Source: Alphaproteobacteria bacterium (GTDB lineage Bacteria; Pseudomonadota; Alphaproteobacteria; Sphingomonadales; Emcibacteraceae). Taken from it: a DNA stretch of 64,000 nucleotides. The stretch covers positions 1 through 64,000 of the forward strand of contig JAUIDN010000004.1 of the NCBI GenBank assembly GCA_030428615.1, in the 5' to 3' direction. Of the stretch, positions 1 through 64,000 are shown piece by piece. The position numbers and the translations under genes were made by a program. Positions within the stretch are counted from its first letter, which is position 1. The number at the start of each line of letters is the position of its first letter. Under the pieces are notes generated by a model. The model did no database searches. It saw nothing but the letters and a program-made list of their open reading frames with translations, and was not told where the DNA came from.

Positions 1-123
1 TCCAAACATTCGCAGGCGAAGCTGAATGCAGTGGCGCGACAGCTCAATGAACGACCAAGAAAAACGCTGGACTTCAGAAGTCCAGCATATAAATTTAACC
101 AATGTGTTGCAGCGACCGGTTGA
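1..123 (+). CDS. IS30-family transposase, C-terminal fragment
   Basis: An open frame enters from the left edge and ends at TGA 121-123, giving 40 residues. They include LNERPRKTLDFRSPA followed by KFNQCVAATG, the usual end of IS30-family DDE transposases (the region after the catalytic glutamate). The rest of the element lies outside the window. The right inverted repeat of the insertion sequence should fall just after the stop, next to the first copy of the 18-bp interspersed repeat. The presence of a transposase marks the first 2.3 kb as accessory DNA. Only the 3' end is visible, so whether the transposase is intact cannot be judged. Confidence 0.85.
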   Translation, partial: SKHSQAKLNAVARQLNERPRKTLDFRSPAYKFNQCVAATG

Positions 124-130
124 GACCGCC

Positions 131-146
131 ACCCAAAGCGGACGTT
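131..146 (-). repeat. Interspersed repeat copy R1 (inverted)
   Basis: ACCCAAAGCGGACGTT is the reverse complement of the unit AACGTCCGCTTTGGGTCG seen at 705, 1252 and 2266. It lies directly after the IS30 fragment and before the lipoprotein gene. Confidence 0.75.
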
Positions 147-219
147 GAGCTTTATGTCAAATTCGATTATCTTAAGTCAAATTAAAGATGTAACTAATTC
201 TTATTGTGGGGAGCTTGAA

Positions 220-678
220 TTGAACTCAATTATTCGTGTAGTCGTTTTTGGCTCTATATGTATTACCTTGTTAAACGCATGCGACATATCGTTTGAATCT
301 GAACAACCTGTGCAAGACATAAATGGTTGTTATCGATATTCTGCGTCTTCTTATATTGATACTTTCTGTATAAATGAAAATAACACCTACCAACAAAAAC
401 GAACTCAAAATGGTTTAGAAACAATATATAATGAAGGCAAGTGGCAATCATTTGAATATAGCTGGGACCCTGATCAGGGAAATTACATTGCCCTTGATGT
501 ATTTGATTTTCATAAAATTCAAAACATAGATGATGGAAGCACAATTCGAGTAGACAAGATTAATTTGTACCCTAAAAAAATTGGCAGCGAGCACCCATCT
601 TTTAGAGTAGGTTTTGCTGTAAAGTATGATGATTATAGATATTGGGATGGCTTGAAATATATCAAAGATGTGCCCTAA
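220..678 (+). CDS. Putative lipoprotein of unknown function
   Basis: The frame is open from 145, but I place the start at TTG 220 because a good SD sequence (GGGGAG at 207-212) sits 7 nt upstream and translation then begins with a short signal peptide (NSIIRVVVFGSICITLLNAC). That peptide ends in a lipobox-like LLNA-C, so Cys at about residue 21 would be lipidated. The mature part (about 130 residues) is acidic and rich in Tyr/Asp, with alternating hydrophobic residues suggesting a beta-rich periplasmic domain. I recognise no family. The gene is AT-rich and bracketed by inverted repeat copies R1 and R2, as expected for a horizontally acquired single-gene unit. An upstream ATG at 154 would give a longer, poorer leader. 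Confidence 0.6.
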   Translation: MNSIIRVVVFGSICITLLNACDISFESEQPVQDINGCYRYSASSYIDTFCINENNTYQQKRTQNGLETIYNEGKWQSFEYSWDPDQGNYIALDVFDFHKIQNIDDGSTIRVDKINLYPKKIGSEHPSFRVGFAVKYDDYRYWDGLKYIKDVP

Positions 679-704
679 TATCACATTTGCTTCTTACAAA
701 TTCC

Positions 705-722
705 AATGTCCGCTTTGGGTCG
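705..722 (+). repeat. Interspersed repeat copy R2
   Basis: AATGTCCGCTTTGGGTCG, one mismatch from the family unit. It is followed by GAAGCAG and lies between the convergent ends of the lipoprotein gene and the next minus-strand gene. Confidence 0.75.
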
Positions 723-729
723 GAAGCAG

Positions 730-1179
730 TCACTTTCTTTTTTGTTCTCTAGAAGCGTCGTGCTGCCTGCACTTTACTATTTTCGATTGTGAATAAGTTG
801 ATCCTATATCTGTTATAATTTCGAAAGTGTACTTACCGAGGTCGCCCACCGGATAAATTCCGGACACTTCAATATTTTGAACATCAGTTGTAAATTCACA
901 AGTCATTTTAGCAGTGCGAAGCCAGCCTTTAGGTATGTTGCATTTTGCTAATTCAGTCGCGAGTTTCTCGCTCCAAATCTGCGCTAACTGATTAATTTCA
1001 GCTGTACCAAGTGACGAACTAGAACCTAAAAGGTCCAAATGAACGATTTCGATTTTATGATCCACGGCTGCCTTGTAAATTTTGCCAATCGCCCAATAAC
1101 CGTTTAGATCGTTATTCCTGCTAACAAACGCGCCAACAATACCTTGAAGAATGTTTTTAAGGTCTTTGCGCCTAGCCAT
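730..1179 (-). CDS. Conserved-looking hypothetical protein (149 aa)
   Basis: The frame begins MARRKDLKNILQGIVGAFVSRNND, basic at the N-terminus and acidic and mixed alpha/beta further on, with no signal peptide or membrane span. One feature is a short Ser-rich stretch (LLGSSSSLGTAE) near residue 52. The C-terminus is basic (REQKRK). I do not recognise the family and assign no function. It is a single gene bounded by repeat copies R2 and R3 and faces the lipoprotein gene convergently. Its stand-alone position between repeats and next to an IS end suggests mobile cargo. Confidence 0.55.
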   Translation of the reverse strand: MARRKDLKNILQGIVGAFVSRNNDLNGYWAIGKIYKAAVDHKIEIVHLDLLGSSSSLGTAEINQLAQIWSEKLATELAKCNIPKGWLRTAKMTCEFTTDVQNIEVSGIYPVGDLGKYTFEIITDIGSTYSQSKIVKCRQHDASREQKRK

Positions 1180-1251
1180 AATGTTTTATACACCCAACGA
1201 AAATAATTGTAATTATACTACCTGATTTTATCTAACCAGCACAACAAAGGC

Positions 1252-1269
1252 AACGTCCGCTTTGGGTCG
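1252..1269 (+). repeat. Interspersed repeat copy R3
   Basis: Exact unit AACGTCCGCTTTGGGTCG. With R4 (1336-1353) it forms an inverted pair (17 of 18 bases complementary) spaced by 66 nt, so the 1252-1353 stretch could fold into one long hairpin. Confidence 0.8.
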
Positions 1270-1335
1270 CTAGAAGACACTCAGAGCGTGCTGTAATGCC
1301 CGAAACAGAATTTTATGGTGACTGAAAACCGCTTT

Positions 1336-1353
1336 CGACCCAAAGCAGACGTT
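1336..1353 (-). repeat. Interspersed repeat copy R4 (inverted)
   Basis: CGACCCAAAGCAGACGTT, reverse complement of the unit with one change. It touches the 3' end of the membrane protein gene that begins at 1353. Confidence 0.8.
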
Positions 1354-2102
1354 CAGAACTTGTTATTTTGCCCCCGAAACGGATAATAAAGAGCCGCCAG
1401 GTAAATTACCTGAATTATCACTAAACGTGCCTGATAACCAAGTTCCATCACTACACCGAAGAGTATGGTTTCATCAAAGCTTTTAGCAGGGCCAATAACA
1501 ATTACCTCGCCACCATAGACGGCGTTCCGCTCAATAAAGAACCATTCGATGAAGTCTCTATGATCGATGTACACCACATACAGTAAATAAAATATCATCA
1601 GGCAAATAATGTTTTTCTTCTGCAGCAACGTCTCTAGCGCCCGTGAAATATCAGGCAAAAAATAGCGGTACCGTGTGTAGCCCTTCAATATAGCCACCAA
1701 AAATATGGAAAATAAACAGAGCAGTACCGGCCATATCATATATCGTATGACTGGGTCCTCTGTTGCATCATACGCTTCTAAGTTAAACAATTTTTGGGTC
1801 AGCTCAAGCTCAACAATAACATATCCTATCATTTGGAGAGAACAGAGAATAAAAATCACAATCAACGTGAGCGCTTTTATGTTGATCCACAATTTGTGCC
1901 AGATTTTACGAAAGGATAGGGTTTTATTTTGCTCTGCGCAATCAACTGTCATTACTAATATAATGGTCTCTATAATCACGTAAATATTATATATAAATCC
2001 ATCGACGCTTGCTTCTAGCTCGCCGTTACCTTCAAAATATAGTTGGTCCAGACCGGCGATAAGGGGAAAAAATTCTCCGACTAATGTAGGCAATGCAAAC
2101 AA
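1353..2102 (-). CDS. Multi-pass membrane protein of unknown function, start unclear
   Basis: The 249-residue protein has about five or six hydrophobic segments, including one at residues 40-55, one near 80-100 and one near 125-145. TTG 2102 is the first canonical start, but the frame stays open upstream to 2225 and the added residues read like a genuine N-terminus (DILKYSFTAPWRVGRSWWAV), running into the first hydrophobic stretch. No ATG, GTG or TTG lies in that extension. A GGGGG tract at 2210-2214 sits 5-8 nt before ATC 2202-2204 and ATA 2199-2201. Either a non-canonical start is used or the start has mutated. It is a single gene between repeats R4 and R5. No family is recognised. Confidence 0.5.
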   Translation of the reverse strand: MFALPTLVGEFFPLIAGLDQLYFEGNGELEASVDGFIYNIYVIIETIILVMTVDCAEQNKTLSFRKIWHKLWINIKALTLIVIFILCSLQMIGYVIVELELTQKLFNLEAYDATEDPVIRYMIWPVLLCLFSIFLVAILKGYTRYRYFLPDISRALETLLQKKNIICLMIFYLLYVVYIDHRDFIEWFFIERNAVYGGEVIVIGPAKSFDETILFGVVMELGYQARLVIIQVIYLAALYYPFRGQNNKF

Positions 2103-2264
2103 TAAAAATGCCCAAAAAACTAATTGCCAGAAAACCGCCCACCACGATCGCCCGACCCGCCACGGGGCTGTGAATGAATATTTAAGGATGTCGGTGTTTA
2201 TGATCTTTACCCCCGAAACTACTCTTTATATTATATAAATCTAGCACATACTTATCATTGAGCC

Positions 2265-2294
2265 AAGCGTCTGCTTTGGGTCGATAGCAGACGT
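2265..2294 (+). repeat. Interspersed repeat copy R5 with hairpin
   Basis: AAGCGTCTGCTTTGGGTCG (2265-2283) is followed by its own partial complement: CGTCTGCT (2268-2275) pairs perfectly with AGCAGACG (2286-2293) around a 10-nt loop. This is the fullest copy and suggests that the complete unit is a palindromic element. Confidence 0.75.
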
Positions 2295-2338
2295 ATTCGT
2301 TTTCCTACCATGTCATCTTCGGCTCAGAAAAATATCAA

Positions 2339-2367
2339 TAAAAAAGCCGGACTGTAAAAGCCCGGCT
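2339..2367 (-). terminator. Intrinsic terminator after the PuuD-like gene
   Basis: On the minus strand AAGCCGG (2367-2361) pairs with CCGGCTT (2349-2343) and is followed by a run of five T. It lies 24 nt beyond the stop of the gene at 2391-2873. Confidence 0.7.
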
Positions 2368-2390
2368 TATTATAATCTATGTGCTGCCCC

Positions 2391-2873
2391 TTACATGATC
2401 GGGTTTTGAACCGAAATCATTGATGCAAGCATCGGGATAGACAGCATTGTATTTGTGCGTGAGAAAAGCATGGCTTTTCTCGCGGCGGCGGGTTTTGCGT
2501 CCGCTTCCGCCTCAACAATGCCGAGAGCGATTTTCTGATTTGGCCAAATGACAAACCAGACATTAAACCACATAATGATGCCAAGCCACATGCCGAAGCC
2601 GATATTTGGTGCCTTAAGCGTTAGGGCATCAACAAGGTAGCCATTCATCATGGCGAGCAATAGACCGAATATAACGGTGAACATCGCGCCCCAACGGAAC
2701 CAGAAAAGCGCCTCAGGGGCAATAACTTTGCCGATGGCCGGTTTCTGTTCATCAGGAATTTTTGGCATACTTGGGATTTGAACAAAGTTAAAATACCAAA
2801 GCAGGCCAATCCACATTACCCCACTGATTACGTGCAGATAGCGGATAAGAAATAGTCCAAATTCATGTGTCAT
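2391..2873 (-). CDS. PuuD-like (urate hydroxylase N-terminal type) membrane protein
   Basis: 160 residues with four hydrophobic helices. The N-terminus LIRYLHVISGVMWIGLLWYFNFVQ, together with the later WLGIIMWFNVWFVIWPNQK, matches the membrane domain found in PuuD/DUF989 proteins. Conserved histidine and tryptophans in the first helix suggest haem or cofactor contact, though that is inference. Full PuuD enzymes carry a C-terminal cytochrome c domain, which is absent here, so urate oxidation should not be assumed. Start ATG 2873 has SD GGGAGAG. It follows a 48-residue membrane peptide gene by 15 nt and ends in a terminator, so the two form a small operon. Confidence 0.6.
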   Translation of the reverse strand: MTHEFGLFLIRYLHVISGVMWIGLLWYFNFVQIPSMPKIPDEQKPAIGKVIAPEALFWFRWGAMFTVIFGLLLAMMNGYLVDALTLKAPNIGFGMWLGIIMWFNVWFVIWPNQKIALGIVEAEADAKPAAARKAMLFSRTNTMLSIPMLASMISVQNPIM

Positions 2874-2888
2874 AATATCTCTCCCGAC

Positions 2889-3035
2889 CTACATGTTGTT
2901 CATCATGTCAGAAACGGCCTTTTCCGGCGCGCTCATCTGACTGTCGTATATTGCTTCCGTAGCAAAGACCATAATCACGGTAAGAACTATCCCCGCGACG
3001 ACGGTAAGTGGTAGTGATTCTAAAATTTTACCCAT
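2889..3035 (-). CDS. Small single-pass membrane protein (48 aa)
   Basis: ATG 3033-3035 is preceded by AGAGGG and opens a 48-codon frame ending at TAG 2889-2891. The peptide starts MGKILESLPL, has one hydrophobic helix (about residues 10-27, VVAGIVLTVIMVFATEA) and a polar C-terminal tail ending DMMNNM. The gene is 15 nt upstream of the PuuD-like gene, whose SD lies in the gap, so the two are probably co-transcribed. It may be a small accessory subunit of that membrane protein. I recognise no family. Support comes from the good SD, the clear helix and the tight spacing. Confidence 0.55.
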   Translation of the reverse strand: MGKILESLPLTVVAGIVLTVIMVFATEAIYDSQMSAPEKAVSDMMNNM

Positions 3036-3187
3036 TATTTTACCCTCTTAAAAAGTTTGAAGTTCTGCGTCCCTTATTATTAGGATCACTTGATCGTATG
3101 TTTAGAACGGGTTTAAACTTAACAGTAATTTAACCATGCGTCAAAAAGACTCTTGTATCTTTTAATATTTTCAGCCATTTAAGGCCT

Positions 3188-4030
3188 ATGTCCGAACTTG
3201 AAACATATTGTGCAAAACAGGTCAAAAAACATGATTATGACCGATTTCTGATTTCGCTTTTCGCCCCGTCCGAGGTGCGGGAGGACTTATTCTCGCTTTA
3301 CGCGTTTAATTATGAAGTGGCGAAAATAAGGGAAGCAGTAAGTGAGCCGATGCTTGGTGAAATCCGGCTTCAATGGTGGCGGGAAGCAATTGACGGCATT
3401 GCCGAAGGAAAACCGCGAAATCATGAAGTTGTCCTGCCGCTGAATAATGCGTTTCACAGACATTCGCTTCCCAAAGACAGTTTTATGAAAATAATTGATG
3501 CACGGGCGGCGGATATTTACGACGAACCCCCGGCGACCATTACGGAATTTGAGGATTATCTTGGCGCAACATCAGGCAATCTGATGAAGATGGCGGCGTT
3601 TATCGTGGGCGAACGGGATGACCATGTGCTGACGATGGCGTATGATATGGGGCTTGTCTGGGGATTGATTGGCACATTAAGGACGCTTCGCTATCATATC
3701 TCCCTCAATAAAGTATCGTTACCGCAGGATGTGATGGATGAATACGGATTGATGAAGCGGGATATATTCGCGATGGAGGAAAACGAAAAACTACGCAATT
3801 TAGTATGCGCTCTTTGTGGCTCCGCCGGGGGATATCTCGATCAGATTGCCGGGGATAAAAAATATCTGAACAAAGATGTGCGTTCGGTGTTCCTTCTTTC
3901 TGCGCTCAGCAGGAGTTATTTGAACATGTTTAAAAAAGCGGACTATAGCCCTTTTAAAATAAACGAAAAAGCAACGATGTTCCCACGTCAATGCCGTTTG
4001 TTCTTTTCAGCGCTATTTGGTTTGATGTAA
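3188..4030 (+). CDS. Squalene/phytoene synthase family protein, NDUFAF6-like
   Basis: 280 residues beginning [21 protein letters not shown]. The stretches [21 protein letters not shown] and RLQWWREAI mark the alphaproteobacterial/mitochondrial NDUFAF6 branch of the squalene/phytoene synthase fold. The paired DxxxD motifs that bind prenyl diphosphate in true synthases are not evident, which argues for a structural or assembly role (mitochondrial NDUFAF6 assists complex I assembly) rather than carotenoid synthesis. No carotenoid or hopanoid genes are adjacent. A complex I NDUFA12-type gene occurs elsewhere in the window (28149). The 3' end overlaps the 3' end of trmFO by 18 bp, convergently. 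Confidence 0.8.
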
Positions 4031-5389
4031 CCAGCTTTCAAGCGCTTCAAGGGCACGTTTTGCCTTAAGGGGCTTTCTGTCTTTGCGTTTGATTTTACGG
4101 CCATCAATTTTTTTAATCTCAAGCGGCGGCATGATGCCGAAATTTACATTCATCGGCTGGAATGTTTTTGCGGTACCGGCACCTTCGATATGGCCGCCGG
4201 TTATATGATTTATAAGCGCGCCGAAGGCAGTCACGATTGGCGGGGATGTGATAGAGGTTCCCTGCGTTTCGGCGGCAAGGAACCGACCGGCCATGATGCC
4301 CATGGCGCCACTTTCCACATATCCTTCAACCCCAGTGATCTGGCCGGCAAACCGCAAACGTGGCATTGATTTAAGGCGCAGTTGGTCATCCAGAAGCTTC
4401 GGGCTATTAATAAAAGTGTTTCTGTGAAGCCCGCCAAGACGCGCGAACTCCGCTTTTTCAAGGCCGGGTATTTTTCTGAATATTTCTTTTTGAAAATTAT
4501 ATTTAAGTTTTGTTTGAAACCCTACCATATTGTACAGCGTACCCAGCTTATTATCCTGACGGAGCTGGACAACAGCATAGGGTCTTTCATCGGAATGGGG
4601 ATTGCTGAGACCGACCGGCTTCATGGGGCCGAATGAAAGGGTTTCGCGGCCGCGTTCGGCCATGACTTCAATCGGCATACAGCCTTCAAAAAAGGGAATG
4701 TCGCGCTCCCATTCTTTATAATCCGATTTTTCACCGTCGGTTATTGCGTCAATGAAGTTGTAATATTGTTCGCGGCTCATGGGGCAATTAATATAATCGG
4801 CACCACCTGCACCTTCATTGGCCCCCTTGTCATAGCGGCTTTGAAACCAGGCTTTGTTGAAATCGATTGTTTCCTTATAAATTATCGGGGCAATGGCATC
4901 AAAAAACTGAAGTTCATCAACACCGGTTATTTCAAGGATCGCCTTTGCCAGATTGTCTGAGGTGAGGGGGCCGGTCGCGATAATCACGTTGCCCCATTCT
5001 TCGGGCGGGATCGCGTCCACCTCGCCGCGCTCAAGCGTGAATAACGGGTGGGCAAGAAGTTTTGATTGCACGTAGTCACTAAACAGATCACGGTCAACCG
5101 CCAGTGCGCTTCCCGCTGGGACCTTGGTATGTTCGGCCGCTTCCATCATAAGGCTGCCCAGGCGACGCATCTCTTCATGAAGCAGCCCGACAGCGTTATT
5201 TTCCGGGTCATCGGAACGAAAGCTGTTGGAACAGACCATTTCGGCAAGGCCGTCCGTGTTGTGGGCATTGGTGGGTTTTACACCGCGCATTTCATGGATA
5301 ATGACGGGGATTTCAGCGTTAAGAAGCTGCCATGCTGCTTCGGTTCCGGCCATGCCGCCGCCGATGATATGTATAGGGGAAATGCTCAT
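4013..5389 (-). CDS. trmFO: Methylenetetrahydrofolate--tRNA-(uracil-5-)-methyltransferase TrmFO
   Basis: 458 residues. The N-terminal FAD-binding motif is [17 protein letters not shown], followed by the family signature [20 protein letters not shown], with the Cys used in catalysis. TrmFO forms ribothymidine at position 54 in the T-loop of tRNA, using methylene-THF as carbon donor and reduced FAD. Length and the C-terminal region (FGIMPPLE, then a basic KIKRKDRK stretch) are normal. Start ATG 5389. The gene is transcribed toward, and overlaps by 18 bp, the NDUFAF6-like gene. A 410-bp AT-rich region with a hairpin and a CtrA-type box separates it from uvrA. Confidence 0.95.
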
Positions 5390-5461
5390 TGCCTAGTCGT
5401 CTACATTGTTCGGCACGCTGATAGCATTCTTTTTAAAAAAATATAAGCCCAAAAATGATAA

Positions 5462-5484
5462 CGCCTGCTTGGGCAAAGCAGGCG
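5462..5484 (-). terminator. Hairpin, possible terminator or attenuator
   Basis: CGCCTGCTT (5462-5470) pairs with AAGCAGGCG (5476-5484) around a 5-nt loop. Read on the minus strand it is followed by TTATCATTTTT, a weak T tract. It could end uvrA read-through or a short transcript upstream of trmFO. Confidence 0.4.
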
Positions 5485-5566
5485 CATCAAAATGGAGTAA
5501 GTTGAGTATTATGGTATTACAGTTATGTTTGGGCATCTGTAATATTTTCAATATAGGACGAGAAAG

Positions 5567-5582
5567 TTAACAAAAGGTTAAC
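5567..5582. promoter_or_regulatory. CtrA-type box TTAA-N7-TTAAC
   Basis: TTAA CAAAAGG TTAAC matches the full alphaproteobacterial CtrA recognition sequence and reads as a box in both orientations (GTTAA...TTAAC). It lies 178 bp upstream of the trmFO start. Binding is not proven. Confidence 0.4.
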
Positions 5583-5799
5583 AACACTAAAAATTTTATA
5601 ATAATTTTTTTAAAACTGATCTTTTTATGTAAAATAATGTTATTTATCAAATGGTTAATGGGTTAATTTATGTGTAATATTTTTATCATGATCATTAAAT
5701 TTTTTATTTTCGAATACTTTGTTTCAACGAATATTAACCATAATAGTCCCATTTTGAGGCATATTAGAGTATTCTTAATTGCGTAATTTTCAGGCAATT

Positions 5800-8640
5800 T
5801 TAAAGTATTTTCTTTAAATACTGACCGGTGAAACTTTTTTTATTACCCGCAACTGTTTCCGGTGTTCCTTCTGCGATGATCATGCCGCCGCCGCTGCCGC
5901 CTTCCGGGCCAATATCAATGATCCAGTCGGCCGTTTTTATCACATCAAGATTATGTTCGATAATGATGACCGTGTTTCCCATGTCAACCAGCGCCTGAAT
6001 CACTTCAAGCAGTTTTTTAATATCTTCGAAATGAAGGCCGGTTGTCGGCTCGTCCAGAATATAAAGCGTCCGACCCGTCGACCGTTTTGAAAGTTCCTTG
6101 GAAAGTTTGACCCGCTGCGCTTCACCGCCGGAAAGGGTGGTGGCAGCCTGACCGATTTTAATATAATCAAGGCCGACCTTCTGCATCATTTTAATCTTGT
6201 CACGCACACTCGGGATGGCGGCGAAAAATTCAACGCCGTCTTCGACAGTCATATCAAGAATATCGGAAATGGATTTTCCCTTGAATTTTATTTCCAGTGT
6301 TTCGCGGTTGTAACGCTTTCCGTCACACACATCGCACTTGACGTAAACATCCGGCAGGAAATGCATTTCGATTTTTATAACGCCGTCCCCCTGACAGGCT
6401 TCGCAGCGGCCGCCTTTTACATTGAAGCTAAATCTTCCGGGTTTGTAACCGCGTGCTTTTGCTTCAGGAAGTCCGGCAAACCAGTCACGGATCGGCGTGA
6501 AGGCCCCGGTGTACGTGGCGGGGTTCGAACGCGGGGTGCGGCCAATTGGGGATTGGTCAATTTCCACTATCTTATCAATATATTCAAGTCCGGTAATGTC
6601 TTTATGTTTGCCGGGAATGACACGGCTTCTGTTTAATTTTCGTGCAACCGCCTTATAAAGAGTGTCGATGGTCAGGGTTGATTTTCCCGATCCGGATACG
6701 CCGGTAATGCAGGTCATGACACCAAGTGGAAATTTTGCAGTGACATTTTTAAGGTTGTTTCCCTCTGCTCCGGTGATGACAATTTCTTTTCGTTTCTTTC
6801 CAGCAAAATGACCTTTGCGCCTTTCTGCTGGAATTGGAATAGATCGTTTTCCGCTGAGATATTGGCCGGTTAGGCTTTTTTTGTTTTGCATAATCTGTTT
6901 TGGTGTGCCCTGTGCGACAACTTCACCACCATGGACACCAGCGCCGGGGCCCATATCAATCACATGATCAGCAGAAAGTATTGCTTCTTCATCATGTTCA
7001 ACAACCAATACCGAATTGCCCATATCACGAAGATTGCACAGTGTTTTTAAAAGTCGGCTATTGTCGCGTTGATGAAGCCCGATTGATGGTTCGTCAAGAA
7101 CGTAAAGAACCCCGGTAAGTCCGGAGCCAATCTGACTGGCGAGCCTTATACGCTGGCTTTCACCGCCGGATAGTGTGCCGGACGTACGTGAAAGGTTAAG
7201 ATATTCGAGGCCGACGTTATTCAAAAAACCAAGCCGTTCAGTGATTTCCTTAAGCACCCGGCTGGCGATTTCATTTTCCTTATCGGTAAGCTTCTTCGTC
7301 AACCCTTCGAACCATTCATATGATTTTTTAACCGAAAGCTCTGTAATTTCGCTGATATGCTTGCCGTCAATTTTAACGGCCAGTGCTTCCTGCTTCAACC
7401 GGTGCCCACCGCAAGCGTCACAGGTTGTGGCACTCTGGTATTTGGCGAGTTCCTCCCGTATCATGCTGCTGTCCGTTTCCCGCCAGCGGCGTTTGATATT
7501 ACCAATCACACCTTCAAATGACTTTTGCACCTTATAACTTTTGATATTATCGCTGTTATAGGTAATTTCAATTTCCTCATTACCACTTCCGTGAAGCAGG
7601 ATATCCTGATTTTTTTGGGATAGCTTTTCAAATGGCGTCGTGGTTTTAAAGCCGTAATGCCGGGCGACGCTTTCGAGCGTTTGAATATAATAGGGTGAAT
7701 TTGATTTTCCCCAGGGCGCGATAGCCCCATTGGCCGGGGAAAGTTTCTTATCCGGCACGACAAGGTCCGGGTCAAAATACAGTTTTTCGCCAAGTCCGTC
7801 GCAGGTCGGGCAGGCCCCAAACGGGTTGTTAAACGAAAATAGCCGGGGTTCAATTTCCTCTATTGTAAAGCCGGAGACAGGGCAGGCAAATTTCGCAGAA
7901 AATAATGTCCGCTCACCATTGTCTGCGGCTACTTCCACGATGGCAAGGCCGTCTGAAAGGCCAAGCGCCGTTTCGATACTGTCGGCGAGACGGGTTTCAA
8001 GTTCTGGTCTGACAACAAGCCTATCAACAACCACTTCGATATCATGTTTGATCTTTTTGTTAAGTTCGGGAACTTCTTCAATTTCGTAGAATTCGCCGTC
8101 CACTTTTACACGTTGAAAACCCGCTTTCAGAAGTTCGGCAAATTCCTTTCTATATTCACCTTTTCTGCCACGCACGATTGGAGAAAGTAGGTAAAGCCGT
8201 GTGCCTTCTTCCATTTCCATGACCTTGTCGACCATTTGGCTTACGGTCTGGCTGGTAATCGGAAGTCCGGTTGCCGGGGAATAGGGAACACCGATCCGCG
8301 CATATAAAAGACGCATATAATCATAGACTTCGGTAACGGTGCCTACCGTTGACCGCGGGTTTCGCGATGTTGTTTTCTGTTCGATCGAAATGGCGGGGGA
8401 TAGCCCTTCGATATGATCTGCATCTGGTTTTTGCATCATTTCCAGAAATTGCCGGGCGTATGCGCTTAGGGATTCGACGTATCGGCGCTGACCTTCCGCA
8501 TAAATCGTATCAAATGCAAGCGACGATTTTCCGGAGCCTGAAAGTCCGGTGATTACAACAAGTTTATCACGCGGAATATCAACATCCACGGACTTCAAGT
8601 TATGTTCCTTTGCACCGCGAACGGAAATTTCGGTTAGCAT
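5800..8640 (-). CDS. uvrA: Excinuclease ABC subunit A
   Basis: 946 residues, full length. UvrA is the dimeric ABC-type ATPase that finds bulky DNA lesions and loads UvrB in nucleotide excision repair. The first Walker A is GLSGSGKSS at residues 32-40 and the second is [10 protein letters not shown] in the C-terminal half. Zinc-binding cysteine pairs are visible (CDACGGHRL, and CEACQGDG with CDVCDGKRY). Two ABC signature motifs ([18 protein letters not shown]) are present. Start ATG 8640. It is divergent from ssb, with a LexA box between them, so SOS induction is expected. The arrangement uvrA < > ssb is common in Alphaproteobacteria. Confidence 0.97.
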
Positions 8641-8699
8641 TTAGGCACCCTTTTTCGTCTTCTTTTACCGCAATTTAAGGGATTCGAAAAATAAGTAAA

Positions 8700-8714
8700 G
8701 TTCTTATTTTGTTC
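8700..8714. promoter_or_regulatory. LexA (SOS) box GTTC-N7-GTTC
   Basis: GTTC (8700-8703), 7 nt (TTATTTT), GTTC (8711-8714) is an exact match to the direct-repeat SOS box of Alphaproteobacteria. It lies 60 bp upstream of uvrA and 75 bp upstream of ssb, so one operator could control both. Confidence 0.8.
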
Positions 8715-8789
8715 TTTGTTGCATTCATGCTTGCGAGTGGCTATTGTGATGCATATTAGATTCGAATTTTTACTGAAGAAAGGTATGTC

Positions 8790-9263
8790 ATGGCGGGGAG
8801 CGTTAATAAGGTAATTTTGGTTGGAAATCTGGGGCGTGACCCGGAAGTCAGGCACACGCAGGACGGATCACCGATCGTCCAGCTCAGCATAGCTACATCT
8901 GATACATGGAAGGATCGTGCTACTGGTGAAAGACGCGAGCGTACAGAATGGCACCGTGTGGTGATTTTTAATGAACACCTTTGTAAGATAGCGGAAAATT
9001 ACCTTAAAAAAGGGTCAAAAGTTTATGTTGAAGGCGCACTTCAAACCCGTAAATGGACTGACCAGCAGGGCGTTGAGAAATATACCACCGAAGTGGTGCT
9101 GCAACGGTTTAACGGTGAACTGACTATGCTTGATGGCCGCGGTGATAATGATGGCGGCGGCTATGGCGGTGATAATGGTGGATTTAGTGAAAGCTCCGGC
9201 GGCGGTGGCGGATCGGCCCCGGCGGGCGGGGGTTCTGATTTCGACGATGAAATCCCGTTCTAA
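8790..9263 (+). CDS. ssb: Single-stranded DNA-binding protein
   Basis: 157 residues. The N-terminal OB fold (about 1-110) begins MAGSVNKVILVGNLGRDPEVR and contains the family stretch ERTEWHRVVIFN. A Gly/Asp-rich flexible linker follows (about 118-148). The C-terminal acidic tip DFDDEIPF recruits replication and repair partners. SSB coats single-stranded DNA during replication, recombination and repair. SD GAAAGG precedes ATG 8790. It is divergent from uvrA across the LexA box and ends in a strong terminator, so it is monocistronic. Confidence 0.97.
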   Translation: MAGSVNKVILVGNLGRDPEVRHTQDGSPIVQLSIATSDTWKDRATGERRERTEWHRVVIFNEHLCKIAENYLKKGSKVYVEGALQTRKWTDQQGVEKYTTEVVLQRFNGELTMLDGRGDNDGGGYGGDNGGFSESSGGGGGSAPAGGGSDFDDEIPF

Positions 9264-9271
9264 AATATTAA

Positions 9272-9299
9272 ATGCCCCGCTGGTCGGGGTATTTTTTTT
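9272..9299 (+). terminator. Intrinsic terminator of ssb
   Basis: CCCCG (9275-9279) pairs with CGGGG (9285-9289), extended by A-T pairs, followed by eight T (9292-9299). It lies 8 nt after the ssb stop. Confidence 0.85.
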
Positions 9300-9389
9300 G
9301 AGAAGGGCATGGGCTATTGAAGCGGTGGGGACTTAAAATTTTGCCAATATCTTCATAGAATTAGGAAAGCCATGGTGATGACCTCGCGT

Positions 9390-9427
9390 ATTATATTTCT
9401 ATATTTCGAAAAACATTGAAATATAAT
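9390..9427. promoter_or_regulatory. Operator dyad upstream of the ArsR-type gene
   Basis: ATATTTC (9401-9407), N10, GAAATAT (9418-9424) is repeated exactly at 9798-9821 before the permease gene. A second overlapping dyad, ATTATATTTC (9390-9399) with GAAATATAAT (9418-9427), extends it. The core ends 26 bp before the regulator's ATG, so it probably overlaps its promoter. Confidence 0.65.
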
Positions 9428-9450
9428 ATGAAACTCTGTATGCTTTCACA

Positions 9451-9735
9451 ATGAATCAGGAACTTGCAGTAAAAAGATTAGGTGAGCTTGGCCACGGCAC
9501 CCGGATGTCGGTATACAGGTTGCTCGTGAAAGCGGGTAATAATGGATTGGCAGTTGGAGATATACAGGAAAGGTTAAAAGTATCAGGCCCAACGCTTTCG
9601 CATCATATCCATCGTCTTATTGGCGCAGGCCTTGTCCGTCAGGAACGGGATGGACGAACGCTTTACTGTTTTGCGGAGCTTGAGGCACTAAAGGATGTTG
9701 TTACATTTCTGGAAGCGGAATGCTGTACACTTTAA
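9451..9735 (+). CDS. ArsR-family metalloregulator
   Basis: 94 residues with a winged-helix DNA-binding domain. The recognition helix region is LKVSGPTLSHHIHRLIGAGLVRQERDGRTLYCF, typical of ArsR/SmtB repressors. A vicinal Cys pair ends the protein (ECCTL, residues 91-92), a plausible arsenite or other soft-metal sensing site, while the usual CxC in the recognition helix is absent. It is followed 100 bp later by a permease gene preceded by the same 24-bp operator, so the protein likely represses both transcription units and is released by metal or metalloid. The pair is inserted between ssb and gyrA in an otherwise core block. Confidence 0.85.
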   Translation: MNQELAVKRLGELGHGTRMSVYRLLVKAGNNGLAVGDIQERLKVSGPTLSHHIHRLIGAGLVRQERDGRTLYCFAELEALKDVVTFLEAECCTL

Positions 9736-9797
9736 GAAAATAAGGTAACTTATTGAAATTATATATGAAACGGTCAAGGCCGTATTTTTTTAAGCTT

Positions 9798-9821
9798 ATA
9801 TTTCGAAAATTGTAGAAATAT
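9798..9821. promoter_or_regulatory. Operator dyad upstream of the permease
   Basis: ATATTTC (9798-9804), N10, GAAATAT (9815-9821), identical in half-sites and spacing to the dyad at 9401-9424. It lies 14 bp before the permease ATG, overlapping the likely promoter or transcription start. Confidence 0.65.
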
Positions 9822-9835
9822 CGAAGGGAATTAAT

Positions 9836-10792
9836 ATGGGAAATTTTTTTGTAATAGATGATGAGTTTGAGATGATGCTGATCGAAAGTGGCAGGATGTT
9901 TATTGAGCTCTTCCTCGAATTAACGTTATTGTTTCTGGTGATTAGTTTTGTCGTAGGCGTCCTTAATCAAAAACTACCTGCAGAGAAAATTCAGTCATTA
10001 CTGGGTGCGCGCAAAGGGCGGGGCTATTTAATTGCCGCTGGATTAGGCGCGCTAACACCTTTTTGCAGCTGTTCGACAATACCGATGCTTGTCGGACTTT
10101 TGAAAGCGCGGGCGGGGTTTGGTCCCCTAATGACATTTTTGTTCACATCACCGCTCTTAAACCCGATCATAATAGCGTTATTTATTCCCGTTCTCGGTTT
10201 ATCAGTAACGTTGTGGTATGCGGCTCTTGCGCTGAGTGTATCGATAGTTGCAGGTATATTACTCCAGGGATTTGGCTTTGAACGTTATATAAAACAGGAA
10301 ATGTTGTTGGATAAGCCCAACTCATGTTGTGATACGGGACAGCTAAAGGCTGTGGGGGCCGCGGTGGCCAAGAGAGAGCCTTCCATTTGGCGTAAAGCAT
10401 GGGATGAGTGTTGGGCGCTTTTTACTCAAATGATGCCTTATATGATCATTGCTATGGCGATAGGATCTATTGTCCATGGTTTTGTACCGACGGATTTTTT
10501 TGCGGAAGTCGCGGGGCCGGAAAATCCGGTAGCAGTACCCACAGCTGCATTAATTGGTATTCCGCTTTACGTGCGGGTGACGGCGCTTCTGCCGCTTATG
10601 GGCACTTTTCTGGCGAAAGGCGTTAGCATTGGCGCCATCATCGCTCTGGTAATCGGTAGCGGTGGTGCCAGTTTGCCGGAGATGATACTGCTTAAAAAGC
10701 TATTTCACTGGCCGCTTTTGGTGGCTTTTTTAGGGGTTATTTTTACTATGGCGATTGTTGGTGGATTCTCGTTTAATTATTTTCAAATTTGA
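9836..10792 (+). CDS. UPF0718/ArsP-type permease
   Basis: 318 residues with about eight hydrophobic segments. The family motif PFCSCSTIPMLVGLL carries Cys77 and Cys79, and a second Cys pair (NSCCDTGQ) lies in the central cytoplasmic loop near residue 160. The DUF318/UPF0718 family includes ArsP, which exports trivalent organoarsenicals, and the two Cys sites would suit a soft-metalloid substrate. The adjacent ArsR-type regulator and the shared operator support induction by such a compound. Substrate is inference. The end of the protein (GFSFNYFQI) is normal for the family. No arsC or arsM lies nearby. Confidence 0.8.
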   Translation: MGNFFVIDDEFEMMLIESGRMFIELFLELTLLFLVISFVVGVLNQKLPAEKIQSLLGARKGRGYLIAAGLGALTPFCSCSTIPMLVGLLKARAGFGPLMTFLFTSPLLNPIIIALFIPVLGLSVTLWYAALALSVSIVAGILLQGFGFERYIKQEMLLDKPNSCCDTGQLKAVGAAVAKREPSIWRKAWDECWALFTQMMPYMIIAMAIGSIVHGFVPTDFFAEVAGPENPVAVPTAALIGIPLYVRVTALLPLMGTFLAKGVSIGAIIALVIGSGGASLPEMILLKKLFHWPLLVAFLGVIFTMAIVGGFSFNYFQI

Positions 10793-10970
10793 CACAAAAA
10801 AACAAGTCTAGAAAATGATGTAAGTCATTAATATTAAACGAAAAAAAATATCAACGAAAATGGCTGTTTTTTATTTCATAAAAAGGCTGTTTTTACCCAC
10901 CCAATGCTTGCTATGGCCGGTTATATTTTGTATAAAATTAAGGTTAAATTTTTCATTTATTTTGCACCGC

Positions 10971-10990
10971 ATATTATTTGGAAATAATAT
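10971..10990. promoter_or_regulatory. Perfect dyad upstream of gyrA
   Basis: ATATTATTT, GG, AAATAATAT form a perfect 9-bp inverted repeat 29 bp before the gyrA start, in an AT-rich 227-bp leader (10793-11019). It could be an operator or a weak transcript hairpin; no protein is known to me for it. Confidence 0.35.
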
Positions 10991-11019
10991 AAAATTCAGG
11001 TATCAAAAAGGGCCATATT

Positions 11020-13749
11020 TTGACCGATAATACTGCTTCTGAAGCACCGGACGAGCATATCTCCAATATCACCATCGAACAGGAAATGAAGACCTCCTAT
11101 CTTGATTATGCCATGAGCGTGATCGTATCACGGGCGTTACCGGATGTGAGAGATGGTCTTAAACCGGTTCATCGCCGCATTCTTTATTCGATGTATGAAA
11201 ATAATTATGACTGGACCAAACCATACCGTAAATCGGCACGTGTGGTTGGTGATGTTATGGGTAAATATCATCCTCATGGCGACAGTGCGATTTATGATGC
11301 CATGGTCAGAATGGCACAGGACTTTTCTTTGCGTTTACCGCTTATTGATGGTCAGGGTAATTTCGGTTCCATGGACGGCGATCCACCCGCGGCCATGCGT
11401 TACACCGAAGCGCGGATGGCAAAAACCGCCAGTGGTCTTTTGGAAGATATAGATAAAGACACGGTGAATTTTCAGGCAAACTATGATGAAAGTGAACATG
11501 AACCAAGCGTTCTGCCGGCGCGTTTTCCCAATTTGCTGGTGAATGGTGCAGGTGGTATTGCGGTTGGAATGGCGACCAACATCCCGCCTCATAATCTTGG
11601 GGAAGTGCTGGATGCTTGTTGCGCTTATGTTGATAACCCTGAAATAAGCCTGGAAGAACTGGTGGAAATTGTGCCGGGCCCGGATTTCCCGACCGGAGGC
11701 CTTATTATGGGCGGTGCGGGTGCGCGGTCAGCGGAAATGACGGGGCGCGGTTCGATTATGATGCGCGGCAGAACCCATATAGAGGAATTTAAAAAGGATC
11801 GCGAAGCAATTATCATTACTGAAGTCCCCTTTCAGGTTAACAAGTCGCGGATGATCGAAAATATTGCTGATTGTGTCCGAACAAAAAAAGTAGAAGGTAT
11901 TTCAGATATCCGCGATGAAAGTGACCGTGACGGCGTCAGAGTTGTGGTTGAAGTCAAGCGTGATGCGGTTGCTGATGTTGTCTTAAACCAGCTTTTCCGC
12001 TTTACGCCACTGCAAACTAGCTTTGGGGCCAATATGCTGGCGCTTTGCGGGGGGCGCCCACAGGTTCTGAACTTACACGATGTCATTGAGCAATTTGTAC
12101 GCTTCCGTGAAGAAGTGATTACCCGCCGAACCAAATTCAAGCTTGGTAAAGCGCGTGACCGGGCCCATGTGTTGGTCGGTCTTGTTATCGCGGTTAATAA
12201 CCTTGATAAGGTTGTTGCAATGATCCGCAAGGCACCAAACCCCGCTGCTGCGCGTGAAGCGCTCCTCGTAGAAGATTGGGATGCGGTTGATGTTGCAGAC
12301 TATATAGAACTTATCAATGAACCCGGGCGTGGCGTTGTTGACGGGAAATACAAACTTTCCGACAAACAGGTCCGTGCGATCCTTGAACTTCGTTTGCACA
12401 GGCTGACGGCACTTGGCCGGGATGATATCGGTGGGGAACTCAAGGAACTCGCCGAGCAGATTGAGGACTTTATTGATATTTTAAGATCACGTGAGCGTCT
12501 GTATAGCATCATGCGTGAAGAATTTGTCGCTTATAAGGACGAATTTGCGACACCGAGACGCAGTGAATTTGCTGCTGATGCATACGGGTTTGAAGATGAG
12601 GATCTCATCCAGGTAGAAGATATGGTCGTGACGGTGACCAATACGGGATATATCAAGCGCGTGGCATTGGATACTTACCGCGCTCAACGCCGCGGCGGAA
12701 AAGGCCGTAGTGGCATGGCGACGAAAGATGAAGATGTGCTATCAAATGTCTTTGTTTCAAATACCCACGTACCGATCCTGTTCTTCAGTAATTTTGGGCA
12801 GGTATATAAATTAAAAGTATGGAAACTGCCGCTAGGTTCACCAACATCAAAAGGAAAGGCATTGATCAACCTGCTTCCGCTTGAGCAGGGGGAGACGATC
12901 TCAACCATTCTGCCGCTGCCGGAAGATGAGGATAGCTGGGAAGAGCTTCATGCAATCTTTGTGACAGCGAAGGGTAATGTTCGCCGTAACCTGCTTTCTG
13001 ATTTTTCAAATGTCAGGGCAAACGGGAAAATTGCGATTCGACTTTCCGATGATGACCGGCTGGTCGGCGTGGCCGCCTGTAACGAAGAAGATGATGTTCT
13101 TATGGCGGCAAAGGGCGGAAAATGTATCCGTTTCCCTGCGACCAAGGTACGGCTTTTCAAAGGGCGTAATTCGGATGGTGTTCGCGGCATAAAACTGGCG
13201 GATGGTGACGAAGTGGTCTCCATGTCGATCCTGCATCATGTCAATATGGATCAGGATCAGAAGATAGCCTATCTTCGTTATGCGGCGGCAAAACGTCGTG
13301 GCGAGGATCCTGAAAAGCCAACTGAAATTGATGAAGAACGGCTAAGCGCCCTTGAGGAGCGGGAAGAATTTATTTTAAGTATCACGGAAAACGGATACGG
13401 AAAACGGACTTCGTCTTATGAATACCGGGTTACCGGGCGTGGTGGTAGCGGTATTATAAATATAGAAACATCAGAACGTAACGGCGAAGTTGTTGCAGCG
13501 TTCCCAATTGATGTAAATGATCAATTGATGATGGTGACCGATAACGGGCGTTTGATCAGGGTTCCCGTTCATGATGTTCGTATTGCCGGCCGTAACACCC
13601 AGGGTGTTACCCTGTTTAAAGTCGGTGATGATGAGCATATAGTTTCTGTTGACCGAATTCATGAAACAGACGATGATGAGGAATCAGAAGATGATGCAGA
13701 ACAAACTGCTGATACTTCTTCTGATGAGGAAACAACTCCTGAGGAGTGA
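11020..13749 (+). CDS. gyrA: DNA gyrase subunit A
   Basis: 909 residues. GyrA breaks and rejoins DNA and, with GyrB, introduces negative supercoils. The catalytic tyrosine is Y128 in [10 protein letters not shown]. The quinolone-resistance region reads [15 protein letters not shown] with Ser89 and Asp93, the sensitive-type residues. The C-terminal wrapping domain includes the GyrA box-like [12 protein letters not shown] long acidic tail ([12 protein letters not shown] and onwards) ends the protein. The start is TTG 11020, reading [13 protein letters not shown], preceded by AAAGGG. The gene is followed after 3 nt by coaD, starting a core operon. Confidence 0.97.
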
Positions 13750-13752
13750 TAT

Positions 13753-14262
13753 ATGTCTGTTGGCAAGAGGGTAGGATTATATCCAGGGACGTTTGACCCG
13801 ATTACATTGGGTCACATGGATATTATTGAACGTGGCTCAAAACTGGTGGACCATTTAATCATTGGTGTATCAACAAACCCATCCAAACAAGCGCTCTTTT
13901 CCCTGGAAGAAAGAATTGAAATAGTAAAGCGCGAAACCGCCCATTTAAATAGTAAAAAGGGCACAACCATTGAGGTGAAGGGATTTAATTCCCTGCTTAT
14001 GACTTTTGCTGAAAAAGTGAAAGCCTCCGTCATCATACGGGGATTGCGGGCGGCGTCAGATTTTGAATATGAATTTCAGATGACGGCGATGAACGACCAA
14101 CTGAATGCGGAAATTGAAACAGTATTTATGATGGCTGATCCGTCGTTTCAGGCAATTGCCTCTCGACTTGTAAAGGAAATTGCCATATATGACGGTGAAA
14201 TTGACAAGTTCGTTACCGCCTCCGTCCGAGAAGATGTGTTACGCAAGCTTGGCAAAATTTAA
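13753..14262 (+). CDS. coaD: Phosphopantetheine adenylyltransferase
   Basis: 169 residues, the normal length for CoaD. It catalyses the fourth step of CoA synthesis, joining AMP from ATP to 4'-phosphopantetheine. The nucleotidyltransferase motif is GTFDPITLGH (residues 12-21), and the second family motif is SVIIRGLRAASDFEYE. It begins 3 nt after gyrA with overlapping translation signals (GAGGAGTGATAT before ATG), so it is probably translationally coupled. The downstream cyclophilin genes follow in the same direction. Confidence 0.96.
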   Translation: MSVGKRVGLYPGTFDPITLGHMDIIERGSKLVDHLIIGVSTNPSKQALFSLEERIEIVKRETAHLNSKKGTTIEVKGFNSLLMTFAEKVKASVIIRGLRAASDFEYEFQMTAMNDQLNAEIETVFMMADPSFQAIASRLVKEIAIYDGEIDKFVTASVREDVLRKLGKI

Positions 14263-14283
14263 TTCTAGTAACAGGATTTTCTG

Positions 14284-14838
14284 ATGAAAATATTTTTCAA
14301 AAGATTTTTAGCCTTAATTATTATATCTGTGATGCCGGTTGTGGCGATGGCTCAGGATTCTTCTGACCTTGACCCTGAAAATACACTTTATCTTGATCTG
14401 GTATATGGCCGGGTGGTGATCAAAATGTTTCCCGATATAGCGCCCAATCATGTGAATCGGATCAAAGAACTCACAAGGCAGGGTTATTATGACGGGTCAT
14501 ATTTTCATCGCGTCATAGAAGGGTTTATGGCACAAACAGGGGCGCCAAAAGGACAAAGAACCGGCGGAACCGGATCAAAACTTGATGCTGAAATATCGAA
14601 CCTTTCCCACTATAAAGGTATGGTATCCATGGCACGACCAACAGATATAAACGGTGCCGACAGCCAGTTTTTTATCTGCACGGCATATGTACCGCATCTC
14701 GATGGTCAATATACGATCTGGGGAGAAGTCGTTTCAGGTATGCGCTATGTTGATCAAATAAAAATTGGTGAGGGCGATGGCTTTGCCGACCCGGATATAA
14801 TTGTGAAGATGCAGGTTGCTGCGGACGTCAAAGAATAA
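14284..14838 (+). CDS. Peptidyl-prolyl cis-trans isomerase, cyclophilin type, exported
   Basis: 184 residues with a signal peptide (KIFFKRFLALIIISVMPVVAMAQ, cleavage after residue 23) followed by a cyclophilin domain. The family core FHRVIEGFMAQTG and SQFFICTAYVPHLDGQYTIWGEV are clear. It should catalyse proline isomerisation during folding in the periplasm. It is a paralogue of the gene 10 nt downstream, which lacks the signal peptide, so the pair serves two compartments. One difference from its partner is GAPKGQRTGGTGSK in place of GDPDGTGMGGSGHK. Confidence 0.92.
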   Translation: MKIFFKRFLALIIISVMPVVAMAQDSSDLDPENTLYLDLVYGRVVIKMFPDIAPNHVNRIKELTRQGYYDGSYFHRVIEGFMAQTGAPKGQRTGGTGSKLDAEISNLSHYKGMVSMARPTDINGADSQFFICTAYVPHLDGQYTIWGEVVSGMRYVDQIKIGEGDGFADPDIIVKMQVAADVKE

Positions 14839-14848
14839 GGATAACTAA

Positions 14849-15325
14849 ATGGATCTCGAAAATACACTATATCTCGACCTTGAAGCGGGTCGGGTTACGA
14901 TTGAACTTTATGACGATGTTGCCCCGAAACATGTGGCGCGTTTAAAGGAACTTGCCCGCAAAGGATTTTATGATGGCCTGACTTTTCATCGGGTGATCGA
15001 AGGTTTTATGGCACAGGGCGGCGATCCTGATGGAACCGGCATGGGTGGCTCCGGCCATAAGTTGCCCGCCGAATTTTCTGATAAACCGCATCACCGCGGT
15101 GCCTGTTCGATGGCACGTTCACAGGATGTTGATAGCGGTGACAGCCAGTTTTTCATCTGTTTTGATGACGCAACTTTTCTGGATGGTCAATATAGTGTGT
15201 GGGGTCAGGTCGTTGACGGCATGGAACATGTTGACGAATTGAAACGTGGTGAGGGGATGGATTTCTGTATGAATGGCGACCCGGATAAAATCGTGAAAAT
15301 GCAGGTTGCCGCGGACGCGTCCTGA
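14849..15325 (+). CDS. ppiB: Peptidyl-prolyl cis-trans isomerase, cyclophilin type, cytoplasmic
   Basis: 158 residues, almost entirely one cyclophilin domain (FHRVIEGFMAQGGDPDGTGMGG, then DSQFFICFDDATFLDGQYSVWGQV). With no signal peptide it should act on cytoplasmic proteins. SD AAGGA precedes ATG 14849. It lies between the exported paralogue and queA with gaps of 10 and 8 nt, in a probable gyrA-coaD-ppi-ppiB-queA-tgt transcription unit typical of Alphaproteobacteria. Confidence 0.93.
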   Translation: MDLENTLYLDLEAGRVTIELYDDVAPKHVARLKELARKGFYDGLTFHRVIEGFMAQGGDPDGTGMGGSGHKLPAEFSDKPHHRGACSMARSQDVDSGDSQFFICFDDATFLDGQYSVWGQVVDGMEHVDELKRGEGMDFCMNGDPDKIVKMQVAADAS

Positions 15326-15333
15326 TGCAATAG

Positions 15334-16374
15334 ATGAAAGTTGATCAGTTCGATTTTGAGCTACCCAAAGAGCTTATAGCCCTTCGCCCCGCCCCACAAC
15401 GTGACGGGGCGCGGTTGCTTGTGGTTGATGGAGAAGCACTGAATGACAAAATGGTCACTGATCTGCCGGATTTTCTAAATCCTGGTGATTTGATGATTTT
15501 CAACGATACCCGTGTGATTCCGGCACGACTAAGCGGCAAAAGACGTGATGCGAAGATCGAACTCACTCTCCATATGAATATGTCGGGTGGTGTCTGGAAA
15601 GCTTTTGCCAAACCCGCGAAAAAACTGAAAAGCGACGATGTTATTTTGTTTGATGGCGGGCTTGAATGTCGCGTGCTTGAAAAGGGGGACGCAGGGGAAG
15701 TTACCATAAAATTCAATCAAAGCGGCGATCAATTGAAAGAGGCGCTGAATGGGGCCGGGGTTATGCCATTGCCGCCTTATATCGCTTCACAGCGACCAGT
15801 AGACGAACAGGACAAACAGGACTACCAGACAATTTACAGCATAAATGATGGTGCGGTGGCGGCGCCCACTGCGGGCCTTCATTTTACGGACAAACTTCAG
15901 AACGCGTTGGCGCAAAAAGGCGTCCGAAGCGCCTATGTGACACTACACGTCGGCGCTGGGACCTTTCTGCCGGTAAAGGTGGATGATACGGATGACCATA
16001 AAATGCATGAGGAATATGGTGAAATAAGCGAAGAGGTGGCAGCGCTTGTCAACGAAACGCATGCGTGTGGCAAAAGGGTCGTGGCGGTGGGAACAACATC
16101 GCTCAGGTTACTTGAGGCGGCCACCGATGAAAACGGAGAAACGCATCCCTTCGCCGCAGCCACGGATATTGTTATTACGCCCGGTTACAAATTCCGGGCC
16201 GTTGATATTTTAATGACCAACTTTCATTTGCCGAAATCAACATTGTTCATGTTGGTAAGCGCGTTTGCCGGAAGTGATGTTATGAAAAAGGCATATAAAC
16301 ATGCAATAGAAAGCGCCTACCGTTTTTATTCATACGGGGACAGTAGTATTTTGTTTCGCCGGGAATTGGTGTAA
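15334..16374 (+). CDS. queA: S-adenosylmethionine:tRNA ribosyltransferase-isomerase
   Basis: 346 residues. QueA transfers and rearranges the ribosyl part of SAM onto 7-aminomethyl-7-deazaguanine in tRNA to give epoxyqueuosine. Family motifs seen are [19 protein letters not shown] at the N-terminus, [12 protein letters not shown], and [10 protein letters not shown] with [11 protein letters not shown]. It lies 8 nt after ppiB and 10 nt before tgt, the enzyme for the preceding step in the queuosine pathway. Confidence 0.96.
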
Positions 16375-16384
16375 AGGAACATAT

Positions 16385-17524
16385 ATGACATTCAGTATGG
16401 ATATAATTGAAACCGATGGCAATGCCCGCACCGGCGTGATCAACACGGCGCGAGGTGAAATCAGAACACCGGCATTTATGCCTGTGGGGACGGCGGCCAC
16501 GGTGAAAGCGATGAAACCGGAAACTGTTCGAGAGACGGGGGCGGATATTCTCCTCGGCAACACGTATCATTTGATGCTCCGGCCAACGGCGGAACGGATC
16601 GCCAAACTGGGTGGTCTTCATAAATTCATGAACTGGTCACGGCCTATCTTAACGGATTCGGGCGGGTTTCAGGTAATGTCGCTGGCCAAACTTCGGAAAA
16701 TTACCGAAGAAGGGGTATCTTTCCAATCGCATATCGACGGCAGCAAACATATGTTAAGCCCCGAACGCAGCATGGAAATTCAACGCCTTCTGGGATCAAA
16801 TATCGTTATGGCGTTTGACGAATGTACCCCGTATCCGGCAAGCGAAAAAGAAACCGAAGATAGCATGTTGCTTTCAATGCGCTGGGCGAAACGGTCTTAT
16901 GACGCCTTTCATGATGGTTCCGAACATGCACAAATGAATGCGTTATTCGGTATTGTACAGGGGGGTGTGTTTGAAAAATTGCGCCATCATTCGGCGGAAG
17001 CGTTAAAGGAAATTGATTTTAACGGGTACGCCATTGGGGGACTTGCCGTTGGTGAGGGGCAGGATGTTATGTTCGAAGTGCTGGATTATACAATGCCAGT
17101 CATGCCAAAATCGAAACCCCGTTATTTGATGGGGGTTGGAAAGCCGGATGATATTGTCGGCGCGGTTGAACGCGGTATCGATATGTTCGATTGCGTAATG
17201 CCGTCGCGATCCGGACGAACGGGGCAGGCCTTCACACGCAGAGGCACTATAAACATGAAAAACTCCCGCCATATTGATGATCCACGCACCATTGATGAAC
17301 AGTGCCGGTGTTCCGCGTGCAGCCAATATAGCCGTGCTTATGTGTCGCACTTGATCCGCAGCGGTGAAATTCTGGGGCCGATGTTGCTTACGGAACATAA
17401 CCTGACATATTACCAGGATTTAATGGCCGGTCTTCGCGATGCTATTTCCCGTAAATCCCTTGGCGGATTTGTAAAGGATTTTCATGAGACCCGTGCCGAA
17501 GGCGACATCGCGCCAATAACTTAA
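16385..17524 (+). CDS. tgt: Queuine tRNA-ribosyltransferase
   Basis: 379 residues. Tgt swaps guanine 34 of Asp, Asn, His and Tyr tRNAs for preQ1. The substrate-binding motif [16 protein letters not shown], the nucleophile region [16 protein letters not shown] and the zinc-site cysteines CRCSAC (with a later histidine) are present. Start ATG 16385 ([17 protein letters not shown]) lies 10 nt after queA. It is the last gene of the core block before tRNA-Lys. Confidence 0.96.
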
Positions 17525-17600
17525 ATAAATTGCCAAAAAGTGATAAAATACTATTGACGATTTGAAGGCGGGGCCTTATGTTCCGCTCACCTCTTATTGA

Positions 17601-17676
17601 GGGCCCGTAGCTCAGCTGGTAGAGCAACTGACTTTTAATCAGTAGGTCACAGGTTCGAACCCTGTCGGGCTCACCA
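17601..17676 (+). tRNA. tRNA-Lys (anticodon UUU)
   Basis: 76 nt including an encoded CCA end. The acceptor stem GGGCCCG pairs with CGGGCTC (one G-U pair), the D arm carries AGCTCAGCTGGTAGAGC, the anticodon loop CTTTTAA gives UUU, and the T arm is ACAGG-TTCGAAC-CCTGT. A terminator follows directly. The region downstream is AT-rich and holds a damaged acyltransferase, as at many tRNA integration sites, but no duplicated tRNA end was found. Confidence 0.97.
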
Positions 17677-17677
17677 A

Positions 17678-17713
17678 AAAAACCCCGCATACCATTCCGG
17701 TGTCGGGGTTTTT
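17678..17713 (+). terminator. Intrinsic terminator of tRNA-Lys
   Basis: AAAAACCCCG (ending 17687) pairs with CGGGGTTTTT (17704-17713), ending in five T, directly after the tRNA CCA. Confidence 0.85.
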
Positions 17714-17771
17714 CTGTATTATTTTTTTGTAAGTTAGACGGGTGAATTGAATAATTACCTTAAGAAGGCTT

Positions 17772-18869
17772 TTAAGCGAAGGAATTAAAGAAACGCTGTA
17801 GAGGTTTCTCAATGAAGCTATGTGAAATTGACGATACTAAAATAACCACTGCAATATATCCGAATATAAAATAAGCGCTGAATATAATATCAATTTTAAT
17901 TAGCTGAAAACTTACTAACAGCAAAAACATCAACTGAAGTGGTGTGTGCCATAAATAATTGCCAAAAGAGCAGTTGCCAAACCATTCAAAATGTCTTAGT
18001 GGGCCGCTTCCAAATTTTATTTCAAGTAAATAACATGAGACAATAATTGCTGAAAAAGTCGCAGATAAAACAAGTGTTTGAGGTAAATCCGAATAGAAAA
18101 TGATTAGCACTGGTACGGCGGATAGAAAAATAGTGCAAATAATTGCATTAACAAATGCAGACTTCTCTTCAATTAATTTTGCAACACCATAAATAAATGA
18201 TCCAATAAAAAAATAAGTGGCACAAAGCATAATATTGTTCTTCCACAATGAATAAACAAGGAAGCTTGATATCACCGCGATCACAATTGAATATAGTGTC
18301 ATTTTAAAAGTTTTTAAAAATAGAAAAAATAATAAATAAGATAATATTTCTAGAGATACTGACCAGATAGGACCATTGAAAGAGAGGCCTCTTTGAAAGC
18401 CCCACTCGGAAGCAAGAAATAGATTTAAGTTAAAATGGTATAGATCATTGTTCCCGAAAACCGTATCCGTCCCAAATTGTTTGATGTTTATTCATTGAAT
18501 AAGAGCAACAGTAATTAATGTAATAAAGTGAAGTGGGTAAAGCCTTGCAAATCGACTTAAAAAGAATTTTTTTGATGTGACTGATATTTTATTGGCATAA
18601 ACGTGCATAAAGACAAACCCTGATAGTACCCAAAAAAACTGTACGGCGTATAGCCCCCAATAATATGCAGGTGCCCATATTTCGAAATTTGGTACAGAGA
18701 CAATATCGTCCGTGGTCCATTTGATACTAGTTGCAGGAAGAAAAAAATGTTTATAATGATGAATAAGTACCATTATCGACGCTATCCCACGTAGGATATC
18801 GATCGAAAAAATTTTATTGTTACATCCCTTGACAGGTTCAGTCATCTTATTATTGATAAAATCAGTCAT
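17772..18869 (-). pseudogene. Acyltransferase 3 family protein, interrupted by in-frame TGA
   Basis: Read as one frame this is a 365-codon membrane protein of the acyltransferase 3 (OafA/YrhL) family, which O-acylates cell-surface sugars. The N-terminal part has the family signature IDILRGIASIMVLIHHYKHF and QFFWVLSGFVFMHVYA, then RFARLYPLHFI. A TGA at 18492-18494 (codon 126) stops it. The same frame continues without interruption, with more family sequence (FNGPIWSVSLEILSYLLFFLFL and the later transmembrane helices, ending at 17772). A single point change explains it, for example TGG or CGA to TGA. The gene is AT-rich and stands alone beside tRNA-Lys. Sequencing error cannot be excluded. Confidence 0.8.
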
Positions 18870-18991
18870 TTTTAATTATTGCCATTCAATTACTAGCTGT
18901 ATAGAAAATTAGTTTAATAAATGTTTTACTATGCTTAAGTTTAATTTGACTTTAAGTTCATAGAATAACCTACATCCAATCGGGAATAAAA

Positions 18992-20299
18992 ATGCGAAAT
19001 TATTTAATCTCTATTATACTGATGATATTTTTAATACCATTATCTGCAGCCGCCAAACCAAAAAATATCATTCTTCTTATCGGTGACGGGATGGGGGAAG
19101 CGGAAATTGCACTGACCCGTGCATATGAATTCGACGGTGACGCCGGGCTTTACGTTGACACCATGAAAAACCGTGGTTCGGTAATTGTGAAGCAATTAAT
19201 GGTGGACGATCCCAGCAAAATCGAATTTGTCGGTGAAAGCGCCAGTGGCGGAACAACCATTTCAACGGGCAACAGGACAAGCAGCGGCCGTGTTGCGGTT
19301 AAAGCGGAGGATGGCTCCCCGTATAAAACAATCCTTGAAGAAGCACAGGAAAAGGGTTTTAAAACGGGGTTAGTGACAACAGCAATCATTACTGACGCGA
19401 CACCGGCGACGTTTGCGGCGCACGCGCAGAACCGTTACTGTTTCATGAGTAGCTCCCGCGGGTGTCAGCAATTCGGTGACACACCGATTGTTGAACAGAT
19501 GCTTGATCATAATGTTGATGTGATGCTCGGCGGTGGTACCAACCTTTTACCGGCAAATGCTGCGGGTGGCGGTACGGTGAAAGAAAAGGCAGAATCCCTT
19601 GGATACAAGGTTGTTACCAAGCGGGAAGAGCTGCTTGACCTTTCCGCCGGAACGAAAACATTTGGTGTTTTTTCCAATGGCCATATGCCCGTCGAATGGG
19701 TCGGGCCCGGCGGTCGCGGTGCTGATTTTATCCGGGTTAACGATAACCGGGTTGTCATGTTCCCGGAACCGGCGGCTTGTGAAATTAACCCGGCGCATGC
19801 GGATATGCCGCGTCTGGAAGAAATGTCAAAATTTGCCCTTGATAGTCTTTACAGCGATGAAGGTGAGGGATTTTTCCTTATGATTGAGGGTGCCTCAATC
19901 GATAAGCAGGCCCATGTGGCCCGCCCTTGCGGTACCATTGGTGAAATGCTCGCCTTTGACCGAACCGTTAAAATGGCTGTGGACTATGCAAAAAAACATG
20001 GCGATACGGCGGTGATTGTTACGGCCGACCACGGGCAGGCAACGCAGGTGATATTTAAACCGGAAGCGTATGTTGGCCCGTTAAGGCGGGATCATATACC
20101 GGGGCTTTACCAGCTTCTTCTGACCAAGGGTGGTAATGAGCTTGGTGCTTATTACGGTACCAATAACATCAACGACCAGGCCCATACCGGTGTTAATGTG
20201 CCGATTTATACATACGGTCTGGACAATCCTGAGCCGCTAACCGGTATTATTCAGCAGACGGAAATCTATGGTGTGATGAAAGATTACCTGTTTAATTAA
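18992..20299 (+). CDS. Alkaline phosphatase (PhoA family), first copy
   Basis: 435 residues with a signal peptide (ends LIPLSAAA, about residue 21). Metal ligands of the PhoA family are present: LLIGDGMG (Asp), MIEGASIDKQAH (Glu, Asp, His), VTADHGQAT (Asp-His) and QAHTGVNVP (His). The nucleophile loop is FVGESASGGTTISTG, where Glu replaces the Asp of the usual DSA motif, so metal binding at that point may differ. It should release phosphate from esters in the periplasm. A tandem paralogue follows 74 bp downstream, separated by a terminator-like hairpin. SD CGGGAA precedes ATG 18992. Confidence 0.92.
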   Translation: MRNYLISIILMIFLIPLSAAAKPKNIILLIGDGMGEAEIALTRAYEFDGDAGLYVDTMKNRGSVIVKQLMVDDPSKIEFVGESASGGTTISTGNRTSSGRVAVKAEDGSPYKTILEEAQEKGFKTGLVTTAIITDATPATFAAHAQNRYCFMSSSRGCQQFGDTPIVEQMLDHNVDVMLGGGTNLLPANAAGGGTVKEKAESLGYKVVTKREELLDLSAGTKTFGVFSNGHMPVEWVGPGGRGADFIRVNDNRVVMFPEPAACEINPAHADMPRLEEMSKFALDSLYSDEGEGFFLMIEGASIDKQAHVARPCGTIGEMLAFDRTVKMAVDYAKKHGDTAVIVTADHGQATQVIFKPEAYVGPLRRDHIPGLYQLLLTKGGNELGAYYGTNNINDQAHTGVNVPIYTYGLDNPEPLTGIIQQTEIYGVMKDYLFN

Positions 20300-20323
20300 T
20301 TCTCTGAATATTTTCCTATCCCG

Positions 20324-20373
20324 GCCCCTGTTGTTTGATTATAGTTTGCTAAGGAAAACAACAGGGGCTTTTT
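20324..20373 (+). terminator. Terminator-like hairpin overlapping the SD of the second phosphatase gene
   Basis: GCCCCTGTTGTTT (20324-20336) pairs perfectly over 13 bp with AAACAACAGGGGC (20356-20368), followed by five T and directly by the ATG of the next gene. The AGGGG at 20363-20367 is the only SD for that ATG (6 nt spacing) and lies inside the stem, so the same structure could end transcription and block translation. Confidence 0.75.
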
Positions 20374-21684
20374 ATGCGTCAAATTTTTATATCTTTATTT
20401 ATACTTGCTATTTCTGTGACCGGTGCGGTCGCGAAACCGAAAAATGTCATTCTGCTGATCGGTGACGGCATGGGGGAAGCGGAAATAGCGCTTACCAGAA
20501 ACTATGAATTTGATAGCGGTCCCGGATTATATATTGATACGATAAAAAACAAGGCCTCCGCCATTGTTGTCGCACTTCGAAATGATGATCCGGAAAAATA
20601 TGCATTTGTTGGTGACAGTGCAAGTGGTGGTACGGCACTGGCAACCGGCATGCTCACAAGCGTGAGGCGTATCTCCACGACGGCAATGTATAATAAACCC
20701 ATGAAAACTATCGCTGAGGAAGCTAAAGAAAAGGGCTTTAATGTCGGCCTGGTGTCAACAGCGGTCATAACTGATGCAACACCAGCATCGTTTGCCGCGC
20801 ATGTGAATAATCGCTATTGCATGCGATATGGGCAGGATTCCTGCCTGCCCGGGGAAAAACCGATTATCGATCAAATGCTTGAGCTTGGTATTGACGTGAT
20901 GTTGGGGGGCGGCAACCTTCATCTTCCGGCAAAATATGCTGATGGCACGATAGAAGAATTTGCTGTCTCACAAGGATACGAAATTATCCGTGATATTGAT
21001 CAACTTGCAAGCGGCGAATTAAGCAATAAAAATGATAAAGTGTGGGGTGTCTTTGCGGATCATCACCTGCCGAGGGAATGGCAGGGGCCGGACGGAAAAT
21101 GGGCGCAACTGATTGAAACAGATGCAGACAATAACGTTATTTTCCCAAAGGCTAGACGCTGCGAGTTAAACCCGGAACACGCGGGAACCCCGACACTGGA
21201 AATGATGTCTAAAAGGGCACTTGATGAATTAACAGCGAAGCAGAATGAAAAGGGTTTCTTTTTGATGATTGAGGGAGCGTCGATTGATAAAGCGGCCCAT
21301 GATGCCGACCCTTGTGGCAGTATGGGCGAAATGCTTGCTTTTGACCGTACCGTTAAAATGGCGATTGAATATGCGAAGAAGACACCCGATACGGTGGTTG
21401 TTGTAACGGCGGATCACGGCGGCGCAACGCAAAATATCCATCACCCTTACTACGAAGATTACAAACGTACGGGGGATAATATTCCGGGGTTATATAATTT
21501 GCTTGAAACGAATGGCGGCAATGAGCTTGTCGTCTTTTACGGTACAAACCGGGAATATGATCAAACCCATACCGGTATCAATGTTCCTGTATTTTCATAT
21601 GGAATGCCGGATGATCTTGTATTCAGGGGAACCATTCGACAGACCGAAATTAAAGATACGTTGGCAGAGTATCTTTTTGAGTGA
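20374..21684 (+). CDS. Alkaline phosphatase (PhoA family), second copy
   Basis: 436 residues with a signal peptide ending SVTGAVA (about residue 20). It is a diverged tandem paralogue of the preceding gene. Ligand motifs LLIGDGMG, MIEGASIDKAAH, VTADHGGAT and QTHTGINVP are intact, and the nucleophile loop FVGDSASGGTALATG keeps the standard DSA. The start at ATG 20374 is fixed by the signal peptide. Its SD is inside a 13-bp hairpin that also resembles a terminator, so expression may depend on read-through or on unfolding. The stop is immediately adjacent to the stop of the convergent thioesterase gene. Confidence 0.92.
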   Translation: MRQIFISLFILAISVTGAVAKPKNVILLIGDGMGEAEIALTRNYEFDSGPGLYIDTIKNKASAIVVALRNDDPEKYAFVGDSASGGTALATGMLTSVRRISTTAMYNKPMKTIAEEAKEKGFNVGLVSTAVITDATPASFAAHVNNRYCMRYGQDSCLPGEKPIIDQMLELGIDVMLGGGNLHLPAKYADGTIEEFAVSQGYEIIRDIDQLASGELSNKNDKVWGVFADHHLPREWQGPDGKWAQLIETDADNNVIFPKARRCELNPEHAGTPTLEMMSKRALDELTAKQNEKGFFLMIEGASIDKAAHDADPCGSMGEMLAFDRTVKMAIEYAKKTPDTVVVVTADHGGATQNIHHPYYEDYKRTGDNIPGLYNLLETNGGNELVVFYGTNREYDQTHTGINVPVFSYGMPDDLVFRGTIRQTEIKDTLAEYLFE

Positions 21685-22062
21685 TTATTTATCAATCACC
21701 TTCGGGCGGTGATGATCATCAAGCGCGACAAAGATAAAATCGCCTTCTGTGACTTTTATTTCTTCCTCGTGGTGGCGTCTGACGACGGTCACTTCAATAT
21801 GAACCGTAAGCGACGTCCGTCCGACTTTGCTGATATCTGTATAAACACTTAACCAGTCACCGACGCTAACCGGGGCATGAAATTTCATGGCTTCAATGGC
21901 GACGGTTGCAACAGGGCCGCCGACACGCCTGATGGCTTCAATGCCGGCAGCACTATCCATCTGTGATAAAATCCAACCGCCAAAAATATGACCGTTTGAG
22001 TTGATATTGCTGTGCTTGGGTAATGTTCGGATCGTCGGTTGGCGTCTATATATTTTTTCCAT
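21685..22062 (-). CDS. Acyl-CoA thioesterase, hotdog fold (YciA type)
   Basis: 125 residues from ATG 22062 (MEKIYRRQPTIRTLP). The hotdog signature GHIFGGWILSQMDSAAGIEAIR and VGDWLSVYTDISKVGRTSL place it with YciA-type acyl-CoA thioesterases, which hydrolyse short to long acyl-CoAs in the cytoplasm. Acyl specificity cannot be read from sequence. A longer frame opens at TTG 22092, but the added residues are not family-like. It is convergent with the second phosphatase with no gap between stops, and 70 bp upstream lies the end of the EAL gene on the same strand. Confidence 0.88.
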   Translation of the reverse strand: MEKIYRRQPTIRTLPKHSNINSNGHIFGGWILSQMDSAAGIEAIRRVGGPVATVAIEAMKFHAPVSVGDWLSVYTDISKVGRTSLTVHIEVTVVRRHHEEEIKVTEGDFIFVALDDHHRPKVIDK

Positions 22063-22131
22063 GGATGGCTCACAGACTTTGTTGATATACAAATCTGATT
22101 ATGCACTTTCGAAGGAGAAATTTCGAGAGAA

Positions 22132-23928
22132 TTATTTGCCAAAATTTTTGAAGGGCTGCTCTCTGATATAGTCCGGTATCTTGTCCGCCTTCAGCGGTTT
22201 GGAGAAAAGGAAACCCTGCCCGAAATGGCATCCCAGCGCTTTTAGTATATGCATCTGCCTTTCGGTTTCTATACCTTCGGCGATTATTGTCATGCCAAGT
22301 GACTTCGCCAGGTTAATAATCACCCGTATAATATTCATTCCTTCATCGCTGCTATCGACCTTGGCAACGAATGAGCGGTCAATTTTAATAGTATCCGCCG
22401 GTATCCTGCTTAAATAGGAAAGGGACGAATACCCTGTGCCAAAATCGTCAACGGCTAAGGATATGCCGAGTGTTTTTAAATCCAGTAATATATTTCGCGC
22501 AATGTCGGAATTTTCCATGATTGTTGATTCTGTAAGCTCCAGCTTTAAATTGGACCCATCGAGTCCGCTTTTTGCCAAGGCATCACGTGTGAGCGCGGCG
22601 ATGTTACCCGTTATAATGTGGCTACTTGAAACGTTCACTGCCATAAAGAGCGAAGCGGCAAGCGGATCATTATCAATCCATGATTTTAATTGCTGACACG
22701 CTGTATTCAGCGCCCATTCACCCAATGGAATGATCAATCCAACCTCTTCGGCCAGAGCAATGAATTCAAGTGGTGATACTGTTCCCCGCGTTGAGTTGTT
22801 CCATCTTGCCAATGCCTCAAAACCAGCAACGAGACCTGTTTGCATATTAATGAGAGGCTGATAATGAAGCTCAAGCGCGTCCGCCTCCAGTGCTTCGCGA
22901 AATTCCGTTTCAAGACGTAATTTTGTTACTGCCTGGGTTTTAAGATCCTGATTAAAGATAATTGTCTGATTTGTTGAAAAATCACCATTCCGCTTCATCG
23001 CAAGATGGGCATTTTGCATCAGTCGTTCTATCTTTTTGGACGTTGTTATGCCGGTTGCGATACCAATAGAAACCGATAAACGGATATCGTTCTTTTTTTG
23101 CAGAGGTTGTGTGGCAAAGTTGTGATGTATTGATTGCGCGAGTGTATTTGCTTCCTGCTTAACGTTATCGAAATGGTCTTCGGACAGAAAGATGACAAAC
23201 TTGTCATTGGTAAATCGGGCCAGATAAGTATTCTCGTGCACGGTTTTTTTTAATAGCTCGGCAGCATCAACCAGTAACTTGTCACCATATTCGTAGCCAT
23301 AGCTTTCATTGATCCGCTGCAATTTTTTTAAATTGACGAATAATATGGCCGCTTCTTTGCTTTGTTCGCTGGATGTGTTGCTAACGCCGTTCGGCGTAGC
23401 GGCAAAATGTTCTTCAAGCGTTTCAAAAAATTTAAATCTGTTTGGAAGCCCGGTAAGCGCATCATAATAATTATATTTTCCGATTTCAATTTCCAGGTTC
23501 TCTGCGTCATCATAGTTGGCCGTTGATATCGTAATTTGTGCTATCTGGCCTTCCCTGTTCAGCAGGGGAATAATTTTACATAACAGATTATAGATTCTGC
23601 CTTTAATCGAAAGTTGCCAGATAAAAGCAAGCGGCTGTCTTGAATGATAGGATTTCTCCAGGTGTGTCTGTAATTTGTTTTCCTGAACATCATCACCCCA
23701 GAAAATGCCATCGACATAACAGCCAATAGGGTCCTTCTGTTCATCGTGGGCGCAATTTAAAAAAGTGCTGTTTGCGGATATCAAGCGGAAGTCATTTTCA
23801 CCTTCAACATTTATGATGGCTATTCCATCCGTTACCGGATTTGAAATATCAAATGATCTTGATGGTGATTTTATCGTTGGTTTTTTGTTACTGAACAAAA
23901 ATGGTGATGCGTTTGACTGAACAACCAT
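22132..23928 (-). CDS. PAS-GGDEF-EAL protein, probable c-di-GMP phosphodiesterase
   Basis: 598 residues. An N-terminal PAS-like sensor region (about 25-150) precedes a GGDEF-type domain (about 155-330, starting YYDALTGLPNRFKFFETL) whose active-site motif is degenerate (TNDKF instead of GGDEF), so cyclase activity is unlikely. The C-terminal EAL domain looks complete: FEALARW, LELTES, DDFGTGYSSLSYL, KIDRSFV and AEGIET. It should hydrolyse cyclic di-GMP. No transmembrane segment is seen, so the input is cytoplasmic. It lies upstream of the thioesterase on the same strand and 144 bp from the end of nrdJ. Confidence 0.9.
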   Translation of the reverse strand: MVVQSNASPFLFSNKKPTIKSPSRSFDISNPVTDGIAIINVEGENDFRLISANSTFLNCAHDEQKDPIGCYVDGIFWGDDVQENKLQTHLEKSYHSRQPLAFIWQLSIKGRIYNLLCKIIPLLNREGQIAQITISTANYDDAENLEIEIGKYNYYDALTGLPNRFKFFETLEEHFAATPNGVSNTSSEQSKEAAILFVNLKKLQRINESYGYEYGDKLLVDAAELLKKTVHENTYLARFTNDKFVIFLSEDHFDNVKQEANTLAQSIHHNFATQPLQKKNDIRLSVSIGIATGITTSKKIERLMQNAHLAMKRNGDFSTNQTIIFNQDLKTQAVTKLRLETEFREALEADALELHYQPLINMQTGLVAGFEALARWNNSTRGTVSPLEFIALAEEVGLIIPLGEWALNTACQQLKSWIDNDPLAASLFMAVNVSSSHIITGNIAALTRDALAKSGLDGSNLKLELTESTIMENSDIARNILLDLKTLGISLAVDDFGTGYSSLSYLSRIPADTIKIDRSFVAKVDSSDEGMNIIRVIINLAKSLGMTIIAEGIETERQMHILKALGCHFGQGFLFSKPLKADKIPDYIREQPFKNFGK

Positions 23929-24072
23929 TGATTAACTGCCTTAGAAATTGCCCGCTTTTGACAGAAAGGTGACCACCTCACTCTCGTTGATATGTAAGGT
24001 GCTCCAATTAGGTAAAAATTTGGTAAAAAAATAAAGCTAATTTTAGGTAATATTGGATTTATTTTTTAATCT

Positions 24073-27000
24073 TTACGAACAGCCGCTCGTCGAGCCACAA
24101 GTGTCACATTTCAGGCATGTACCGTTTCTAACCATTGTGAAATTACCGCATTCACCACAGCCATCTCCCTCATACCCTTTCATTTTGGCTTCTAATATCT
24201 GGTTTGATTTTGTCTCGTGCTGAATAACGGTGGTTTCATTGATAGTTTCCGCACCAACAGCAATTTGAGTTTCATCGCTAATTGACAGTGACTGTGTTCG
24301 CTTGGTTTCAACGCTTTCCTGCTTCAGCACATAGAGGTTGTTTTTTCTCACATACCCTGTACTTGTCAGACCGATTACCCGGTTGAGCGCGGTGTCGGTT
24401 TCGGCTACAAATTCTTCGGGTGATATTTTCTGATCACCGGATCCTACCGCGTCCGGCATAAGGTCATCCGGCACAACATGGGCGAGGTCAGTTCGCCCAA
24501 GATAAGATACAGCAAGCTCACGGAAAATATAATCAAGCACCGATGTTGCCATTTTAATGGCATCATTTCCGGTAACCTGACCGGAAGGTTCAAACCTTGT
24601 GAAGGTAAAGGCATCCACATATTCATCAAGGGGAACGCCATATTGAAGCCCGATCGAAAGCGCGATTGCAAAATTATTCATAAGGCTTCTGAAGGCGGCA
24701 CCTTCTTTATGCATATCAATAAATATTTCACCAAGGGTTCCGTCATCATATTCGCCACTACGCAAATAGACCTTATGACCACCGACGCTCGCTTTTTGCG
24801 TATAGCCCTTGCGACGCGTAGGCAGCTTGCGTCGTTTGGCGGGACCGTATTTTTCGTTCACAACCCTTTCGACAATTTTTTCAGCGACAGCTTGTGTTTT
24901 TTCAAGAAGCGGCTTTGATTCAATATCTTCCTCCTCTAGAATGGACGCGCTTAGTGGCTGACTTAACTTGGAGCTGTCTCTGTAAAGCGCATTTGCCTTT
25001 ATCCCCAGACGCCACGATAATTCATAGGCTTCCATGCAATCGTCTACTGTTGCTGTCACAGGCATATTCACTGTTTTTGATATCGCACCGGAAATAAATG
25101 GCTGCGCCGCGGCCATCATATAGATATGGCTTTTGGCCCCAAGGAACCGTTTGCCTTTTTTACCGCATGGGTTTGCACAGTCAAATACCGGGAGGTGTTC
25201 GTCTTTCAGATGCGGTGCGCCTTCAAGGGTAAAGGTACCCGCACAATGCTCGTTTGCCGCTTCTATCTGCTCTTTGGAAAAACCAAGTTCCCGAAGCATG
25301 TTGAATGTGGGGTCTGATAATTGCTCAGTACTGAAACCCAATACCTCTGTGCAGAAATCGTCCCCAAGTGTCCAACGGTTAAAAGCAAATGTTATATCAA
25401 AAGCGTTTTGGATTGCAGTATCAATCTCATTGATCTGCACCTGAGCAAAGCCCTTTGCCCTCAGACTATCATGGTTGATGTGCGGTGCACGTTTCAGGTT
25501 ACCGTGTCCAACGGCATAGCTTGAGATTTCACCAATTTGTTTCGGTGTATAGCCAAGTGTTTTGAGCGCTTCAGGAACCATACGATTAATGATTTTGAAG
25601 TAACCCCCGCCAGCAAGTTTTTTAAACTTAACAAGTGCAAAATCAGGTTCAATTCCTGTTGTATCGCAGTCCATTACCAAACCGATCGTCCCGGTTGGCG
25701 CAATCACGGTGGTTTGTGCATTGCGATAGCCGTTTTTTTCACCAATGGCGAGGGCTATGTCCCATGCACGTCCGGCTGCTGTCGATATTTGCTTGAATGG
25801 ACAATTATCTATGTCAAGCGGCGCCGGTTTCGTATGAAGACCACGGTAATATGTTTTTCCCCAGGCCGCTGTACGGTGATTATGGATCACCTGAAGCATC
25901 GGGGATCTGTTTTCGTGGTATTTTGGAAAGGCTCCAAGTTCAGAAGCCATCTCTGCGGATGTTCTGTAACAGATACCAGTCATAAGTGCGCTGATTGCGC
26001 CGCATAAGGCACGGCCCTGATCACTGTCATATGAGTAACCGCAGGACATGATAAGCGCACCGATATTTGCGTAGCCCAGTCCAAGCGTTCTGAAATCATA
26101 GCTTCGCTGCGCGATTTGTTTTGATGGGAATTGAGCCATCATCACTGAAACTTCAAGGACAATTGTCCAGATGCGGGCGGCATGGTCAAAACTTTCCACG
26201 TCAAAATCACCGTCAGGTGTTTTAAACTTCATCAGATTTAAGGATGCCAGGTTACACGCCGTATCATCAAGGAACATATATTCCGAACACGGGTTTGATG
26301 CGCGAATTTCACCACCGTTTGGGCAGGTGTGCCAATCATTAATAGTCGTATGAAATTGAAGGCCTGGATCCGCGCATTGCCATGCACTAAGCCCAATATC
26401 CTCCCAAAGATCGCGTGCTTTCACGGTTTTATCAATTTTGCCGTCAGTTCGGCGTGTAAGGTTCCAGTCCGCATCCTTCGATACCGCTTTCATAAAATCA
26501 TCTGTTACACGAACCGTGTTATTGGAGTTTTGCCCCGATACGGTTGAATAGGCATCCGAATCCCAATCTGTATCATATGTTTTAAAATCGATATCTTTGA
26601 AACCCTGTTTGGCAAAACCGATGATACGCTGAATGGTGTTTTCAGGGATCATGTCTCGCCGCGCGGCGAGTACAGCAGCTTTTAAGTCTTCGTTTACTTT
26701 AGGATCACATCCGTCATCCGCATCCATATCACAGGCTTTGATGATCTGCTTTGCATGCTTTTCTGTAATTTTCGATCCTGTAACTAGGGCGGAAACTTTT
26801 TGTTCCTCTACAACCTTCCAGTTGATGAATTCTTCAATATCAGGATGGTCCACATCGACAATAACCATTTTTGCAGCACGCCGTGTTGTGCCACCGGACT
26901 TGATTGCGCCTGCCGACCTGTCACCAATTTTAAGAAAGCTCATCAACCCCGATGATGCGCCGCCGCCCGACAGGCTTTCACCGACCCCGCGGATCGTCGA

Positions 27001-27705
27001 AAAGTTACTTCCGGTACCGGAGCCGTATTTGAACAGTCTTGCTTCTCGGGTCCAAAGATCCATGATACCACCATCGGAAACCAGATCATCATCAACCCCC
27101 TGGATGAAACAGGCGTGTGGCTGTGGATGTTCGTAGGCACTTTTGGCTTTATTCAGTTTCTTTGTTTTGTAATCGACATAATAATGTCCTTGCGAAGGAC
27201 CATCAATACCATAAGCCCAATGAAGTCCGGTGTTGAACCATTGCGGAGAATTTGGTGCACACATTTGGCTTGCAAGCATGAAACAGAGCTCATCATAAAA
27301 TGACTTGGCGTCCTTTTCCGTATCAAAATACTCGCCTTTCCAGCCCCAGTATGTCCAGGTTCCGGCCAATCTGTGAAAGACCTGTTTTGCGCTGGTCTCA
27401 GGACCGTATCTTTTTTCTTCCGGCAGTTCTTTAAGCGCCTCAATATCAGCTTCACTTCTCCAGAGCCATTCTGGGACGTCTTTTTCGGCGATCGGTTTTA
27501 AGACCGCCGGAACACCGGCTTTACGGAAATATTTTTGCGCAATGATGTCCGCGGCCACCTGGCTCCACCCATTTGGCACCTCAAAATCCTTAAGTCCGAA
27601 GATAACCTCACCATCAGGATTACGAATTTCGCTTGTTGCTTTCCGAAAGCTCAGCTCATCATATGCCGATTCTGATGATTTGGTATAACATCTCTGGATT
27701 TTCAT
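24073..27705 (-). CDS. nrdJ: Adenosylcobalamin-dependent (class II) ribonucleotide reductase
   Basis: 1210 residues, usual for alphaproteobacterial NrdJ. It reduces ribonucleotides to deoxyribonucleotides using coenzyme B12 to make the thiyl radical, without a separate radical subunit and without oxygen dependence. Recognisable stretches are [50 protein letters not shown] and [21 protein letters not shown]. The C-terminus carries a cysteine-rich zinc-ribbon tail ([21 protein letters not shown]) used in re-reduction. The divergent neighbour is the NDUFA12-type gene, across 443 bp that contain dyads and a CtrA-like box but no visible cobalamin riboswitch. Confidence 0.97.
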
Positions 27706-28148
27706 TTTGTTTCCCGTCGTTACTTACTTGTTTAAGCGTATGGCAATTAGGCGATTCAAAAAACAGCTAATTTTCACTCTTAATTGCACTTGATTCTAGC
27801 TAGAAAGTGTAACTTAATCGGCACGCTCCGCAAAGCGCTTTTTAATAGATTTTGTGGTTGACTAAGCTTGTGGTTACCACATCTAGTGGATATGATGATT
27901 CGCAGTAATTAAGCCATTGTTAATGGTTTTTATGCGAAGTTAGCTGTAATCTGTTGGTATATATATTTAAATTGAAACCTGTCATGAAAGTGTTGCCTTA
28001 TTATGGCCAAGCTTACATATCATTTAATGTAAAGAATGGAGCCGACATTCGCTTTAATGGTTGTTCTATTATTCCGCACAGGGTATAGAATGAACTATTA
28101 AAAACAGGAATGGCCATTTGAAATGGTGCCGGAAAAGAGTGGATCAAG
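27706..28148. other. Intergenic region between nrdJ and the NDUFA12-type gene
   Basis: 443 bp without a credible gene. It holds two overlapping dyads, GTGGT-T-ACCAC (27870-27880) and CCAC-N5-GTGG (27877-27889), a CtrA-like TTAA-N7-TTAA (27909-27923), and TTACAT-N8-ATGTAA (28013-28032). The first dyads could be NrdR-type sites for nrdJ, but they do not match the NrdR consensus well. No cobalamin riboswitch core was recognised. Confidence 0.35.
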
Positions 28149-28538
28149 ATGCTTGTTAGATTAATAAGAAGAATTTTTGGCTGGTGGCATGTAGGGACCA
28201 TTGGGACCCTAATTCATACAAAATTTAAGGGCGTAAATGTCGGCGAAGATAAGCATGGAAACAAATACTACGTTTCCAAAGACCGAAAAAGACGTTGGGT
28301 TATTTTCGCTGATGAAATAGAAGCCAGTGCCATTGAACCCGGTTGGCATGCGTGGCTACACAAAATCGTTGATGAAACACCGCTTGAAAAACCACGTAGC
28401 ATTAAAAGTTGGGAAAAAGAACGGTTGCCGAACCAGACTGGGACGGTCAACGCCTATTTTCCAAGTGGGGCCCTTTCAGAGGGCGGCGTAAGGAAAAGCA
28501 CGACGGGGGACTATGAAGCCTGGACGCCGGGCAACTGA
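28149..28538 (+). CDS. NADH:ubiquinone oxidoreductase 17.2-kDa-type subunit (NDUFA12)
   Basis: 129 residues. The family stretch VGEDKHGNKYYV, then RRWVIFADEIEASAIEPGWHAWLHKIVDETP and the LPNQTGT motif, identify the NDUFA12/B17.2 subunit, an accessory complex I subunit that Alphaproteobacteria share with mitochondria. It binds the peripheral arm near the inner membrane. Start ATG 28149. It is followed at 36 nt by an MlaD-type gene and then DUF2155, a conserved alphaproteobacterial order. Confidence 0.9.
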   Translation: MLVRLIRRIFGWWHVGTIGTLIHTKFKGVNVGEDKHGNKYYVSKDRKRRWVIFADEIEASAIEPGWHAWLHKIVDETPLEKPRSIKSWEKERLPNQTGTVNAYFPSGALSEGGVRKSTTGDYEAWTPGN

Positions 28539-28574
28539 TTTAAAATTTTGCGGATACAATACAGGGAGCGATGA

Positions 28575-29021
28575 ATGAGAAGTAATGTTGTTGAAACAAT
28601 GATGGGCGCCATAGTTCTTTTGATTACTGGCGGTTTTCTTTACTTCGCATTTAGTAACTCTGGTGTAGGGGCGACGGGCGGCGCTACCTATTATGCTAAT
28701 TTTGATAAAATTGATGGCCTCGCCGTTGGCGGGGAAGTTAAAATAAGCGGTATTAAAGTTGGTACAATAACAGGGCAGCATCTGGATGCGGATACGTATG
28801 AAGCGGTTGTTGAAATCAACATTGATAAAAATATAAAGCTTCCTGAAGACACGTTTGCGAAAATAACGTCTGAAGGATTGCTTGGCGGTAATTATCTTGT
28901 GCTTGACCCTGGCGGGAGCGATATAATGCTTGAAGATGGCGATCAGATTATAGAAACGCAGGGTGCCGTTGATCTTCTTGGGCTACTAAGTGCCTTTGCG
29001 AGTAGCGGCGACAAAGAGTAA
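28575..29021 (+). CDS. mlaD: MlaD-type substrate-binding protein of lipid ABC transport
   Basis: 148 residues. One N-terminal anchor helix (about 7-27) is followed by a single MCE domain beginning YYANFDKIDGLAVGGEVKISGIKVGTI and including GLLGGNYLVLDPGG. MlaD forms a periplasmic hexamer that passes phospholipids between the membranes, with MlaFEB in the inner membrane. Those partners are not in the window. SD AGGGAG precedes ATG 28575. It lies between the NDUFA12-type and DUF2155 genes on one strand. Confidence 0.92.
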   Translation: MRSNVVETMMGAIVLLITGGFLYFAFSNSGVGATGGATYYANFDKIDGLAVGGEVKISGIKVGTITGQHLDADTYEAVVEINIDKNIKLPEDTFAKITSEGLLGGNYLVLDPGGSDIMLEDGDQIIETQGAVDLLGLLSAFASSGDKE

Positions 29022-29026
29022 CCGAC

Positions 29027-29419
29027 ATGGGTCGCCATTATTTATTCACAGTTTTTTTCTTTCTAACAGGTGTTGCTTTTGTGAGCGCGCAGGAAGTGCC
29101 CATCGTAACACTTGGTGCTTTGAATAAAATTACCGCGAAACTTGAAACCATTAATGTAAGACAGAATGAAACAGTGAAATTCGGCACGCTGGAAATCACC
29201 ATGCGTAATTGTCGCTCGAACCCACCGGAAGAAACCCCTGAATCTGTCGCATTTCTTGAAGTTGTGGATCTTGGCCATTCGGGGGAGCCGACAGAAGTAT
29301 TTACTGGCTGGATGTTTGCTTCAAGTCCGGCTGTTTCACCACTTGAACATGCGGTCTATGATGTTTGGGTCACCGACTGTAAAATGGTTGATCCATCGGC
29401 GTCTTCTGACAGCGAATAA
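29027..29419 (+). CDS. DUF2155 periplasmic protein
   Basis: 130 residues with a signal peptide (ends FVSAQ, about residue 22). The core [34 protein letters not shown], then [27 protein letters not shown], is the DUF2155 signature, with two cysteines that could form a disulfide. Function is unknown. In Alphaproteobacteria it is regularly near NDUFA12 and the aroQ-accBC-aat cluster, as here. Its 3' 64 bp overlap the 3' end of aat on the other strand. Confidence 0.88.
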
Positions 29420-30012
29420 AAATCAGCCTGATCAAGCTCAAGCGCCTGTTTTAATTTTTCATGGTATTCAGCACGCGGTATTTCAATCGCGCCAAACTGG
29501 CTTAAGTGATCCGTGACAAATTGGGTATCAAGAAGCTCATAACCGCCAACCTTGAGACGCGCGACCAGGTAAACAAGTGCTATTTTACTGGCATCTGTAA
29601 CGTCATGAAACATGCTTTCACCGCAAAAGGCGCCGTTAAGAGACACACCATAAAGACCTCCCACAAGTTTATCATCCTGCCAGCATTCCACCGAATGCGC
29701 ATACCCAAGTTCGTGAAGCTCCACATAGCGTTCCAGGATCAGATCATTGATCCAGGTATTTTGTCGCTCAATATTTTTTGTTGGCTCCGCGCATTTTAAC
29801 ATGACATCACGAAAAGCGGTATTGATGCGAACATCAAACGGTTCCGACCGGATTTTGCGCGCCAGTTTTTTGGGGACGTGAAATTTATCAAGCGGAAATA
29901 TCCCCCGCTCATCGGGGTCAACCCAAAATACATCTTCCGCGTCCGCACTTTCCGCCATTGGAAAAATGCCCTGCATATATGCACTTAGCAGGAGTTCTTT
30001 TGTGATCTCCAT
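29356..30012 (-). CDS. aat: Leucyl/phenylalanyl-tRNA--protein transferase
   Basis: 218 residues. Aat adds Leu or Phe from tRNA to proteins with N-terminal Arg or Lys, marking them for ClpS-ClpAP degradation. Family motifs are [33 protein letters not shown], and the later [19 protein letters not shown] with [16 protein letters not shown]. It is the last gene of aroQ-accB-accC-aat, 9 nt after accC. The C-terminal tail is encoded inside a 64-bp convergent overlap with DUF2155. Confidence 0.95.
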
Positions 30013-30021
30013 TTTGCGCCT

Positions 30022-31371
30022 TTATTCAGATTTAAGGCTGTCCAGATATTTTTCAAGCCAGTGAATATTATAATCACCATTGATAAAATCATCTTCGCGG
30101 ATCAGCATCTGATGCAGCGGTATGGTTGTTTTAATGCCATCAATTACATATTCTTCCAATGCACGGCGAAGCCGCATCAGGCATTCGTTTCTGGTTTTTC
30201 CGTGAACAATAAGTTTGGCAATCATGCTATCATAATGAGGCGGTATCCGGTAGCGGGTATAAAGACCGCTATCAACCCGAACATCAAGTCCACCCGGCGT
30301 GTGATAATCCGTTACCTGTCCCGGTGAAGGCATAAAGGTAAATGGGTCCTCTGCATTGATCCGGCACTCAATCGCGTGGCCAGAAAATTTAATGTCTTTT
30401 TGATCATATTTGAGCGGTAGACCATCGGCGATCTGGATTTGTTCACGAACAAGATCAATACCGGTGATCATTTCCGTTACAGGATGCTCCACCTGCAGGC
30501 GGGTATTCATTTCAATGAAATAAAATTCGCCGTTTTCATATAAAAATTCGATCGTTCCGGCGCCGCGGTAACCAAGTGTTTGAATTGCTTTTCGGCAAAT
30601 TTCACCAATTTCATCACGTTCTTTTGAATTAAGGGCGGGTGAAGGGCTTTCTTCAAGCACCTTTTGATGTCGGCGTTGCAGCGAGCAGTCCCGTTCTCCA
30701 AGATGTACGACGTTACCGTGGGTATCCGCAAGCACCTGAATTTCAATATGTCGTGGTGTTGTAAGAAACTTTTCCAAATAAACCGTTCCATCACCAAAGG
30801 CCGCGGCGGCTTCACGCTGCGCTGAGGAAACGGCAAGTTCAAGCTGGCTTTCATCATGGACGATTTTCATTCCCCGACCACCACCGCCGGATGCGGCTTT
30901 AACGATCACCGGATAACCGATTTTCGTGGCGATTTTCGCGGCTTCTTTAAATTCGCTGACCTCACCATCAGAGCCGGGAACAACCGGAATGCCAGCTTTT
31001 TTTACGGCTTCCTTCGCGGATATTTTATCGCCCATAAGGTTGATGTGCTCCGCAGTTGGGCCGATGAAGATGATGCCGTGCTTTTCAATGATTTCTGCGA
31101 ATTTTGCGCTTTCGGAAAGAAAGCCGTAGCCCGGGTGGATTGCGTCAGCGCCGGTAATTTCGGCTGCTGAAATAATAGCCGGTATATTAAGATAACTATC
31201 CGTTGATGAAGGCGGGCCGATACACACGCTTTCATCGGCGAGGCGGACATGCATGGCATTTTCGTCTGCGGTGGAATGAACCGCCACCGTTTTGATGCCC
31301 ATTTCATGGCAGGCACGATGGATGCGAAGGGCAATTTCCCCGCGGTTGGCAATAAGTACTTTTTCAATCAT
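30022..31371 (-). CDS. accC: Biotin carboxylase subunit of acetyl-CoA carboxylase
   Basis: 449 residues. AccC uses ATP and bicarbonate to carboxylate biotin on AccB, the first half of malonyl-CoA formation for fatty acid synthesis. Motifs include [18 protein letters not shown], the glycine-rich ATP loop [26 protein letters not shown] and [12 protein letters not shown]. It is 11 nt after accB in the same operon. Confidence 0.97.
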
Positions 31372-31382
31372 ATTTGCTACCG

Positions 31383-31841
31383 CTATTCAATTATAACCAG
31401 CGCTTCGCCATATTCGACGGGCTGTGCATTTTCAACCATAATGGCTTTTACAACACCACCCTTGGTCGCGTGTATCTGATTCATGACTTTCATGGCTTCT
31501 ACAATAAGGATTGTCTGACCGGCGGAAACGGTATCACCCACACTGATGAACGGATCTGCTGTTGGGTCCGGGGAAGTATAAATGGTGCCAACCATTGGCG
31601 AAAAAACCGTTCCCGGATGATCTGCCGGTGCTGCTGTGCTTTCCGCTGCAGGGGCGGGTGCAGTAGATGCGGCAACTGCTGGCGCGGGTGCAGGGGCGCT
31701 AGCGACATGGACAGTGGCTCCAGCTCGGCAAAGCTTTACCTTTCGTTCTCCGTCTTCTACCTCAATTTCGGTAAGGTCGGTTTCATTAAGCAGTTCAGCG
31801 AGGTCACGTATTAACTGTGTGTCGACTTGCATTTTTGCCAT
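31383..31841 (-). CDS. accB: Biotin carboxyl carrier protein of acetyl-CoA carboxylase
   Basis: 152 residues from ATG 31841 ([15 protein letters not shown]), chosen because AAGGA lies just upstream and the family begins there. An Ala/Pro-rich flexible linker (about residues 50-80) connects to the biotinyl domain. Biotin is attached to Lys118 in EAMKVMNQ. It shuttles carboxyl groups between AccC and the carboxyltransferase. It lies 31 nt after aroQ and 11 nt before accC. Confidence 0.96.
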
Positions 31842-31872
31842 TTCTTTTAATCCTTTTAATAATTCCCGTTTT

Positions 31873-32310
31873 TTATTTAAGCATATTATGCGCTGCATCA
31901 ACAGCCATTAAATAGCCAATCGCTCCAAATCCGGTAATCATACCCGCTGCTGCTGCAGAAATATATGAATGATGTCTGAATTCTTCGCGTTTAAATATAT
32001 TAGATAAGTGTACTTCAATGGTGGGTGTGCCAACAGCAAGAAGAGCATCCATAATCGCAACCGAAGTATGGGTGAACGCACCGGCGTTGATAATGATAGC
32101 ATCGTGTGCTTCTCGGGCTTCCTGTATCCAGCCGACAATTTCACCTTCCACATTGCTTTGGCGAAAATCGATGGAAAGCGAAAGCGTTTCCGCCTTTTCC
32201 GTCATTTTATTTTTGATGTCGTCAAGGGTCTCCGCACCATATATCTCTGGTTCCCGTGTGCCCAGAAGATTAAGGTTTGGGCCATTGATCACCAATATTG
32301 ATTTTGTCAT
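31873..32310 (-). CDS. aroQ: 3-dehydroquinate dehydratase, type II
   Basis: 145 residues from ATG 32310 ([25 protein letters not shown]), with SD AGGGA. It dehydrates 3-dehydroquinate in the shikimate pathway. The N-terminal [17 protein letters not shown] carries the catalytic Tyr, [10 protein letters not shown] the active-site Asn region, and [20 protein letters not shown] the substrate loop. The frame extends further upstream but without family similarity. It is first in aroQ-accB-accC-aat, divergent from thiS. Confidence 0.96.
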
Positions 32311-32400
32311 ATTTCCCTGCTGACTTATTATCATTAGATATGTATATAATACTATAAACATGATTTGAAAACAGCCATTATTGAATTTGAGGCAATATTG

Positions 32401-32604
32401 ATGATTAACGTGACCATTAATGGTGACACGCACAGCTTGGACAGCGATTTGAATTTAAACGACCTTCTTCGCGAATTAGACATTGAAGAAGATAAGGTCG
32501 CGATTGAGCATAACCGCGAAATCGTCCCGAAAAGCACGTTCGACCGGGTGATGATCAGAGATGGTGACAATCTCGAAATTGTTCATTTCATTGGTGGCGG
32601 CTAA
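32401..32604 (+). CDS. thiS: Sulfur carrier protein ThiS
   Basis: 67 residues from ATG 32401 ([16 protein letters not shown]), with GAGG upstream, ending in the Gly-Gly tail (IGGG) that is thiocarboxylated. ThiS delivers sulfur for the thiazole part of thiamine. Ubiquitin-like beta-grasp size. It is followed 9 nt later by thiG, its partner. Only about 90 bp separate it from divergent aroQ, and no TPP riboswitch is evident there. Confidence 0.93.
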
Positions 32605-32613
32605 GGAAGAAGA

Positions 32614-33384
32614 ATGACAGATAAATTGATCGTGGCGGGAAAGGAATATTCCTCCCGTCTTATTGTTGGCACGGGTAAATATAAAGATTTCGATGAAACG
32701 AAACGGGCGGTTGAGGCATCGGGTGCTGAGATCGTCACCGTTGCCGTACGCCGGGTTAATATTTCAAAACCGGGTGAGCCGATGCTGGTCGATTATCTTG
32801 ACCCCAAAAAATATACATATCTTCCCAACACGGCCGGGTGCTTTACCGGGGATGATGCGGTACGTACATTGCGCCTTGCCCGTGAAGCGGGGGGCTTTGA
32901 ACTTGTGAAGTTGGAAGTGTTGGGGGATCAAAAAACACTGTATCCCAATATGCCGGAAACCGTGGAAGCGGCCAAGACACTGATCAAGGAAGGTTTTCAG
33001 GTGATGGTTTACTGCAATGATGACCCGATACAGGCAAAAATCCTGGAAGATATCGGCTGCTGCGCCATTATGCCTCTCGGTGCGCCGATCGGGTCCGGGC
33101 TTGGTATCCAAAACCCGGTGGGAATCCGTATCATTGTTGAAAACGCGTCTGTTCCTGTCCTGGTTGATGCCGGGGTCGGTACAGCGTCCGAAGCGGCGCA
33201 GGCCATGGAACTTGGCTGTGATGCGGTTCTCATGAACACGGCAATTGCTGAAGCAAAAGACCCGGTCAGAATGGCCCGCGCTATGAAACACGCCGTGCAG
33301 GCGGGCAGGGATGCCTACCTCGCCGGGCGTATGCCGAAAAAACTTTACGCCGATCCGTCATCACCGCTCGCGGGCTTGATATAG
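32614..33384 (+). CDS. thiG: Thiazole synthase
   Basis: 256 residues. ThiG joins deoxyxylulose phosphate, ThiS-carried sulfur and dehydroglycine into thiazole phosphate. Motifs [29 protein letters not shown] (with the Schiff-base Lys) and [18 protein letters not shown] are intact. The last 222 bp, from GTTGATGC at 33163 to the stop, are duplicated at 34930-35151, fused behind a capA fragment. No thiO, thiC or thiE is adjacent. Confidence 0.96.
33163..33384 (+). repeat. thiG 3'-end repeat, parental copy
   Basis: This stretch recurs at 34930-35151 with only a handful of base changes (for example LGCDAV versus LDCDVV at the protein level). Similarity begins at the 8-bp junction GTTGATGC and ends at the stop codon; sequences beyond the stops differ. 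Confidence 0.85.
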
Positions 33385-33430
33385 TGTGGCGGTGTTGAAT
33401 TTATAAAATAATTAAAGTTTTCTAGGGCCA

Positions 33431-34540
33431 TCAATTCGCTATCTGATATTCCATCTTAATTCTCACACCCTTTGTAGTCACTAGCTTTCCATTTTTAACG
33501 CTCGGTGCGTAGCGGTATTTACTAATTGCTTTAATACTGGTTTTTTCAAAACCTTTGTGTGAGCTATCCAAAACTTCGATATCTCTTGTAATCCCGTTTT
33601 CGTCGACCACAAATTGAAGTAATGCCCACCCACCTTTGCCAATTCTAGAAAGTGAATCTGGGAATTCTGCTTTTGAACGGTAAATTGGCTCTACATATAC
33701 ATCAAAATCCGTTGGGCGTTCGACGGCTACAGCGCGGCAATGCTCAGTGGCCTTGTCTGAATATCCCATATCTTCGTAGAGATTGACAAGAAAAGCATGT
33801 GTTGATAATGCAACTTCGTGACCAGGCAGGCCGTTCTTACTATAAATGTCCAAAACTCTTAGAAATTTCTCTTCTGCTGCATCTCGTTTTTTCTTAAACA
33901 TATCAATCTTTGCTTGGAAAAATAATGCCTGGCCGATGTTAGTGAAATCCTTGCCTTGTTCCTCTTCATAGAGTTCAATTGCCTCCTGCATATTTTTGTA
34001 TGACTTTGATAAACTACTAGCCTTGGAGTAAAGGGATCCCATATACAGTTTCGTATTTGCGCGTTGCATGTTTGTAATGTTAAACCCGTCGATAATTTTG
34101 TCTAGTTTATCTATATGACCAGCCCACGACGTGATCGTTTTCACATTAACGTATGCAGTTATGTAGTTAAGGTATTGAGATAGATATGATTGATCAAAAG
34201 GTTTATCCATTTTTTCAAGAATTCTGAAATAAACTTGATATAAGTCGACTGCTTTCTCCTCGAATTTGTTGCTATAATCTTTACCTTTTTCATCATAAAG
34301 GCTCGCAAGATTATAGGTCACGACCGCTGTGTTCATATGGTTTTTGCCATAGGCTTTTAGCGCAACCTCACGAACTTTCTCCGCAACTTCAATGATTGGA
34401 TCAATTTCCTCAGAACTTGCATAAAGATCATTAAATTCTGCGTAGAGACGTTTAAATTCCGCCTTGTCCGCAGCATCATCAGCAAACGAAAGCGACGTTG
34501 AGAATAGAATGAAAAGAATTACTAAAAGATATTTGAACAT
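33431..34540 (-). CDS. Exported TPR-like protein with C-terminal TonB domain (copy A)
   Basis: 369 residues from ATG 34540 (MFKYLLVILFILFSTSLSFA), chosen because GGGGAA precedes it and a promoter lies further upstream; a longer frame to 34603 would run through that promoter. After the signal peptide (about 20 residues) come helical repeats that look like TPRs (TYNLASLYDEKG, then QALFFQAKIDMFKKKRDAAEEKFLRVLDIY). The C-terminal 80 residues form a TonB-type domain (GGWALLQFVVDENGITRDIEVLDSS, ending KMEYQIAN). There is no anchoring transmembrane helix other than the signal peptide. The first ~50 residues match copy B (35227) almost exactly, but the remaining body does not. Role unknown. Confidence 0.8.
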   Translation of the reverse strand: MFKYLLVILFILFSTSLSFADDAADKAEFKRLYAEFNDLYASSEEIDPIIEVAEKVREVALKAYGKNHMNTAVVTYNLASLYDEKGKDYSNKFEEKAVDLYQVYFRILEKMDKPFDQSYLSQYLNYITAYVNVKTITSWAGHIDKLDKIIDGFNITNMQRANTKLYMGSLYSKASSLSKSYKNMQEAIELYEEEQGKDFTNIGQALFFQAKIDMFKKKRDAAEEKFLRVLDIYSKNGLPGHEVALSTHAFLVNLYEDMGYSDKATEHCRAVAVERPTDFDVYVEPIYRSKAEFPDSLSRIGKGGWALLQFVVDENGITRDIEVLDSSHKGFEKTSIKAISKYRYAPSVKNGKLVTTKGVRIKMEYQIAN

Positions 34541-34606
34541 ATATTTCCCCAAGTTTTGGTAATAATCAGACAGAAGCATACTGCAATCAGGGTGTTTTTT
34601 CAAGCC
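34388..34606 (-). repeat. Promoter and N-terminus repeat, copy A
   Basis: About 219 bp covering the promoter and the first ~50 codons of copy A. It is nearly identical to 36240-36462 (about ten differences by eye). Similarity falls off rapidly inside the genes beyond this block. Confidence 0.85.
34575..34603 (-). promoter_or_regulatory. Sigma-70-type promoter of copy A
   Basis: On the minus strand TTGAAA (34603-34598), 17-nt spacer, TATGCT (34580-34575), 35 bp upstream of the start codon. The same promoter precedes copy B. Confidence 0.55.
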
Positions 34607-34607
34607 A

Positions 34608-35151
34608 CCGGGGGTTTTAGCATGGCGCTTACCGGGGATTCCATCATCACCCGTCCATTATCGCCTATACGGAACCGGAATTTCTCGAAATGATTGAACT
34701 GATCCGGTCTTCGAATATGGCGTTTACCAATCTGGAAATGCTGTTTCACGATTATGGACCCTATCCCATGGCGGTCAGTGGCGGGATCTATATGCGGGGG
34801 GACCCGAAACTGGCAAAGGAATTGGTATGGGCGGGGTTTGACATGGTTTCGCGCGCCAATAACCATACCGGTGATTATGGGGTTTTGGGGCAGCAGCTTA
34901 CAACAAAATATGTGCGCGAAGCGGGGCTTGTTGATGCCGGGGTCGGTACAGCGTCCGAAGCGGCGCAGGCCATGGAACTTGACTGTGATGTGGTTCTCAT
35001 GAACACGGCGATTGCTGAAGCAAAAGACCCGGTCAGAATGGCCCGCGCCATGAACCTTGCGGTACAGGCGGGCAGGGATGCCTACCTCGCCGGGCGTATG
35101 CCGAAAAAACTTTACGCCGATCCGTCATCCCCGCTTGCGGGGTTGATATAA
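34608..35151 (+). pseudogene. Chimeric capA'-'thiG pseudogene
   Basis: Bases 34608-34929 match the 5' part of the capA-like gene (36602-36922), and 34930-35151 match the 3' end of thiG. The join lies in GTTGATGC, an 8-bp sequence present in both parents (36923-36930 and 33163-33170). The capA start codon and signal peptide are missing because 136 bp were lost between short repeats (GCCATCGGGG and GCCACCGGGG in the intact copy). One T is also missing near 34665, shifting the frame. An in-frame chimeric frame of 153 codons survives from 34690, joining [11 protein letters not shown] to [10 protein letters not shown], but without start signals or complete domains it is unlikely to function. Confidence 0.85.
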
Positions 35152-35226
35152 TTACATTGATCAAAATACGTTATGATTATCGTTATTTGTTTTGGGAATA
35201 ATCATCATTTTCCTATACAAGCAGTA

Positions 35227-36396
35227 TTAAAATTCAAACAGTTTTTCCGGTAAAAATTTGCGCCAGGCTCCGAAAGTTGGTTCAAGCATAAATTCTATTC
35301 TGACTGTTGTATCATGAATTTCTATGTTTTTACCTTCAACTATGGGTGGTTCATATTCGTATTTTTTTACTGCGCTGATAGCGGGTTTAACAAACATTCT
35401 GTCGCTAAAATCCACTTCTTTTATATTCTTTGTTCGTCCTTCTTTATCAACTGTAAAATTAACCACCACGTACCCATCCAGACCACTTTCTGCTGCGCGA
35501 GCAGGGTATCGAGGCGGCACGCGTTTTATTGGTACGGGTGAAAAGCTTGTTTTATATACTGATGGATTAAGTTTATGGAGAAGTTCTGAATATTTTTGTC
35601 TTTCTTCTAAATTACCTAAACGCTCATAACTAGTCAAAAGGCTGCCATATGCATCAATTTTTAATTCATTTCCATCAAGTTCAGTTTTTTCAAAAGCAGT
35701 AGCAGCTTGTAAAAGATGGTTGATTGCAACTTCCCAGTTTTTATTAATAATTGAGTGTTTTCCAAGAATAAGGTTTATGCCGCCAGTTCGAATATGACCT
35801 GGGCCAAGTTCTTTAAGATATAATTCCAAAGTATTTTTAAAGTGCGGAATTGCGGTGTCAAAATCCACAAAATCTGCTATTAATATTGCCGCCAGATATT
35901 CATAATTTGCCAAGTCACCAGTATTGATTTTTAAATCATAAGCGATCTTCAGCATATTTTCAGCTATTTCGCTGTTGGCGTGAAATACATTTGAGTGAAA
36001 AGAAGAAACCATATAACGAATGTATTGATTCAAATACAGTTCATCTTTTGGAACATCCAGTTCGTCCAATAGATTGAAATATTCTTCATAAAGATCAAAT
36101 GCCTTGCGCTCGTCAGTACCATTAAATTTTCCACTATCGCCTTTCTCATCATAAAGGATGGCAAGATTATAGGTAACCGAGGCGGTGTTCTGATGGTTTT
36201 TACCGTAAACTTTCGGCGCTAGTTTATAAAGTTTTTCAGCAACCTCAATGATTGGATCAATTTCCTCAGAACTTGCATAAAGATCATTAAATTCTGCGTA
36301 GAGGCGTTTAAATTCCGCCTTGTCCGCGGTATCATCAGCAAACGAAAGCGACGTTGAGAATAGAATGAAAAGAATTGCTAAAAGATATTTGAACAT
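35227..36396 (-). CDS. Exported TPR-like protein with C-terminal TonB domain (copy B)
   Basis: 389 residues from ATG 36396 (MFKYLLAILFILFSTSLSFA). The signal peptide and next ~30 residues are nearly identical to copy A; the middle is related but diverged. TPR-like helices (YNLAILYDEKGD and onwards) lead into a C-terminal TonB-type domain: VPPRYPARAAESGLDGYVVVNFTVDKEGRTKNIKEV, close to the TonB consensus. Copy A lacks the YP-A motif, so only copy B keeps the canonical start of the domain. It sits between the chimeric pseudogene and capA, in the same orientation as copy A, with the same promoter. Function unknown; the domain suggests contact with envelope partners. Confidence 0.8.
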   Translation of the reverse strand: MFKYLLAILFILFSTSLSFADDTADKAEFKRLYAEFNDLYASSEEIDPIIEVAEKLYKLAPKVYGKNHQNTASVTYNLAILYDEKGDSGKFNGTDERKAFDLYEEYFNLLDELDVPKDELYLNQYIRYMVSSFHSNVFHANSEIAENMLKIAYDLKINTGDLANYEYLAAILIADFVDFDTAIPHFKNTLELYLKELGPGHIRTGGINLILGKHSIINKNWEVAINHLLQAATAFEKTELDGNELKIDAYGSLLTSYERLGNLEERQKYSELLHKLNPSVYKTSFSPVPIKRVPPRYPARAAESGLDGYVVVNFTVDKEGRTKNIKEVDFSDRMFVKPAISAVKKYEYEPPIVEGKNIEIHDTTVRIEFMLEPTFGAWRKFLPEKLFEF

Positions 36397-36462
36397 ATAT
36401 TTCCCCCAGTTTTGGGAATAATCAGACAGAAGCATACTGCAATCAGGGTGTTTTTTCAAGCC
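36240..36462 (-). repeat. Promoter and N-terminus repeat, copy B
   Basis: Partner of 34388-34606. It extends from the first ~50 codons of copy B through its promoter. The match to copy A resumes downstream in the capA 5' region after the 136 bp that copy A lost. Confidence 0.85.
36431..36459 (-). promoter_or_regulatory. Sigma-70-type promoter of copy B
   Basis: TTGAAA (36459-36454), 17-nt spacer, TATGCT (36436-36431) on the minus strand, identical to the copy A promoter. Confidence 0.55.
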
Positions 36463-36532
36463 ATCGGGGTGGTTGGCGAGCCTATTGATTTAAGCATGGT
36501 GTCGGACTACAATTTAATAAAGGGAGAGGGAA

Positions 36533-37897
36533 ATGAAGAAAATCGCAACACTATATCTGATAATGATTAGCGCCGCTTTAGCGCAGCACAATCAGGCCAC
36601 CGGGGGTTTTAGCATGGCGCTTACCGGGGATTCCATCATCACCCGTCCATTATCGCCTTATACGGAACCGGAATTTCTTGAAATGATTGAACTGATCCGG
36701 TCTTCGGATATGGCGTTTACCAATCTGGAAATGCTGTTTCATGATTATGAACCCTATCCGATGGCGGTTAGCGGCGGGACTTATATGCGGGGGGACCCGA
36801 AACTGGCAAAGGAACTGGTATGGGCGGGGTTTGACATGGTTTCGCGCGCCAATAACCATACCGGTGATTATGGGGTTTTGGGGCAGCAGCTTACAACAAA
36901 ATATGTGCGCGAAGCGGGGCTTGTTGATGCTGGCGTAGGCGGGAGCCTCGCCGAAGCACGCGAAGCCAAATTTCTGGAAACGGGGAAGGCGCGGGTTGCG
37001 CTTATTTCGGTAGCGTCCACCTTTGCCCGTCACATGGCTGCGGGAAGGTCGCGGGATAATGTTCCGCCGCGACCTGGTTTAAACCCGCTTCGTTATTCGC
37101 GGACCTATATATTGCCGGAAGGCGAGTGGGAGAATTTAAGAAAAACGGGGGAAAGCCTCGGCCTGTTCACAACGCAGGACGGTGAGCCACGCGGCACATC
37201 AGAAAACCGGCCAAATGCCTTTAACCTTTATGGTAACTGGTTTGAAAAGGGGGAAAAGGCTGGCGTTCGCACAGAAGCCAACAAAAAAGACATGGATGAA
37301 ATCAATGCCGTTATTCGAAACGCAAAAAAGCTTGCCGATTATGTGATTGTCACAATCCACGCCCACGAACAGAAAGGACCCCGTGAAATTCCGGCGGATT
37401 TTATCGGTGAATTTGCCCGCAGTACCATTGATGCGGGGGCCGATGTATTTGTCGGTCATGGTCCTCATGTTCTGCGCGGAATTGAAATGTATAACGGCAA
37501 ACCGATCCTTTATAGCCTTGGTGATTTTATGTTTCAGAACGAAACGCTGCTCCGGCTTCCAGCGGATAATTATGACCGATATAATCTTGCGGATGATGCG
37601 CATGTCGCCGATTTTAACAACGCGCGCTATGACGGCGGCAAAACTGGGTTTCCCGCGCTTCCGGAAATATGGGAAGCGGTGATCGCCGTTCCCAATTTTA
37701 ATGGTCAGGACTTATCTGAACTGGCCCTTTATCCCATCACACTTGGTCACGGATTACCCGAACAGATACGCGGTCGCCCCCTTTTTGCCAAGGGCGAATT
37801 GGCAAACAAAATACTCAATGACCTTGTGGAAAGATCGACCCCTTACGGTGTTGAGATTGAAAACCGCGACGGTGTTGGCTTTGTAAAGATCAACTAG
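36533..37897 (+). CDS. CapA-family (poly-gamma-glutamate synthesis type) exported protein
   Basis: 454 residues. A signal peptide (MKKIATLYLIMISAALAQ) precedes a metallophosphatase-like CapA domain: [53 protein letters not shown] and VGHGPHVLRGIEMYNGKPILYSLGDF. CapA-type proteins are linked to synthesis or turnover of gamma-glutamyl polymers and related envelope material. No capB or capC is nearby, so the substrate is open. SD GGGAGAGG precedes ATG 36533. Its 5' third is duplicated in the pseudogene at 34608. The 3' end overlaps the MATE gene by 8 bp. Confidence 0.9.
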   Translation: MKKIATLYLIMISAALAQHNQATGGFSMALTGDSIITRPLSPYTEPEFLEMIELIRSSDMAFTNLEMLFHDYEPYPMAVSGGTYMRGDPKLAKELVWAGFDMVSRANNHTGDYGVLGQQLTTKYVREAGLVDAGVGGSLAEAREAKFLETGKARVALISVASTFARHMAAGRSRDNVPPRPGLNPLRYSRTYILPEGEWENLRKTGESLGLFTTQDGEPRGTSENRPNAFNLYGNWFEKGEKAGVRTEANKKDMDEINAVIRNAKKLADYVIVTIHAHEQKGPREIPADFIGEFARSTIDAGADVFVGHGPHVLRGIEMYNGKPILYSLGDFMFQNETLLRLPADNYDRYNLADDAHVADFNNARYDGGKTGFPALPEIWEAVIAVPNFNGQDLSELALYPITLGHGLPEQIRGRPLFAKGELANKILNDLVERSTPYGVEIENRDGVGFVKIN

Positions 37898-39227
37898 CCC
37901 GTTTTTCAATTTCGGGGTATTTAACCGCGAGAGTGAGGGCACGCATGACAATGAAAATGCTGTATGATGCCCAAAGGCCGTGATTTCCCCACAGTGGCAA
38001 CAGCGTATAGATGCAGATGGCATAACACACGGTGGAAATGATCATGCCGTTTCGCATGGATGCGCCGGCGGTGGCGCCGATGAAAATACCATCAAGCTGG
38101 AAGCTCCAGATTGACAGGACAGGCAAAATAATCACCCAGATCAGATATTCTGAAGAAATGGTTCTGATCGTTTCAATTGTGGTCAGTAAATGAATAACCG
38201 TTTCTCCGAAAAGGAAATAAAATACGCTGAATGCGGTAGCGGTATAAATGGCCCATTTTCCCGAAATAATCACCGCCGTGCGCAGATTATCACGTGATTT
38301 TTTGCCGATTTCCTTCCCAACCAGAACTTCCGCGGCCTGCGCAAACCCGTCAAGACCATAAGCGGTCAGGTTCTGCAAATTCATAAGGACCGCATTGGCC
38401 GCAAGGATTTCCGTCCCGAACCGCGTGCCCAGCAATGTGAAGCTGGCGAGCGTGAAGGTCAGGCACATGGTTCTGATAAAAATATCACGGTTAAGGCTGA
38501 ACAGTTTTTTGAAGGCGTCAAAATCAAGAATATTTTCAAGAACATCCGTGCCGAAAATCGGAATTCTGAATTCCCGTCTGCTATGATGTTTCACATAATA
38601 AAGGCTTAGGAAAAATGCGCTGCTTTCTGAAAGAACGGTACCCAGCGCTACACCATCCGCAGTCATGTCATATCCATAAACAAACAGGAAGTTCAGCAGG
38701 ATGTTGATGATGTTCATATAAAGGTGAATATATAAAACTTTCTTTGCACGTCCCATACCAAGTAACCAGCCCGAAGCCACATAATTCATAAGTGCAAAGG
38801 GTGCCCCCCATATCCGGATGCTGAAATACTGCGCTGTCAGGGACAAAACGGCTTCTTCTGCTTCCATGAACGCGAAGAAGAGCTGTGCCAGCATATTTTG
38901 CATTAAAATGAACAGAAGCCCGATAGCCGATGCGCTTATGCAGCCGCGGATAAGGAGTTTTCCAAGCGATAATTCATCGTCGCGGCCATGGGCCTGCGCG
39001 GCAAGGCCCGTGGTCCCCATACGCAGGAAATTAACACCGTTATAAAGGATTGAAAAAAACATGGAACCAAGCGCAACTGCGGCCAGATATCGTTCATGGG
39101 GAAGATGTCCCATAATGAAGCTGTCCGACAGACCAAGAAGTGGGGTGCTAAGATTGGCGAGGATCGCCGGAACTGCGATTTGCCACATTTGACGGGATAT
39201 AGTACTATGGTCTGTGGCGTATGGCAT
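37890..39227 (-). CDS. MATE-family efflux transporter (DinF-like)
   Basis: 445 residues with about twelve membrane segments in two six-helix halves. The start is typical: QMWQIAVPAILANLSTPLLGLSDSFIMGHL. MATE pumps export drugs or metabolites in exchange for sodium or protons. The DinF/NorM-like stretch LAAVALGSMFFSILYNGVNFLRMGTTGLAAQA fits the DinF branch. Substrate unknown. It is convergent with the capA-like gene (8-bp overlap) and divergent from korA. Confidence 0.92.
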   Translation of the reverse strand: MPYATDHSTISRQMWQIAVPAILANLSTPLLGLSDSFIMGHLPHERYLAAVALGSMFFSILYNGVNFLRMGTTGLAAQAHGRDDELSLGKLLIRGCISASAIGLLFILMQNMLAQLFFAFMEAEEAVLSLTAQYFSIRIWGAPFALMNYVASGWLLGMGRAKKVLYIHLYMNIINILLNFLFVYGYDMTADGVALGTVLSESSAFFLSLYYVKHHSRREFRIPIFGTDVLENILDFDAFKKLFSLNRDIFIRTMCLTFTLASFTLLGTRFGTEILAANAVLMNLQNLTAYGLDGFAQAAEVLVGKEIGKKSRDNLRTAVIISGKWAIYTATAFSVFYFLFGETVIHLLTTIETIRTISSEYLIWVIILPVLSIWSFQLDGIFIGATAGASMRNGMIISTVCYAICIYTLLPLWGNHGLWASYSIFIVMRALTLAVKYPEIEKRAS

Positions 39228-39418
39228 AATGTTGGAGCGCTGATCCGGTTAAAACGAGTGTTGTTACAGGAATAATAGAGTAAAGTGGCTGAAATGATAT
39301 GTTTTTTGCGTTAAATGAACAACATATCATTTGTAATTAATGTCATTACATATTAAACGGTACTCTTTGAAACAAAGTGCAGTATAATGTACCATTTAAT
39401 CAGGTAAGGATCAAAAAA

Positions 39419-41281
39419 ATGAATGTGCAGACATCAGCCGGTGATTTTGAAGAACTTGACTCCGTTGTGGTGCGGTTTGCGGGAGATTCCGGCGATGGCA
39501 TGCAGCTTACCGGCACACAGTTTTCCGTTGTAACGGCGCTCGAAGGAAGTGATCTTTCAACATTCCCTGATTTCCCTGCGGAAATTCGTGCCCCGGTCGG
39601 GACCACTTTTGGTGTTTCCGCATTCCAGATCAATTTTGGCTCAGTAGAAGTTTCCACAGCAGGTGACGAGCCCGATGTGCTGGTGGCTATGAATCCTGCG
39701 GCCCTCAAGGTGAGTTTATCCGGCCTTCGCAAAGGCGGACTTATCATTGTTGATGAGGGGGCGTTTAATAAAAGAAACCTTGATAAAGCGGGTTATGAAA
39801 CAAATCCGCTCGAAGATAACAGCCTCAGCGATTATCAGGTTCAGAAACTTGATATTACCAAAATGACCCTTGAATCGGTGAAAGAATTTGGTCTTGGTAA
39901 TAAAGACGCGATCAGGTCTAAAAATATGTGGACGCTCGGCCTGATCCTGTGGATGTTTGACCGTCCCCGAAAACCGATCACCGACTGGCTGGAACAAAAA
40001 TTTGCCAAAATTCCGGATGTTGCCAAAGCAAATATTGCTGCGGTTAATGCCGGCCACGCATACGGTGAAACGGCGGAAGTTTCATCAAATCTTCGTCAGT
40101 ACCATATCGGCAAGCATGAAGAAGAACCCGGCGAGTACCGGACCGTGAATGGTAATCAGGCCCTTGCGTGGGGGCTGGTTGCGGGGTCGCAGCTGGGGGA
40201 CATACCGCTTATGCTTGGTTCATACCCGATCACGCCCGCATCAACATTGTTGCATACGCTTGCCGGACTTAAAGAGTTTAATGTCATGACGTTTCAGGCG
40301 GAAGATGAAATTGCCGCTATTTGCGGTGCGATTGGAGCGTCATTTGCGGGGCACCTTGGCATAACGTCGAGCTCCGGGCCGGGCGTTGCCCTGAAGACAG
40401 AAGCAATCGGCCTTGCGATAAGTACTGAACTTCCTGTTGTTATTCTGGATATTCAGCGAGCAGGACCATCAACAGGGTTGCCCACGAAAACGGAGCAGTC
40501 GGATCTTTATCAGGCAGTCTGCGGACGAAATGGTGATGCGCCTGTTGTTGTGCTGGCGACATCTAATCCGGAGGACTGTTTTAATGTGGGAATAGAGGCG
40601 GTCAGGCTGGCCACCAAATATATGACACCGGTTATTGTTCTGTCCGATGGTTATATCGGTAACGCCTCCGAACCATGGAAAATCCCCGATATTAACAAAC
40701 TTGATAAATTTACCGTTAACTTCCACACTGACCCGGAAGGTTTTCACCCGTTTAAACGGAATCCGAAAACTCTGGCCCGCGTGTGGGCGAAACCGGGCAC
40801 ACCGGGCACACTTCACCGGATTGGTGGTATCGAAAAATCCTATGACAGTGGGCATATATCCTATGACCCGGCGAACCATCAAAAAATGACCGATATTCGC
40901 GCCGAGAAAATATTAAATATCGCTAATGATATTCCGGAACAATCGGTATCGCTTGGGAATGCCGGCGGTAAACTGGCAGTTGTTGGATGGGGATCCACCC
41001 GTGGAGCAATCCATCAGGCGGTCAAACGGGCGCGGGGCGAAGGGATTGATGTTTCCCATGTCCATATTGGCAATATCTGGCCGTTGCCACGCAATCTTGG
41101 TGATTTACTGAAAAGTTTTGACAAGGTTATTGTTGCTGAAATGAACAAGGGGCAGATGAATAATCTGCTTCGGGCGCAATATTTACTTGATGCCTATTCA
41201 CTGACCAAAGTATCAGGTCAGCCCTTCAAGATATCAGAAATACTGGACTGTATCCGCGATCAGGCGGGAGAAAATAAATGA
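39419..41281 (+). CDS. korA: 2-oxoacid:ferredoxin oxidoreductase subunit alpha (KorA)
   Basis: 620 residues from ATG 39419 (MNVQTSAGDFEELDSV), with AAGGA 8 nt upstream; an earlier frame start at 39377 lacks support. The N-terminal gamma-type domain (VVRFAGDSGDGMQLTGTQF) is fused to the alpha domain (GSYPITPASTLLHTLA, then FQAEDEIAAICGAIGASFAG). KorAB converts 2-oxoglutarate and CoA to succinyl-CoA while reducing ferredoxin, as in several Alphaproteobacteria. Substrate preference is inferred from the family. The gene overlaps korB by 4 bp (ATGA). No ferredoxin gene is adjacent. Confidence 0.93.
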   Translation: MNVQTSAGDFEELDSVVVRFAGDSGDGMQLTGTQFSVVTALEGSDLSTFPDFPAEIRAPVGTTFGVSAFQINFGSVEVSTAGDEPDVLVAMNPAALKVSLSGLRKGGLIIVDEGAFNKRNLDKAGYETNPLEDNSLSDYQVQKLDITKMTLESVKEFGLGNKDAIRSKNMWTLGLILWMFDRPRKPITDWLEQKFAKIPDVAKANIAAVNAGHAYGETAEVSSNLRQYHIGKHEEEPGEYRTVNGNQALAWGLVAGSQLGDIPLMLGSYPITPASTLLHTLAGLKEFNVMTFQAEDEIAAICGAIGASFAGHLGITSSSGPGVALKTEAIGLAISTELPVVILDIQRAGPSTGLPTKTEQSDLYQAVCGRNGDAPVVVLATSNPEDCFNVGIEAVRLATKYMTPVIVLSDGYIGNASEPWKIPDINKLDKFTVNFHTDPEGFHPFKRNPKTLARVWAKPGTPGTLHRIGGIEKSYDSGHISYDPANHQKMTDIRAEKILNIANDIPEQSVSLGNAGGKLAVVGWGSTRGAIHQAVKRARGEGIDVSHVHIGNIWPLPRNLGDLLKSFDKVIVAEMNKGQMNNLLRAQYLLDAYSLTKVSGQPFKISEILDCIRDQAGENK

Positions 41282-42300
41282 ACGAACAGGTAGATATTAA
41301 AAAACGCACATTCAAGGATTTTGAAACCGATCAGGAAGTGCGCTGGTGCCCGGGGTGTGGTGATTACGCGATCCTAAAAGCCGTTCAGATGACGTTGGCA
41401 AATATCGGTGCGACACCGGAAAATACCGTGTTTATTTCCGGCATTGGCTGTTCTTCGCGTTTTCCATATTATGTGGAAACATATGGGTTTCATACGATCC
41501 ATGGCCGTGCCCCGGCCGTTGCGACGGGTGTAAAACTTGCTAATCCCGATCTGGATGTTTGGCTGGTAACGGGGGATGGTGACGGGCTGAGCATTGGTGG
41601 TAACCACATGCTTCATGTGCTGAGGCGTAATGTTAATATGCAAATCATGCTCTTTAATAATGAAATATATGGTCTTACAAAAGGGCAGTATTCACCCACA
41701 TCGAAGCCGGGAACAAAATCACCATCGACACCACTTGGGTCAGTGGATCTTCCGCTCAATCCGTGTTCATTTGCGCTCGGTGCGGGGGCAAGGTTCGTCG
41801 CGCGCGGTATTGATACGGCGCTTAAGGCGCTTCCGCAGACTCTTGCACGTGCCAAGGACCATCAGGGTGCCTCATTCGTTGAAATTTACCAAAACTGTAT
41901 CGTTTTTAATGACAAGACGTTTGAGCATTTTACGAATAAGAAAGAAGCGGCCAATACGCAAATTCATGTGGAGCATGGCAAGCCCCTTGTTTACGGTAAG
42001 GAAAATAATCTGGGGTTACGGTTTAACGTGGAAAAGTTTACGCTTGAGAAGGTGGTTATCGGCGAAGATGGCGTCACAGAAGAAGATGTCCTTGTTCATG
42101 ACGAAACCAATAAGATGTTAGCACAGCTGCTTGTTGAGATGGCTGCGCCAGAATTTCCCGTGGCCTGCGGCGTCATCTATTGTGTTCCTGAAGAAAGTTA
42201 TGATGTTGCCGTTCATAATCAGATGGAAGCAGCCAAAAAGGCGAAAAAGGCGGACTTTAACGCGTTGATCCGTTCCGGGCGCACATGGACCGTTGAATAA
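41278..42300 (+). CDS. korB: 2-oxoacid:ferredoxin oxidoreductase subunit beta (KorB)
   Basis: 340 residues. The beta subunit binds thiamine diphosphate: VTGDGDGLSIGGNHMLHVLRRN, ending at LFNNEIYGLTKGQYSPTS. An Fe-S ligand motif WCPGCGD and GIGCSSRFPYY are also present. Translation is coupled to korA through an ATGA overlap. With KorA it forms the 2-oxoglutarate oxidoreductase. The terminal residues (RSGRTWTVE) are normal for the family. Confidence 0.94.
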   Translation: MNEQVDIKKRTFKDFETDQEVRWCPGCGDYAILKAVQMTLANIGATPENTVFISGIGCSSRFPYYVETYGFHTIHGRAPAVATGVKLANPDLDVWLVTGDGDGLSIGGNHMLHVLRRNVNMQIMLFNNEIYGLTKGQYSPTSKPGTKSPSTPLGSVDLPLNPCSFALGAGARFVARGIDTALKALPQTLARAKDHQGASFVEIYQNCIVFNDKTFEHFTNKKEAANTQIHVEHGKPLVYGKENNLGLRFNVEKFTLEKVVIGEDGVTEEDVLVHDETNKMLAQLLVEMAAPEFPVACGVIYCVPEESYDVAVHNQMEAAKKAKKADFNALIRSGRTWTVE

Positions 42301-42467
42301 TTAATATACCCCTTTGATTTGTAGATTTTTTTTGATGTTGTGGTTCGGCTAAAAGCCCTGGCGTCATTGTTATATTTTGTCACTTTTTCCGCTATTTATT
42401 TTTTATGACGGTTTTTTTAACGTTAGGCGTATAATTAAGTGAGCGGTAACGAGAAGATGGTAACTAA

Positions 42468-43043
42468 ATGGGGACAGATGCAATAACCGACGAAGATTTG
42501 ATGCTGCGTATCGGTGAAGGTGACCAAACTGCTTATGGTATATTGGTTGACCGGCACTTGTCCCTGAATTTGGGATACGCAACCAAACTTCTCGGAAATG
42601 AAGCAGAAGCGGAAGAGGTAATGCAGGAAGCGTTCGTCAGAGTGTGGAAACATGCAAACAGATGGGATCCGTCCCGAAATACCCGTTTTACGACGTGGTT
42701 TTATCGGGTGGTTACAAATCTATGTTATGATGTTGGTCGCAAAAGAAAACCACAGGAAAAGGTGGAAGTTCTGGAACGTATACCATCGGGTGAAGCCAGT
42801 GCTGAGAATGTGATCGCAGTGGAACAGCGCTCCGATCAGGTAAAGAAGGCACTACAGGAATTACCGCAAAGGCAACGGATGGCGATTATGCTTTGCTATT
42901 TTCAAGGGCTTTCAAACCGTGAAGCATCCGAAGTGATGGAAGTAAGTTTGAATGCACTGGAATCTTATTTAGTGAGAGGGCGGCGTAATTTGGCAGACAT
43001 ATTAAGGGATGAAAAAGACAGTCTCTTGAAGGAGATCGGATAA
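42468..43043 (+). CDS. ECF-type RNA polymerase sigma factor
   Basis: 191 residues. Region 2 (YGILVDRHLSLNLGYATKLLGNEAEAEEVMQEAFVRVWKHA, RFTTWFYRVVTNLCYD) and region 4 (LPQRQRMAIMLCYFQGLSNREASEVMEVSLNALESYLVRGRRNL) are both complete, with no regions 1 or 3, as in extracytoplasmic-function sigma factors. It is the first gene of three coupled genes (TAATG overlap with the next), followed by a membrane protein and a periplasmic metal-sensor-like protein, a layout like Cnr/Ncc systems. A TATAAT at 42430-42435 may belong to its promoter. Confidence 0.92.
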   Translation: MGTDAITDEDLMLRIGEGDQTAYGILVDRHLSLNLGYATKLLGNEAEAEEVMQEAFVRVWKHANRWDPSRNTRFTTWFYRVVTNLCYDVGRKRKPQEKVEVLERIPSGEASAENVIAVEQRSDQVKKALQELPQRQRMAIMLCYFQGLSNREASEVMEVSLNALESYLVRGRRNLADILRDEKDSLLKEIG

Positions 43044-43408
43044 TGAACGATTTAAAGCTAAATGAATATTTAAATGCATATGGAAAATCACACAGTCCTG
43101 AACCAAGCAGGGCGTTGATTGATAATATTATGGCTATTCCACGGGAAATAGATCAGTCGCCCGGTTTTTCATGGAACATAAGTGATTGGTTCCTATTTCT
43201 GGTTCCGCGCCTGTCTGGTCTTACGGCTGTTTGTATCCTTGGCATTTATATGGGCGGAGCGGGTAGTTCTGCGCTCGCGGAAGATGAAATTGCCGTTATT
43301 AATAGCCAGACATTTGAAATTGTCGGTGCTGGTGGTGTTTCTGAAGGTGATGCGGAACCCTTACTTGATGTGGAAGAGTTTATTTTTGCTGAGGAACAAG
43401 TACAATGA
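43043..43408 (+). CDS. Putative membrane-anchored anti-sigma factor
   Basis: 121 residues with an N-terminal cytoplasmic part (about 1-45), one transmembrane helix (about 47-72, WFLFLVPRLSGLTAVCILGIYM) and an acidic periplasmic tail. It overlaps the sigma gene by 1 bp and the sensor gene by 4 bp, so the three products are probably made together. No zinc anti-sigma motif (HxxxCxxC) is seen. The role is inferred from position and topology: the short cytoplasmic N-terminus could hold the sigma factor at the membrane, like CnrY. I recognise no family from sequence alone. Confidence 0.6.
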   Translation: MNDLKLNEYLNAYGKSHSPEPSRALIDNIMAIPREIDQSPGFSWNISDWFLFLVPRLSGLTAVCILGIYMGGAGSSALAEDEIAVINSQTFEIVGAGGVSEGDAEPLLDVEEFIFAEEQVQ

Positions 43409-43929
43409 GGAATCTTTCCCTTAAGATAAACTGGATGAGCGTTGTAATGCTCCTGTCACTTGGGATTAACTTTTTTGTGATTGGTTATATCTATGCTGAA
43501 CACAAAGCAAAAGAAATCAGGATGACAAGGCTTTCTTTTGATAAATCGATTTCAAAGCTGGTTGAGCCTTTTCCTCGCAGTGGTAAGCATGAATTTTACG
43601 TGACAATGCGCGGTAAGCGGGACGAACTCATCCCGATCTATAGAAATATAATGCAGCAAAGGGCTGTAATAATGGAAATCATCGCGCAGGATCCGCTGGA
43701 TAACGAAAAGTTGCGCACCGCGATGGATGAATATCATGATATTTATCATAAGATGGTCAATCCGGCACAGGACGTTATGATTAAGGTCCTTAGCGAAATG
43801 AGCCTTGAAGAAAGACAAAAGATACTGGAACGCTTCAAAAACCCACCAAAACGCGAGTATCGAAGTAGAAATGATGACCGTCGGCGCAACCCGACCTCGA
43901 ATGATAATACTGGCAAACAGGACTGGTAG
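43405..43929 (+). CDS. Periplasmic heavy-metal-sensor-like protein (CnrX/CpxP type)
   Basis: 174 residues. One N-terminal membrane anchor (about 9-30, INWMSVVMLLSLGINFFVIGYIY) precedes an all-helical periplasmic domain with the heavy-metal resistance/CpxP-Spy pattern: MRGKRDELIPIYRNIMQQRAVIMEII, and MVNPAQDVMIKVLSEMSLEERQKILERF. The C-terminal tail is charged (RSRNDDRRRNP). In Cnr-type systems such a protein senses metal and relieves the anti-sigma factor. Here metal binding is not proven; His and Met residues are few. It is translationally coupled (ATGA) to the gene before it. Confidence 0.75.
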   Translation: MRNLSLKINWMSVVMLLSLGINFFVIGYIYAEHKAKEIRMTRLSFDKSISKLVEPFPRSGKHEFYVTMRGKRDELIPIYRNIMQQRAVIMEIIAQDPLDNEKLRTAMDEYHDIYHKMVNPAQDVMIKVLSEMSLEERQKILERFKNPPKREYRSRNDDRRRNPTSNDNTGKQDW

Positions 43930-43956
43930 TAACTTCATAAAAAGTTTATCAGTTAT

Positions 43957-43972
43957 TTAATGATCAGTTAAC
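43957..43972. promoter_or_regulatory. CtrA-type box TTAA-N7-TTAAC
   Basis: TTAA TGATCAG TTAAC, an exact consensus match, 23 bp before the ATG of the SprA-type gene, so it would overlap or directly precede that gene's promoter. Confidence 0.45.
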
Positions 43973-43995
43973 GCTAATCATGTAAAGTATTTGTT

Positions 43996-44631
43996 ATGAT
44001 TACGAACGTTTCAACACAGCTATCGGCGGTTTTGGTGCGAACATCGGGCGGATTTACTGCTCCGACAAAACCCGAAAATGGTCAGGATTTGATTAATCCT
44101 GTCAGGCAAAAATCTGCCACGCCCGGTGAGCTTAATGAAGATCAGAAAGCACAGGTTGATCGGCTGAAAAAAGCCGATCAGGAAGTTCGGGCGCACGAAG
44201 CGGCTCATAAAAATGCCGGCGGACAGCACGCGGGTAGTGCTTCCTTTTCTTACACGGTCGGACCTGATGGCAAAAGGTACGCGACAGGTGGTGAAGTGCC
44301 TATTGATGTGGCCCCGGTGGAGGGTGACCCGGAAGCAACAATTGCAAAACTGGATGTGGTCATTGCCGCGGCGCTTGCTCCGGCAAAGCCGTCCGCGCAG
44401 GATAGAAAGATCGCGGCCGCTGCGGTTGCCGCACGAAATCAGGCCAGACAGGAACTTCTCGGAAAAAAGCAAGAGGAGCAATCAGAAAAGGTGGAGCAGA
44501 AGGACGATTTTGATGTTAACGATTTTGGCAAATTTTCGGTCTTGTCTGTTAATAAAGCATACGAAAACGGCATAGATCTCAGTGTCACTGATGAAAAACC
44601 AACGGGTTTAAATATTAGTATTACCAGTTAA
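43996..44631 (+). CDS. SprA-related putative metalloprotease (CJM1_0395 family)
   Basis: 211 residues. The family core EVRAHEAAHKNAGGQHAGSASF (residues 63-84) carries an HEAAH motif (67-71) like the HExxH of zincin proteases, followed by YTVGPDGKRYATGGEVPIDVAPVEGDPEATI. A basic, Ala-rich helical C-terminus follows. No signal peptide is seen. Proteolytic activity is inferred from the motif only. An exact CtrA-type box lies 23 bp upstream, suggesting cell-cycle-timed expression. It is separated from the metal-sensor operon by 66 bp and transcribed in the same direction. Confidence 0.8.
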   Translation: MITNVSTQLSAVLVRTSGGFTAPTKPENGQDLINPVRQKSATPGELNEDQKAQVDRLKKADQEVRAHEAAHKNAGGQHAGSASFSYTVGPDGKRYATGGEVPIDVAPVEGDPEATIAKLDVVIAAALAPAKPSAQDRKIAAAAVAARNQARQELLGKKQEEQSEKVEQKDDFDVNDFGKFSVLSVNKAYENGIDLSVTDEKPTGLNISITS

Positions 44632-44791
44632 TGGAAGGGATATTGAAAATTTACGGAATAAAAATTCCTTTAACCCAGATTTTTACTTAACTGATTAACA
44701 AAATTTTATACTTTTCTCTTTAGATTTACATCCAAGAAATAATGGATCGCTTTCGCAAGTCCATAGGCACCACTTATTAATAACTTGGGGT

Positions 44792-46654
44792 TTGGGCATT
44801 ATTAAATTCGACTTGAACAGCAGAATAATTAATCTGAAAACATTACTCTTTTGTGTGATGTTACTCGTCACAGCCATACCTTTGACGGCGTATATCTATA
44901 GTATAGAAAGATATTCCAATTTTATCACAAACTCTGATTACGAAAACAATCGTGAACTGTTCCGTATGGTTCTTGCTAACACGATGCAAGGCAAGCACAG
45001 GAGCAGCGTCCGACTTGTAGGTGACCTTGTGATTAATGATGAAGATTTTTTAGAAAAGGTGGAAGCCGGTGACAGAAACGAGATCAATGATTATTTACAA
45101 AACGTTCGCACCGAACCATTTTTTGAAAAAAGCGATGTCGAAATTACGGGTCTAAAAATATATGATCAATATAATAATATAGCGGGCGCATGGGATAGTT
45201 CATTTCTGGATGAAAGCGCCATTCAGTCATTTCTCGAAGAAAGTGAAAAAAGAGAGATTGAAACGGATGATATGGTAAATGATACCTTCGAGCTGGATGT
45301 AAATGGTGTGCCCACATACATGATGATAATACCAATCAAACGACTAAACTACGAGCATAAATTAGTTATCATTGCTTCGGTTTGGCAAAGTTTATCGGGT
45401 ATATCGAACTATGTTCGGGCAGACTTCGAGATCCGGGGAATGAACGATGAGTTGCTGTTTAGGGAAGATTATATAAACGCTATTCGCAAAGGTGACTTAT
45501 CCGCTAACAATAATAATTTGAAGAAGATCAGTGAAAAAATTTCCATTGGAAATAATGGTGGTTTTGTCACGATGATAGCGTATGTAGATGATCAGTTCCT
45601 GGAAATCGAAACAGCAAATCTCAAATACACTGCAATTCTAGTTGCTTCTGTTTGTCTTGTCATTGTTTGGATTATCGCGACTTATCTACTCAAAGTGAAT
45701 CTTTTCAGTCGAATTGATGCCTTTTCGGAAACAATGAAAAATATTGTGGATGGAAAACCTGTGGGTCATCTTACTACTGGGGTTCATGATGAATTTTCAC
45801 CGCTTACGGTACAATTGCAGCGTGTTATTGATTATAACGACGAACGTACCCGAATTCGGGAAGAGCTGGAGAATGCTATTAAACAGGCCGAGGTCGCCAA
45901 TGTGGCGAAATCGGATTTTCTTGCCAATATGAGTCACGAACTGAGAACACCGCTTAATGCGATTATCGGATTTTCTGAAATCCTTGCGAATAACGGTATG
46001 GAAAATTATAGCAAGGATAGAACGCAGGAATATGCAACGGATATTATGGTGAGCGGGAAACATCTCTTAAGTATTATCAATGATATTCTTGATCTCTCCA
46101 AAGTCGAAGCGGGTAAAATGCGTTTTTACGAAGACGATGTTGATATTATTGAGATATGCGAAACGTCAATGCGGGTGTTGCGAAACCTGGCGGATGATAA
46201 AGGCGTTACAATTTCCATTGATACAGCCGAAGACTTTCCGTTGATAAAAGCCGACGAGCGGATGATACAACAGATAATGACCAACCTTCTTTCCAATGCT
46301 GTGAAATTTTCGCTCGAAGGGGGTGACATCGATATTTCGGTAAAATTATCTGAGAGCAATGATATTGTTATCAGTGTCACCGATAATGGCATCGGTATCG
46401 CACAAAACAAGATTGAGGATATCATGCAACCGTTCCACCAGATCGAAACCAGTTATGCGAAAACCGAAGTGGGAACGGGGCTTGGCCTTTCACTTGTGAA
46501 GGCATTTGTTGAAATGCATGATGGTACTGTGAAAATCAAAAGCGAAATTGGAAAACAAACAACCGTATATGTTGTTTTACCAGGGAACCGCGTGGTTGGG
46601 GGCGACCAAAAACCAGGATACAATGCTGATTATAAAAATGCGAGCAGTGTTTAA
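44792..46654 (+). CDS. Membrane sensor histidine kinase
   Basis: 620 residues, start uncertain (TTG 44792). Two transmembrane helices (about 16-36 and 279-300) enclose a periplasmic sensor domain of about 240 residues. A HAMP-like segment leads to the phosphoacceptor box ANMSHELRTPLNAIIGFSEIL with His382, then the ATPase motifs MTNLLSNAVKF, VTDNGIGIA and GTGLGLSLVKAFVEMHDG. This H-box is of the DivJ/PleC type frequent in Alphaproteobacteria. No response regulator is adjacent, so the partner is unknown. It follows the SprA-type gene by 160 bp. Confidence 0.9.
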   Translation: MGIIKFDLNSRIINLKTLLFCVMLLVTAIPLTAYIYSIERYSNFITNSDYENNRELFRMVLANTMQGKHRSSVRLVGDLVINDEDFLEKVEAGDRNEINDYLQNVRTEPFFEKSDVEITGLKIYDQYNNIAGAWDSSFLDESAIQSFLEESEKREIETDDMVNDTFELDVNGVPTYMMIIPIKRLNYEHKLVIIASVWQSLSGISNYVRADFEIRGMNDELLFREDYINAIRKGDLSANNNNLKKISEKISIGNNGGFVTMIAYVDDQFLEIETANLKYTAILVASVCLVIVWIIATYLLKVNLFSRIDAFSETMKNIVDGKPVGHLTTGVHDEFSPLTVQLQRVIDYNDERTRIREELENAIKQAEVANVAKSDFLANMSHELRTPLNAIIGFSEILANNGMENYSKDRTQEYATDIMVSGKHLLSIINDILDLSKVEAGKMRFYEDDVDIIEICETSMRVLRNLADDKGVTISIDTAEDFPLIKADERMIQQIMTNLLSNAVKFSLEGGDIDISVKLSESNDIVISVTDNGIGIAQNKIEDIMQPFHQIETSYAKTEVGTGLGLSLVKAFVEMHDGTVKIKSEIGKQTTVYVVLPGNRVVGGDQKPGYNADYKNASSV

Positions 46655-46684
46655 TTTCAATGACTCTTGTGCTAAGCACGTAAG

Positions 46685-47305
46685 ATGACAGAAACATCCT
46701 ATTATATTCCCCAAAATACAGTTTTCTTTCAGGAAGTTATTAAAAAGAGTCGCTTTATTGTCCATATAAAACATACGCCGGACATTGATAGTGCGCGTAA
46801 TTTCGTGGCGGAAATAAAAGAAAAATATGCTGATGCAGCTCATAATTGTTGGGCATATGTAGCCGGCGCGCCGAATGATAGTCAGGTGCTCGGTTTTTCA
46901 GACGACGGAGAGCCAAACGGGACGGCGGGAAAGCCCATATTGAATGTTCTTCTGGGCTCAGAGATCGGTGAAATCACCGCCGTTGTGACACGTTATTTTG
47001 GTGGTGTGAAACTTGGTACAGGCGGACTTGTGCGCGCATATGGTGGAAGTGTTAATCATGCGCTCGAAGAACTGGAAAGATGCGAGAAAATACCGGAAGT
47101 TTTTGTCATAGGAACGTCCGAATATAGCCACCAGGGATTGATAGAACAAATTTTGAAGTCTTATAACATTTTGTCGATGGACAAGAAATTTACAGAAAAA
47201 ATAGCCTGGAATTTACGGATGGATGCCCGGGAAGCACCGCTCGCCATATCAGAAATTACCGATAAGACGAGCGGGCGCGTAAATTTTCAAGTGGATGAAG
47301 ATTAA
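46685..47305 (+). CDS. YigZ/IMPACT family protein
   Basis: 206 residues. The UPF0029 signature is clear: FSDDGEPNGTAGKPILNVLLG, then VVTRYFGGVKLGTGGLVRAYGG. It has the N-terminal IMPACT domain and a C-terminal DUF1949-like region. The family is linked to translation control and is structurally related to elongation factor domains, but its biochemical role in bacteria is unclear. Start ATG 46685. Its end overlaps the end of pntB by 4 bp on the opposite strand. Confidence 0.93.
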   Translation: MTETSYYIPQNTVFFQEVIKKSRFIVHIKHTPDIDSARNFVAEIKEKYADAAHNCWAYVAGAPNDSQVLGFSDDGEPNGTAGKPILNVLLGSEIGEITAVVTRYFGGVKLGTGGLVRAYGGSVNHALEELERCEKIPEVFVIGTSEYSHQGLIEQILKSYNILSMDKKFTEKIAWNLRMDAREAPLAISEITDKTSGRVNFQVDED

Positions 47306-48720
47306 AGCGCTTTTATGATGTCTTCTACCATTTTCTTGGCATCGGAAAATAGCATCATTGTGTTATCCCTGAAGAACAGCTCATTCTGAACGCCAGCATA
47401 TCCGGACGCCATACCCCGTTTGACAAACAGGACTGTGCCGGCAAATTCAACATCGAGCACGGGCATGCCATAAATTGGGCTGCTTTTATCTGTTTTGGCC
47501 GCGGGGTTTGTCACGTCATTGGCCCCGATAACAAAAGCGACATCAGTTGCGGCAAATTCACTGTTAATATCTTCAAGCTCAAATACTTCATCGTAGGGAA
47601 CATTGGCTTCCGCGAGAAGAACATTCATGTGCCCTGGCATACGCCCGGCAACAGGATGAATGGCATATTTTACGTTGACACCTTCTTCCTTAAGTATGTC
47701 TACCATTTCGCGCAGGGCATGCTGCGCCTGTGCAACGGCCATGCCATATCCAGGCACGATTATCACGGAACTCGCATTCTTCATGATAAACGCGGCGTCT
47801 TCCGCAGCGCCTTGTTTGACAGGCCGTGTTTCAATTTCTCCGCTACCTGCCGCAGCATCTTCACCGCCAAAACCACCAAGAATTACGCTTATGAATGAAC
47901 GGTTCATGGCGGCACACATAATATACGAAAGAATAGCACCTGATGATCCAACAAGAGATCCGGTGATGATCAGGGCATTATTCTGAAGCGTGAAGCCGAT
48001 ACCGGCCGCTGCCCAGCCGGAATAACTATTCAGCATGCTGACGACGACCGGCATATCAGCACCCCCAATCGGGATAATGATTAAAAACCCGATTAGAAAG
48101 CTGAGGCCGATAATGATCCACATAATGTTACCGTCACCGGACGCAGAAATTTCATCAATTGAAAAGAACCCGATAAGACCGAGAATAGCGATAGCGAGTG
48201 CGGCATTGATCATGTGTCTGGCGGGCAAAATAATCGGTGCACCGGACATGTTTCCGTTAAGTTTGGCAAAGGCAATAACAGATCCAGAAAATGTAATGGC
48301 ACCGATCGCCGCACCAAGCGACATTTCAATTCGGCTTGCCATAAATATATGGCCCATTGCGTCGACCACACCAAAATTGGATGGAAGAAGAAATGCTGCT
48401 GCAGCGACAAGCACGGCAGCTAAACCAACGAGGGAATGAAACGCAGCAACCAGTTGCGGCATAGCCGTCATCGCAATGCGCGATGCAATTATCAGTCCGA
48501 TGCCACCACCGACGGCGATGGCAATTATGATCCATGTATATGAAACGATTTCGGGGTTGGCGAGCGTGGTTATTACAGCAATCGCCATGCCCAGCATACC
48601 ATACATATTTCCTTTGCGTGAACTTTCCGGCGACGAAAGACCGCGCAGAGCAAGAATGAAAAGAACACCGGCAACCAGATAGGCTATTGCGGTTAAATCA
48701 ACAATATTTTGTTCTGACAT
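47302..48720 (-). CDS. pntB: NAD(P) transhydrogenase subunit beta
   Basis: 472 residues. An N-terminal membrane domain with about nine helices precedes the NADP-binding domain (from about residue 290): IVPGYGMAVAQAQHALREM, INSEFAATDVAFVIGANDVTNPAA and MPVLDVEFAGTVLFVKRGMASGYAGVQN. PntB with PntA couples proton entry to hydride transfer from NADH to NADP+. It lies 3 nt after the gene at 48724. The operon order is pntAA-pntAB-pntB. Confidence 0.96.
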   Translation of the reverse strand: MSEQNIVDLTAIAYLVAGVLFILALRGLSSPESSRKGNMYGMLGMAIAVITTLANPEIVSYTWIIIAIAVGGGIGLIIASRIAMTAMPQLVAAFHSLVGLAAVLVAAAAFLLPSNFGVVDAMGHIFMASRIEMSLGAAIGAITFSGSVIAFAKLNGNMSGAPIILPARHMINAALAIAILGLIGFFSIDEISASGDGNIMWIIIGLSFLIGFLIIIPIGGADMPVVVSMLNSYSGWAAAGIGFTLQNNALIITGSLVGSSGAILSYIMCAAMNRSFISVILGGFGGEDAAAGSGEIETRPVKQGAAEDAAFIMKNASSVIIVPGYGMAVAQAQHALREMVDILKEEGVNVKYAIHPVAGRMPGHMNVLLAEANVPYDEVFELEDINSEFAATDVAFVIGANDVTNPAAKTDKSSPIYGMPVLDVEFAGTVLFVKRGMASGYAGVQNELFFRDNTMMLFSDAKKMVEDIIKAL

Positions 48721-48723
48721 GAC

Positions 48724-49077
48724 TTAACCCTCCTTCTTTTTGTCGGGTTGAGGTTTTTTCTTATACATACTCAGCATGCGCTTGGTAACAGCAAAGCCGC
48801 CGAAAATATTGACGGCGGCAAGGCCAATGGCAGCGATACCCAGGATTTTTGCGATGCTCATGTCTCCGGGCCCCGCAGCTATCAGCGCACCAACGATAAT
48901 CACCGATGAAATGGCATTGGTAACTGCCATCAGCGGCGTATGAAGGGCAGGAGTCACGCTCCAGACCACGTAATAGCCGACAAAAATTGAAAGAACGAAT
49001 AAAGATATCTGCGAAACAAAGGGCGACATGGACGCGGTTGTCATCACAGTATCGGTCATTTGAGTAATTTGATCCAT
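48724..49077 (-). CDS. pntAB: NAD(P) transhydrogenase subunit alpha part 2 (membrane)
   Basis: 117 residues with three or four hydrophobic helices (SQISLFVLSIFVGYYVVWSVTPALHTPLMAVTNAISSVIIVGAL and onwards). This is the membrane part of PntA that is a separate subunit in Alphaproteobacteria such as Rhodospirillum, but fused in E. coli. The C-terminus is short and basic (YKKKPQPDKKKEG). It starts 1 nt after pntAA and precedes pntB by 3 nt. Confidence 0.94.
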   Translation of the reverse strand: MDQITQMTDTVMTTASMSPFVSQISLFVLSIFVGYYVVWSVTPALHTPLMAVTNAISSVIIVGALIAAGPGDMSIAKILGIAAIGLAAVNIFGGFAVTKRMLSMYKKKPQPDKKKEG

Positions 49078-49078
49078 C

Positions 49079-50230
49079 TTAATTTCCTCCTTTTAGGCGC
49101 TCGTGGACGATTTCACCGTCCTTGGTGAGCAATATGCCGTTGATGATTTCATCATCCCAATCAATGTCCAGACCGTTATGCTCTTCATTCACTAGTGGCG
49201 TAATAAAATTAAGTAAGTTTTTGGCGTAAAGTGCGCTTGAATCAGCGGCCAGATTGCTTGCAATATTGAGGTGCGCAATTATCGTTACGCCGTTATCTGT
49301 TGTATATGTTTCTCCCGGCTTTGTGAGTGTGCAATTTCCCCCCGCTGGTGCGGCGAGATCAACAATCACCGACCCTCGTTTCATGGACGCAACCATATCG
49401 TCATTAATCAGGACCGGTGCAGGGCGCCCGGGAATTAGTGCAGTGGTGATCACTATATCCTGTTTTTTAAGTGTTTCGGCAATCAGCTCGGCTTGACGGC
49501 GTTTATAATCGTCGCTCATTTCCTTTGCGTAACCGCCTTCAGTTTCCCCGCCTTCGTCACTTTCCACCATCACAAATTTACCGCCAAGACTTTCGACCTG
49601 CTCTTTCGCGGCGGCGCGAACATCGGTTGCTGAGACAACAGCACCAAGCCGCTTTGCGGTGGCAATTGCCTGTAGTCCCGCAACGCCAGCCCCCATAACC
49701 ATCACTTTGGCGGGAGCAACGGTTCCTGCAGCGGTCATCATCATGGGAAAAGCATGGCCATATTCATGTGCCGCATTGATCACCGCACTGTATCCTGCCA
49801 AATTTGATTGACTGGAAAGAACATCCATGCTTTGAGCACGGGTAATCCTTGGCATAAATTCCATTGCGAACGCCAATATACCATTTTGCGCATATGCTTT
49901 TACATCATCAACATGGTTTGTCGGCTCAAGCATCGCTATTAGCATAGCGCCTTTTTTTATCATGGATAATTCGTCAACTCCACCTTCGTTGCCCTGCATG
50001 GGCCGTTGAACTTTAAAAATAATATCTGCATCGTTAAATGCATCTGCGGTGTTAGCGGCAATTTCTGCACCAGCCTCTTTATAGTCTTTATCTGATATCT
50101 GACTGGCGTCACCTGCGCCAGCCTCAACAACAACATCAAAGCCGAGAGATGATAATTTTTTGACAGTATCGGGGGTGGCCGCAACACGTTTCTCATGTTC
50201 TCGACGCTCTTTTGGTATTGCTATTTTCAT
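49079..50230 (-). CDS. pntAA: NAD(P) transhydrogenase subunit alpha part 1 (NAD-binding)
   Basis: 383 residues. It begins MKIAIPKERREHEKRVAATP as in alanine dehydrogenase/PntA proteins. The NAD-binding core includes VAPAKVMVMGAGVAGLQAIATAKRLGAVVSATDVR. It is the soluble domain that binds NAD(H) and passes hydride to PntB. First gene of the operon. A leader of 254 bp lies between it and the divergent sigma-54 activator; nothing distinct was found there apart from TTAA-rich DNA. Confidence 0.96.
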   Translation of the reverse strand: MKIAIPKERREHEKRVAATPDTVKKLSSLGFDVVVEAGAGDASQISDKDYKEAGAEIAANTADAFNDADIIFKVQRPMQGNEGGVDELSMIKKGAMLIAMLEPTNHVDDVKAYAQNGILAFAMEFMPRITRAQSMDVLSSQSNLAGYSAVINAAHEYGHAFPMMMTAAGTVAPAKVMVMGAGVAGLQAIATAKRLGAVVSATDVRAAAKEQVESLGGKFVMVESDEGGETEGGYAKEMSDDYKRRQAELIAETLKKQDIVITTALIPGRPAPVLINDDMVASMKRGSVIVDLAAPAGGNCTLTKPGETYTTDNGVTIIAHLNIASNLAADSSALYAKNLLNFITPLVNEEHNGLDIDWDDEIINGILLTKDGEIVHERLKGGN

Positions 50231-50484
50231 TGGTAACCTCTTGATATGATCAATTCGTTTGGAATGATTGATTAGTATCTTTCACGGTGGAAAAAGCTTA
50301 ACACAAATTAACCAAAAGGGTAGGGCAAAAATATTTTTATGTTAAATAACTTTAATATTTCTGGGGCTTTTGAGCCATGTTTCAATCTGGAACAAAAAAA
50401 TCCAGCAATATTGTATAAATTTTAACTTTTGTCCCGTAATGATACAGTTTCGAAAAAAATAGGGCAAAGATCGAAAACGATATT

Positions 50485-51549
50485 ATGGTAAGCGAGAGTA
50501 TGTCACAAAAAGATAGCGAGAGCGCGTTCGATAAAATAATCGGCAATAGCGAAGCCATGAGTAAGGCAATTATGCTTGCCCGTAAAGGTGCAAAGACCGA
50601 TGTACCCGTGCTTCTAGAGGGTGAAAGTGGTGTTGGGAAGGAAGTTTTTGCCCGTGCGATCCATAAAAACAGCAGCCGCTCGACTAAGCCATTTATCGTT
50701 GTTAACTGCGGTGCGCTTCCGTCCAATCTGGTGGAAAGTATCCTGTTCGGTCATGCTAAAGGTGCATTCACCGACGCAAAGGAAGATCATGCCGGTAAAT
50801 TTATTGATGCAGACGGCGGTACAATTTTTCTTGATGAAATTGGTGAATTACCACTTGATTTACAGGTAAAATTATTGCGCGTTCTCCAGGAAGGTGAGGT
50901 AGACCCTGTCGGTGGCAGCGGTACTGTAAGCGTTGACGTTCGTGTTATTTCGGCGACAAATAAAAAACTGGAAGAATTAGTCAAAGCAGGGGCTTTTCGA
51001 GAAGACCTGTATTACAGACTTGATGTATTCCCGGTTTCCCTCCCTCCACTAAGGAGCCGCAACGGCGATATCCAGACACTTACCAGTCATTTTATAAAAA
51101 AAATCTGTGAAAAGGAAAATCGTCCGATCAAGTCATTGACGACCAATGCGATAATGCTGCTAAACGGATATCATTGGCCGGGTAATGTACGCCAACTCGA
51201 AAATGTGGTGCTTCGTGCTGTAATTCTGTCAGAAGGCGAAATGATCACCGAACATGATTTTCCGCAGGTAACGGCAGATATAGAAAGAATGGCGGAAGAA
51301 AACAGGCGTCATAACCGCCGCACGGAAGATCTGATCAAATCACTGGAGATACCGAAAGAATTTCATAATACGGCGATTTATGATGATAATGCTGATGTAT
51401 ATCCGATTGACTATATTGAAAAAATGATGATCAAATATGCCTATATCCGATATGAAGGTAAAATGACCGAAATAGCCAAAAGGCTTAAAATCGGTCGGTC
51501 GACGCTTTATCGAAAGGTGGAGGAAATGGGCCTTTTTGACAGCGATTAG
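50485..51549 (+). CDS. Sigma-54-dependent transcriptional activator lacking a receiver domain
   Basis: 354 residues. An AAA+ domain starts almost at once (IIGNSEAMSKAIMLARKGA). Walker A is GESGVGKE (46-52), the sigma-54 contact loop reads GAFTDA (93-98) rather than the usual GAFTGA, and Walker B is GGTIFLDEIGEL. WPGNVRQLENV and a C-terminal Fis-type helix-turn-helix (MTEIAKRLKIGRSTLYRKVEEMGL) complete it. There is no N-terminal receiver or sensor domain, so control must come from expression level or a partner protein. Divergent from pntAA. No sigma-54 gene is in the window. Confidence 0.92.
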   Translation: MVSESMSQKDSESAFDKIIGNSEAMSKAIMLARKGAKTDVPVLLEGESGVGKEVFARAIHKNSSRSTKPFIVVNCGALPSNLVESILFGHAKGAFTDAKEDHAGKFIDADGGTIFLDEIGELPLDLQVKLLRVLQEGEVDPVGGSGTVSVDVRVISATNKKLEELVKAGAFREDLYYRLDVFPVSLPPLRSRNGDIQTLTSHFIKKICEKENRPIKSLTTNAIMLLNGYHWPGNVRQLENVVLRAVILSEGEMITEHDFPQVTADIERMAEENRRHNRRTEDLIKSLEIPKEFHNTAIYDDNADVYPIDYIEKMMIKYAYIRYEGKMTEIAKRLKIGRSTLYRKVEEMGLFDSD

Positions 51550-51667
51550 TTTTTTGTATTTGCGACAAAGGGGCTATTTTCTGAGACAAGCCGTATTATT
51601 AATTGCTTGAAATTGCCCACAATAGCCTTAAATTTAATCTAATGATTAATAAAAAAGGCTCATTTCA

Positions 51668-51907
51668 ATGATATATCTTGTTGCAATACTCTGTCCGCCA
51701 CTTGCGCTTCTTTTTAAAGGGAAAATTTTTCAGGCGATATTCAATGGCATATTGTGGATAGTTAGCTTGGTTCTCTTTGCCATTTCATTTGGGGCATTGT
51801 CGCTTATTTGGATAGTGACGGTCGTTTGGGCCATTATCGTGGTGAAAGGCGCAAATGATGATGAACGCCATCAGGAAATCGTTGATGCGATCAAATCACG
51901 TGATTAA
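51668..51907 (+). CDS. YqaE/Pmp3-like small membrane protein
   Basis: 79 residues. Two hydrophobic hairpin helices (LVAILCPPLALLFKGKIFQAIFNGILWIVSLVLF and LIWIVTVVWAIIVVKG) match the Pmp3/YqaE layout, including the CPPLALLF turn. A polar C-terminal tail (NDDERHQEIVDAIKSRD) extends beyond the core. Pmp3-type proteins are associated with membrane stress responses. It is monocistronic, with the convergent gapR gene beyond a shared terminator. Confidence 0.8.
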   Translation: MIYLVAILCPPLALLFKGKIFQAIFNGILWIVSLVLFAISFGALSLIWIVTVVWAIIVVKGANDDERHQEIVDAIKSRD

Positions 51908-51923
51908 TTTCATGGGATAGTTG

Positions 51924-51953
51924 ATTAAAGGCGGCTGTCACACCGCCTTTAAT
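51924..51953. terminator. Bidirectional terminator between the Pmp3-like gene and gapR
   Basis: ATTAAAGGCGG (51924-51934) pairs perfectly over 11 bp with CCGCCTTTAAT (51943-51953). It has T-rich flanks on both sides and sits between the two convergent stops. Confidence 0.7.
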
Positions 51954-51957
51954 TTCG

Positions 51958-52209
51958 TTACCCTCTGATCATGCCGAGAGCGTGGGTGTAAAGATCAAGA
52001 AGTGCTTCTTGTTCCTGACGGTCACTTTCATCCATTTTTCGCAGACGAATGATTTGCCGCATGATTTTTGTGTCAAACCCTACTGATTTTGCTTCCGCAT
52101 AAATATCTTTTATATCATCGGCAAGCGCTTTTTTTTCTTCTTCCAGTCGTTCAACACGTTCAATAAATGACCGTAAGGCATCGGCTGCGATGCCACCTGT
52201 TTCTACCAT
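51958..52209 (-). CDS. gapR: Nucleoid-associated protein GapR (DUF2312)
   Basis: 83 residues, nearly the whole DUF2312 domain: [46 protein letters not shown]. GapR forms a clamp on overtwisted DNA ahead of transcription and replication machinery, and is found across Alphaproteobacteria. The three-helix, coiled-coil-forming pattern is intact. It is the last gene of N-formylglutamate amidohydrolase-DUF1244-gapR. Confidence 0.95.
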
Positions 52210-52240
52210 TTTTATAGTCCTTGAGTTTTTGGTTTTTTTG

Positions 52241-52570
52241 TTACATTTCTTTATTTTTCTGAAGGCTTTCGTCCATATTTTTCTGAAGGCTTTCGTCCAT
52301 CAGTTTCATTTGTTCCTCTGTTGCGGGCGTTTGATATTTTTCTACCCATTCATCATACGGCATGCCGTAAATAATTTCGCGTGCTTCCATTTTGCCAATA
52401 TCAATGCCGCGCTCGGCAGCTTCGGCAGCGTACCATTTGGAAAAACAGTTTCGACAAAACCCAGCAAGGCCCATCAGGTCAATATTCTGCGCATCTGTAC
52501 GTTTTTGCATATGCTTTATAATGCGACGGAAGGTAGCGGCTTCAATTTCAAGTTTTGTTTGTTTGTCCAT
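52241..52570 (-). CDS. DUF1244 family protein
   Basis: 109 residues from ATG 52570 ([33 protein letters not shown]). The family stretch [17 protein letters not shown], then [12 protein letters not shown], is clear. DUF1244 proteins are small alpha/beta proteins of unknown function. The C-terminus is odd: an exact 24-bp tandem duplication (52253-52300) gives MDESLQKN twice before KEM. It lies 11 nt after the N-formylglutamate amidohydrolase gene and 31 nt before gapR. Confidence 0.9.
52253..52300 (-). repeat. 24-bp perfect tandem repeat inside the DUF1244 gene
   Basis: ATTTTTCTGAAGGC followed by TTTCGTCCAT occurs at 52253-52276 and again at 52277-52300. It keeps the frame and duplicates MDESLQKN near the C-terminus. 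Confidence 0.9.
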
Positions 52571-52581
52571 AAGTGTCTCCG

Positions 52582-53340
52582 TTAATAATGTATGACTTCG
52601 GCCATTTCCGGTATTTCCCTGATGGCGATAATTTCGGTTGCCAAAACATCGCTCCATTTATCAATACCGATTGTGCTATCAATTTCATTTTGCCTGATTT
52701 CAATATTTACGTGGGGAAAACCATGTTGGGTACCGTGCCGGTTCATCGTGTGGTTTAATTCCTGACCGGAATAAGGCTCATTGTCACCCACATGATACCC
52801 GCGATTTTCAAGCCGTTTCATGAGTGCTTTGGCTACGCGTTCATCCCTGTTCCATAACATGCCGGAATGCCATGGTCTCTCAAAGCCGTTCATGTGTGGT
52901 GTAAAACTGTGCATATTGAAAATAATCGGCGCGTGGCCATTTCCAGCTTTTCTTTGAATCAGCGTGTCTGTTTCATCGTGAAATGGTTGGTAAAAGCGTT
53001 CTATGCGTGCCTTTATATCGTCTTCGCTTAAATCATGGTTACCATATATTTCGTGCCCATCACTGCGGGTCGGGATCAGGCCGTGCTGATCAAGACTACG
53101 GTTAGCATCTATAAGAAGCCGTGAAAAGGTGGCAAGGATGGCTGGTGCATCAAGCATTTTCGACAAATTCCGTGTTACTTCACCAATACCGATGTCCCAT
53201 GCGATATGAAGCGCAAGCTGTTCTTCGCTAAGGCCAAGGTTGTCAAATTCCGCCGGTATATGGTTGCTGGCGTGCTCGGATATCAGGACGATATTTGCTT
53301 TTCCAGCCGGATTTATGATTTCAAATGCCATAGTGCTCAA
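52582..53340 (-). CDS. N-formylglutamate amidohydrolase family protein
   Basis: 252 residues. Family motifs are LISEHASNHIPAEFDNLGL, HIAWDIGIGEVTRNLSKML, LLIDANRSLDQHGLIPTRSDG and IFNMHSFTP. Such enzymes hydrolyse N-formylglutamate in histidine degradation, but many homologues outside hut operons have an uncertain substrate. No hut genes are here. In Alphaproteobacteria it commonly precedes DUF1244 and gapR, as it does here with an 11-nt gap to DUF1244. Confidence 0.9.
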   Translation of the reverse strand: MSTMAFEIINPAGKANIVLISEHASNHIPAEFDNLGLSEEQLALHIAWDIGIGEVTRNLSKMLDAPAILATFSRLLIDANRSLDQHGLIPTRSDGHEIYGNHDLSEDDIKARIERFYQPFHDETDTLIQRKAGNGHAPIIFNMHSFTPHMNGFERPWHSGMLWNRDERVAKALMKRLENRGYHVGDNEPYSGQELNHTMNRHGTQHGFPHVNIEIRQNEIDSTIGIDKWSDVLATEIIAIREIPEMAEVIHY

Positions 53341-53405
53341 ATATTAATGTGAATCAGGGTCACATTTTTATATGTGTTTGTTGATTTAAACAACAAGAGA
53401 TAAAA

Positions 53406-53440
53406 AAGAAAAAACAGAAGCGGTGGGAGAACCGCTTCTG
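53406..53440 (-). terminator. Intrinsic terminator of the outer membrane protein gene
   Basis: On the minus strand CAGAAGCGGT pairs with ACCGCTTCTG over 10 bp (53440-53415) and is followed by a T-rich tract (53414-53406). It lies about 53 nt after the stop. Confidence 0.85.
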
Positions 53441-53492
53441 CAAGTTCAAGGAGTTCGAACGGGAAGATTAACTCCTTAGGAAATTAGCGCAG

Positions 53493-54134
53493 CTAGAAAC
53501 GCAGAGAAGCGCCAACAAGAAAGCGATGTTCGCTTGGGTCAAACCTGACTGTATCGCTGCCGCTTGCCACGTTCCATGGTTTATAATCCGCGTGAGTATA
53601 TTCACCGCGTATGCTCATTTCCGGTGTAACGGCAAACTCAATACCACCGCCATACCGGAAGCCGTTAAGCCGCTTGCTTGTTTTCGTCGCAAGACCAAAC
53701 GTTTCAAAATTTGTCGATGTATAACCGGCGAGGCCATAGAATAAGGCCTGATCAGCAACAAAACCGGCACGACCGGACAAATCAATTGTGTTTCTGGATT
53801 TTAGACCGGTATTTGTTGTGCCGAATGAAGCGGTTGGGTTTGCATTTCGGTTAAGATAAAACCCGGCTTCCGCTCCCATATAAAACTGTTCCACCTGCTT
53901 GCCAAAGCCTGCAAAGAAGCCTGCACCTGCTTTTTGATTGCTATTTAGTGTCATTGTCGCATTAGGTGAGACCGTAGCATTGGTATTCGATTTATTTAAT
54001 GTCGCTGCACCGCCAAAATACGCCCCATCAAATGGCGCGGTTTCATCCGCCGCAATTGCAGCAGATATTGGTGCAGTCAGAAGTGCGCCGGATGTTAACG
54101 TTACGGCGACTAATTTTTTACTTAAAAAATTCAT
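53493..54134 (-). CDS. Outer membrane beta-barrel protein (opacity/OmpA-like barrel)
   Basis: 213 residues from ATG 54134 (MNFLSKKLVAVTLTSGALLTAPISAAIAADE), with AGGAAATG upstream. After a signal peptide of about 28 residues come alternating amphipathic strands (FDGAYFGGAATL, KAGAGFFAGFGKQVEQFYMGAEAGFYL, GFRYGGGIEFAVTPEMSIRGEYTHADY). The C-terminus HRFLVGASLRF ends in Phe, as required by the BAM machinery. It is an eight-stranded barrel type with unknown ligand. Monocistronic with its own terminator. Confidence 0.88.
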   Translation of the reverse strand: MNFLSKKLVAVTLTSGALLTAPISAAIAADETAPFDGAYFGGAATLNKSNTNATVSPNATMTLNSNQKAGAGFFAGFGKQVEQFYMGAEAGFYLNRNANPTASFGTTNTGLKSRNTIDLSGRAGFVADQALFYGLAGYTSTNFETFGLATKTSKRLNGFRYGGGIEFAVTPEMSIRGEYTHADYKPWNVASGSDTVRFDPSEHRFLVGASLRF

Positions 54135-54338
54135 TTCATTTCCTATTCTAGTTTTCATTTTAATTGTTGATCACACATATCAATCAGGACATGTGTGGCC
54201 CTCACGAAATGATAATTAAGGCAATGAGAAAAAATGGTCGTCCGAACTTGCAGGATTAAACCAAAAAAAGTTCGATCCTGTGTATTCGTACGTTTAAGGT
54301 TCTGTTTTTAAATGATAATTATTCTAAAGATAATTGAA

Positions 54339-55562
54339 TTATTCATCTGCAGGAGAATAGTTTTTGCGATACTCTGACGGTGTCTGGCCGGTTTGTCTTT
54401 TGAATGCCGAATTAAAAGTTGATTTTGAATTGAATCCGACGGAGTAAGCAATATCAAGAATTGAATTCTTTTCTTCTTTGTCGGCTAATCGGCTCATCGC
54501 CGCTTCAATGCGATATTTATTTACAAAATCAAAAAAATGACTTTTGGTTTTCTGATTGATGACCTGCGAAATATAATTTGATGATATTTTAGTGTGATCG
54601 CTTAATCCGCGTAAAGAAAGCATACTGTCACTATAAATACCTTGATCCGATAGTGCACAGTGCAATTTTTCGAATATTCTTTCTGCATCTGCATCATTTA
54701 GAGCTGATTTTGCATATTTTTGCTTTTTATCGGTATTGTCATCAATTTTATTTGCCGAAATTTCGCTTTCATTGTCTGTAACGTTGATCTGGTCCCGAAA
54801 GACGGCGTTCTGACGTAGTCCTTTAAAACTGATAAAATATATTATTCCTACGTCGATCATTGAAATAACGGTCCTTATCGGATCGCTGATTGTTTCCGGC
54901 CACGCGATGATTGCTTCATATGTGTAAACCGCCCAGGATATTGAAAGCATGAGCATTAGTAACCTGAGCCATCCAAGCCTGTTATCCTCAATGTTCGAAA
55001 AGAAATCTTTCAGATTTTCGAAATAACGCATGAGGACCCTGAAAGATTGAATGAGATAAAAAAGTACCTGAAAAAGTAATATGACATGAACAAGGAGGAT
55101 GCCAAAAATTGCAATCCACGGAAGTATTGCTTCGGTAGCGCTGATAACATTTTTTGAAAAAATCAACTGCTTTTCGGTTTGGGGTAACATAAAAAACGGG
55201 ATCAGCAGCAGGATCGAAAGGAAAAATGCAATGAAATGTTTCAGTCGCGGCCTTATCAGTATGTAAGAATCAACGCTACAGGTATCCCTCACGTAAAAAT
55301 ACAGAAACGGCCCAAGCAAAAAATATGTCGGGATAAAGATGCCATGCATATTTGGATAATTGTAATTGATGTTTGATGACATCAAAAATCCGTCCAGAAA
55401 TGTGACGCTGTAAATAAGCAAGAAGCCTGAAAGAAACCGGCGCGGTGATTTTGTCGTTGTTGATTTATCCTGACTGTCCATAAAGAAAAAAAGTGCCATA
55501 AACAGACACATTGATAACCCCATCAGATTAATGGCAATCTCATATTGGCCTAAATCAAACAT
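54339..55562 (-). CDS. AraC-family regulator with N-terminal membrane domain
   Basis: 407 residues. About seven hydrophobic helices occupy residues 8-245 (first INLMGLSMCLFMALFFFM), followed by a linker and a C-terminal AraC helix-turn-helix pair: LSLRGLSDHTKISSNYISQVINQK and ILDIAYSVGFNSKSTFNSAFKRQTGQTPSEYRKNY. Such membrane-bound AraC proteins may sense membrane-soluble signals and bind DNA at the membrane; the signal is unknown. It is divergent from the M18 peptidase gene across 205 bp. Confidence 0.9.
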   Translation of the reverse strand: MFDLGQYEIAINLMGLSMCLFMALFFFMDSQDKSTTTKSPRRFLSGFLLIYSVTFLDGFLMSSNINYNYPNMHGIFIPTYFLLGPFLYFYVRDTCSVDSYILIRPRLKHFIAFFLSILLLIPFFMLPQTEKQLIFSKNVISATEAILPWIAIFGILLVHVILLFQVLFYLIQSFRVLMRYFENLKDFFSNIEDNRLGWLRLLMLMLSISWAVYTYEAIIAWPETISDPIRTVISMIDVGIIYFISFKGLRQNAVFRDQINVTDNESEISANKIDDNTDKKQKYAKSALNDADAERIFEKLHCALSDQGIYSDSMLSLRGLSDHTKISSNYISQVINQKTKSHFFDFVNKYRIEAAMSRLADKEEKNSILDIAYSVGFNSKSTFNSAFKRQTGQTPSEYRKNYSPADE

Positions 55563-55773
55563 GTCAGCTTTATTTCCCCGATTTCTTATGGTCTGCTAAA
55601 CTAAGTTTGAAAAGTGTCAGAAATTTGGTCAATACAGGCTTTCACAATGAATAATTTTATTTCTTTGAAAGCTATTTTATTCTGTTATCTTGACATTCTC
55701 TGTGTTTAAATAATCGGTAAAATGGTGCGCAACGGGGCGCAAGAAATTACAATCTCTGAATAGGAAGGTGAGC

Positions 55774-57243
55774 ATGTATTCCACGTATCTTAATCGTCTG
55801 AACAAAGGCTATATTTCAATGTTTTCATTGGCTGTTAGTGTGGCTATTAGTGTTGTTATTGCAGTGCCGACTGCGTATAGCGCCGAATGCAATGAAAATA
55901 TGGATTGTAAATCCGCGTGGGGGTCGCTTACCCCTGTGGAAAAACAAACGGTTTTTGCATTTGCCGAAGATTATAAAGATTTTATGGATAAGGCACGTAC
56001 CGAGCTCGGGTTTGTAACAGAAGCCATAAAAATTGCTGAAGCCAATGGATTCAAACCATTACGCGATGATAGTCCGATGACGCCAGGAGCGAAGTATTAT
56101 GATAATAATCGCGACCGTGCTGTTTCGCTTATTGTCGTCGGCGAAGACGATTTTTCATCGGGGCTCCATGTTATTGGATCACATATAGACAGCCCACGGC
56201 TTGAGCTTAAAAATGTACCATTATATGAAAAGGGTGAGTTTGCTTTGTTTCAAACCAATTATCATGGTGGGATGAAGCGGCATCAATGGACGAACATTCC
56301 ACTTGCGCTTATTGGACGTGTGGATAAAAAAGATGGAACAACTGTTCAAATCAATATCGGAATGAATGATGATGATCCCGTCTTTGTTATCCCCGAAGTA
56401 TCGCCACACACTGATCGCGGGTATGGCAATAAAAAAGTATCTGAACATTTAACGGCAGAAGATATGGATCCCGTAATTGCGCATATCCCCGGTCCGGACG
56501 GCAAGGGCGTCTCCGATCAGGTTGAAGCCTATTTGAAAGATACTTTTGGCATAAGCCGGGGTGATCTTGTTTCCGCAGAACTTGCATTGGTTCCTGCGAT
56601 GAAATCTCGCGATATGGGGTTTGATCGTGGGTTGATCGCGGCGTATGGCCAGGATGACCGTCTGGCAAGTTATACAAACGTTATGGCCCTACTTGATATA
56701 GGGGTGCCGACGAAAACGGCGATTGCGCATCTTGTTGACAATGAAGAAGTAGGTAACGTCAACAATACCGGGGCAAAATCACAATATTTTTCAAACCTTG
56801 TTTCGCGTCTTATCGAGGCGAAAATGGGCGATGATATGCGTGAAAGTTATGTCAGGCGCGCGCTTTCCAACAGCCGTATGATATCGATTGACGTCAATCC
56901 CGGCATTAATCCGATGCGTCCAAGCGCGTGGGAGCCGCTAAATGGTCCTCGTCTTGGGTATGGTGTCAATCTTAAATTATATGGGCGGGGCTTTAACGCC
57001 AATTCGGAATATATTGCTTATATTCGTAAGGTGCTTGATGACGATGACATTCCGTGGCAAACCGCCACCTATAAAGTCGGTACGGCGGGGGGAGGTACCA
57101 TAGGTGGTGAATTTTCCCGTCAGGATATGAATGTGATTGATTTTGGTGTGCCGGTTTTATCGATCCATACGCCATATGCCGTGAGCGCGAAAATTGATGT
57201 TTATAATCTTTACCGTGCCTGCAACGCATTTTTTAAAAAATAA
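55774..57243 (+). CDS. M18-family aminopeptidase, probably exported
   Basis: About 489 residues from ATG 55774; a GTG at 55768 is also possible with the same SD (AGGAAGG). A hydrophobic segment near residues 17-36 ending TAYSA suggests a signal peptide, unusual because most M18 enzymes are cytoplasmic. Zinc-site motifs are VIGSHIDSPRLELK, QDDRLASY, VDNEEVGN, MISIDVNPG and VLSIHTPYAVSA, all expected for the M18 family. It removes N-terminal residues from peptides. It is followed 14 nt later by pyk. Confidence 0.9.
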   Translation: MYSTYLNRLNKGYISMFSLAVSVAISVVIAVPTAYSAECNENMDCKSAWGSLTPVEKQTVFAFAEDYKDFMDKARTELGFVTEAIKIAEANGFKPLRDDSPMTPGAKYYDNNRDRAVSLIVVGEDDFSSGLHVIGSHIDSPRLELKNVPLYEKGEFALFQTNYHGGMKRHQWTNIPLALIGRVDKKDGTTVQINIGMNDDDPVFVIPEVSPHTDRGYGNKKVSEHLTAEDMDPVIAHIPGPDGKGVSDQVEAYLKDTFGISRGDLVSAELALVPAMKSRDMGFDRGLIAAYGQDDRLASYTNVMALLDIGVPTKTAIAHLVDNEEVGNVNNTGAKSQYFSNLVSRLIEAKMGDDMRESYVRRALSNSRMISIDVNPGINPMRPSAWEPLNGPRLGYGVNLKLYGRGFNANSEYIAYIRKVLDDDDIPWQTATYKVGTAGGGTIGGEFSRQDMNVIDFGVPVLSIHTPYAVSAKIDVYNLYRACNAFFKK

Positions 57244-57257
57244 AATAGGATAAATTA

Positions 57258-58691
57258 ATGCATCGTCGTCGGCGCACTAGAATAATCGCAACTTTAGGAC
57301 CAGCATCAAATAGTTTTGAAATGATTAAAAAACTATCTGAAGCGGGAGCAGATGTTTTTCGTTTGAATATGAGCCACGGTAGTCATAGAGAAGCATCCGA
57401 TCTTTATAATATGGTCCGTGAAGTGGAAAAAGTAACTGGGCGCCCTATTGGCATACTTGCCGATCTCCAGGGGCCGAAGTTGCGCGTTGGAACGTTTAAA
57501 GGTAATAGCGTCACTATTAAAAAAGGTGAAAAATTTGTCCTGGATATGGATGATAGTCTTGGTGATGAGGGAAGAGTGGAACTTCCTCACCCGGAAATAT
57601 ACGAAGCGGTGATGCCTAAAACAGAGCTACTTTTGGATGACGGCAAAATAAGACTTCATATTGACAAAGTAGAAGAAAAAAGGATCACGACCACGGTTCT
57701 GGTGGGGGGTAAGCTTTCAAATCGTAAGGGCGTAAATGTTCCAAGTGCCATTTTGCCACTCGCGGCGCTTACTGAAAAGGACAAGAAAGACCTTCATTTC
57801 GCCTTGGATCTTGGCGTTGATTGGGTGGCGCTCAGTTTTGTTCAGCGGCCACAGGATGTACAGGAAGCAAAGGATATTATCGCTGGTCGCGCATCCATAA
57901 TGGCAAAAATTGAAAAACCGTCGGCTGTCCATGCTATTGATGAAATTATTGCACTTTCCGATGGTGTGATGGTGGCGCGAGGCGATATGGGCGTTGAAAT
58001 GCCTATGGAGCAGGTTCCGCCACAACAGAAAAAAATTATACGCCATGCGCGACGTGCCGGTATTCCTTCGGTAGTCGCGACGCAAATGCTTGAAAGCATG
58101 ATTACTTCGCCTGTTCCGACAAGGGCAGAGGTTTCAGACGTTGCAAATGCCGTTTTTGATGGTGCCGACGCTATTATGTTATCGGCGGAATCAGCTGCGG
58201 GCGACTATCCGGAAGAAGCAGTCTCAACAATGAACAGAGTGGCAAAATCAATCGAACGCGAACCAAGTTACAGACGAATGCTTAATAAGGATGAAGCAAC
58301 ACCTGAGGCAACAACAGCGGATGCCATTAGTGCCGCTGCGAAGCAGGTCGCAAAGACAGTAAAGGCCAAGGCGATTGTTTGTTACACGGGTTCCGGTTCG
58401 ACAGCGCTTCGAGCCTCGCGCGAAAGGCCGCAGGCATCGCTTTTGGTGCTGACACCAAATATTGGGACGGCGCGGCGCCTGGCACTTGTATGGGGTCTCA
58501 ACTGTGTTTATTCGCAAGATGCGATAAATTTTCAGGACATGATCGATAAAGCCTGTAATGTTTGCCATGAATATGGTTATGCGGTTGGAGATGATCGAAT
58601 CGTTATTATGGCCGGTATGCCATTTGGAACGCCCGGCAAGACCAATGTACTTCGGATTTCGCGGGTACAGGATTACCACATAAAAGTCTAA
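57258..58691 (+). CDS. pyk: Pyruvate kinase
   Basis: 477 residues. It makes pyruvate and ATP from phosphoenolpyruvate in the last step of glycolysis. Motifs are RTRIIATLGPASNS, FRLNMSHGSH, DLQGPKLRVG, IMAKIEKPSAV, VMVARGDMGVEMPMEQVP and VATQMLESMI. The length and C-terminal domain (ending RVQDYHIKV) are normal. It follows the M18 gene by 14 nt. A structured G/C-rich hairpin lies 45 bp after its stop. Confidence 0.96.
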   Translation: MHRRRRTRIIATLGPASNSFEMIKKLSEAGADVFRLNMSHGSHREASDLYNMVREVEKVTGRPIGILADLQGPKLRVGTFKGNSVTIKKGEKFVLDMDDSLGDEGRVELPHPEIYEAVMPKTELLLDDGKIRLHIDKVEEKRITTTVLVGGKLSNRKGVNVPSAILPLAALTEKDKKDLHFALDLGVDWVALSFVQRPQDVQEAKDIIAGRASIMAKIEKPSAVHAIDEIIALSDGVMVARGDMGVEMPMEQVPPQQKKIIRHARRAGIPSVVATQMLESMITSPVPTRAEVSDVANAVFDGADAIMLSAESAAGDYPEEAVSTMNRVAKSIEREPSYRRMLNKDEATPEATTADAISAAAKQVAKTVKAKAIVCYTGSGSTALRASRERPQASLLVLTPNIGTARRLALVWGLNCVYSQDAINFQDMIDKACNVCHEYGYAVGDDRIVIMAGMPFGTPGKTNVLRISRVQDYHIKV

Positions 58692-58736
58692 AACGACTGA
58701 AATATCAGGAAAAATATACATCTGTACAAAAAGGAA

Positions 58737-58771
58737 GGAGGCCGTGCCCTTGGGGGGGAAGCACGACCTCC
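58737..58771. other. G-rich hairpin after pyk
   Basis: GGAGGCCGTGC (58737-58747) pairs with GCACGACCTCC (58761-58771) with one C-A mismatch, around a loop containing seven G. There is no T tract, so it is not a standard terminator. It could stabilise the pyk transcript 3' end. Confidence 0.35.
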
Positions 58772-58862
58772 AGATTGTCATCGACCGAAGTCTTAGACAA
58801 ATTCTAATTTACTATGATTGAGATATCTGTGTCAAACATTCCTTTAACACTTTTGTCATTTT

Positions 58863-58988
58863 TTACCCTTGACGCGCTTTAAAACGACGGTTTGTTTTAT
58901 TGATTACCAACGTTCTGCCTTTACGTCTGATAACGCGGCAATCGCGATGACGGTTCTTTAGGGACTTTAATGAATTTACGACTTTCAT
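58863..58988 (-). CDS. rpmJ: 50S ribosomal protein L36
   Basis: 41 residues reading [17 protein letters not shown] then [15 protein letters not shown] and NRRFKARQG, stop TAA 58863-58865. This is the alphaproteobacterial L36 form. Only one Cys remains, so the zinc site of classical L36 (three Cys and one His) is lost. L36 binds 23S rRNA near the GTPase centre. The gene is alone in a 520-bp gap between pyk and the HerA-like gene. Confidence 0.93.
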
Positions 58989-59151
58989 AATCTATCTCGT
59001 ATTCTTTTATGTCTATCTCTATATGGCCAATTGGACCTTGTGCATCTGCACTTTTTTAACTTTCGTGGGAACCTATAGGTATCAATTCACAATGTCAATG
59101 AAATCCTATGCAAGAAATGAAAAAAATCGTCGAAGATTGTATTCAATGCAT

Positions 59152-59167
59152 TTAATCTTATTTTAAC
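59152..59167. promoter_or_regulatory. CtrA-type box TTAA-N7-TTAAC
   Basis: TTAA TCTTATT TTAAC, an exact consensus match 84 bp before the chosen start of the HerA-like gene and 164 bp from divergent rpmJ. Confidence 0.4.
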
Positions 59168-59250
59168 CGTTTCTTTAGGCCTGTTTTATTATAATTCCCC
59201 TAGAAATCACATTGCCTAGACGGTGCATTACGCAGGGAAACTTGAGCTTG

Positions 59251-60930
59251 ATGGATAAGAGAATTAATGAGAATCATGAGATTGAACTGAGTTCAGTAGA
59301 ACTTAAGGAAATCGAACCGACACGTGAGATTGGTTACATTGTTGAGGTCAGCGGTAACGGCGTCAAAGCGATGTGTGATTTAAATACACTTCGCGAAATG
59401 TCACAGCTTGACAGTGGCGATTCTGAGTTTTCACCAGGACAAATTGGAACGATCCTTAAAATCAAAGTATCCAAAGGCTTTTTGTTTGTAACTGTCCGAG
59501 ATATTGTTGCACTTCAGGAAAAAGGTGAAATGCTTAACAAGGTGGAAATGAAACTGGATTTTCTTGGCCATGGTATTCGTGCGCCGTATACGGAAACAGG
59601 GATGATATTTGACCGGGGTGTCACTGACTTTCCTATACCGGGACAAGCCGTTTATCCCGTAACTGCCAATGATGTTGAAGGTATTTTTGGTGACAATGAC
59701 AGCAACCATTTCCATTTGGGGCACGTGTATCCACAATATATTACGCCTGCATCTATTAATATCGATGCTTTGTTGGGTAAGCATTTTTCCATTCTTGGGA
59801 GCACGGGAACAGGTAAATCCTGTACGGTGGCGTTGTTGATCAGGCGGATCGTTGAACGTCTGCCACATGCACACATTATTATGCTGGATCCACATAACGA
59901 ATATGAAACCGCTTTTTCCGATTGCGCGGAACATTTTGATATTAACAATCTTCGTTTGCCATATTGGATGATGAATTTTGAAGAACATGTTGAAATGTTT
60001 ATTGGCGCTTATCAAAGTAAGGACCGGATGATAGAAATCGATGTGTTAAGGCGTTGCCTGTTTGCAGCACGTGTGGATAATAACGAACATTTATCGCCCG
60101 AGCAGATTACGGTCGATACACCCATTCCTTATAAGTTGTCCTATGTAACGGCTTTTCTTGATAATGAAATGGGTAAACTTGATAATCCGGAAACTTTAAC
60201 ACCATATCTGCGACTAAAAAACAAGGTCGATGAACTTCGCCGCGATACGCGTTTCGGCTTCATGTTTTCCGGTATGCTTGTTAATGACACATTGAACAGC
60301 ATCATCGGCAGTCTGCTTCGCTTTCCGGTTGATAATAAACCGGTTTCAACAATTGACCTTTCCGGTGTGCCATCGGAAATCGTGAATGTTGTTGTGTCTG
60401 TGATCAGCCGGACCGTTTTTGACTTTGCCGTGTGGAGCCGCGGTAACGATGCGCGCCCAATACTGGTTGTTTGTGAAGAAGCGCATAGATATGTTCCTAC
60501 AGATAATACAACAATATTCAATTCAACCCGCAAGGCGATAGAACGGATCGCGAAAGAAGGACGTAAGTACGGTGTTTCAATGGGTCTTGTTTCTCAAAGG
60601 CCGGCCGATGTTTCTGAATCCGCGTTATCACAATGCGGAACCATTTTCGCGATGCGCTTAAATAATGAACGTGACCAGAAATTTGTCGCGCACGTGATGC
60701 CCGAGGGGGCCGAAGGTTCGCTCAATTCATTGTCATCATTACAAAACAGGGAAGCGCTCGCTGTGGGGGAAGGGGTTGAGGCTCCTGTGCGATTGCTGGT
60801 TGACAACCTGGAACCCGAACATCTCCCAAGTAGTGGAAGCCCGTCTTACTCGGTCGATTGGCAGCTCGGTCTTGAGGATGAGAATTTCGTCAATACCACC
60901 ATCGAAAGGTGGCGACGTACGGGGCAGTGA
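59251..60930 (+). CDS. HerA/DUF87-type ATPase
   Basis: 559 residues from ATG 59251 (MDKRINENHEIELSSVEL); in-frame TTG starts at 59212 and 59242 are alternatives and no SD is decisive. An N-terminal HAS-barrel-like part (GYIVEVSGNGVKAMCDL) precedes the RecA-type motor with Walker A ILGSTGTGKSCTVALL, Walker B-like MLDPHNEYE, VCEEAHRYVP and SMGLVSQRPADV. HerA hexamers pump or resect DNA, in archaea with the nuclease NurA. No nurA-type nuclease gene is adjacent here. The stop abuts the stop of the convergent quinone reductase (TGATCA). A CtrA-type box lies upstream. Confidence 0.85.
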   Translation: MDKRINENHEIELSSVELKEIEPTREIGYIVEVSGNGVKAMCDLNTLREMSQLDSGDSEFSPGQIGTILKIKVSKGFLFVTVRDIVALQEKGEMLNKVEMKLDFLGHGIRAPYTETGMIFDRGVTDFPIPGQAVYPVTANDVEGIFGDNDSNHFHLGHVYPQYITPASINIDALLGKHFSILGSTGTGKSCTVALLIRRIVERLPHAHIIMLDPHNEYETAFSDCAEHFDINNLRLPYWMMNFEEHVEMFIGAYQSKDRMIEIDVLRRCLFAARVDNNEHLSPEQITVDTPIPYKLSYVTAFLDNEMGKLDNPETLTPYLRLKNKVDELRRDTRFGFMFSGMLVNDTLNSIIGSLLRFPVDNKPVSTIDLSGVPSEIVNVVVSVISRTVFDFAVWSRGNDARPILVVCEEAHRYVPTDNTTIFNSTRKAIERIAKEGRKYGVSMGLVSQRPADVSESALSQCGTIFAMRLNNERDQKFVAHVMPEGAEGSLNSLSSLQNREALAVGEGVEAPVRLLVDNLEPEHLPSSGSPSYSVDWQLGLEDENFVNTTIERWRRTGQ

Positions 60931-61908
60931 TCAAACTGTCAGAATAATTTTTCCAAAATGCTGACCGCTTTCGAGGTATTTGTGCGCCTCAATTACATCG
61001 TCGATCGGAAAGTATTTGTCAATAATCGGTTTTATTGTGCCGTTTTGCAGCAATGGCCAGATATTCTTTTTTAACGATATGGCTATTTCCGATTTAAAAT
61101 CGTTATCACGTGGTCTTAAAGTGGATCCCGTTATAGTAAGCCTTTTTGTCATAACAGGCAGAATATCAAAATCAACTTTTGTGCCGCCTTGTACGGCGAT
61201 AATGACTTCTCTGCCATCGTAATTTAATGCTTTCACGTTTCTTCCCACATAATCACCAGCGACCATATCCAAAATGACATCAGCGCCTTTACCACTTGTG
61301 ATAGATATTGTTTCAGTAACAAAGTCCTGTGTTTTATAATTTATGGTATGATCAGCTCCCAATTCCTTTGCCTGGCGGCATTTTTCATCACTTCCGGATG
61401 TGCTGATTACAATTACACCAAATGCTTTTGCCATTTGGATCGCTGTCGTTCCGATCCCCGATGTTCCGCCATGCACGAGAAGTGTTTCTCCGGATTTCAG
61501 TTTTGCCCGTTCGAACAGGTTTGACCAAACAGTGAAGTAGGTTTCGGGAAGGGCCGCTGCCTGAAAGAGATCAAGCGGTGCTGGAACGGGAAGACAACAA
61601 CCCGCGTTCGCGACGGCATATTCAGCATATCCCCCACCCGTGAGAAGTGCGCAAACGCGATCTCCGACATTCCAACCACTGACATCTGCTGCCTTTTTGA
61701 CTATTTCCCCTGCGCATTCCAGCCCCAGTATCTGTGAAGCGCCTGGAGGTGGCGGGTAGTGTCCTTTTCGCTGGACGATGTCGGGTCGATTTATCCCCGC
61801 AGCAGCCACCTTGATAAGGACTTCGCCAGTTAAAGGTGTGGGTTTTTCAAACTCAGAAATTTCGAGCATTTCGGCTCCGCCGAATTTTTTTATATTAACT
61901 GCTTTCAT
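60931..61908 (-). CDS. NAD(P)H-quinone oxidoreductase, medium-chain dehydrogenase family
   Basis: 325 residues. It begins MKAVNIKKFGGAEMLEISEF and has the QOR/PIG3 motifs GINRPDIVQRKGHYPPPPGA, GLECAGEIV and a Rossmann motif LLVHGGTSGIGTTAIQMAKAFG. These enzymes reduce quinones or other electrophiles with NADPH and do not need zinc. The PIG3-type PPPPGAS stretch separates it from classical QOR. Convergent with the HerA-like gene, divergent from DUF1192. Confidence 0.92.
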   Translation of the reverse strand: MKAVNIKKFGGAEMLEISEFEKPTPLTGEVLIKVAAAGINRPDIVQRKGHYPPPPGASQILGLECAGEIVKKAADVSGWNVGDRVCALLTGGGYAEYAVANAGCCLPVPAPLDLFQAAALPETYFTVWSNLFERAKLKSGETLLVHGGTSGIGTTAIQMAKAFGVIVISTSGSDEKCRQAKELGADHTINYKTQDFVTETISITSGKGADVILDMVAGDYVGRNVKALNYDGREVIIAVQGGTKVDFDILPVMTKRLTITGSTLRPRDNDFKSEIAISLKKNIWPLLQNGTIKPIIDKYFPIDDVIEAHKYLESGQHFGKIILTV

Positions 61909-61985
61909 TGTTTAATCCTGATTGACAGTTTGATTATTTTATAGAGAATAGAACAACATACGCAAATGATTTTGAAGAGAATGAC

Positions 61986-62177
61986 ATGGACGATGATGAA
62001 CTGGATATTCCAAAGGAATCGATTTTAAGGCAATTAACAAAAGAAGACCTGTCTGTGCACAGTATTGATGCGCTTGAAGACCGAATAGCAATCCTAAAAT
62101 CAGAAGTGGTGAGAACCGAAAGGGAAAAAGCACATAAGAAAAATGTCCATGTTGAAGCGGACAGTTTATTCACTTAA
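61986..62177 (+). CDS. DUF1192 family protein
   Basis: 63 residues. The family pattern SVHSIDALEDRIAILKSEVVRTEREKAHKK forms one amphipathic helix, probably a coiled coil. Function unknown. Its neighbourhood with DUF1465/rcdA and rpmE is conserved in Alphaproteobacteria. It ends 13 nt before a strong bidirectional terminator. Confidence 0.88.
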   Translation: MDDDELDIPKESILRQLTKEDLSVHSIDALEDRIAILKSEVVRTEREKAHKKNVHVEADSLFT

Positions 62178-62190
62178 TACCGGATTATTT

Positions 62191-62223
62191 AAAAGCCCCC
62201 GTCTTTTCTGAACGGGGGCTTTT
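62191..62223. terminator. Bidirectional terminator between DUF1192 and hsp20
   Basis: AAAAGCCCCCGT (62191-62202) pairs with ACGGGGGCTTTT (62212-62223), a perfect 12-bp stem with T or A runs on both sides. Confidence 0.9.
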
Positions 62224-62228
62224 ATCAA

Positions 62229-62687
62229 TTACGCAGCGTCTTCATCAACAATTTTTTTGATGTCAGCGGTTTTATTTATTTTAATGGAGCGTGGTTTTAG
62301 ATGTTCGGGGATTTCACGCTGTAAATCAATCATCAGCAGGCCGTTTTCAAATTGCGCGCCAAGTACCTTAATAGTATCAGCTAATCTGAAATGGCGTTTA
62401 AAGGCGCGTTTTGCGATTCCACGATGAAGGAAGCGTTCATTGTCCACTTCTTCGTCTGCACCCTCGGCGGAAATAACAAGTACACCGCCATCAAGCTCAA
62501 TATCAAGATCTTCTTCGCTAAACCCGGCAAGCGCCATGGTAATGCGGTAATCGTCTTCATCCAGCTTTTCGATATTATAAGGGGGATAGGAAATATCGTT
62601 ATTTCCTACTGCATTTTCAAAAATGCGGTTCATTTGGTCAAACCCTATTGTGGATTTGAGTAATGGGCTAAAATCTAATGTTCTCAT
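62229..62687 (-). CDS. Small heat shock protein, Hsp20/IbpA type
   Basis: 152 residues. The alpha-crystallin domain spans about 37-128 (YNIEKLDEDDYRITMALAGFSEEDLDIELDGGVLVISAEG, ending FENGLLMIDLQREIPEHLKPRSIKI). The N-terminus MRTLDFSPLLKSTIGFDQMNRIFENA is IbpA-like. It binds unfolding proteins without ATP. The start at ATG 62687 has SD AGGA inside a ROSE-type hairpin, and a promoter lies further upstream, so control by temperature at both levels is expected. Confidence 0.95.
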   Translation of the reverse strand: MRTLDFSPLLKSTIGFDQMNRIFENAVGNNDISYPPYNIEKLDEDDYRITMALAGFSEEDLDIELDGGVLVISAEGADEEVDNERFLHRGIAKRAFKRHFRLADTIKVLGAQFENGLLMIDLQREIPEHLKPRSIKINKTADIKKIVDEDAA

Positions 62688-62692
62688 GTCTT

Positions 62693-62785
62693 ATATCCTT
62701 TCATTTAAGCGATATTACCAACTGTTGTATAAACCAACGGTTGGCGAATTTGCGTCCGTAGCGAGCCTATCGCCCCATCTGGCGA
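62693..62785 (-). promoter_or_regulatory. ROSE-type RNA thermometer in the hsp20 leader
   Basis: In the minus-strand leader the last hairpin (62715-62693) pairs AUAUC-[G]-CUU with AAGGAUAU around a 6-nt loop, leaving one bulged G. The SD AGGA is paired with UCGCU, the ROSE signature U(U/C)GCU. Two more hairpins lie upstream: CCAAC-GTTG/CAAC-GTTGG (62744-62718) and TCGCC/GGCGA (62785-62770). The SD is 8 nt from the ATG. This is the known layout of ROSE elements before small heat shock genes in rhizobia. Confidence 0.8.
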
Positions 62786-62809
62786 CGATTTTTGCCCCGC
62801 TACATAAAT

Positions 62810-62838
62810 ATAGATATTAAGTCATTTTGCTTTTTCAA
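62810..62838 (-). promoter_or_regulatory. Candidate heat-shock promoter of hsp20
   Basis: TTGAAA (62838-62833), 17 nt, ATCTAT (62815-62810) on the minus strand. The -35 is close to the CTTGAA of alphaproteobacterial RpoH promoters. The transcript would start near 62800 and give a leader of about 110 nt. Confidence 0.45.
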
Positions 62839-62904
62839 TATGTAAAGGTGATTTTAATGTTTTTTCTCTAAAAAAGATAAGGAAAGGCCCAAAAGGTAAG
62901 AAAT

Positions 62905-63381
62905 ATGATCAATGACGTGATAACACAGGACGGTACGCTGGATTCTGCGGTGCTGGATGAACTTTATAATGAAGCGCTTGATTTAAGCGGTCGTGTCGTT
63001 GAGTATTTTCAAAAAAATCAAAAAGAAAGCTTTCAGCATCTCGGTCCGGAGCTGATGGGCTCATACACTCTTGAATGTAACCGTATTACGACGGGAATTA
63101 TGCAGGCAATGTCGTGGTGTCTGATGCAAAAGGGCGTCCGTTCTGGTGAAGTCAGCAGTGAAGAAGTCGCCAAGACGACAAACCGTTTAAGTAATACAGA
63201 ATTATTTAATGTCCCTGTAAGCAGTGATAACGACAAACTGCCCAACGAATTTATGAATTACTCGGAACGTGTTCGGGCGCTTTATGGCCGGATAGTGAGG
63301 CTTGATCGTCTTCTATATGAAGTTGACAAAACTAACGAAAACCCGGTTCGCAACCTAATGAATAAAATAGAAAAAATATAA
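62905..63381 (+). CDS. rcdA: RcdA-type regulator of CtrA degradation (DUF1465)
   Basis: 158 residues, all-helical. The DUF1465 pattern VLDELYNEALDLSGRVVEYFQ, with YTLECNRITTGIMQAMSWCLMQKGVRSGEVS, is clear. In Caulobacter RcdA is a ClpXP adaptor that helps remove the cell-cycle regulator CtrA. It is divergent from hsp20 and convergent with rpmE, which is a common alphaproteobacterial position. SD GGTAAG precedes ATG 62905. Confidence 0.85.
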   Translation: MINDVITQDGTLDSAVLDELYNEALDLSGRVVEYFQKNQKESFQHLGPELMGSYTLECNRITTGIMQAMSWCLMQKGVRSGEVSSEEVAKTTNRLSNTELFNVPVSSDNDKLPNEFMNYSERVRALYGRIVRLDRLLYEVDKTNENPVRNLMNKIEKI

Positions 63382-63382
63382 C

Positions 63383-63414
63383 GTAAAAAGGCTTCCGTAT
63401 TTATGGGAAGCCTT
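63383..63414 (-). terminator. Intrinsic terminator of rpmE
   Basis: On the minus strand AAGGCTTCC (63414-63406) pairs with GGAAGCCTT (63396-63388), running into TTTTT (63387-63383 region). It lies between the convergent rcdA and rpmE stops. Confidence 0.75.
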
Positions 63415-63444
63415 AATTCTTATTCGTGATAAAGAAAAAATTCT

Positions 63445-63669
63445 TTATTTTGACAATTTAAAATTGGCAAAGCGTTTATTGAACTGGGCAACACGGCCTT
63501 TATCCTGAACCTGTTTCGTTCCACCAACCCACGCCGGATGTGATTTCGGGTCGATATCCAAAGTGAGCGTGTCACCTTCGTTACCCCAGGTTGAGCGTGT
63601 TTCATAAGATGAACCGTCAGTCATAACCACTTTAATTTTATGGTAATCTGGATGTATGTCATTTTTCAT
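63445..63669 (-). CDS. rpmE: 50S ribosomal protein L31
   Basis: 74 residues ([29 protein letters not shown], then [13 protein letters not shown], and [15 protein letters not shown]). No cysteine remains, so the zinc ribbon of classical L31 is lost, as in other Alphaproteobacteria. L31 bridges the ribosomal subunits. Start ATG 63669. It is convergent with rcdA and divergent from an ABC transporter gene. Confidence 0.95.
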
Positions 63670-63872
63670 ATCAAAACTCTTATTCTTTGGCTCCGGGGAG
63701 CAAATTTGTTGCGACTATATACCTAAGTGCCCAGTCAAGTGCAAGTGCGAATGTAGGATTATAACGCTTTTTGCCTAAAAATTTTGAAGATTCATCGATC
63801 TTTGATTGTTTGGCAGGCGGTGAGGTGCTATATCGCTTGACTTCAATAGTAATCAAAATTTTAAAAAAGTTT

Positions 63873-64000
63873 ATGGCAGATCAGAATAACATAATTACCA
63901 GTGAGACTGAAACCGAAGAAGCGCCAAAGAGAAAGGTGAGTGAAATCAAACTTCTATGGCATTTTCTTCGTCCGTATAAAAAGACTATTATGCTCGCCGG
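63873..64000 (+). CDS. ABC transporter permease/ATPase, N-terminal part
   Basis: The frame opens at ATG 63873 (MADQNNIITSETETEEAPKR) and runs off the window edge after 42 codons. The stretch KLLWHFLRPYKKTIMLAG is typical of the start of the first transmembrane helix of exporter-type half ABC transporters, and such a gene commonly sits next to rpmE in this group. The ATPase domain is beyond the window, so the assignment rests on a short segment. Confidence 0.6.
   Translation, partial: MADQNNIITSETETEEAPKRKVSEIKLLWHFLRPYKKTIMLA

Follow-up and report, generated by a model that had tools for sequence, protein, structure and literature searches.

The window, the 64-kb stretch of DNA analyzed here, opens with the end of an IS30-like element, followed by three genes and a series of short repeated sites:

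1 to 130, + strand: 3' end of an IS30-like element, comprising the last part of the transposase gene and a terminal repeat, read directly from the sequence; the remainder lies past the contig end
131 to 148, - strand: site 1, remaining half (ACCCA of the spacer and the outer arm); the other half is missing, with the IS30 end in the spacer
145 to 678, + strand: cassette gene 1, a 177-aa ORF from the ORF list, no known domain
703 to 736, + strand: site 2, 34 bp, spacer TGGGTCGG
730 to 1179, - strand: cassette gene 2, a 149-aa ORF with its stop codon within site 2, no known domain
1250 to 1283, + strand: site 3, forming the left side of an inverted doublet
1250 to 1355, no strand: the inverted doublet, sites 3 and 4 with their linker
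1322 to 1355, - strand: site 4, right member of the doublet, overlapping the stop codon of gene 3
1353 to 2102, - strand: cassette gene 3, a 249-aa ORF in a frame open to 2204, no known domain
2264 to 2297, + strand: site 5, the final site ahead of DNA conserved in congeners

Only half of site 1 is present because the IS30 end was inserted in its spacer. Pfam and PADLOC searches of the three cassette ORFs returned no match. The residues LLNAC, noticed by eye, suggest that gene 1 may encode a lipoprotein with a start further downstream. Rfam gave only a sub-threshold SorX-like match, which lies outside the sites.

The original prediction described five copies of an 18-bp repeat here, with inverted pairs R1/R2, R3/R4, and R4/R5, an orphan gene between neighboring copies in three cases, and no copies in the other 61 kb. 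A search of the 64-kb window with up to 3 mismatches found five matches spanning 129 to 2297, versus 0.09 expected from shuffling, and zero in the other 61 kb; none of 100 shuffles gave five. The predicted positions were accurate within 2 bases, the strands agreed with the inverted pairs, and the three ORFs do sit between copies. The matches are as follows:

129 to 146, - strand: R1, 1 mismatch
705 to 722, + strand: R2, 1 mismatch
1252 to 1269, + strand: R3, 0 mismatches, the sole exact copy
1336 to 1353, - strand: R4, 1 mismatch
2266 to 2283, + strand: R5, 2 mismatches

The conserved unit is 34 bp rather than the 18 bp first proposed. It is a dyad in which two 13-bp arms flank an 8-bp asymmetric spacer, TGGGTCGR (TGGGTCGG/A). 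The source genome (3.39 Mb in 41 contigs) contains far more copies than the window, with 58 matches to a 15-mer core at up to 2 mismatches versus 6 for the reversed pattern, and 52 copies of the full site were scored. The initial observation is confirmed as real and is larger than described. Stop codons lie within 60 bp of 32 of the 52 sites and start codons within 60 bp of 4; 2 sites are inside an ORF, though ORF coverage is 82%. The sites are strongly clustered: 47 of 52 have a neighbor within 6 kb, versus a random mean of 8.6 and maximum of 22 in 2,000 draws, in a test limited to stretches around 15-mer matches. Many of the contig ends of this assembly fall within site clusters. An even spread through the genome with no link to gene gain, which had been set beforehand as grounds for refutation, was not what we found. 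Two pairs of junctions in this genome were compared over 60-bp flanks. C1:237581 and C13:154708 have a common downstream flank (identity of 1.00) with an upstream identity of 0.22, and C25:98039 and C40:84 have a common upstream flank (identity of 1.00) with a downstream identity of 0.33. The window doublet has an 80% match (1252 to 1350) to congener G011 (C82:9192-9287) and a 77% match (1255 to 1345) to contig C40 of its own genome.

Pairing between the arms of the 52 copies was close to that expected under independence (position 6/27, observed 0.37, expected 0.36), and no covariation was significant in these copies; the largest excess was at position 1/32 (0.56 versus 0.42, P = 0.12). Since the arms vary independently, the palindrome appears to be two half-sites and not a hairpin kept by compensation; a hairpin or RNA element was rejected on the absence of significant arm pairing. 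The predicted mobile or recombinogenic palindrome thus survives as a pair of putative recombinase half-sites, which reads better, but not as a folding hairpin. The lack of significant hairpin covariation also weighs against REP/REPIN-like miniature elements that a RAYT (Y1) transposase would mobilize together with genes. The sites do recall such elements, being short palindromes of comparable length located at the 3' ends of genes, and their inverted doublets look like REPINs. A Y1 transposase (PF01797) is found in 1 of 13 genus genomes and missing from 12, though other genus members carry up to 38 site matches (at most 2 mismatches). The contig that holds it (C20) has no site match, and the present sites, in a further difference from REP sequences, are clustered and bound genes. 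We regard this explanation as very improbable.

The repeats were also said to lie next to an IS30 end. They do, but the element is not their mover: the IS30 end in the window is a secondary insertion into the spacer of site 1. Near copies occur elsewhere in the same genome, and a related copy encodes an rve domain. The two IS30-like copies with both ends are 1,230 bp long with a 2-bp duplication, AC. A scan of 15 site-bearing stretches for the IS ends found the pattern 12 times, 11 times in a site spacer and once inside an IS copy. The preference for spacers as targets is strong but perhaps not absolute, since the IS copy at C5:36829 is not within a matching site and only 15 stretches were scanned. 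With 11 of 11 such ends inside spacers and the sites located past stop codons, the repeats could be taken merely as IS30-like targets or transcription terminators, gene turnover being unrelated. Yet the majority of scored sites are free of IS copies, the C5:36829 copy lies elsewhere, and the breakpoints and arrays in other taxa described below demand more than an insertion target, so that we find this reading hardly credible.

The conserved neighbors of the locus are present in 11 of 12 congeners. Homology begins at window positions 2328 to 2341 in 8 of the 11 loci (for one of them, this is a second piece) and at 2390 to 2391 in 3, and synteny resumes just downstream of site 5. One check suggested was whether genes between copies vary among strains; the three window genes have no DNA match in the 12 congeners apart from the sites themselves. 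One congener (G011) is 53% complete and matches the window at sites only, and the comparison scored at most 23 candidates per genome out of up to 73. No sites were found near the homology boundary in the 11 congener loci among the nine nearest features per locus (two loci comprise only ∼1.1 kb), and congeners G007 and G009 had no site match with up to 2 mismatches.

Sites were seen in Alpha-, Beta-, and Gammaproteobacteria, in at least 117 site-bearing stretches, and the matches listed also include Nitrospinaceae and Nitrospirota metagenome-assembled contigs. A loose site match is present in 2,851 of 5,426 Escherichia coli genomes. Among the matches listed, those of the alphaproteobacterial 34-mer to plasmids, E. 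coli, and phages were mostly weak (E > 0.01) and were used solely as leads to Pantoea. Viral transport of the sites is disfavored, the 20-mer being found in just 14 stretches among 2.9 million viral contigs. No description of the sites or the system was found in the open-access literature; subscription papers and preprints were outside the scope of that search. Literature matches to words of the site sequence were unrelated by title and are presumably primers.

Clusters in the source genome run site-gene-site-gene-site, with two or more genes in certain intervals. Gene-length intervals were bounded by sites oriented (-,+) in 15 cases, (+,-) in 6, (+,+) in 6, and (-,-) in 1; the 15 (-,+) among 21 opposed intervals gave a one-sided P of 0.039. 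Three close doublets were found, each (+,-). Two 20-kb stretches, from Dyella japonica and D. silvatica, contain 17 sites each, in a single orientation throughout, mostly following single genes of ∼80 to 250 aa; some of these genes are longer, and some intervals contain two or more genes. The integron-like pattern of single genes, each then followed by a site in one orientation, is met in Dyella and only partly in the source genome, where orientation is mixed. The cargo is diverse in both. In the source genome, 58 Pfam families were found across 44 proteins, and of the 25 families listed, rve has three members, ten families (methyltransferase and HTH models) have two, and the others have one; rve and HTH_38 represent IS30 copies. 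The Dyella cargo has 17 families across 45 proteins, with one member each. The alignments left out 5 of 49 listed ORFs in the source genome and 4 of 49 in Dyella.

Integrons comprise the integrase IntI, the attI site, and gene cassettes with attC sites, and attC clusters without an integrase are known as CALINs. The arrays described here resemble them in their single genes, in a palindromic site after the stop codon, in a tyrosine recombinase beside the array, and in the existence of arrays without a recombinase. They differ in having a 34-bp 13-8-13 dyad without attC core motifs (simple search), genes that occur in either orientation, spacers of two types (A and B), and a recombinase of ∼200 aa that lacks a core-binding domain and is not IntI. 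We therefore considered whether these are true integron arrays, the sites being divergent attC used by IntI. The Dyella arrays fit integron cassettes in layout and in the position of the site after the stop codon, and in D. silvatica a weak site lies past the stop codon of a true IntI gene. Against this, a scoring scan found a full site in 0 of 30 IntI loci, while a looser scan gave 2 loci versus 4 matches in reversed sequence; our simple search, made without an attC covariance model, found no RYYYAAC..GTTRRRY pair in five stretches of 9 to 20 kb; and the D. japonica genome has no IntI over the cut-off. IntI was also rejected as a candidate enzyme: it occurs in 72 of 398 genomes at E 1e-70 and in 3 of 13 stringent-site genomes, with those same 30 loci lacking a full site. 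No IntI (TIGR02249 over cut-off) was found in the source genome or in G001, G003, G354, and G355. The sites function in the manner of integron cassette sites but did not pass the tests for IntI and attC motifs applied here, and we give a true integron array very little weight.

Evidence of gene movement came from Pantoea and E. coli. Between the plasmids of Pantoea vagans PV989 and C9-1, homology blocks stop at sites. The two P. vagans strains also differ in the location of a 675-bp unit that carries a fos-like gene. A 1.9-kb HTH-namA unit, 98% identical among its copies, is found at three Pantoea plasmid places (pPag3, pPV989-508, and the conjugative plasmid pPag2) with flanks that differ among them. 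At site A, whose spacer is TGTGCCAG, the unit starts with the first base of the inner arm; at site B, whose spacer is CTCGCTCA, it extends 3 bases beyond the inner 24 bp. In Qin-like prophages of E. coli, three cargos interchange between a DUF977 gene and hokD, with homology that stops at site A and restarts inside site B. Among 11 alleles of this slot, 5 have both sites, 2 have neither, and 4 have one or a degenerate one. One cargo, a DUF4209 protein, matches the PADLOC candidate PDC-S39 (E = 3e-102), a SIR2 protein and a Sll1717-family ATPase have weak PADLOC matches, and an annotated abortive-infection protein has no PADLOC match.

These sequence comparisons show that the sites bound mostly single genes and coincide with homology breakpoints, and that the same cassette occurs at different places with its ends at sites. 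Together with the clustering and the absence of the window genes from congeners, they support the interpretation of the repeats as boundaries of mobile single-gene cassettes. A different account of the same data invokes boundary linkers, an idea put forward earlier to explain the mosaics of lambdoid phages. Short conserved palindromes where genes end would supply barely enough homology for genes to be exchanged by ordinary homologous or relaxed recombination, with no dedicated enzyme. The sites do lie beside stop codons (at most 60 bp away in 32 of 52 cases), cargo in the prophages is exchanged at a single slot between one pair of sites, and no empty site was found in 5,426 E. coli genomes. 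Homologous recombination in shared flanks is another possible source of prophage mosaics. Boundary linkers account poorly for the HTH-namA unit, which ends at sites within differing flanks at three places.

A gene for a tyrosine recombinase of ∼200 aa lies near sites in Pantoea and E. coli. Four of four members of its family match PF00589 (E = 9e-19 to 3e-21). In 13 aligned members, R51, K79, R151, H174, and Y183 are invariant and H148 is nearly so; Arg replaces the first His in E. coli copy L309. By these catalytic R-K-H-R-H-Y residues, which we assigned ourselves, the putative enzyme meets the definition of the tyrosine recombinase superfamily. Simple tyrosine recombinases are described in PMC8138268 as having core-binding and catalytic domains. 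The family profile aligns only to residues 130 to 280 of XerD, the catalytic half, and an N-terminal core-binding domain of the Xer or IntI type is lacking. The predicted model, of modest confidence (mean pLDDT, 65.7), has ∼28 low-confidence residues ahead of the catalytic fold and matches XerA, XerD, XerH, lambda integrase, Cre, and IntI with TM-scores of ∼0.4 to 0.5. The protein resembles FimB/FimE-like small tyrosine DNA invertases in its ∼200 aa and its catalytic domain only, but its weak NCBIfam match scores far under the cut-off of that family (36 versus 222 bits), and its gene accompanies cassette sites rather than a fim switch.

The recombinase gene is itself framed by sites. All 9 enteric modules examined have spacer B 54 to 55 bp ahead of the ATG and spacer A 25 to 27 bp past the stop codon, versus 0 of 52 control ORFs with such framing; both spacer motifs are also present at a tenth copy (L312). 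Outer arms around these modules vary from copy to copy. Homology among six copies starts 53 to 67 bp before the ATG in 14 of 15 pairs (80 bp in the other) and ends 33 to 52 bp past the stop codon in 14 of 15 module pairs (65 bp in the other). The arms proximal to the recombinase are degenerate, which by our own comparison is akin to the difference between attI and attC. One copy is within the E. coli prophage slot, and across 5,426 E. coli genomes most of the module is present in 715 and any part in 899. The framing in all nine modules, along with the enrichment near sites in other taxa, is a second argument against boundary linkers, which we consider unlikely.

That enrichment was seen in several data sets. 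At E 1e-30, 71 of 398 genomes of Pseudomonadota carry the recombinase family. At E 1e-10 it is found in 674 plasmid records, where the weakest matches come from distant Gram-positive relatives. Of 117 site-bearing stretches (0.88 Mb; at least 117 exist), 4 carry a family member, three whole and one a fragment, versus ∼0.06 expected by a rough estimate (∼100 matches in 398 genomes, assumed to be 4 Mb each). The three whole genes have sites or half-sites on both sides; the half-sites at L113 and L085 and the site in G010 were read by eye. In a phylum sample scanned at one threshold, a full site was found in 6 of 30 recombinase loci, versus 0 of 30 IntI loci and 0 of 30 reversed sequences; the scan found no full site in the other 24 recombinase loci. 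Half-sites scoring at least 8 were found upstream in 15 and downstream in 18 of the 30 loci, all of which were included, versus 8 and 8 of 57 control ORFs. At a score of 11, the excess was small (6 and 6 of 30 versus 5 and 3 of 57). An order-mate (G055) has the recombinase gene between two sites, beside an array, and in congener G010 the gene is followed by TCGACCCA-TAGCGGAC, of which TCGACCCA equals the window's spacer by eye. At E 1e-15 the family is missing from the source genome, and only two of its 12 congeners, G005 and G010, have a member. Co-occurrence was not raised at the genome level (3 of 13 stringent-site genomes versus 71 of 398 overall); in two of the three genomes that have both (G319 and G232), the gene and a stringent site are at most 5 kb apart.

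We consider it quite likely that the 34-bp sites are recombination sites that delimit mobile single-gene cassettes and that the ∼200-aa tyrosine recombinase, whose catalysis is inferred, moves them. Weighing against this are the lack of a family recombinase in the source genome, the genome-level co-occurrence that is not raised, the missing empty site in E. coli, the mixed orientation in the source genome, the prophage alleles with neither site or with one or a degenerate one, the outlying module comparisons, and the 24 recombinase loci without a full site. Two 13-bp half-sites around an 8-bp asymmetric spacer would constitute a site-specific recombination site. The catalytic-domain-only recombinase, with its gene between two sites, would most likely cut and join in the spacers and thereby excise, insert, and swap cassettes. 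Cassettes may pass through a circle, and crossover within the spacer is likewise an inference, the resemblance to loxP being one of geometry only. The window would then contain three cassettes in an assembly without a family recombinase, like an integron array missing its integrase. In the absence of an enzyme assay, the recombinase is put forward as most likely the acting enzyme on the evidence of linkage and boundaries.

The loxP and FRT sites of Cre and Flp likewise have two 13-bp inverted arms and an 8-bp asymmetric spacer; the sites described here differ in their degenerate arms, in spacer types that depend on lineage, and in their many gene-bounding copies per genome. Xer pdif modules of Acinetobacter plasmids also consist of genes bounded by short sites of alternating orientation, but the present sites appear unlike dif in sequence and adjoin a small recombinase gene.

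Integrons are the classic means of single-gene cassette acquisition in bacteria. The data make it reasonably likely that a second system for capturing gene cassettes, one that uses neither IntI nor attC, is spread through the Pseudomonadota and perhaps beyond. It would consist of a catalytic-domain-only tyrosine recombinase and paired 34-bp sites with two spacer types, would form cassette arrays in prophages as well as on plasmids and chromosomes, and would carry cargo that includes the candidate defense genes in E. coli (the PDC-S39 match and the weak SIR2 match). Such a system could explain how many small orphan, metabolic, and defense genes enter genomes, plasmids, and prophages, and the 34-mer provides a simple sequence handle for finding new mobile genes.

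Many of the clusters of the 34-bp sites in the window organism's own genome lie at contig ends (contigs C1, C8, C13, C15, C23, C29, and C40), where the repeats may have hampered assembly. In four stretches (L113, L159, L120, and L100), sites occur as back-to-back pairs spaced exactly 34 bp apart. One reading frame starts inside a site:

L253:8272-8748, ORF with its start within a site, peptide MSASDPKRTLA...

Rhizobia contain junk ORFs resembling this one (peptide MSALPPKADI...), which may have originated from related sites. The peptides that we searched for were not found printed in open-access paper text.

In the Qin prophage of Escherichia coli DH1 (L229:3367-4223), relBE adjoins a sequence that resembles the sites and overlaps ydfV as annotated. 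This relBE occupies the same prophage slot in which other strains carry different cargo. In Dyella silvatica, a weak site copy (L259:95-128, score 23) comes after a true IntI gene that sits at the edge of a contig.

In the window, a subthreshold Rfam match to SorX (2339-2405, minus strand; 26.7 bits versus a gathering threshold of 46.6) is positioned downstream of a urate-oxidase-like gene.

An IS30-like element of 1,230 bp was found at the sites:

Window 1-130, 3' end of the IS30-like element
L044:9551-10780, IS30-like element
L040:10000-11229, IS30-like element

The insertion point was the site spacer for all 11 element ends (15 stretches), and both of the two whole copies showed a 2-bp duplication. 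The insertion behavior of this element is strongly, though perhaps not absolutely, site specific, directed toward the spacers of the 34-bp sites.

Follow-up and report, generated by a model that had tools for sequence, protein, structure and literature searches.

The hsp20 locus and its candidate promoter

The window, a stretch of 64,000 nucleotides from a genome of 3.39 Mb, encodes a small heat-shock protein on its minus strand. The gene is preceded by a structured leader and an RpoH-like promoter (Table 1). It is the sole Pfam Hsp20 gene genome-wide, and the best NCBIfam matches of its product are IbpA and IbpB, both below the curated cut-offs (IbpA 6.5e-42). The named relatives of the protein come from MAGs of Emcibacteraceae, Alphaproteobacteria (86% identity).

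The candidate promoter proposed in the preliminary description, a TTGAAA-N17-ATCTAT arrangement resembling the RpoH type, is present upstream of the leader. It is consensus-like and its position is conserved, with CTTG[AC] found upstream of 72 of 86 Hsp20 leaders compared with 23% in shuffles. Transcription would start near 62803 and yield a 5′ UTR roughly 116 nt long, and hsp20 transcription is probably RpoH-dependent. The conserved CTTG[AC] is consistent with RpoH transcription, in which case heat would regulate hsp20 at the transcriptional as well as the translational level. A DUF1465 gene (Pfam 5e-29) lies next to hsp20 in divergent orientation, at 62905-63381 (+). It starts about 67 bases from the hsp20 -35 box, so the short gap contains both promoters.

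Table 1. Coordinates of features at the hsp20 locus (window positions) and of ROSE-type leaders upstream of rpoH (locus:positions)
Feature	Position	Strand	Basis or genome
RpoH-like promoter: -35 TTGAAA 62838-62833, N17, -10 ATCTAT 62815-62810	62810..62838	-	sequence
Hairpin I	62757..62804	-	fold; compensatory changes
Hairpin II, GCCAAC.GUUG / CAAC.GUUGGU	62717..62745	-	fold; helix 2 covaries in other genera
Hairpin III, putative thermometer hairpin, AUAUC-[G62710]-CUU / AAGGAUAU	62693..62715	-	fold; covarying flanking pairs
Shine-Dalgarno (SD) AGGA, masked by hairpin III and 8 nt 5′ of AUG	62696..62699	-	sequence, fold, pairing probabilities by temperature
hsp20 start codon AUG, not part of the SD hairpin	62685..62687	-	sequence and fold
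Gene for an Hsp20/IbpA-like small heat-shock protein of 152 aa	62229..62687	-	Pfam HSP20 4.4e-18
ROSE-type leader before rpoH	L228:200-270	+	G170
ROSE-type leader before rpoH	L226:101-192	-	G140
ROSE-type leader before rpoH	L227:167-261	+	G215
ROSE-type leader before rpoH	L235:100-168	-	G118
Further ROSE-type leaders before rpoH	L248, L256, L243, L233, L239		

Structure of the leader

The minimum-energy fold of 62804-62680 on the minus strand contains the three hairpins that had been described from the sequence. The minimum-energy and centroid structures coincide at -39.6 kcal/mol, and the fold is unusually stable (z = -3.97; 0 of 200 dinucleotide shuffles equally stable). A longer fragment adopts another minimum-energy structure in its 5′ part, with hairpins II and III retained in its centroid.

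Hairpin III resembles the SD hairpin of ROSE elements, in which a U(U/C)GCU anti-SD sequence with a bulged G occupies the start-proximal hairpin. Here, AUAUC-[G]-CUU pairs with AAG-GAUAU around an AAAUGA loop and places UCGCU opposite the SD sequence AGGA. The description of a last hairpin with a single bulged G is borne out, as exactly one G (62710) is unpaired. The spacing of 8 nt between the SD and the start codon was likewise read correctly (AUG 62687-62685). ROSE leaders comprise two to four hairpins with the start codon outside the SD hairpin; the window's leader has three, of which hairpin II is weak within the genus.

Hairpin I carries its own bulged G. Its apical part (62789-62769) reads AUCGUC-[G62783]-CC-AGAU-GGGGCGAU and closes on a 4-nt loop, and the bulged G62783 is kept in nine of nine genus members. 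Hairpin II is absent from the RNAalifold consensus of the window's own genus and is unalignable between its species. In this genus hairpin II lacks the bulged-G plan and is unlike that of the rest of the order.

Conservation and covariation among Hsp20 leaders

Leaders were collected upstream of Hsp20 genes from the window's genus, family, and GTDB order. The U(U/C)GCU motif followed by the SD and AUG occurs in 88 of 90 Hsp20 leaders of the order, and the two leaders without it belong to divergent second Hsp20 genes. A MAFFT alignment of hairpin III from all leaders (A3) failed on the loops, which are unalignable, and pair counts were therefore taken on motif-anchored positions; the SD register was picked by best pairing, which introduces a mild bias into these counts. 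Across the anchored leaders, the four core pairs with the SD hardly vary, and the bulged G never does. The flanking pairs covary: the first is A-U in 51 leaders, G-C in 19 and U-A in three, and the second is U-A in 30 and A-U in 23. None of 1000 shuffles reached equally high covariation.

A second alignment (A4) comprises 32 leaders of the order and excludes the window's genus. RNAalifold recovered all three hairpins from it, with 93.9% of cells paired and compensatory change in 17 of 23 pairs. Shuffled controls gave 80.1% paired cells and 11.3 compensatory pairs, slid registers at most 55.5% and at most 10, and 0 of 500 shuffles scored equally high. The bulged G and UYGCU of hairpin III are present in all 32 rows. 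In the window's genus alone, hairpins I and III were found, with 95.1% of cells paired and covariation above all shuffles.

Across the order, the three hairpins follow a common design, in which one bulged G precedes a CC or CU that pairs with GG or AG. This G is present in 31 of 31 A4 rows for hairpin I, 26 of 32 for hairpin II, and 32 of 32 for hairpin III (columns 17, 70, and 120). From their sequences, the three hairpins look as if they were built from one repeated module.

Relationship to known ROSE elements

No Rfam model matches the window at E ≤ 10, including RF00435 (ROSE) and ROSE_2, in either a scan of the window or a permissive scan of 501 bases; gathering thresholds gave no match either. 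The covariance search recommended in the preliminary description thus came back empty even at E 10. The 99 relatives yielded a single RF00435 match over the cut-off, the leader L117 with 51 bits, plus about 29 weak matches; in the order, the matches end mostly at Hsp20 gene starts. These positions indicate that the ROSE family is present in the order and that the window lies beyond the reach of the model. The leader of another relative (L011) scores 24 bits with ROSE_2 (RF01832).

Homology with accepted ROSE elements was established with a model, R1, that was built from A4 and contains no sequence of the window's genus; it includes the over-threshold leader L117. R1 matches 62685-62793 (-) at E 1.5e-6 in a search of the window. 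The same leader is the top match in the whole genome (E 8.1e-5; next match 1.0). Among 142 genomes sampled across the class, 49 have an R1 match at E ≤ 0.01 and six an RF00435 match, so RF00435 misses most alphaproteobacterial ROSE leaders. R1 and RF00435 coincide before an Hsp20 gene in three genomes (G153, G157, and G173). About 50 of the 54 R1 matches lie directly upstream of Hsp20 genes, as assigned by Pfam coordinates or translation of the downstream frame, three precede rpoH, and one is unexplained. R1 matches in G003, G002, and G141:C14 have no fitting downstream gene and were taken as chance.

The leader shares with RF00435 ROSE elements (Bradyrhizobium hspA type) a small heat-shock gene downstream, a putative RpoH-like promoter, and an SD hairpin that combines U(U/C)GCU with a bulged G. 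Hairpin I of the RF00435 consensus equals that of the window (6 bp, bulged G, 2 bp, 4-nt loop). The window's leader differs in being A+U-rich and undetected by the model, in an outer stem that lengthens hairpin I, in a different hairpin II, and in its SD, which is AAGGA rather than AGGAGGA. The short ROSE-like thermometers of Pseudomonas ibpA likewise combine U(U/C)GCU opposite the SD in the last hairpin with a sigma-32-type promoter and an IbpA-type gene, but have two hairpins in about 61 nt compared with three in about 116 nt here (PMC3669281). ROSE_2 elements share the SD motif and the function predicted for the window's leader, although the window itself has no ROSE_2 match. FourU thermometers also place a zipper-like hairpin over the SD; this class was rejected because the SD here faces UCGCU with its bulged G instead of four consecutive U.

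Every structural and contextual hallmark of ROSE elements that could be tested, including a small heat-shock gene directly downstream (Pfam HSP20; SD-to-AUG 8 nt), is present at this locus, and a match to an Rfam model is not. The missing match is a detection limit of the models and not a structural feature. As homology was shown by other means, we assign the leader to the ROSE family as a divergent element. The original ROSE-type reading thus finds support in the U(U/C)GCU motif with its invariant bulged G, the covariation of three hairpins, and the R1 matches with their RF00435 coincidences.

Proposed mechanism and alternative explanations

In ROSE elements, the SD is masked when cool; the pairs around the bulged G are heat-labile, and their melting releases it (PMC3669281, PMC11342760, PMC4166951). 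We are confident in reading the hsp20 leader as a divergent RNA thermometer of the ROSE type. The putative RpoH heat-shock promoter would produce an mRNA with the long 5′ UTR. At low temperature, hairpin III would pair UCGCU with the SD and block the 30S subunit. Upon warming, the bulged G and weak A-U pairs would let hairpin III melt, and the opened SD would permit Hsp20 synthesis. The conserved hairpins I and II may be accessory, probably aiding the correct folding of the leader.

ViennaRNA predicts that SD exposure in the leader climbs from about 0.01-0.05 (25 °C) through 0.06-0.18 (42 °C) to 0.35-0.49 (55 °C) and drops to almost nothing when the bulged G is removed. From 25 to 42 °C the predicted opening changes little, and absolute values are low. 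Nearest-neighbor models describe ROSE hairpins poorly because they omit their non-canonical pairs, and given the low absolute values we treat these predictions as a consistency check only. They are compatible with a thermal function of the leader, in which hairpin III may melt in the cell and control translation.

This small predicted change, together with the conserved promoter, would also suit a descendant of a ROSE element whose hairpin masks the SD and lowers translation without acting as a thermometer, heat induction being left to the RpoH promoter. We regard this as quite unlikely, as the bulged G that renders ROSE hairpins heat-labile is invariant in the aligned leaders although its loss could strengthen the hairpin. 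A leader that binds a protein or sRNA, with a structure kept for binding and not for melting, is also improbable, if a little less so. IbpA is reported to autoregulate ibpA mRNA in E. coli, a precedent for autoregulation by a small heat-shock protein, and the strong conservation of hairpin I with its own bulged G would fit such a role. The most conserved part of the leader is nevertheless the SD hairpin, and in Pseudomonas the ROSE-like SD hairpin alone suffices for thermoregulation (PMC3669281). Binding and thermometer mechanisms may coexist in the same leader.

Short hairpins often form over AGGA, and no Rfam model matches, as would be expected if a chance hairpin had formed over an AU-rich start region. 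The probability of this is negligible: the covariation, the motif shared by 88 of 90 orthologues, and the R1 match to a genus left out of the model all speak against it, and we consider a chance origin refuted by the covariation and by the R1 matches in window and genome. We therefore retain the divergent ROSE-type thermometer as the explanation of the leader.

ROSE-type leaders upstream of rpoH

The three R1 matches outside the small heat-shock context lie directly before rpoH in the genomes G140, G170, and G215. The protein downstream of the match in G170 is RpoH by TIGR02392. R1 matches 10 of the 12 genomes in the family of G170 (E ≤ 0.1); eight of these 10 carry the U(U/C)GCU-SD motif directly before an rpoH frame. 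A survey of 70 rpoH loci identified ROSE-type leaders in nine alphaproteobacterial families (f28, f45, f50, f57, f58, f76, f80, f97, and f125). The same survey found none at the 30 best-scoring RpoH genes or at the window's own rpoH. Most SD hairpins of the rpoH leaders have nine to ten pairs with one bulged G, and mostly a bulged-G hairpin I is present as well. A model of the rpoH leaders (R2) recognizes some Hsp20 leaders, that of the window weakly (16.4 bits, E 0.04).

A tree built from 47 RpoH proteins groups the ROSE-bearing ones together (4 changes; 0 of 500 shuffles as low). They stand apart from the main alphaproteobacterial RpoH, though on long branches and with rough support. Their sequences suggest that the carriers of ROSE-type rpoH leaders form a divergent RpoH lineage.

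ROSE elements were reviewed as always associated with small heat-shock genes (PMC4166951), and later reports place them elsewhere, at ABC transporters (PMC11342760) and rhlA (PMC13104619). Alphaproteobacterial RpoH control has been described as transcriptional or as acting via activation of existing protein (PMC5745026). The literature searched, which covered few subscription papers and did not extend to the work on the B. japonicum rpoH1 operon, contained no report of a ROSE element directly before rpoH.

Implications

The leader in the window adds a ROSE element that public models miss, although the kind of switch is already known. The gap between the genomes matched by R1 and by RF00435 implies that annotation pipelines under-call ROSE several-fold in the class. 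On balance, we favor the view that Rfam greatly understates the size of the ROSE family in Alphaproteobacteria, that the family extends beyond small heat-shock genes, and that it controls RpoH translation in the roughly nine families of a divergent rpoH lineage. If so, one type of RNA switch would sense heat for the master regulator RpoH in those bacteria. With the rpoH leaders, the idea that an RNA thermometer acts directly on the heat-shock regulator could be put to the test in Alphaproteobacteria.
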